DNA of 23,265 nucleotides. Source: Rhodospirillaceae bacterium (GTDB lineage: Bacteria > Pseudomonadota > Alphaproteobacteria > Puniceispirillales > Puniceispirillaceae). The DNA is taken from assembly GCA_002731315.1 (NCBI GenBank), contig PCBG01000002.1:112626-135890 (forward strand), given 5' to 3'. The notes under the pieces were generated by a model. That model saw nothing but the letters and a program-made list of their open reading frames with translations, was not told where the DNA came from and made no database searches. Position 1 is the first letter of the stretch. Every line of letters begins with the position of its first letter. The translations under genes and the position numbers were made by a program. Shown here piece after piece: positions 1 to 23,265 of this stretch.

Positions 1-183
1 GCTGCCGCCGCACTGGCCAGCCTGAAAAAAGTGAATGGCATCTGGGAAGGTGGGCTGATCAACAGTACACGCGGGTTGATTTTCCCACAGGCCGCCACCA
101 CTGCGAGCAGCATCGCCATCTGGCGCAGCGCCATCGATTCTGCAATCTATGACAGCCGCACGGCCCTCGCCGCTATCGACTGA
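1..183 (+). CDS. pyrF: probable orotidine-5'-phosphate decarboxylase, C-terminal end (partial)
   Basis: The reading frame is open from the first base of the window and ends at TGA 181-183, giving the last 60 residues of a protein whose start lies outside. The fragment carries GLINSTRGLIFP near its middle, which resembles the (V/I)NSSRGI(I/L) phosphate-binding loop near the end of subfamily-2 orotidine-5'-phosphate decarboxylases, preceded by an Ala-rich helix and followed by two predicted helices. That enzyme makes UMP from OMP in pyrimidine synthesis. I recognise only this one motif, so the name is a reasoned guess. Another TIM-barrel phosphate-binding enzyme is possible. The coding nature of the frame is more certain than the function. 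Confidence 0.5.
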   Translation, partial: AAAALASLKKVNGIWEGGLINSTRGLIFPQAATTASSIAIWRSAIDSAIYDSRTALAAID

Positions 184-199
184 TCCAAGGGTCCATTGC

Positions 200-235
200 G
201 CCAGGCCCGGTCTTTCGATACCGCTGGCCGGCCTG
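200..235 (+). other. GC-rich hairpin after the partial pyrF-like gene
   Basis: Seventeen bases after the stop codon, GCCAG (200-204) pairs with CTGGC (224-228) and CGGT (208-211) with ACCG (220-223). An alternative fold pairs CAGGCC (202-207) with GGCCTG (230-235). The only T-run is TTTT at about 246-249, so it is a poor intrinsic terminator. It may still help end transcription of the upstream gene. The rest of the gap to 476 shows no ORF with a convincing start and no tRNA-like fold; it holds a 7-base inverted repeat, CTAGCCG (416-422) with CGGCTAG (469-475), just downstream of the trxB stop. Confidence 0.25.
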
Positions 236-476
236 CTGTGATCAAATTTTAATGAAATATCGAACGTCACTCACTTACGATTTATCAGGCGGATTCGTTA
301 CTTCGACTATCCTTCGACATTGGCCACCATCCCATAAACATAAAGCTGTGCAGTGTAATGTGCACGGTTAACAATTTCTAGCGGGCGCTAAATGATTTTG
401 GATTCGGATCAGCTTCTAGCCGACCAACCAAAAGACAAGGCTGACGGACCAAATGCGGCGTAGGGTAGCGGCTAGT

Positions 477-1415
477 CTATTCCTGCTCACCAAGCCAGCG
501 TTCGGCGTCAAGCGCAGCCATACATCCCATACCGGCTGCGGTCACTGCCTGCCGGTAGATTTTATCAACACAATCACCCGCTGCAAAGATGCCAGCCACT
601 GAGGTGCGCGTGCCGCCCTTTTCGGCGAGGATATAACCTTCATCATCCATATCCAAAACGCCTTTGAAGGCTGCTGTTGCCGGATCGTGCCCAATGGCAA
701 CAAACATGCCTTGTACTTTAATCTCTTTTTCCGCCTTGCCGGTGGTTGAGGCAAGACGAAGGCCAGTAACGCCGCCATCATCGCCAAGCACCTCTTCAAC
801 GGTGCGGTTCCATTCGACATTAATCTTTTCGTGCCGCAACAATCGATCCTGCATGATCTGTTCGGCGCGCAGGGAATCACGACGGTGAATAAGCGTCACC
901 GACTTGCAGATATTGGCAAGATAGAGCGCCTCTTCGACCGCGGTATTTCCGCCGCCAATAACAGCAACATTACGATCACGATAAAAGAACCCATCACAGG
1001 TGGCACAGGCGGAAACGCCGCGGCCATTAAAGGTTGCTTCGGTTTCAAGGCCAAGCCAACGAGCCTGCGCACCAGTTGCAACAACCAGCGCATCGGCCGT
1101 CATCTGATCGCCTGAATCAAGCGTTAACATAAATGGATGCTTGCTGGTATCCAATGTTGTAACGATGTCATAGATAACACGGGCACCAACATTTTCGGCC
1201 TGCGACTGCATTTCGTTCATCAGCCATGGCCCCTGAATGACCTCGGCAAATCCGGGATAATTTTCTACGTCGGTTGTAATAGTCATTTGTCCACCGGGCT
1301 GTAACCCGGCTAGAATCACCGGGGACATGTTTGCACGCGCGGTATAGATTCCAGCGGTCAAGCCTGCAGCGCCAGCTCCAACTATAATTACTTTTTCATG
1401 AGACTGTTTTGACAT
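477..1415 (-). CDS. trxB: thioredoxin reductase (NADPH)
   Basis: This cytoplasmic FAD flavoenzyme transfers electrons from NADPH to thioredoxin. The 312-residue product has the usual family length. It shows the N-terminal FAD-binding GAGAAG (residues 13-18), the redox-active CATC pair (C137 and C140), the NADPH-binding GGGNTA (154-159), and the C-terminal FAD motif GIFAAGD before the end. The ATG at 1413-1415 is the natural start because the FAD motif lies immediately after it, as in the family; the ribosome site is weak. It is transcribed divergently from the M23 peptidase across a 161-base AT-rich gap, and nothing follows it closely on its own strand. Assignment is firm. Confidence 0.96.
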   Translation of the reverse strand: MSKQSHEKVIIVGAGAAGLTAGIYTARANMSPVILAGLQPGGQMTITTDVENYPGFAEVIQGPWLMNEMQSQAENVGARVIYDIVTTLDTSKHPFMLTLDSGDQMTADALVVATGAQARWLGLETEATFNGRGVSACATCDGFFYRDRNVAVIGGGNTAVEEALYLANICKSVTLIHRRDSLRAEQIMQDRLLRHEKINVEWNRTVEEVLGDDGGVTGLRLASTTGKAEKEIKVQGMFVAIGHDPATAAFKGVLDMDDEGYILAEKGGTRTSVAGIFAAGDCVDKIYRQAVTAAGMGCMAALDAERWLGEQE

Positions 1416-1463
1416 GGCAACACTTCAATTTTAAGGATTGTGTAATCTGCTTTTACATACAAA

Positions 1464-1492
1464 TTGACAATTAAATGCCAGTTGTAAATAAA
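1464..1492 (+). promoter_or_regulatory. candidate sigma-70 promoter for the M23 peptidase gene
   Basis: A perfect -35 TTGACA (1464-1469) is followed after 17 bases by AATAAA (1487-1492; four of six match TATAAT). Transcription would begin near 1499, about 78 bases before the GTG start. The surrounding gap 1416-1576 is AT-rich and must also hold the trxB promoter on the other strand; TTGTCA on the minus strand overlaps the same position. Confidence 0.45.
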
Positions 1493-1576
1493 AATTGTTC
1501 CGACTTCTATTCGTTTATGCATGTTCTATGAATGGTAGAGCGTTCGTTGATTTTTTGTTGTTAGCGGTGGCCTTAA

Positions 1577-2455
1577 GTGCATCTACGTTTGGTTCAAATA
1601 ATTAGTCAATCTATACTCTGTTGTCTGATGTTCGCCACTCCCAAAATTGCTAATGCCGACAGCCAAACTGAAATCTTTGGCGGTGATTGGATCGCTGGCG
1701 CGGCTATCGAAGGCGGCATTATTGTCGCGCGAGTGCCGAGCGGGGCATCGGTAAAATTTGATGGCGACTCCATCGAAACCGATAGCAACGGGCGTTTTAT
1801 TCTGGGGTTTCACCGAGATTCAGATGCCGACCCAATTTTGGTAATCACCCACTCTGATGGGAGCAAGCATCATACAAGGCTGACGGTGGCCCAACGTGAA
1901 TATAAAATTCAACGTATAGACGGTCTTCAGCGTGAATATGTTTTACCACCTGAAGATGTGCGGCGCCGCATAGCAGATGATAATGCGGCTGTTCGTGCAG
2001 CACGCGCCCGAAATGATGCTGGCACCACAGCCGACGCCTTCATTGCCGGACTGGACATGCCTGTTGATGGCCGGATTACCGGCGTTTTCGGCAGCCAGAG
2101 GATTCTGAATGGCCAGCCACGTGCACCTCATTACGGGATTGATATCGCCGCGCCGCGTGGCACAGCAGTGCTGGCACCTGCAGGAGGGCGGGTAACGCTG
2201 GTGCGTGATCTCTATTTTTCCGGGTGGACAGTTCTTGTGGCGCATGGCATGGGCCTGAATTCCGCCTTTCTACATCTCGACGGTGTGGCCGTGCAAACAG
2301 GGGATGTGATTGGGCGTGGCACCGTGATTGGCAGCGTAGGTTCAACCGGCAGATCAACGGGCCCGCATCTTGACTGGCGGCTGGACTGGCAGGGCCGCCG
2401 TCTTGATGCGGCCCTGGTGCGCCGTCAGATTGCCGATGCGTCACAGCAGCGCTAG
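1577..2455 (+). CDS. secreted M23 (LytM-type) metallopeptidase
   Basis: This is a predicted periplasmic zinc endopeptidase-type protein of 292 residues, of the kind that cuts peptidoglycan cross-links or regulates amidases. Residues 1-27 form a signal peptide with likely cleavage at ANA|DS. An N-terminal beta-rich region is followed by the M23 domain at about 163-285. Zinc ligands H185 and D189 (HYGID) are visible, as are H233 (FLHLD) and H264 in GPHLDW. The last motif has Asp266 where most M23 enzymes have the second His of HxH; the same GPHLDW form occurs in other alphaproteobacterial members, and Asp may still bind zinc. The start is GTG at 1577: the nearest upstream in-frame ATG (1532) runs into a stop, and a later ATG would destroy the signal peptide. 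Six bases separate it from the next frame. Confidence 0.85.
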   Translation: MHLRLVQIISQSILCCLMFATPKIANADSQTEIFGGDWIAGAAIEGGIIVARVPSGASVKFDGDSIETDSNGRFILGFHRDSDADPILVITHSDGSKHHTRLTVAQREYKIQRIDGLQREYVLPPEDVRRRIADDNAAVRAARARNDAGTTADAFIAGLDMPVDGRITGVFGSQRILNGQPRAPHYGIDIAAPRGTAVLAPAGGRVTLVRDLYFSGWTVLVAHGMGLNSAFLHLDGVAVQTGDVIGRGTVIGSVGSTGRSTGPHLDWRLDWQGRRLDAALVRRQIADASQQR

Positions 2456-2484
2456 GCTCTTTGAAGGAAACAGGCAGGACGATA

Positions 2485-3342
2485 ATGGCAGGAACGATTT
2501 TTATTTTTGGTCTGGGCTATGTCGGCAAGCCTCTTGGCCACCTTCTGGCTACGGATGGCTGGAAGATTCGCGGCACCACCCGCACGCCTGCCCATTTTGC
2601 CGATGAAATTGCTGCCGGATGGCAGGTGTTGCCCTTTTCGGACAGCCAACAGCTGACTGATCCACACGCCGCCCTCGACGGAGTCGACGCATTATTGACA
2701 ACAATTACCGCCATCGACGGTAGTGATCCTGTGCTGGATGCACATCAAGACGTCATTGCCGGCTTTGACGGCTGGACGGGTTATGTCTCCGCAACGTCGG
2801 TCTATCCCGACAAGCCTGACGGATTCTGTTATGAGGATACGGCGGTTGATCCGGCCACTGCCCGTGGACGGGCACGGGTTGTTGCGGAGCAGCGTTGGCA
2901 GGATTTGCTGGGCACTGAACTATTCCGTGCAGCTGGCATCTATGGCCCCGGGCGCAGCCCCTTTGATGCGCTTCGCGACGGTACGGCGCGGATCATCAAT
3001 CATGAGGGACAGCTGTTCAACCGCATCCATGTGACAGATATCTGCCGTATCATTAAGGCTGCAATGCATCAGCCACGGCGAGGACGGATCATAAACCTGG
3101 CGGATGAAAAACCGGCAGCGCAGGGTGACGTGGTGCGCCATGCAGCGGGTCTTCTCGGGGTTGCGCCGCCGGCCCCTCAAACGCTTGAAGAGGCGAATCT
3201 GTCACCAATGGCCCGTAGCTTCTATGTCTCGAAACGCAAAGTCGCGTCCAAGATTATCGGGCCTGAACTTGGATTGACCCTGCACTATCCTGACTATGAA
3301 CGCGGTCTGGCCGCCATACTGGAGGCTGAGCGCACAGGCTAG
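2485..3342 (+). CDS. atypical SDR (NAD-dependent epimerase/dehydratase-like, YeeZ-type)
   Basis: This cytoplasmic Rossmann-fold protein of 285 residues starts with the dinucleotide-binding GLGYVGKPLG (residues 9-18). It has the SATSVYP strand (102-108) and AAGIYGPGR (149-157), as in extended SDR proteins of the YeeZ family. The usual catalytic YxxxK is missing: the aligned segment reads RGRAR (127-131), so Tyr and Lys are both Arg. It is therefore either a binding protein or uses another mechanism; the substrate is unknown. I chose ATG 2485 over an in-frame TTG at 2461 because AGGA lies five bases before it and the Rossmann motif follows directly. The gene follows the M23 peptidase by about 30 bases, so the two are probably co-transcribed. 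Its TAG stop overlaps that of the convergent fbp. Confidence 0.8.
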   Translation: MAGTIFIFGLGYVGKPLGHLLATDGWKIRGTTRTPAHFADEIAAGWQVLPFSDSQQLTDPHAALDGVDALLTTITAIDGSDPVLDAHQDVIAGFDGWTGYVSATSVYPDKPDGFCYEDTAVDPATARGRARVVAEQRWQDLLGTELFRAAGIYGPGRSPFDALRDGTARIINHEGQLFNRIHVTDICRIIKAAMHQPRRGRIINLADEKPAAQGDVVRHAAGLLGVAPPAPQTLEEANLSPMARSFYVSKRKVASKIIGPELGLTLHYPDYERGLAAILEAERTG

Positions 3343-4286
3343 CGCGCCACATGATAGTGCGCTTGCAGCCGGTTAACATCTTCGGCGGCACCAAATGCAA
3401 GTGGCACCCTCTGATGCAGATCATGCGGGGTGATGTCCAAGATCGGCCCCATGCCATTGCCGGCACGGCCACCGGCTTGTTCGATCAGCATCGCGACGGG
3501 CGCGGCTTCATAGACCAGCCTCAGCCGACCCGCCTCATAGCCCGCGCGCGCATCATCCATGTAGAGAAACACCCCGCCACGACAGGCAATGCGCCACGCT
3601 TCGGCCACCAGCGAGGCCACCCACCGCATGTTGAAGTCGCGCCCGCAGACGCCTTCACTTCCGGCGAGGCACTGATCGATAAACAGACGCACCGGCTGTG
3701 GCCAGTGCCGCTGGTTTGAGGCATTCACAGCGAATTCCGTGGCGTTTGGCGGAATTTGAACCTTGGCGTCAATCAGATGGAAGATAGCCGTATCATCCAT
3801 ACGGAATGCGGCAGTGCCGGCCCCAACGCTTAACAGCAGAGTTGTCTGCGGCCCATAGACAAAAAGGCATGCCGCCAGCTGCGCCTTGCCGGGCTGCAGA
3901 ATACCGCCTGCCGCCGGCAGGACCGAAACAATTGTTCCTACCGATACATTGACCCCGATATTTGATGATCCGTCCAGTGGATCGCAGGCAACAATCAGGT
4001 CCCCTCCACCAAGATCAACCGCTGCGGCGCGTTCTTCGGAAAGGTAGACAGATGTTGCGGTATCGCGCAATGCGTCCTCAATCATGCCGTCGGCAAGGAC
4101 ATCCAGCTGTTTTTGTGTGTCTCCATCAACATTGGTGTCGCCGGCAGCGGCATCCAGCATAGTCTGCGGATTACGGATTTGCGCAGCAATGCCGGCAGCA
4201 GCCTCCGAAAGGGCAAGAATTGTCTCTGCCACATTGCCAGGCGCATATTTGCCTAGGTAGACGGACAGGCTTTCGGTCTTTGTCAT
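3339..4286 (-). CDS. fbp: class I fructose-1,6-bisphosphatase
   Basis: The enzyme hydrolyses fructose-1,6-bisphosphate to fructose-6-phosphate, the irreversible step of gluconeogenesis, in the cytoplasm. The 315-residue product carries the metal-binding SEER (83-86) and DPLDGSSN (102-109) motifs and the C-terminal stretch GGVFLYMDD followed by YEAAPVAMLIEQAGG, all typical of class I enzymes. An ATG at 4334 would add 16 residues, but those bases lie inside the terminator of the preceding gene, so the ATG at 4284-4286 is preferred. The stop overlaps the stop of the convergent SDR gene in the tetranucleotide CTAG (3339-3342). There is no Calvin-cycle gene nearby, so a gluconeogenic role is the simplest reading. 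Confidence 0.94.
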   Translation of the reverse strand: MTKTESLSVYLGKYAPGNVAETILALSEAAAGIAAQIRNPQTMLDAAAGDTNVDGDTQKQLDVLADGMIEDALRDTATSVYLSEERAAAVDLGGGDLIVACDPLDGSSNIGVNVSVGTIVSVLPAAGGILQPGKAQLAACLFVYGPQTTLLLSVGAGTAAFRMDDTAIFHLIDAKVQIPPNATEFAVNASNQRHWPQPVRLFIDQCLAGSEGVCGRDFNMRWVASLVAEAWRIACRGGVFLYMDDARAGYEAGRLRLVYEAAPVAMLIEQAGGRAGNGMGPILDITPHDLHQRVPLAFGAAEDVNRLQAHYHVAR

Positions 4287-4313
4287 CTGTCGGGTGTCTC
4301 TTTCAGGTTTGCC

Positions 4314-4347
4314 AAAAAAAATGCCCGGCCCCAAACGGAGGCCGGGC
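4314..4347 (-). terminator. intrinsic terminator of the Bax-inhibitor-1 family gene
   Basis: Read on the minus strand, a perfect 8-bp GC stem, GCCCGGCC (4323-4330) with GGCCGGGC (4340-4347), has a 9-base loop and is followed by eight T (the A-run 4314-4321). It lies 55 bases after the stop of the membrane-protein gene and 27 bases before the fbp start. It therefore separates the two genes into different transcripts and supports the shorter fbp start. Confidence 0.9.
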
Positions 4348-4402
4348 GACAGCTATTCTATTGTCATTCCCTTATCTGCCTGTCGCAGTCTACCTGTCGC
4401 GG

Positions 4403-5122
4403 TTACTCACGGTTACCGAACAGATGCAGGATGAACATAAACATATTGATGAAATCGAGATACAGCATTAGTGCACCAAAGATCGACTTTTTAGTCATCT
4501 CGGACTGACTATCACCGGCCATATACATCAACTTGATCTTCTGTGTGTCCCATGCGGTAAGACCGGCAAAGATCAACACACCTGCAACCGAGATCACAAA
4601 ATCGAGCTGTGTCGATGCTAGGAAAATATTCACCACAGACGCAATGATCAGGCCGAACAGCCCGACAACCATGAAGGATCCCATCGCAGACAGGCTGCGT
4701 TTCGTTGTGTAGCCATAAAGGCTGAGACCAGCGAAAGCGCCCGCGGTGATAAAGAAGGCACGTGCAACACTGCCGCCCGTGTAAACGAGCAGGATTGATG
4801 ACAGCGAAACGCCCATCAGCGCTGCATAGACATAAAACAGATTGCGTGCCTTGCCGGCAGACATGGCAGGCATCCGTGCTGACAGCCAGAACACCATGCC
4901 AAGCGGCGCAAGCATGACAACCCACTTTAACGGGGTACCGTAGATCAGTTCGCCAACACCGGCCACATTCAGGACCGCCCATTTCATCGCATAAGCGAAG
5001 AAACCGGTCATCAGCAGTGCTGTCGTCATGTGGTTGTAGACGCCAAGCATGTAGGACCGCAGCCCAAGGTCGACCTGAGATGCCTCGGCAGAAGCTGTGT
5101 TCATAAAGCGATTGTTAGCCAT
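4403..5122 (-). CDS. Bax inhibitor-1/YccA family inner-membrane protein
   Basis: The 239-residue protein has seven hydrophobic segments, at roughly 29-47, 66-81, 95-114, 120-138, 147-168, 172-190 and 215-236. It ends with the family's signature region: GLTAWDTQKIK (187-197) and LYLDFINMF (220-228), whose Asp residues correspond to the pH-sensing pair described in bacterial BI-1 homologues. Members are membrane proteins linked to calcium leak or to interaction with the FtsH protease; the exact role here is not shown by the sequence. The start at 5122 is well supported by AGGGGG 5-6 bases upstream. The gene follows rlmN by 90 bases on the same strand and has its own strong terminator. Confidence 0.9.
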   Translation of the reverse strand: MANNRFMNTASAEASQVDLGLRSYMLGVYNHMTTALLMTGFFAYAMKWAVLNVAGVGELIYGTPLKWVVMLAPLGMVFWLSARMPAMSAGKARNLFYVYAALMGVSLSSILLVYTGGSVARAFFITAGAFAGLSLYGYTTKRSLSAMGSFMVVGLFGLIIASVVNIFLASTQLDFVISVAGVLIFAGLTAWDTQKIKLMYMAGDSQSEMTKKSIFGALMLYLDFINMFMFILHLFGNRE

Positions 5123-5212
5123 TGATACCCCCTGAGAGATAAGTTGTTGTCATAAATGTAGTCATAGAAACAAATTGTTTCAAGCAATTGCCGGGGCTCT
5201 GGCACCCAAACA

Positions 5213-6427
5213 TTATGTCGCATCCGCCGCCGTCGTTTCACGCGTTTTTCCGAGGCCGGTACGCTGGCCCCTCTGCCGTTGTGAAGTCGACTTGAGCTGT
5301 CCGCAGGCAGCCAGAATATCGCGCCCGCGCGGTCTACGTATCGGCGAAGCATAGCCGGCTTTCAAAACTTTCCTTGCAAAGGCTTCAATCCGTTCATCGC
5401 TGGAACAGCGATAGGGACTTCCCGGCCACGGATTGAATGGGATCAGGTTCAGTTTTGACGGGATCCCGCGAATCAGTTCCAACAGGGCTGCGCAATCAGA
5501 ATCGCTGTCATTCACCCCATCAAGCATCACATACTCCCATGTGATGCGGCGTGCATTCGACAGGCCCGGATAGGCGCGGCACGCCTGAATTAGTTCGGTC
5601 AGCGGATATTTCCGATTGATGGGCACCAGTTCGTTACGCAACTCATCGCAAACAGCATGCAGCGAGATCGCTAGATTGACACCAAGGTCCGCCCCGGCCC
5701 GGGTAATTTCTGGTACAATTCCGGACGTAGACAGGGTAATCCGCCGCTTAGACAAACCAATACCTTCACCGCTCATAACGATGCGCATCGCTTTTACCAC
5801 ATTATCGTAGTTATATAAGGGTTCGCCCATGCCCATTAGCACAATGTTGGTCAGGCGGCGGTCTGGTTTGCCAGCGGGCCAGTCACCAAGTTCATCCATG
5901 GCCAGCAATACCTGTCCGCAGATTTCACCCGCTGTTAGATTGCGCACCAGCTTCTGTGTGCCAGTATGGCAAAAGCTGCATGCCAAAGTGCATCCAACTT
6001 GCGAGGAAATACACAAGGTGCCTCGATCCTTGTCCGGGATATAAACAGTCTCCGCTTCATTGCCATCAGGAAAGCGCAACAGCCATTTAATGGTGCCATC
6101 AGACGATTTCAGCCGCTGTGTAACGGCCGGACGATCTAGCATGAACATCTCGGAGAAGGCGGCACGCACCGGCTTGCCAAGATCACTCATCTCGTCAAAG
6201 GATGTCAGCCCGTGTCGCCAGACCCAGCGCCATAACTGACGCGCACGAAAGCGCGGCAGGCCGGCGACCGTTACGGCCTCTTCCAGTTCGGCCTGGCTCA
6301 TTTCCAGAACCGAACGGCGTATCTTCACGCCGGCAACGGGCGCTGTCGCGGCGGTCATTTCTATATTTGCGTCCAAAATGGCTTCCAAAATCGCTCCTGA
6401 AGCATATCGCAAGACAGCATCCGGCAT
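5213..6427 (-). CDS. rlmN: dual-specificity 23S rRNA/tRNA adenine-C2 methyltransferase RlmN
   Basis: This radical-SAM enzyme methylates C2 of A2503 in 23S rRNA and of A37 in some tRNAs. The [4Fe-4S] motif CxxxCxxC is C146, C150 and C153 ([13 protein letters not shown]). The two methyl-transfer cysteines of the family are present: C139, seven residues before the cluster, and C375 near the C-terminus (DILAACGQL). The 404-residue frame starts at ATG 6425-6427, but the first 23 residues are poorly characteristic. A TTG at 6386-6388 has AGGAG six bases upstream, and ATG 6356-6358 would also give a full-length enzyme, so the start is uncertain. A basic, low-complexity tail of about 25 residues follows C375. 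It lies 51 bases behind the IalB-family gene, probably in one transcript. Confidence 0.93.
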
Positions 6428-6478
6428 GATTGCCAGATAGTGATCGCCGGGCTGCGCAATCGCGCCGATGCGATTGAA

Positions 6479-7003
6479 CTATTTGCAAGTCTTGTCGATC
6501 ATATTCTTTGTCTTGGTAAATCCGGATAATGAATAGGTATCAGTTGTCACTGTGCCACGTGTCGAGGTGCCGATGACTGTCATCTTGCTGCCGCGCTTCA
6601 TCGCGCGCACCAGGGCGACATCATCTTCTTCACTCTCGGCATAGGCTCGCCCTTCAATGGTGAAGAGCTTGAATTTCTTACCGTCAATCGAAACATCGAC
6701 GGCGGAATGTTTCTTATGTTTGTAACCAGCTAGAAACTGCACGACGTTGCGCACTTCCTTGCCGGGTCCATGTGAGACAAACGCACGGATCTCGCCGCGA
6801 TTGGCAGGATCATATTTGCCCTTTGACTTGGTGGGTACCGAGGTTATGTAGCAGGTTCGTCCGCCATCATCCTTATAATTGTATGCCTCCCAGTCTTTCT
6901 CGGTCAGAATGCGCTCGGATCCCGCTGCGGCCACGCCGCCTGCCATACCGGCCAAAACAAATCCTGTCAAAATGGTCGCAAGGAATGTCTTGAACATCTT
7001 CAT
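6479..7003 (-). CDS. invasion-associated locus B (IalB) family secreted protein
   Basis: The 174-residue product begins with a clear signal peptide (about 1-27, ending GGVAAAG), so it is periplasmic or exported. The rest matches the IalB family pattern: a short N-terminal region with WEAYNY and CYITSVPTKSKG, a central FVSHGP, then GKKFKLF, with a final C173 that could form a disulfide with C51. Despite the name, the family is widespread in free-living alphaproteobacteria and its molecular function is unknown. The open frame extends to 7129, but the added 42 residues have no family character and would bury the signal peptide; ATG 7001-7003 is the start. It is followed after 51 bases by rlmN, a gene order I recall from other alphaproteobacteria. 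Confidence 0.85.
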   Translation of the reverse strand: MKMFKTFLATILTGFVLAGMAGGVAAAGSERILTEKDWEAYNYKDDGGRTCYITSVPTKSKGKYDPANRGEIRAFVSHGPGKEVRNVVQFLAGYKHKKHSAVDVSIDGKKFKLFTIEGRAYAESEEDDVALVRAMKRGSKMTVIGTSTRGTVTTDTYSLSGFTKTKNMIDKTCK

Positions 7004-7057
7004 CGCCTGATCTCTGCCCTTTTTTCTAATTCCTGTTGTTCGAATGCTAAATCTCGT

Positions 7058-7073
7058 CTGCGGTCCACCGCAG
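7058..7073. promoter_or_regulatory. perfect 7+7 palindrome upstream of the IalB-family gene
   Basis: CTGCGGT (7058-7064) and ACCGCAG (7067-7073) form an inverted repeat with a two-base centre, 55-70 bases before the start of the IalB-family gene. A two-base loop is too short for a good RNA hairpin, so a protein-binding operator is more plausible than a structured RNA. The remaining gap 7074-7250 shows nothing I can name apart from a 5-bp inverted repeat CGCTC/GAGCG near 7228-7246 after the arylesterase stop. Confidence 0.35.
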
Positions 7074-7250
7074 CAACCCCTATTCTGGGTCGCTTTCGTG
7101 GCAAGATTTTGGCAATCTCGAGCCAGCACCGAATCACCGGCGGCAATGTAAGTCAGGATGCAGGTTGATGCAAAGAAAATTGCTGGAAGTGACGTAACCA
7201 GTTTCTGGATATCACAGCCATCAACGCTCTACGTGCACGAGCGACCTCTT

Positions 7251-7955
7251 TCACCCAGCCACATGCTCTAGCATATCTGTCACAAAAGGCAGAATACGGC
7301 GCACAATCTCTTCAACCCCGTCAGCATTGGGATGCAATCCGTCAGACAGGTTCAAGGCTGGGTCAAGCGCGACACCTTCGAGAAAAAAAGGATATAAGTA
7401 AATGCTATGCTTTTCAGCAAGTGCTGGATATAGACCGTCGAATGCGGCGACATATTCTGGTCCCAGATTGCGCGACGCCAGCATGCCCGCCAGCATCACA
7501 GTGACTTTGCGCCGCTTCATTTGTGTAATGATCGCATTAAGATTGGTGCGTGTTGCTGCCGGGTCCAGACCCCGGAGCATGTCATTACCCCCAAGAACGA
7601 TGATGACGGCTATCGGATCATCAGCAAGCGACCACTCAAGACGCGCCAACCCACCTGCCGTGGTATCTCCGGACAGACCGGCATTTACCACCGCGATGTT
7701 GTAACCTGCATCCTGAAGCGCCGCTTCCAACCGATCAGGAAAGGACAGACCCGGCGCCAACCCATATCCGGCAACTAGGGAATCCCCCAGCACCGTTATG
7801 CGTTTGTTGCTGTCATCGGCCACGCTGCCCGCCTGCATAGACAGGAAAATGGAACCGCATAACATGAGGGTCATTGCAAATGGCGTTCGTTGCCTTTTGT
7901 GTTTCCGGAAGATGCGTGTGCGTAAAAGCATCAAAACAGCGTTGATTACATGCAT
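7251..7955 (-). CDS. SGNH-family arylesterase/lysophospholipase (TesA-like), exported
   Basis: This is a serine hydrolase of the GDSL/SGNH family, related to E. coli TesA, acting on thioesters, lysophospholipids or aryl esters in the periplasm. With the start at 7955 the product has 234 residues. Block I is GDSL with nucleophile S59, the oxyanion block is GGND (122-125), and block V is DGLHP with D205 and H208. A hydrophobic core ends in QAGSVA|DD (about 46), giving a long but plausible signal peptide with a very basic n-region. The frame is open to 8063; candidate starts are 7967, 7955 and 7874, and none has a good ribosome site. It diverges from an ABC exporter gene pair, the same arrangement as tesA and ybbAP in E. 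coli, which supports a TesA-like role. Confidence 0.85.
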   Translation of the reverse strand: MHVINAVLMLLRTRIFRKHKRQRTPFAMTLMLCGSIFLSMQAGSVADDSNKRITVLGDSLVAGYGLAPGLSFPDRLEAALQDAGYNIAVVNAGLSGDTTAGGLARLEWSLADDPIAVIIVLGGNDMLRGLDPAATRTNLNAIITQMKRRKVTVMLAGMLASRNLGPEYVAAFDGLYPALAEKHSIYLYPFFLEGVALDPALNLSDGLHPNADGVEEIVRRILPFVTDMLEHVAG

Positions 7956-8183
7956 GGGGGTTACCATATCGCTCGAAGGGTCAGTTCGGTCTTTATGCCG
8001 GGTGGCATGACGGGGTCTGCTGTGCCAGAAAAGGATGCAGGAGAACGATCCCCCAAACACCATAACGCTGATGACGGGAAATGCAAAATCCGCCTTGCCG
8101 GTTTACCGCCGGAACCCATGCCTGAATGAAACCGCCACTAAGGCGGCAGGATGAAAGCGTTTGACACCATAACCTGAACGTCC

Positions 8184-8981
8184 ATGGCCAACACCCAACA
8201 CGAACAAGACGAAGAGATCAGAATTTATATGCCGAATATAGAGATGAACAACCACAACGCCCTGGCCAATGTGGCTGCCAGGAAACCGGTTATCCGACTA
8301 GATGATGCGTGGCTGTCATTGTCCAGCGCGGATGGCATGGTTGAAATCCTGCGTGGCATCTCGCTGTCAATTGATGCTGGCCAGACGGTCGGCGTGCTTG
8401 GCCCCAGCGGCGCTGGCAAAACCAGTCTGCTGATGATCATGGCAGGGCTGGAAAGCCTGACAACAGGCCAGATAGACCTTGCTGGTTTTGACATTACGCG
8501 CATGCATGAAGATATGTTGGCAGCACTCCGTCGTGATCACGTTGGAATCGTATTTCAGGCTTTCCGACTGATCCCGTCCATGACAGCCATACAAAATGTG
8601 GCCGTGCCACTAGAACTGGCCGGGCGAGCGGATGCAAAGGCAGGGGCTGCCGACGCTTTGGAATCAGTGGGGCTTGGCCATCGCATGACGCATCTGCCAG
8701 ATCAACTGTCAGGCGGCGAACAACAACGTGTCGCCATCGCCCGTGCCATCGCCCCGCGACCGCAGATTTTGCTGGCTGACGAGCCCACCGGCAACCTAGA
8801 CAGCGGGACCAGCGAAAAGGTAATCGCCACCCTGTTTGAGGCAACCGCGGCGGCAGGTGCCGCACTGGTCCTTGTGACACATGATCCGGCGCTGGCAGAA
8901 CGTTGTGGCCGCGTTCTCACCATCGAGGACGGGATGATCACCGATGACCGCGCTACAGGCCTGAAAGGTGACGCCGCATGA
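8184..8981 (+). CDS. ABC transporter ATP-binding protein, YbbA/LolD type
   Basis: The 265-residue ATPase shows Walker A GPSGAGKT (73-80), Q-loop Q125, signature LSGGEQQR (175-182), Walker B ILLADE (195-200) with the D-loop GNLD, and H-loop H233. It is of the MacB/LolD/FtsE class that works with FtsX-type permeases on periplasmic substrates. The first 30 residues are extra compared with the family. ATG 8229, with GAAGAGA upstream, is an alternative start to ATG 8184; neither site is strong. Its stop overlaps the start of the permease gene by four bases (ATGA), so the two are translationally coupled. The divergent TesA-like gene suggests the YbbAP subfamily, whose substrate is not established. 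Confidence 0.9.
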   Translation: MANTQHEQDEEIRIYMPNIEMNNHNALANVAARKPVIRLDDAWLSLSSADGMVEILRGISLSIDAGQTVGVLGPSGAGKTSLLMIMAGLESLTTGQIDLAGFDITRMHEDMLAALRRDHVGIVFQAFRLIPSMTAIQNVAVPLELAGRADAKAGAADALESVGLGHRMTHLPDQLSGGEQQRVAIARAIAPRPQILLADEPTGNLDSGTSEKVIATLFEATAAAGAALVLVTHDPALAERCGRVLTIEDGMITDDRATGLKGDAA

Positions 8982-11527
8982 CGACGGTGCATAACGGATC
9001 CACCGGTCTGCAGCTGTCTGCTGGACAATCTGGCTGGCGCCTTGCCTGGCGTCTTGCCCGCCGGGAAATTCGTGGATCGGCTGCCCGTTTCCGGGTGTTC
9101 CTTGGTGCTTTGATGCTGGGCGTGGCCGCCATCGGGACAGTGGGGTCTGTCGCCGAGGCGATGCGCGATGGTATTGCCGGTAATGCACGATTGCTGCTTG
9201 GCGGCGATATCGAGATGCGCAGCCTCTATATGGCGCCGCCAGAGGAGATTGGGACGCTCGCCGGCAGCTATGGCACACTGTCACGCACCCAGAATATGCG
9301 CGCCATGCTGCAGCATGACGACACGCGCAAACTGGTAGCGTTAAAGGCTGTTGATGAAGCGTGGCCGCTTATTGGTGCACCCAAGATTGAGGGTGGCGCG
9401 ACTCTACAGCTGGCACAGGATACTATTCTGATTGATCCGGCACTAACGCGGGCGATAGGCCTTGCAGTTGGTGATCGCGTGCGCATTGGGACGCATGAGG
9501 TAACAGTTGCGGGCATTCTGGCCTATGAGCCTGACAGGTCGGTCAGTTTCATCACCTTCGGGCCACGTGTTTTGATGTCGATGGAAACGCTTGCCAAAAC
9601 CGGGCTTGACCAGCCAGGCGCAATGGTCACACACAGGTTGAGGGTTCTTCTGGATGACGGGGCCGACCGCACGGCAGCGGTCAGCGCACTGAAAGCGGCA
9701 ACAAGAGGCGGGTTTGTTCGGGTCCGCGACCTTGTGGACGCCGCCCCCGGTTTTGACGTGTTCATCGACCGGACCGAGGTCTTTCTGGTGCTAGTCGGTC
9801 TGACGGCACTGCTGATCGGCGGGCTCGGGGTGGCCGGCGCTGTACGCGCATGGCTGGTCAGCCGCATGCCTATCATTGCCACGCTGAAATGCCTTGGTGC
9901 GCCGGCACGTCTTATTTTCCGTACCTATCTGCTGCAAGTGATGCTCATCGCCGGGGCTGGTGTGTTGTCTGGAGTGGCTGTGGCAGCGATTGCCCCTGTC
10001 TTCGCAATTGACCTTCTGTCATCCTACGTCACTGTGCCAATTTCGCCGTCAATCTATCTTTTGCCGCTGCTGATTGCGGCTGGTTTTGGCATTGTTACCT
10101 CATTTCTGTTTGCACTCTGGCCGCTGGCGAAGGCCGAGGAAGTGCGTGCTGCAAATTTGTTTCGGCAGCTTGGCGCCATGCCGGCCGGGCTACCCCGCGG
10201 CGGTTATCTGGCGGCGGCGGCGATAGCCCTTGCGGCGCTTGCCGCACTTGCCCTTGCCGCCACACGCGATCTTATGTTGACCGGCACTTTTATCGGCGGG
10301 TCCATTGCCGCCATTATCCTTTTGGCAGGGCTTGGTCAAGCATTGCTGATTGCGTTGCGCCGTGTGCCTGCGCCCCATTATGTGCCGGCGCGGCTCGCCC
10401 TGTCGGCCATCACCCGGCCAGGATCCCCGGTGCGGGCTGTGATCATCGCCTTCGGACTTGGCCTGTCGGTGCTGGTTACTGTGGCATTATCGCAGGCCAA
10501 TATCAGCCGCCAGATCGATACGCGAGTCGCCGAGGATGCGCCTGCCTGGTTCTTCATTGATATCCAGCCCGACCAGCTGGACAGATTTACCGAAATTGCC
10601 GAAGGCACCGACGGTATTGTCGCGGTCGGCCGCACACCGATGCTGCGCGGACGCATTTCTGAACTTGGCGGGCGTCTGGCTGAAGATTATGACATGAAGA
10701 ACCCGTCGGCGTGGGTGCTGCGCGGTGACAGGGCCATTACCTGGTCTGCCACCCCGCCCGAATCGGGAGAGATTGTTGCCGGCAGCTGGTGGGACAGCGA
10801 CTATCTCGGCCCACCGCTGGCATCAATGAGCGAGGAAGAAGCCCGTGAGCTTGGCGTCTGGATTGGCGATACGGTCACTTTCAATGTCCTTGGTCGGCCG
10901 ATCAGCGCCGAGATTGTAAATATCCGCAACGTCACTTGGGAAAGTTTCAGTATCAATTTTGTCTTCGTACTGTCCCCGGGTGTACTGGAAGCAGCGCCGC
11001 ATAGTTGGATGGCGACAACCTATGTCGAGACTGAGGATGCGGCCGCCATGGTGGCGCGCAACATCGCCGATGCCTTCGCCAATATATCGGCGATTTCGGT
11101 GCGCGAGGCGGTGGCGACGGCGCAACGTGTGGTCGGCCTGCTAGGCGCGGCCGTACAGCTGACGGCCTTGGTCACTCTGGTCGCCGGTATTGCGGTCCTT
11201 GCCGGTACCGTGGCCAGCACGGAAGCGCAGCGCTTCGCCGATTCAGTCATTCTGAAAGTGCTTGGCGCAACGCGAGTTGCCATAACCATTGCCTGGTTGC
11301 TGGAATATGCGCTTTTGGGAGTGCTGGCTGCGATTGCCGCAACCATTATCGGCACGGTTGCCAGCTGGGCCATGATTGAACAGCTGCTGCAAAGTGATTT
11401 TGAAATGGATTTCGGTCTTGTACTGCTGACCACGATGGCCGGGGCAGCCGGCACAGCGGTTCTGGGGCTGATCGGTGCGGCCCGCACACTTGGGCGCAAG
11501 CCCGCACCGCTCCTGCGCGAAGTTTGA
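8978..11527 (+). CDS. ABC transporter permease, FtsX/YbbP type
   Basis: This large inner-membrane protein of 849 residues carries two FtsX-type units. A first transmembrane segment at about 39-58 is followed by a periplasmic domain (about 65-260). A block of membrane segments follows at about 266-290, 315-345, 358-382, 408-428, 434-460 and 485-505. A second periplasmic domain reaches to about 715, and three closing segments carry the LKVLGATR motif. The ten-segment layout is that of YbbP-like permeases rather than the four-segment MacB. It overlaps its ATPase gene by four bases. Its TGA stop is directly adjacent to the stop of the convergent fhs gene, with no spacer, so no separate terminator exists for either gene. 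Confidence 0.9.
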   Translation: MTTVHNGSTGLQLSAGQSGWRLAWRLARREIRGSAARFRVFLGALMLGVAAIGTVGSVAEAMRDGIAGNARLLLGGDIEMRSLYMAPPEEIGTLAGSYGTLSRTQNMRAMLQHDDTRKLVALKAVDEAWPLIGAPKIEGGATLQLAQDTILIDPALTRAIGLAVGDRVRIGTHEVTVAGILAYEPDRSVSFITFGPRVLMSMETLAKTGLDQPGAMVTHRLRVLLDDGADRTAAVSALKAATRGGFVRVRDLVDAAPGFDVFIDRTEVFLVLVGLTALLIGGLGVAGAVRAWLVSRMPIIATLKCLGAPARLIFRTYLLQVMLIAGAGVLSGVAVAAIAPVFAIDLLSSYVTVPISPSIYLLPLLIAAGFGIVTSFLFALWPLAKAEEVRAANLFRQLGAMPAGLPRGGYLAAAAIALAALAALALAATRDLMLTGTFIGGSIAAIILLAGLGQALLIALRRVPAPHYVPARLALSAITRPGSPVRAVIIAFGLGLSVLVTVALSQANISRQIDTRVAEDAPAWFFIDIQPDQLDRFTEIAEGTDGIVAVGRTPMLRGRISELGGRLAEDYDMKNPSAWVLRGDRAITWSATPPESGEIVAGSWWDSDYLGPPLASMSEEEARELGVWIGDTVTFNVLGRPISAEIVNIRNVTWESFSINFVFVLSPGVLEAAPHSWMATTYVETEDAAAMVARNIADAFANISAISVREAVATAQRVVGLLGAAVQLTALVTLVAGIAVLAGTVASTEAQRFADSVILKVLGATRVAITIAWLLEYALLGVLAAIAATIIGTVASWAMIEQLLQSDFEMDFGLVLLTTMAGAAGTAVLGLIGAARTLGRKPAPLLREV

Positions 11528-13204
11528 TCAGAAAAGGCCCTCGATCTCACCATCGCTATTCATGTGAATAGCTTCTGCGGCCGGCACGCTCGGCAGACCA
11601 GGCATGGTCATGATCTCACCGCAGATGGCGATAATGAACCCTGCACCTGCCGACAACCGCACCTCGCGCACTGGCAACGAATGTCCGGTTGGCGCACCCC
11701 GCAAATTCGGGTCCGTGCTGAAGCTGTACTGAGTTTTGGCCATGCAGACCGGTAGATTGCCGTAGCCCTGTTCTTCCCAAGTGCGCAGCTGGTCGCGGAT
11801 TTTCTTGTCCGCAAGCACCTCCTCGGCACGGTAAATACGCTTGGCGATGGTTTCTATCTTTCTGAAGAGCGGCATGTCATCTGGATAGGTCGGTGCAAAA
11901 TTGTCAATGTCGGCATCGGCAATCTCTGCCACCTTTTTCGCCAGATCGCGCGATCCGTCCGAGCCAATTTCCCAATGTCTGGAAATAATTGCTTCACTTC
12001 CCTGACTGTCCACATAGGCCTGCAACGCGGCAACCTCGGCATCCGTGTCACCCGTGAAATGGTTGATGGCAACAACAACCGGCACACCAAAACTTTTGAG
12101 ATTTTCGATGTGGCGGCCAAGATTTGAACAGCCGGCATTGACCGCTTCGAGATTTTCGGCGCCAAGGTCGGCACGAGCTACCCCGCCATTCATTTTCATA
12201 GCACGAACAGTGGCGACTAATACAACAACGCTTGGTGAAATTCCAGCCTTGCGGCATTTGATATTCATGAATTTCTCGGCGCCAAGATCGGCGCCAAAAC
12301 CGGCTTCGGTAACAACATAGTCAGACAGTTTCAGCGCAGTCTGCGTTGCAATCACTGAGTTGCATCCATGCGCGATATTGGCAAATGGGCCGCCATGCAC
12401 AAAGGCCGGGTTGTTTTCAAGCGTTTGCACCAGATTGGGCTGTAGCGCCTGCGATAGCAGAACCGTCATGGCACCATCCGCCTTGAGATCGCGGCAGAAT
12501 AAGGGCGAGCGGTCACGGCGATAGGCAACGATAATGTCGCCAAGACGCTTTTGCAGGTCTTCCAGATCCGTTGCCAAACAAAGGATCGCCATCACCTCTG
12601 ACGCCACCGTGATGTCAAAGCCTGCCTGTCGCGGAAATCCGTTGGATACCCCGCCGAGGCTGGTAACGATGTCACGCAGAGCTCGGTCGTTCATATCGAC
12701 GACGCGGCGCCACGATACACGGCGTTGGTCAATATCAAGCTTGTTGCCCCAGTAGATGTGATTGTCGATCATCGCTGACAGCAAGTTATGCGCTGAAGTG
12801 ATAGCATGGAAATCACCGGTAAAATGCAGGTTCATGTCCTCCATCGGCACAACCTGCGCATAACCACCGCCGGCCGCGCCGCCCTTCATTCCGAAACAGG
12901 GCCCGAGGGAGGCCTCACGGATGCAGACTGTTGCCTTTTTTCCGATCGCGTTCAATCCGTCAACCAACCCGACCGTGGTTGTGGTCTTGCCCTCACCTGC
13001 CGGGGTCGGGTTTATCGCAGTCACGAGGATTAACTTGCCGTCCTTTCGGTTCGCCTGCGCCGCAATGAAATCGGCAGAAAGTTTGGCTTTGTCGTGGCCA
13101 AAAGGAACCAAATCACCTGCAGGGATACCAAGCTTGGCACCAATATCTTGAATGGGGAGCTTACTTGCGCCGCGAGCAATTTCAATATCTGTTAGATGGC
13201 TCAT
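11528..13204 (-). CDS. fhs: formate-tetrahydrofolate ligase
   Basis: The enzyme joins formate to tetrahydrofolate using ATP, giving 10-formyl-THF for purine synthesis and serine formation, or works in reverse to recover ATP from C1 units. The 558-residue product has family length and the nucleotide-binding PAGEGKTT (68-75), followed by the conserved [26 protein letters not shown] region (about 98-119) and a C-terminal SAGAGF. The ATG at 13202-13204 has AAGGACC about 6-10 bases upstream. In marine alphaproteobacteria the enzyme is often part of oxidation or assimilation of methyl groups from methylated compounds such as DMSP; the DMSP genes here are about 7 kb away, so a link is only suggestive. 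It diverges from argG across 201 bases. Confidence 0.95.
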
Positions 13205-13405
13205 CGATCTGGTCCTTTGCTTGTGCTGACACCGTTTGCTGACTTACCTTCAGCCTACAGGTCAGGCTGTATCCGCCGCGTCATAAAAGGCCACAGAAGC
13301 GTCCTACCCAAATCCGGTCATGCATTAACAAAACCTAAAACAACAGACAAGCCACCGCAAAAAACTGCGTTGCGGGGGGGCACATGATCGGTTATCACAA
13401 CCGCC

Positions 13406-14626
13406 ATGAAACAGGAACAAGTCAAAAAAGTCGTCCTTGCCTATTCGGGCGGGCTCGATACCTCAGTTATTCTGCGCTGGCTGCAAGATCAGTATAATGC
13501 AGAGGTTGTTACTTTTACCGCCGATATTGGCCAGGGTGAAGAAGTTGAACCGGCGCGGGCCAAGGCGGAAATGCTGGGAATCAAAGCGATCTTTATTGAA
13601 GATCTACGTGAAGAATTTGTGCGCGACTATGTTTTTCCGATGTTCCGCGCCAACCCCCTCTATGAAGGAGTCTATCTCCTTGGCACTTCGATCGCCCGGC
13701 CGCTGATTGCTAAGCGCCAGATTGAAATCGCGCGAGAAGTCGGTGCGGATGCGGTGTCGCATGGTGCCACCGGCAAAGGCAATGACCAGGTGCGTTTTGA
13801 ACTAGCCTATTATGCGCTGCAACCTGATATCAAAGTGATTGCACCATGGCGTGAATGGGACCTCAGCTCACGCACCAAACTGATTGAATATGCTGAACAG
13901 AACCAGATCCCGATTCCGCGCGACAAACGAGGCGAGGCGCCTTTCAGCGTGGATGCCAACCTGCTGCACATTTCAGCCGAGGGTAAGGTACTGGAAGATC
14001 CCTGGGTCGCGCCGAAGGAATATATTTTCTCGCGCAGCGTTTCTCCCGAAGACGCACCAGACAGCCCAACCGAAATCGAGATTGAATTCGATGCCGGCGA
14101 TCCTGTTGCCATTGACGGTGTTGCGATGTCCCCGGCGACCCTGCTGACCCGGCTGAACTCGTTGGGTGGTGCCAACGGCATCGGACGGATCGATCTCGTC
14201 GAAAACCGTTTTGTCGGAATGAAATCGCGCGGCGTCTATGAGACCCCTGGCGGCACCATTTTGCTAACCGCACGTCGTGCGATGGAATCCATAACACTGG
14301 ACCGAGGTGCGGCGCATCAGAAGGACGAACTGATGCCGCGCTACGCAGAGCTTGTCTATAATGGTTTCTGGTTCTCGCCCGAACGCGAAATGCTGCAGGC
14401 AGCGATCGACAGCAGCCGCAATGAAGTTCGCGGTGTGGTGCGGTTGAAGCTCTATAAGGGAAATGTCATTGTCACAGGCCGCAAATCGCCAAACTCACTC
14501 TATAATGCGGATCTTGTGACCTTCGAGGAAGGCGCGGTCGATTACGATCATGGCGACGCGCATGGCTTTATCCGTCTGAATGCGCTGCGCTTGCGCGTCA
14601 ACAAAATGGTACGCGATTCCAAATAA
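13406..14626 (+). CDS. argG: argininosuccinate synthase
   Basis: The cytoplasmic enzyme condenses citrulline and aspartate with ATP, the penultimate step of arginine synthesis. The 406-residue product has the PP-loop SGGLDTS (14-20), the citrulline-binding [13 protein letters not shown] stretch (about 117-125), and a C-terminal half with [10 protein letters not shown] (about 272-281). Length and start agree with bacterial type-1 enzymes. The ribosome site is weak: a short inverted repeat CGGTT/AACCG lies directly before the ATG at 13406. A run of seven G near 13375-13381 precedes it. No other arginine gene lies nearby, so it is a monocistronic unit between fhs and the small cysteine protein. 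Confidence 0.96.
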
Positions 14627-14672
14627 GTCTGTCTGGGCAGCCAATGTCTGTTTAGAAAAGTCGCTTGGCGGA

Positions 14673-14900
14673 TTATTTGCTCGTGCAGACGTCGCCCACC
14701 GTACCGTCTTTATTGACCTGCTTCAACATGATGCCGCCTGTAGGAGCATAGGCAAAACCGCTATCGCGTAATCCGGTGGTACAATCACCCACAAAGGTGA
14801 TCACATATTCCGGATTGCCGTTGCTGTTTGAACGGAAGGTCTGCAAGGACTCACTGGCCATGATTCCAAGGCCAAGAATCACTACAAAGGCTGCAGCCAT
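14673..14900 (-). CDS. small two-cysteine protein of unknown function (75 aa)
   Basis: I do not recognise a family. The start at 14898-14900 is convincing: CAGGAGA lies about seven bases upstream. The first 14 residues are hydrophobic and could be a short signal anchor or an uncleaved leader. The rest is small and polar with C40 (VGDC) and C72 (GDVC); these two cysteines in repeated Gly-Asp settings might form a disulfide. The reading frame is open further upstream to 15038, but that stretch contains the terminator hairpin of sodB and has no coding character. It sits between sodB and argG, 46 bases from the argG stop and convergent with it. The protein may be exported, but this is inference. 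Confidence 0.65.
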   Translation of the reverse strand: MAAAFVVILGLGIMASESLQTFRSNSNGNPEYVITFVGDCTTGLRDSGFAYAPTGGIMLKQVNKDGTVGDVCTSK

Positions 14901-15036
14901 AATTGAATCTCCTGTGTTTAGGGTCGTCTCGTTCAATCGGGACGTAAAAGAGATAACAAACGGTATGGGTATGTTTTTGTCGGCATCATGGTAAAAAAAA
15001 GGCGGCAAAACTATACTTGCCAAGACTGCGACATAC

Positions 15037-15063
15037 AAAAACCTGCCCGGAAGGCCGGGCAGG
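15037..15063 (-). terminator. intrinsic terminator of sodB
   Basis: A perfect 9-bp stem, CCTGCCCGG (15042-15050) with CCGGGCAGG (15055-15063), has a four-base loop and is followed on the minus strand by five T (A-run 15037-15041). It begins 25 bases after the sodB stop and so ends that transcript before the small cysteine-protein gene, which must then have its own promoter in 14901-15036. Confidence 0.9.
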
Positions 15064-15088
15064 CTTAATGGTTAGCATTTGCATCAGC

Positions 15089-15688
15089 CTAGAGACGGCT
15101 TGCTACATTTTCCCAATTGACGAGATTGTCGAGGAAGTTTGCCAGATAGTCAGGACGCTTGTTTCGGAAGTCGATATAATAGGAGTGTTCCCATACATCA
15201 CAGCCCAGTAGAGTGGTCTGGCCAAAGCAAAGCGGGTTGACCCCGTTTTCGGTCTTGGTCACTTTCAACCCGCCATCATTACCCTTTACCAGCCAGCACC
15301 AGCCTGATCCGAATTGACCAGCACCCGCAGCCTTGAATTCATCCTTGAAGGCGTCCACACTGCCGAAACTGTTTGTAATCGCGATTTCCAGTTCAGACGG
15401 CATGGCGGAGGCGCCCGGCCCCATCATTTCCCAGAACTGCGTGTGGTTCCAATGTTGTGAGGCATTATTGAAAATGCCGTTCTGCGCCACTGCAGAGGAA
15501 TCGTAAGTGCCGGTAATTATGTCCTCTAGCGATTTACTTTCCCATTCGGTACCAGCGATCAGCTTGTTGCCGTTGACGACATAGGCATTGTGATGCAGGT
15601 CATGATGGTATTCCATCGTTTCAGCGCTCATGCCCGCCTCTGCCAGCGCGTCATGTGAATAAGGTAGGTCCAGTAGAGTGAATGCCAT
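15089..15688 (-). CDS. sodB: superoxide dismutase, Fe-type
   Basis: The enzyme disproportionates superoxide to oxygen and hydrogen peroxide in the cytoplasm. The 199-residue product carries the four metal ligands: H28 (EYHHDLHH), H82 (WNHTQFW), D164 and H168 (DVWEH). Q78 in NNASQHW corresponds to the active-site Gln of E. coli FeSOD (in Mn enzymes it comes from the other domain), which argues for iron. The start at 15688 is preferred over 15700 because GGAGA lies six to seven bases upstream and the family begins with MAF-L--LPY. It diverges from the gamma-carbonic anhydrase gene across 135 bases and has its own terminator. Confidence 0.95.
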   Translation of the reverse strand: MAFTLLDLPYSHDALAEAGMSAETMEYHHDLHHNAYVVNGNKLIAGTEWESKSLEDIITGTYDSSAVAQNGIFNNASQHWNHTQFWEMMGPGASAMPSELEIAITNSFGSVDAFKDEFKAAGAGQFGSGWCWLVKGNDGGLKVTKTENGVNPLCFGQTTLLGCDVWEHSYYIDFRNKRPDYLANFLDNLVNWENVASRL

Positions 15689-15758
15689 CTCAGTCTCCAT
15701 TGCGTTTACGTGTTCGTGTATCTTGTACCACCACGCTTCACTTTCAATAAAGGCAGAA

Positions 15759-15771
15759 GTGAAAATTTCAC
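15759..15771. promoter_or_regulatory. 13-base palindrome between sodB and the carbonic anhydrase-like gene
   Basis: GTGAAA (15759-15764) and TTTCAC (15766-15771) flank a single A, a perfect inverted repeat midway in the divergent intergenic gap. A related TTCACTTTCA lies about 20 bases to the left (15737-15746). It may be an operator for sodB, the neighbouring gene, or both; no known iron- or redox-regulator consensus was clearly matched. Confidence 0.3.
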
Positions 15772-15823
15772 CTGACCGGACAATAGATGATGCATCCGGC
15801 GGCTAAAAGCGAAAGGACGAACA

Positions 15824-16447
15824 ATGTCATATGACCTAACTGAAGATGGGCCATCTGGCGGACATGTAAGGCGGGCCTATATTGCCGCTTTCATGGACCT
15901 TGTTCCGGAGATAGACGGCACCGCTTTTATTGCACCAACAGCCGCGGTCATCGGGGCAGTGCGTATCGGGGCAAACAGCAGTGTCTGGCATCAGGTCACG
16001 ATGCGCGGTGACAATAACTATATAACGGTCGGCGAGAACACCAACATCCAAGATAATAGCTGCGTGCATATCGACAGCGTGAAGTTGCCGACCATCATTG
16101 GTAGCAATGTCACCATCGGCCACAGCGCGATCATTCATGCCTGCACAATCGAGGACCATAGCTTTGTTGGGATGGGATCGATTGTCATGGATGGAGCGGT
16201 GATTGAATCAGGCGGCATGCTGGCAGCGGGGGCCATGCTTACCCCCGGCAAGGTGGTCCCCAAAGGTGAACTTTGGGCGGGGCGGCCAGCGGTCAAGATG
16301 CGCAACCTGACGGAACTGGATATCGCGATGAGTCACCGTTCTGCATCGCATTATGTAGAGGTGGCGCGCGCCCACCGGCTTGGCGGGATGGGCGGGCCAT
16401 TTTCCGAAATGACCTGGCGACAGCTGCCGCCAAGCGATGAAAGCTAA
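15824..16447 (+). CDS. gamma-carbonic anhydrase family protein (left-handed beta-helix hexapeptide repeats)
   Basis: The 207-residue product is mostly hexapeptide repeats forming a left-handed beta-helix (about 33-160) with a C-terminal helix. It keeps the family's metal site: H82 (VHID), H100 and H105 (GHSAIIH), together with the RGD at 61-63. Homologues (YrdA, PaaY, CaiE-like and Cam) form trimers that bind Zn or Fe; some hydrate CO2, others act on thioesters or have no known activity, so enzymatic function is not proved. The first 28 residues are longer than usual, yet ATG 15824 has AAAGGA six bases upstream. It precedes gabD by 126 bases on the same strand, with a hairpin between. Confidence 0.85.
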   Translation: MSYDLTEDGPSGGHVRRAYIAAFMDLVPEIDGTAFIAPTAAVIGAVRIGANSSVWHQVTMRGDNNYITVGENTNIQDNSCVHIDSVKLPTIIGSNVTIGHSAIIHACTIEDHSFVGMGSIVMDGAVIESGGMLAAGAMLTPGKVVPKGELWAGRPAVKMRNLTELDIAMSHRSASHYVEVARAHRLGGMGGPFSEMTWRQLPPSDES

Positions 16448-16517
16448 TTTCTGCGCCGGCCCTTCACGATGCCCCGCCTTGACAGGCGGTGCTGACTGCG
16501 GTCTGTCTTTGCGGATA

Positions 16518-16550
16518 CAACCGCTGTGCAGCGGTTGCCTGATCTTTTTT
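16518..16550 (+). terminator. possible weak terminator after the carbonic anhydrase-like gene
   Basis: CAACCGCT (16518-16525) and AGCGGTTG (16530-16537) form an 8-bp stem with a four-base loop, and a six-T run lies at 16545-16550. The seven bases between stem and T-run make it weaker than the two clear terminators in this window. It lies 71 bases after the upstream stop and about 25 bases before the gabD start, so a regulatory or attenuating role is also possible. Confidence 0.4.
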
Positions 16551-16573
16551 CCAAAGCCGGAGACCACACTGCC

Positions 16574-18025
16574 ATGAACCTGAATGATCCCACTCTTCTT
16601 CGCACAGACTCCTACGTGAATGGTGTATGGAAGAAAGCCAAAGGCGACAAGCGATTTGTCGTAACCAACCCGGCAAATGATGCAGTGATCGCTGAGGTGG
16701 CTGATCTGGGCGCTGCAGAGGTGACAGCTGCCATCGACGCGGCCGAGCCCGCGCAGAAGGAATGGGCCGCGCGCACTGCCAAGGACCGCGCCATGGTGTT
16801 GCGTAAATGGTATGATCTGATAATGGCCAATACCGAAGATCTGGCCATCATCCTGACCACCGAGATGGGTAAGCCGCTGGCTGAGGCACGCGGCGAGGTT
16901 GTCTATGGTGCTAGCTTCATAGACTGGTTCGGCGAAGAGGCCCGGCGCGTATGCGGCGATGTTATGGAAAGTCCGATTCCTGACAAGCGCTTCCTGACCT
17001 TCAAACAACCGATCGGTGTGTTCGGCGCCATTACCCCGTGGAATTTCCCGATCGCGATGATCACCCGCAAGGTGGCCCCCGGCATTGCCGCGGGATGCGC
17101 CTGTGTGCTGAAACCAGCTGAACAGACGCCGCTGTCGGCGCTGGCGCTTGCAGAATTGGCACACCGAGCAGGACTGCCGGCTGGCATAATGAATATTGTC
17201 ACCGGCATGGATGCACCAGCCATGGGCAGTGCACTGTGCGATGATGACCGCATCCGCAAAATGACCTTTACCGGATCGACCGAGGTTGGTCGCATCCTGA
17301 TGCGCCAGAGCGCGGATACGTTAAAGAAGATGAGCCTCGAGCTTGGCGGAAACGCGCCGCTAATCGTCTTTGAAGATGCAGATCTCGACCTGGCTATCGC
17401 TGGAGCGATGGCATCAAAATACCGCAATGCCGGCCAGACCTGCGTCTGTGCCAATCGGATGTTCGTGCAGGACGGTATCTATGATGAATTTGCCCGCCGG
17501 CTGGTCGAGGCCAGTACTGCCATGAAGGTTGGGGATGGTCTGGAGGATGGCGTTGAACAGGGCCCAATCATTGATAAACACGGCCTTGCGAAAGTTGAGC
17601 AACATGTCGCCGACGCCATCGCAAAAGGCGCCACAGTGCTGACCGGTGGCAAGCGGCACGCGCTTGGTGGCACCTTTTACGAGCCAACCGTGCTGACCGG
17701 CATGTCATCCGACATGCAGATGTATGGCGAGGAAACCTTTGGACCGGTGGCAGGCCTCTTTCGATTTTCGAAAGATGACGAGGCAGTCGCGATGGCGAAT
17801 GACACCGAATTCGGTCTTGCCGCCTATATTTTTACCGACAGCACCTCGCGGCTGTTCCGCGTCAGCGAAGCGCTGGAATATGGCATGGTATCGGCCAATA
17901 CCGGTATTTTCTCGTCCGAGGTTGGCCCGTTTGGCGGGGTCAAAAGCTCCGGTCTCGGCCGCGAAGGATCAAAGTATGGAATCGACGAGTTTCTGGAGAT
18001 CAAATTCATCTGTGTGGGGTTTTAA
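16574..18025 (+). CDS. gabD: NAD(P)-dependent succinate-semialdehyde dehydrogenase
   Basis: This ALDH-superfamily enzyme oxidises succinate semialdehyde to succinate, feeding GABA or 4-hydroxybutyrate carbon into the TCA cycle. The 483-residue product aligns with E. coli GabD from its first residues (MNLND, then VNGVW and TNPAN). It has PWNFP (155-159), FTGSTEVG (232-239), the general base E256 (LELGGN) and the nucleophile C290 (NAGQTC, followed by VC as in GabD). The frame extends upstream to GTG 16526, but that stretch contains the hairpin and T-run, so ATG 16574 is chosen. Other semialdehydes (glutarate, malonate) cannot be excluded from sequence alone. A porin-like scrap follows directly in the same frame after the stop. 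Confidence 0.92.
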   Translation: MNLNDPTLLRTDSYVNGVWKKAKGDKRFVVTNPANDAVIAEVADLGAAEVTAAIDAAEPAQKEWAARTAKDRAMVLRKWYDLIMANTEDLAIILTTEMGKPLAEARGEVVYGASFIDWFGEEARRVCGDVMESPIPDKRFLTFKQPIGVFGAITPWNFPIAMITRKVAPGIAAGCACVLKPAEQTPLSALALAELAHRAGLPAGIMNIVTGMDAPAMGSALCDDDRIRKMTFTGSTEVGRILMRQSADTLKKMSLELGGNAPLIVFEDADLDLAIAGAMASKYRNAGQTCVCANRMFVQDGIYDEFARRLVEASTAMKVGDGLEDGVEQGPIIDKHGLAKVEQHVADAIAKGATVLTGGKRHALGGTFYEPTVLTGMSSDMQMYGEETFGPVAGLFRFSKDDEAVAMANDTEFGLAAYIFTDSTSRLFRVSEALEYGMVSANTGIFSSEVGPFGGVKSSGLGREGSKYGIDEFLEIKFICVGF

Positions 18026-18226
18026 CCCGTAGGCCGAGCAATGGCCGCGAGAATTCCCAGCGCCTCAGCCCAGATGAAATCTGATGGTGCCGACGAGATG
18101 ACCAGCATTGGGGTCGGGCATCAGGTTAGTGAAAATGCGATATTAATGGCCGGTTTTGACAGTTATAACACCGACCGGGAAACCATTTTGCTTGCTTATA
18201 TGGGGGTGCGCTTCAACTTTGACTAA
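18026..18226 (+). pseudogene. remnant resembling the C-terminal end of an outer-membrane porin
   Basis: Directly behind the gabD stop, in the same frame, an open stretch of 66 codons ends at TAA 18224-18226. From the ATG at 18041 it would make 61 residues. The last 45 alternate polar and hydrophobic residues in beta-strand style and end LLAYMGVRFNFD, much like the final strand of trimeric porins, though a true porin would end at Phe rather than Asp. There is no ribosome site before the ATG, and the end overlaps the convergent reductase gene by 14 bases. I read it as a decayed 3' fragment left after a deletion or rearrangement; a chance open frame is the main alternative. Confidence 0.35.
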
Positions 18227-19082
18227 GCCGGCGGATCAGCGCCGAGGTATCATTGCCGCCATGGCCAGCGGCTGACAGCTCGTCATAATAGCCCGCCACA
18301 ATCTGGGTCACGGGCAGCGGCGCGCCCTTGCGCCCTGCCTCCTCAAGGCAAATGCGCAGATCCTTTCGCATCCAGTCCAGCGCAAAACCAAAATCAAATT
18401 CACCTTTCACCATGGTATGGCCACGGTTCACCATCTGCCATGATTGCGCCGCGCCGCCGGAAATCGCCTCGAGCAGCGCATCGGTATCAAGGCCTGCCGC
18501 TATGGCAAAATTCAGCCCTTCCGACAAACCCTGCACCAGACCGGCAATGCAGATCTGGTTGACCATCTTGGCCTGCTGGCCCTTGCCGGCATCGCCCATG
18601 CGTACAACGCGCGCGCCATAGCATTCCATAATTGGCAAGCCGGATTCGAAATCTGACATGCTACCCCCCACCATGACAGTCAGCTTGCCATTCTCGGCAC
18701 CTGCCTGGCCGCCCGATACAGGGGCATCCAGAACCCCGATGCCACGCTCCGCGCCGGCGGAAGCCAGCTGCGTCGCCACTGCCGCCGATACCGTGCTGTT
18801 ATCTATATAAAGTGCGCCAGGCTTCATCGCTGGAATCGCCCCCTCTGGCCCCAGCGCCACCTGCAACACATCCGGGTCATCACCAACACAGGAAAGCACC
18901 ACATCGGAATCAGCCGCCGCTGCAGCCGGTGTGGCAGCCATGAACCCGCCATGCTGCTCCGCCCATTGCTCTGCTTTAGCCGTGGTGCGGTTATAGACAG
19001 TTACCTCATGGCCTGCAGCGGAGATATGGCCAGCCATCGGGTGTCCCATCACACCCAATCCGAGAAACGTTACCTTTGCCAT
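18213..19082 (-). CDS. NAD(P)-dependent 3-hydroxyisobutyrate dehydrogenase-family oxidoreductase (GarR/GlxR/MmsB-like)
   Basis: This beta-hydroxyacid dehydrogenase of 289 residues has the nucleotide-binding GLGVMG (8-13) followed by HPMAGH, the substrate-binding DAPVSGG (119-125), and the catalytic K172 in GKGQQAKMVNQ. Family members reduce tartronate semialdehyde, succinate semialdehyde or glyoxylate, or oxidise 3-hydroxyisobutyrate. The motifs do not separate these, although gabD next door makes a semialdehyde substrate attractive. The frame is open to 19244, but ATG 19080-19082 has AAGGGG upstream and the Rossmann motif follows at once. The usual PMAxN has His instead of Asn (H19), a mild deviation. 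It diverges from hpt across 173 bases. Confidence 0.88.
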   Translation of the reverse strand: MAKVTFLGLGVMGHPMAGHISAAGHEVTVYNRTTAKAEQWAEQHGGFMAATPAAAAADSDVVLSCVGDDPDVLQVALGPEGAIPAMKPGALYIDNSTVSAAVATQLASAGAERGIGVLDAPVSGGQAGAENGKLTVMVGGSMSDFESGLPIMECYGARVVRMGDAGKGQQAKMVNQICIAGLVQGLSEGLNFAIAAGLDTDALLEAISGGAAQSWQMVNRGHTMVKGEFDFGFALDWMRKDLRICLEEAGRKGAPLPVTQIVAGYYDELSAAGHGGNDTSALIRRLSQS

Positions 19083-19167
19083 CCGTGGCCCCTTCTGTTG
19101 TCTGTTACCAACCTGATGATATGATGCCCCGGAGGTAAACCTGCATGCGCCGTTGGTCAAGTTAGCC

Positions 19168-19196
19168 TTCGCAATCAGCGAAAGAAGCCCTATAAT
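19168..19196 (+). promoter_or_regulatory. candidate sigma-70 promoter for hpt
   Basis: A perfect -10 TATAAT (19191-19196) is preceded after 17 bases by TTCGCA (19168-19173; four of six match TTGACA). Transcription would start near 19203 and give a 5' leader of about 53 bases. It is the best -10 box found in any intergenic region of the window. Confidence 0.6.
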
Positions 19197-19255
19197 CCTA
19201 CCCATAGGCAAGATGCGGTGCACCCCATCTTCTGACGATATCAAAAAGGTATAGC

Positions 19256-19795
19256 ATGACCGTCCTGTCCAGCCAGAATGATATCCGAATTCTGATCACC
19301 GAAACCGAAATCGCGGCGCGGACAACTCAGTTAGCGCGACTGATTTCTGAGGAATATAAGGATACAAAGCAGCTTGTTGTGGTTGGTTTGTTGCGCGGCT
19401 CCTTTGTGTTTATCGCCGACCTGGTACGTCGCATTGATCTTCCGGTAGAGGTCGATTTCATGACCGTTTCCAGCTATGGCAATGCGATGGAATCATCGCG
19501 TCAAGTGCGAATCATTCAGGATCTGATGACCCCGATCGAAGCCCGTGATGTGCTGATTGTCGAGGATATCGTAGATACCGGCCACACGCTGTCACAGGTT
19601 TATGACATTTTGCAGACACGGGAACCGGCGTCGCTGCGTGTATGTGCACTTTTGAACAAGCCTTCACGTCGCGAGATTGATGTTGTCATCGACTGGGTGG
19701 GTTTCGATATTCCGGACGAATTTGTTATCGGTTACGGGATTGATTACGCGCAGCAGGGGCGCAATCTACCGCATATCGGCGTTGTATCCAAATAG
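19256..19795 (+). CDS. hpt: hypoxanthine phosphoribosyltransferase
   Basis: The cytoplasmic purine-salvage enzyme converts hypoxanthine (and often guanine) plus PRPP into IMP or GMP. The 179-residue product has the usual length. It shows the pyrophosphate-binding GLLRGSF (44-50), the flexible-loop region with VSSYG (71-75), the PRPP-binding [11 protein letters not shown] (102-112), and the purine-binding end [17 protein letters not shown]. The ATG at 19256 has AAGG eight bases upstream. It is convergent with dddP; the 57 bases between the two stops show no clear terminator. Confidence 0.95.
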
Positions 19796-19852
19796 AGCGC
19801 CCTACCAGCGCCAATGAACCGGGTTTGGGCAGACGTCAGTCTATCAGCCCCA

Positions 19853-21181
19853 TCAGGCAAGCAGCGCCTTTTCATAAGGGTAATGTGACAGCGGCTTGCA
19901 TCCAGTTTCAGTGACAACAACCTGCTCTTCTAGCTTAACACCTTCTTGTCCGCCAACCGCACCCACATATGCCTCGACGCATAATGCCATGCCGGGCAGA
20001 AAGCTGCCTGAATAGCCATGTGCCTCTACATCCTCGGGATAGCGCACGCTTGGATATTCGTCGCAAAGCCCAACCCCGTGGGCCAGCACGCCATACCTTA
20101 ACGGCCGATAGGCCTCTGGCAGGCGATGTGCCTTTGCGGTCATTTCTACAAAGCTCATCCCCGGCTTGATCAAGCTGATATTTGTCATGACATGTTCATA
20201 GGCAATCTGGTAGAGCATCCGCTGTTCATCCGTCGGCTTAGCGTCTTCTACAATCCAGCTTCGCGATATATCGCAGCAATAGCCATGCGTGCCGACAAGA
20301 TCGGTGTCAAAGGCCATCATGTCACCTTCCTGCATGATTCGCGGACCGCATTCCTGAAACCAGGGATTGGTGCGCGGGCCAGACGCAAGGATGCGCGTCT
20401 CAATCCACTCGCCCCCGCGTTTAATATTGCCGGCATGGAGCGCCGCCCACATTTCATTTTCCGATACGCCCGGGCGCATTGCATCCCGCATTTCATCAAC
20501 GGCGCGCTCGCAGGCATGAATGGAACAGCGCATGGCATTCAGCTCATTGGCATTCTTGACCGACCGCGCATGTTCGGTCAGCACCTGGCCTTCCAGCACA
20601 TCAACATCATTGGCGCGCAGTGCGGCATAGCCGACATGTTCGATACGGTCGACAGCCAGTCTCTTATTCTTGCCGCCAAAACGGGCCATCAGGTCAAGAA
20701 TAATAGCCACAAATTCATCAGCCGCTGCCGCGGTCTTGTCGCCGGTTTCAAAATAAAAGAAGCTGGCACCATGGCGCACTTCATCAATCAGGGGCAAGTG
20801 CTGAGAAAGATGTTCGCAATTGTGGAAATCCCACAGGATAACGTTGCCCCGCGGCGGCACAAAACAGGCACGCGCCGGATTATGCGTAGTCCAGAGCTGC
20901 ATATTTGTCGCATCGGTCGCATAGCGGATGTTCAGCGGGTCAAACAATAACAGACCTGCACAATCATAGCGGATGATCTGTTCCTGAAGTCGTGCCAAGC
21001 GGTATTCACGCAAAGCAGGCATGTTAGGTGCTTGCAGCCCTGCCGCCGCCCACTCGGCAAAGGCCATATCGGTAGGGCCAATCTCTACCCGGTCATTATC
21101 CTTTGGCGTTCCGTCAGGCTTGAGGTGTGCTCGGCGGGACGGATGTATCTTACGATTGGATCCAATAATGGTCTGATCCAT
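19853..21181 (-). CDS. dddP: DMSP lyase DddP (M24-fold metalloenzyme)
   Basis: DddP cleaves dimethylsulfoniopropionate to dimethyl sulfide, acrylate and a proton in the cytoplasm. The 442-residue protein has the M24 (pita-bread) fold of prolidases but carries DddP-specific stretches: ATNMQLW (91-97), KRGGEWIETR (254-263) and ASGPRTNPWFQECGPR (266-281). Metal ligands are D292, D294, D304, H368, E403 and E418, and the proposed catalytic base is D374 in HGVGLCD. Each is exactly three less than in the numbering I recall for the Ruegeria lacuscaerulea enzyme (295, 297, 307, 371, 406, 421 and 377), so the spacing is identical. ATG 21181 is preferred over ATG 21193 because GAGG lies six bases upstream. 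It lies downstream of acuI on the same strand, which would clear the acrylate product. No regulator gene lies nearby. Confidence 0.93.
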   Translation of the reverse strand: MDQTIIGSNRKIHPSRRAHLKPDGTPKDNDRVEIGPTDMAFAEWAAAGLQAPNMPALREYRLARLQEQIIRYDCAGLLLFDPLNIRYATDATNMQLWTTHNPARACFVPPRGNVILWDFHNCEHLSQHLPLIDEVRHGASFFYFETGDKTAAAADEFVAIILDLMARFGGKNKRLAVDRIEHVGYAALRANDVDVLEGQVLTEHARSVKNANELNAMRCSIHACERAVDEMRDAMRPGVSENEMWAALHAGNIKRGGEWIETRILASGPRTNPWFQECGPRIMQEGDMMAFDTDLVGTHGYCCDISRSWIVEDAKPTDEQRMLYQIAYEHVMTNISLIKPGMSFVEMTAKAHRLPEAYRPLRYGVLAHGVGLCDEYPSVRYPEDVEAHGYSGSFLPGMALCVEAYVGAVGGQEGVKLEEQVVVTETGCKPLSHYPYEKALLA

Positions 21182-21214
21182 ATCGGGCCTCATCTTTCAA
21201 GTGCGGACAGTTTG

Positions 21215-21220
21215 CTTATA
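21215..21220 (-). promoter_or_regulatory. candidate -10 element for dddP
   Basis: On the minus strand TATAAG (five of six match TATAAT) lies 34-39 bases before the preferred dddP start and about 65 bases after the stem-loop behind acuI. No good -35 hexamer is found at 16-18 bases; TTGACT lies 24 bases upstream. If real, the promoter would be weak or need an activator. Confidence 0.3.
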
Positions 21221-21285
21221 TCCGCCTGAAACTTTGCGTCGGCCAGTCAAATGACGCAACAGTTAGTTGATTTAATGCCCTATCC

Positions 21286-21346
21286 AAAAACAGAGGTGCA
21301 TTCTCGATATCTACTTGCCTGCAAGTCACCCACGTTTTGCACCTCT
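21286..21346 (-). terminator. stem-loop with T-run between acuI and dddP
   Basis: A 9-bp perfect inverted repeat, AGAGGTGCA (21292-21300) with TGCACCTCT (21338-21346), encloses 37 bases that include a second small palindrome ACTTGC-CT-GCAAGT (21313-21326). On the minus strand it is followed by one base and then TTTTT (21286-21290). It sits only seven bases after the acuI stop. It could be a partial terminator, a transcript-stabilising 3' structure, or a binding site. Loop size makes it weaker than a standard terminator. Confidence 0.45.
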
Positions 21347-21353
21347 TGCAATG

Positions 21354-22346
21354 TCAACGATTCACATCGACCAGAATGCGGCCACACACCTGACCTTTCA
21401 GGATTTTACTGCCAAAATCCTGAACCTCTGACAGGCCTATTTCCTTGGTCATTACCGCCAAAACATCACGCGGCATTTCTGCGGCCAGCGCAGCCCAGAT
21501 TTCGGTACGCCGCGGGACCGGTACACTGACCGAGTCGATGCCAAGAATATCTACGCTACGAAGCAGGAACGGAATAATACTGGCATGCATTGTTCCGCCC
21601 GCGGCATTGCCAAGCGAGGCAATGCCCGCGCCATATTTCATCTGTTTTATAACGCGTGCCAGCACCTGGCCACCCACACAATCCAGGCAACCGCCCCAAA
21701 CGGCTGATTCCATGGGCTTGCCAGGATCATCGAGCAATTCGTCGCGTCCAACGATACGGCTGGCGCCAAGTTCAGTCAGATAAGTGGCGATTTCTGATCG
21801 ACCCGTGGCTGCCGCAACCTCATAACCACGGCGTGACAACAGCGCCACCGCCACCGAGCCAACACCGCCGCCAGCTCCAGTAACAAGGACCTCTCCACTA
21901 TCCGGAGTCATCCCGTTTTCCTCGAGCCGCAGGATTGACTGCATGGCGGCAAACCCGGCCGTGCCGAGCGCCTGTGTCTCGCGCGTGGTCATGCCCTGTG
22001 GCACTTTCACCAGCCAGTCAGCCTTTTCATTAGCACGGGTGGCAAAGCCACCCCAGCGGTTTTCACCGCCGCGAAAGCCTGCCATGATGACCTTATCGCC
22101 TGGCGCAAATCGCGAATCGCGGCTATTGATCACCTCGCCAGCGAAATCGACACCGGGCACGTGCGGATATTGGCGTACAAGACCGCCAAGCCCATTCAGG
22201 CACAGCCCGTCCTTATAGTTGATCGTTGAATATTCGACGGCAATATCGACCTCGCCATCGTCCGGCAGGCGCGATTCTGCGATTTCCTCAACAGTGGCTG
22301 AAAGCGACTTGTCCTCAAGCTGATCGATAATTAGCGCTTTAACCAT
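21354..22346 (-). CDS. acuI: acrylyl-CoA reductase AcuI (YhdH-type MDR oxidoreductase)
   Basis: AcuI reduces acryloyl-CoA to propionyl-CoA with NADPH in the cytoplasm. It removes a highly reactive intermediate made from the acrylate released by DMSP lyases. The 330-residue product is close in length to E. coli YhdH. It shows the family signatures YSTINYKDGL (39-48), PGVDFAGEV (64-72), the NADPH-binding GAGGGVGSVAV (157-167) and ATGR (180-183), without the zinc ligands of classical alcohol dehydrogenases. ATG 22344-22346 has AAAGG about nine bases upstream. It is followed after 172 bases by dddP on the same strand. In roseobacters acuI is best known beside dmdA; here it stands beside dddP. Confidence 0.93.
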   Translation of the reverse strand: MVKALIIDQLEDKSLSATVEEIAESRLPDDGEVDIAVEYSTINYKDGLCLNGLGGLVRQYPHVPGVDFAGEVINSRDSRFAPGDKVIMAGFRGGENRWGGFATRANEKADWLVKVPQGMTTRETQALGTAGFAAMQSILRLEENGMTPDSGEVLVTGAGGGVGSVAVALLSRRGYEVAAATGRSEIATYLTELGASRIVGRDELLDDPGKPMESAVWGGCLDCVGGQVLARVIKQMKYGAGIASLGNAAGGTMHASIIPFLLRSVDILGIDSVSVPVPRRTEIWAALAAEMPRDVLAVMTKEIGLSEVQDFGSKILKGQVCGRILVDVNR

Positions 22347-22376
22347 GTTTGTGACCTTTGCTAATCTCTATTCCGG

Positions 22377-22411
22377 AGCGCCGTTATGGTAGCGCCGGTC
22401 TGTGCTGACAG
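22377..22411 (-). promoter_or_regulatory. candidate acuI promoter flanked by direct repeats
   Basis: On the minus strand CTGTCA (22406-22411) and CATAAC (22383-22388) are 17 bases apart, each matching four of six consensus bases. The -10-like box lies between two copies of the direct repeat CGGCGCT (plus-strand AGCGCCG at 22377-22383 and 22391-22397, 14 bases apart). Such an arrangement would suit a repressor or activator site. The whole gap between acuI and the rhodanese gene is only 98 bases, so the element could act on both. Confidence 0.3.
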
Positions 22412-22444
22412 AAATCTGCCAGATCAACGCCAAAAGGGGAAGTT

Positions 22445-22849
22445 ATGTTTCGCGAACTCACACCACCTGAATGCTTTGGCGAACTCGCGGAAAAACCCGA
22501 TGCAGTGCTGATCGACTGCCGTACGCCTGCGGAGTGGCATTTCACAGGCACCCCGGACCTGTCCTCCATTGGTAAGAAGGCGCTATTGCTTGCCATTGCA
22601 GATGAGAGCGGACGCCCCAACCCAGAATTTGTCGCAACCGTGACATCGATAGCCGGTCATGACACGCCACTCTATCTGCTGTGTCGTGTTGGCGGCCGGT
22701 CTGACAATGCCTGTCAGTTGCTGGGGCAGGCCGGATTTACCGATTTGGTGAATATCATCCAAGGGTTCGAGGGTCGGGTTGATAAAAACGGTCATCGCAA
22801 CAATACCGAAGGTTGGAAATTCCACGGCTTGCCATGGCATCAGGGTTAA
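22445..22849 (+). CDS. rhodanese-like sulfurtransferase
   Basis: This single-domain rhodanese of 134 residues moves a sulfane sulfur via a cysteine persulfide. The active-site loop is CRVGGRS (80-86) with nucleophile C80, and the N-terminal CRTPAEWHFTG (25-35) is the conserved rhodanese start motif. The C-terminus GWKFHGLPW is typical of a common alphaproteobacterial subfamily. There is no signal peptide, so it is cytoplasmic. The ATG at 22445 has AAGGGGAAG just upstream. It diverges from acuI with a shared 98-base promoter region; the donor and acceptor of sulfur are unknown. The gap after it (22850-23077) is AT-richer and holds an 8-base inverted repeat CTATTATC/GATAATAG (22877-22884 and 22916-22923) but no gene I can support. 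Confidence 0.88.
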   Translation: MFRELTPPECFGELAEKPDAVLIDCRTPAEWHFTGTPDLSSIGKKALLLAIADESGRPNPEFVATVTSIAGHDTPLYLLCRVGGRSDNACQLLGQAGFTDLVNIIQGFEGRVDKNGHRNNTEGWKFHGLPWHQG

Positions 22850-23077
22850 TTATTCGTTCAATGAAAATTCAAACAGCTATTATCCGGCCTTAGCTCGATG
22901 GCAGCACCATAGCGTGATAATAGAGTCCCAGCGTTTCTTTAAATTCAGCCAGCTGTTGTTACGCGATGAGTTTGTCCTCAGATGCTCAGAGAATTTATCG
23001 CAAGACATCTTAATTACGCTGGGATGCGTCATTTTTAACCACTGGTAATGGTCGGGATAACACCCCATGTCTCTCCC

Positions 23078-23265
23078 ATGAAGAAAGTGTTAGCGTCACC
23101 CTTTTCAGTCCACTTGTCCGCAGTGATGGCGCTTTTACTGGTGATGTTTGCTGCAGTGTCAGCGGTAGCGGACCAGAATGATCCGAACCTCGACAGCCTG
23201 TTTGAGGCATTGCAGAAAACCAGCAGCGAGACCGAAATACAGCTTCTGACCAGCCAAATCTGGGA
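23078..23265 (+). CDS. secreted protein, probably TPR-containing, N-terminal end (partial)
   Basis: The frame runs from ATG 23078 off the end of the window (62 complete codons). Residues 1-31 form a signal peptide: basic start MKK, hydrophobic core and likely cleavage after VSAVA. The mature start DPNLDSLFEAL followed by EIQLLTSQIWE resembles the beginning of small alphaproteobacterial periplasmic tetratricopeptide-repeat proteins, which commonly have D-x-LF--L and a following A/S-QIW motif. No clear ribosome site is visible before this ATG. The repeats themselves lie outside the window, so the TPR call is tentative. Confidence 0.6.
   Translation, partial: MKKVLASPFSVHLSAVMALLLVMFAAVSAVADQNDPNLDSLFEALQKTSSETEIQLLTSQIW

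Follow-up and report, generated by a model that had tools for sequence, protein, structure and literature searches.

A predicted DMSP lyase gene, dddP, and its acuI neighbour in a SAR116 bacterium: a clade-typical pair and its surroundings

Dimethyl sulfide (DMS) is a climate-active gas. Among the bacteria that carry the DMSP lyase gene dddP, the SAR116 clade has been reported as the dominant group in the oligotrophic northwestern Pacific, and its member Candidatus Puniceispirillum marinum IMCC1322 as producing DMS from DMSP with raised dddP transcription (Choi et al. 2015, PMC4304780). In IMCC1322, acuI lies upstream of dddP (SAR116_1428, SAR116_1427), which was presented as the sole dddP-acuI linkage then known; none of the roseobacters considered in that account had dddP tightly linked to acuI, and horizontal transfer of dddP to Ca. 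P. marinum was suggested (Todd et al. 2012, PMC3338564). The linkage is mentioned again in PMC4029986. In more recent surveys, most of the clade is credited with dmdABC and subclades I and III with a DMSP lyase (PMC12262181), and dmdA is placed in one subgroup only (PMC8547437); neither paper mentions acuI. Two other described arrangements place acuI beside a DMSP gene. In the acuR-acuI-dddL operon of Rhodobacter sphaeroides acuI adjoins a DMSP-lyase gene, but the lyase belongs to another family, the genes are co-transcribed and a regulator, acuR, takes part (PMC3017554), whereas no TetR-type domain was found in the window ORFs scanned. In the dmdA-acuI layout of roseobacters, the partner is a demethylase and acuI lies downstream (3') of dmdA (PMC3338564). 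A first-pass annotation of the locus studied here, made from the sequence alone, had set it against this last layout; the two do differ, but the locus is no new departure, since the linkage of IMCC1322 had already been published (PMC3338564).

The stretch of DNA analysed here (the window, 23,265 nucleotides) carries the same acuI-dddP genes in the same order as IMCC1322, in a slot bordered by a rhodanese-domain gene and hpt (Table 1). In genome G079, which is probably that of IMCC1322, acuI precedes dddP on the same strand by 94 bases, and hpt is the neighbour there too. Nevertheless, the two belong to different species (DddP is 75% identical, AcuI 55%), and the gap of 160 bases in the window contains a terminator-like hairpin that is lacking in the gap of about 94 bases in G079. 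The acuI-dddP of the window is a known, clade-typical pair, which was reported from a relative in 2012. What is added to the published work are the linkage counts over the order, the variants of the slot and of its partners, the dmdA of the nearest genome and the shortfall of the protein against the curated DddP model NF043017.

Table 1. Features of the acuI-dddP slot in the window, ordered by position
Feature	Positions	Strand	Basis
hpt (hypoxanthine phosphoribosyltransferase), convergent, right border of the slot	19256..19795	+	TIGR01203 over cut-off
dddP (predicted DMSP lyase DddP, 442 aa)	19853..21181	-	family score, PDB matches, residues, trees, start
Likely ribosome-binding site of dddP, GAGG	21188..21191	-	TGAGG there in 6/9 aligned sequences
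Terminator-like hairpin (9-bp outer stem, arms 21338-21346 and 21292-21300), then GTTTTT	21286..21346	-	directly 3' of acuI
acuI (predicted acryloyl-CoA reductase, YhdH/AcuI, 330 aa)	21354..22346	-	TIGR02823, PDB 5gxe AcuI, tree
Rhodanese-domain gene, divergent, left border of the slot	22445..22849	+	Pfam Rhodanese; adjoins acuI in many SAR116 loci

The conservation of the pair was surveyed in 136 genomes of the SAR116 order, with dddP called at E<=1e-60. The gene was found in 58 of them, as a SAR116 type (38 genomes, 72-96% identity to the window DddP) or as a divergent type (23 genomes, 45-56%), three genomes having both. In 30 of the 38 genomes the SAR116 type has an acuI upstream that shares its strand and contig, at 56-193 bases in 26 of them and at 458-1603 in the other four; counting the partial copies of G070 and G108, the number rises to 32. 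In four of the six others the contig ends at most about 1 kb from dddP; in G123 the slot contains dddP and acuI is found on a different contig, and in G098 dddP is close to the end of a contig and a slot with acuI alone occurs elsewhere. No acuI was found near any of the 23 divergent copies, some of which are close to contig ends. When 58 dddP loci were fetched, acuI was seen upstream in 22 of the 27 SAR116-type loci (directly in 19, with a gene between in three); of the remaining five, L010 is without it and four are truncated by the end of the contig. The 31 other loci, a few of which have little flank, have no acuI within 6 kb. Such a comparison of gene order had been proposed together with the first-pass annotation; it shows the pair to be what is usual for dddP of the SAR116 type and not peculiar to this strain.

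On the minus strand of the window, acuI precedes dddP in the order of transcription. The ORF of the M24-fold protein is open at 19853-21193(-), that is, 446 aa up to the first in-frame ATG. Among nine aligned sequences, this ATG at 21193 is found besides the window in L001 only, and the motif ATGGAYCAGAC, whose ATG corresponds to 21181, is common to eight and preceded by TGAGG in six. The start is probably ATG 21181, giving 442 aa, the length of most homologues among the 120 matches listed. In profile searches the protein scored 583 bits with the NCBI model NF043017. It matches the DddP of Ruegeria lacuscaerulensis (RlDddP, PDB 4rzy; E=3e-153, 514 bits, 53% identity over 438 columns) and that of Roseobacter denitrificans (PDB 4b28; 481 bits, 49% identity). 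It shares with both solved structures the active-site residues, their spacing, a full-length alignment and the clade. The residues that we take to be the metal ligands (D296, D298, D308, H372, E407, E422), the catalytic Asp (D378) and the active-site Tyr (Y367), all in the 446-aa numbering, align with RlDddP 295/297/307/371/406/421/377/366 at identical spacing; the PDB chains 4s01 and 4s00 deviate from 4rzy in the alignment at 377 and 366. The claim that all six ligands and the catalytic Asp are kept at DddP spacing was therefore borne out against RlDddP, and extends to the Tyr. Three Asp, two Glu and one His are the rule given for the six ligands of DddP (PMC5395565). After 10 of 82 copies had been dropped as partial or interrupted, the ligands, the Asp and the Tyr were found in all 75 rows aligned, including DddP-like plasmid proteins of 39-48% identity, so that alone they distinguish DddP from a generic M24 protein but not from its DddP-like sisters.

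The gene upstream on the same strand, likewise an open ORF at 21354-22346(-), had been annotated as an AcuI/YhdH reductase, and its product indeed exceeds the TIGR02823 cut-off (394 bits against 297). It is 55% identical to the AcuI of R. pomeroyi and falls in another part of the AcuI tree, so there is no tested AcuI in its own branch. The related E. coli yhdH was studied by mutation, the mutant being described as hypersensitive to acrylate (PMC3338564). The equivalog cut-off of the AcuI model NF051456 (440) is not reached by the window protein (367), by R. pomeroyi AcuI (aligned part, 431) or by four AcuIs of the SAR116 order (373-399); E. coli YhdH passes (aligned part, 466). The window DddP also stays below its equivalog cut-off, which is 600 in NF043017, and so do the SAR116-clade controls G079 (572), L009 (599) and L022 (591), which makes four out of four tested with the window included. 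RlDddP (915), two divergent-type proteins of the SAR116 order (776 and 867) and an Oceanimonas protein (629) pass; three DddP-like plasmid proteins all fail (375, 383, 441). We read the shortfall as a probable calibration limit of the model rather than the absence of a defining feature, and the position of SAR116-clade DddPs just below the cut-off fits the Xaa-Pro peptidase labels that they bear in databases. The practical gain is that the NCBI DddP model is seen to miss narrowly the SAR116-clade proteins tested.

Taken together, the M24-fold protein of the window is very probably a DddP-family DMSP lyase whose neighbour AcuI clears the resulting acryloyl-CoA. DddP would split DMSP into DMS and acrylate at a centre of two metals, where Asp378 would serve as the catalytic base; a CoA ligase encoded outside the window would turn acrylate into acryloyl-CoA, and AcuI would reduce the latter to propionyl-CoA with NADPH, so that toxic acryloyl-CoA stays low. 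The sequence and its published homologues point to the family membership, the active site, the adjacency and its conservation; we infer the activity of both proteins, the CoA-ligase step, coordinated expression and a use of propionyl-CoA as carbon.

Other readings of the M24-fold protein have to be weighed. Pfam recognizes only Peptidase_M24 in it, and such proteins are named Xaa-Pro (amino)peptidase in JGI and some NCBI records. That it is an ordinary M24 peptidase of this kind is nonetheless most improbable, the best peptidase in the PDB reaching a mere 61 bits against 514 for RlDddP. Its placement was studied in two quick trees with SH-aLRT support only, the DddP tree proper having 61 rows after manual removal of 14 of the 75, most of which were near-duplicates or a second copy from a genome already represented. 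There the window protein is placed next to that of L001, a SAR116 metagenome-assembled genome (MAG), within a SAR116 clade of 26 rows (support 100), and a wider clade of 54 rows (SH-aLRT 99) unites it with both structure-solved DddPs and gammaproteobacterial ones. When eight further M24 ORFs of two SAR116 genomes are added, they sit behind a long branch (support 100, with a warning by the tool that long branches meet), and none of them has an Asp at the D378 position in an alignment that is rough at that distance and in which three of the eight look misaligned. A position outside the DddP clade had been named beforehand as evidence against the identification; the protein lies inside, and appears to belong to the DddP clade and not to the M24 peptidases, as PDB scores and trees agree with the original statement that it is no generic Xaa-Pro peptidase. 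A different possibility is a DddP-like enzyme that acts mainly on another methylated compound, for example a betaine, instead of DMSP. The same active-site residues recur in DddP-like proteins encoded on plasmids of Pseudomonas, Parasedimentitalea, Rhizobium and Paraburkholderia, whose genes have Rieske-type oxygenases, a BCCT transporter or a gene of the trimethylamine methyltransferase family in their vicinity. We consider another main substrate improbable, since the four plasmid proteins (L094-L097) branch outside the 54-row clade of the window protein and the solved DddPs, and G079, presumably the genome of IMCC1322, whose culture makes DMS from DMSP, shows the same arrangement with a DddP of 75% identity. 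The Km of DddP for DMSP, given as 14-17 mM (PMC5395565), does speak for another main substrate. Cleavage of DMSP remains the preferred reading of the enzyme.

Whether the lyase and reductase genes are expressed together is a much closer question. The locus had been called a DMSP-cleavage unit, which holds insofar as the genes are adjacent, on the same strand and conserved as neighbours, but is doubtful for a single transcription unit, given the terminator-like hairpin between them. acuI and dddP could be neighbours transcribed separately, acuI serving as a general guard against acryloyl-CoA with its own terminator and dddP having a promoter in the remaining 100 bases or so; we give this nearly an even chance. 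The hairpin (-19.2 kcal/mol, a value that none of 20 single-base shuffles equalled) speaks against a simple operon and, with its T tract, makes partial termination between the genes plausible. The 160 bases from acuI to the first in-frame ATG of dddP point the same way. Of the 20 acuI loci fetched, 7 have acuI next to hpt and no dddP, so that the role of acuI would not be tied to DddP. Yet the 22 gaps folded (L024/L090 and loci with an intervening gene were left out) give a mixed picture: a similar hairpin with T tract is seen in L001, L004 and L006, making 4/22 with the window, but no hairpin better than all 20 shuffles was found in the other 18, and four gaps of 55-68 bases appear operonic. 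The conserved adjacency itself weighs against separate units, as does a scan of 19700-22900 for sigma-70-like promoters, the one type that it covers, with no site against 2.6 expected. As a whole, the window gap folds modestly (z -1.38, 14/200 shuffles as good). In the same interval, a terminator scan returned three terminator-like sites against 3.1 expected and misses the hairpin because its loop limit is 8; Rfam has no match at gathering threshold in the window.

The fate of the products was followed in G001, the genome of L001, an incomplete MAG of 1.8 Mb that stands in for the organism of the window (about 91% DNA identity over 12.8 kb aligned) and to which the statements on dmdA, PrpE and the like refer. 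At the limits used, it has one dddP and one acuI. The absence of dmdA and acuR stated in the first-pass annotation is correct for the window, as a scan of its 21 main ORFs found no GCV_T (DmdA) or TetR (AcuR type) domain at E<=0.001, but for dmdA it does not extend further: G001 has a DmdA over cut-off (568 against 410) on another contig, besides two weaker DmdA-like proteins. DmdA exceeds the cut-off in 38 of the 136 genomes, among them 22 of the 38 with SAR116-type dddP, so that cleavage and demethylation often coexist. The proposed use of the acrylate carbon fared less well. No PrpE over cut-off was found in G001, a weak result in that just 1 of 14 control genomes reaches the same cut-off, and its PrpE candidate proved to be an acetyl-CoA synthetase (Acs 1106 bits; PrpE 549 against a cut-off of 827). 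G001 has neither methylmalonyl-CoA mutase nor a BCCT transporter among the genes searched, and its carboxyltransferase stays under its family cut-off; G079 has the mutase and the BCCT transporter and no strong carboxyltransferase match. The methylmalonyl-CoA route is incomplete among the genes found in G001 and G079.

In the SAR116-type loci, rhodanese, acuI, dddP and hpt are constant in order and strand, and a beta-hydroxyacid dehydrogenase and an aldehyde dehydrogenase are often part of the conserved order. A 3-hydroxypropionate branch through the corresponding window genes, a beta-hydroxyacid dehydrogenase (18213-19244) and a succinate-semialdehyde-type dehydrogenase (16526-18025), was considered and set aside, both also lying beside hpt without dddP (L107, L112). 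Some SAR116-type loci have a gene for an alpha/beta-hydrolase-OsmC fusion (Pfam) between acuI and dddP. The divergent dddP adjoins hpt as well, in 5 of the nine such loci fetched; in these five a TRAP permease gene lies upstream of dddP, and two of them have an alpha/beta-hydrolase-OsmC fusion in between. In the literature, dddP and OsmC occur together in a genome report, to judge by its title, on an unrelated soil Pseudomonas. The divergent DddPs of the hpt slot cluster with roseobacter DddPs and not with the SAR116 clade in the 61-row tree. Genomes with divergent dddP account for 13 of the 20 acuI loci fetched: in nine, a DmdA-like gene follows acuI directly on the same strand; of the other four, L104 and L105 have it elsewhere and L109 and L112 beside hpt. 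These DmdA-like neighbours are below the DmdA cut-off (eight as listed, the ninth judging by the best score in G136). We tentatively suggest, at somewhat less than even odds, that the slot in which dddP faces hpt is occupied in the SAR116 order by two distantly related DddP lineages, of 72-96% and 50-56% identity to the window protein, each with its own partners: acuI, with or without the hydrolase-OsmC fusion, in one, and a TRAP transporter, with or without a like fusion, in the other, the latter branch having acuI beside a DmdA-like gene.

The surprising parts of this locus lie around the pair, in the shared hpt slot, the exchange of partners and the recurrent OsmC fusion. If two lineages do hold the slot, either one dddP was replaced in place by another or dddP is ancestral to the order; one branch would couple acrylate clearance to DMSP cleavage, the other to a demethylase-like enzyme, and the OsmC fusion would be an unrecognized recurrent partner of DddP. 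The linkage to acuI itself is common across the SAR116 dddP type and not the oddity of one strain. As SAR116 has been reported to dominate among dddP-containing bacteria in the oligotrophic northwestern Pacific, the way in which it combines making DMS with clearing acrylate matters for DMS in the ocean.

The four SAR116-clade proteins tested against the DddP equivalog model of NCBIfam (NF043017), namely the one encoded in the window (19853-21193, minus strand) and those of the related loci L071, L009 and L022, score 572-599 bits, all of them under the model's cut-off of 600 bits. The exclusion of these four by the cut-off may account for Xaa-Pro peptidase labels. A beta-hydroxyacid dehydrogenase ORF (window 18213-19244) is probably over-extended when begun at TTG; its family matches start near residue 55.

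The DddP-like proteins encoded on plasmids (L094-L097) keep the DddP active site. Roughly the first 45 profile positions are unmatched in the three of them that were scanned, and genes of Rieske-type oxygenase, BCCT or methylamine types lie nearby. These proteins are possibly betaine-related enzymes.

In nine loci (L098-L103, L115-L117), acuI directly precedes a DmdA-like gene that scores under the DmdA cut-off, an order opposite to the dmdA-acuI arrangement of roseobacters. The divergent dddP copies of L082, L083 and L085 lie outside the hpt slot, the chromosomal place where dddP faces hpt, and each has a weak GcvT/DmdA-like match nearby (28-32% identity).

Some loci of each branch of the SAR116 order carry, upstream of dddP, a gene fusing an alpha/beta hydrolase to an OsmC domain, whose Pfam assignment covers L019 and L080 only. 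A literature search for dddP together with OsmC returned a sole, unrelated match.

Loci carrying the alpha/beta-hydrolase-OsmC fusion
Locus	Position	Assignment
L019	559-1776	Pfam
L080	10180-11538	Pfam
L020, L021, L022, L073, L074, L084		

In the second branch, a TRAP permease is found upstream of dddP in L080, L081, L084, L086 and L088, accompanied in L086 by DctQ and DctP. The permease lies 155-233 bases from dddP in three second-branch loci, and in two the OsmC fusion stands between them. This TRAP system is a candidate for the uptake of DMSP or acrylate.
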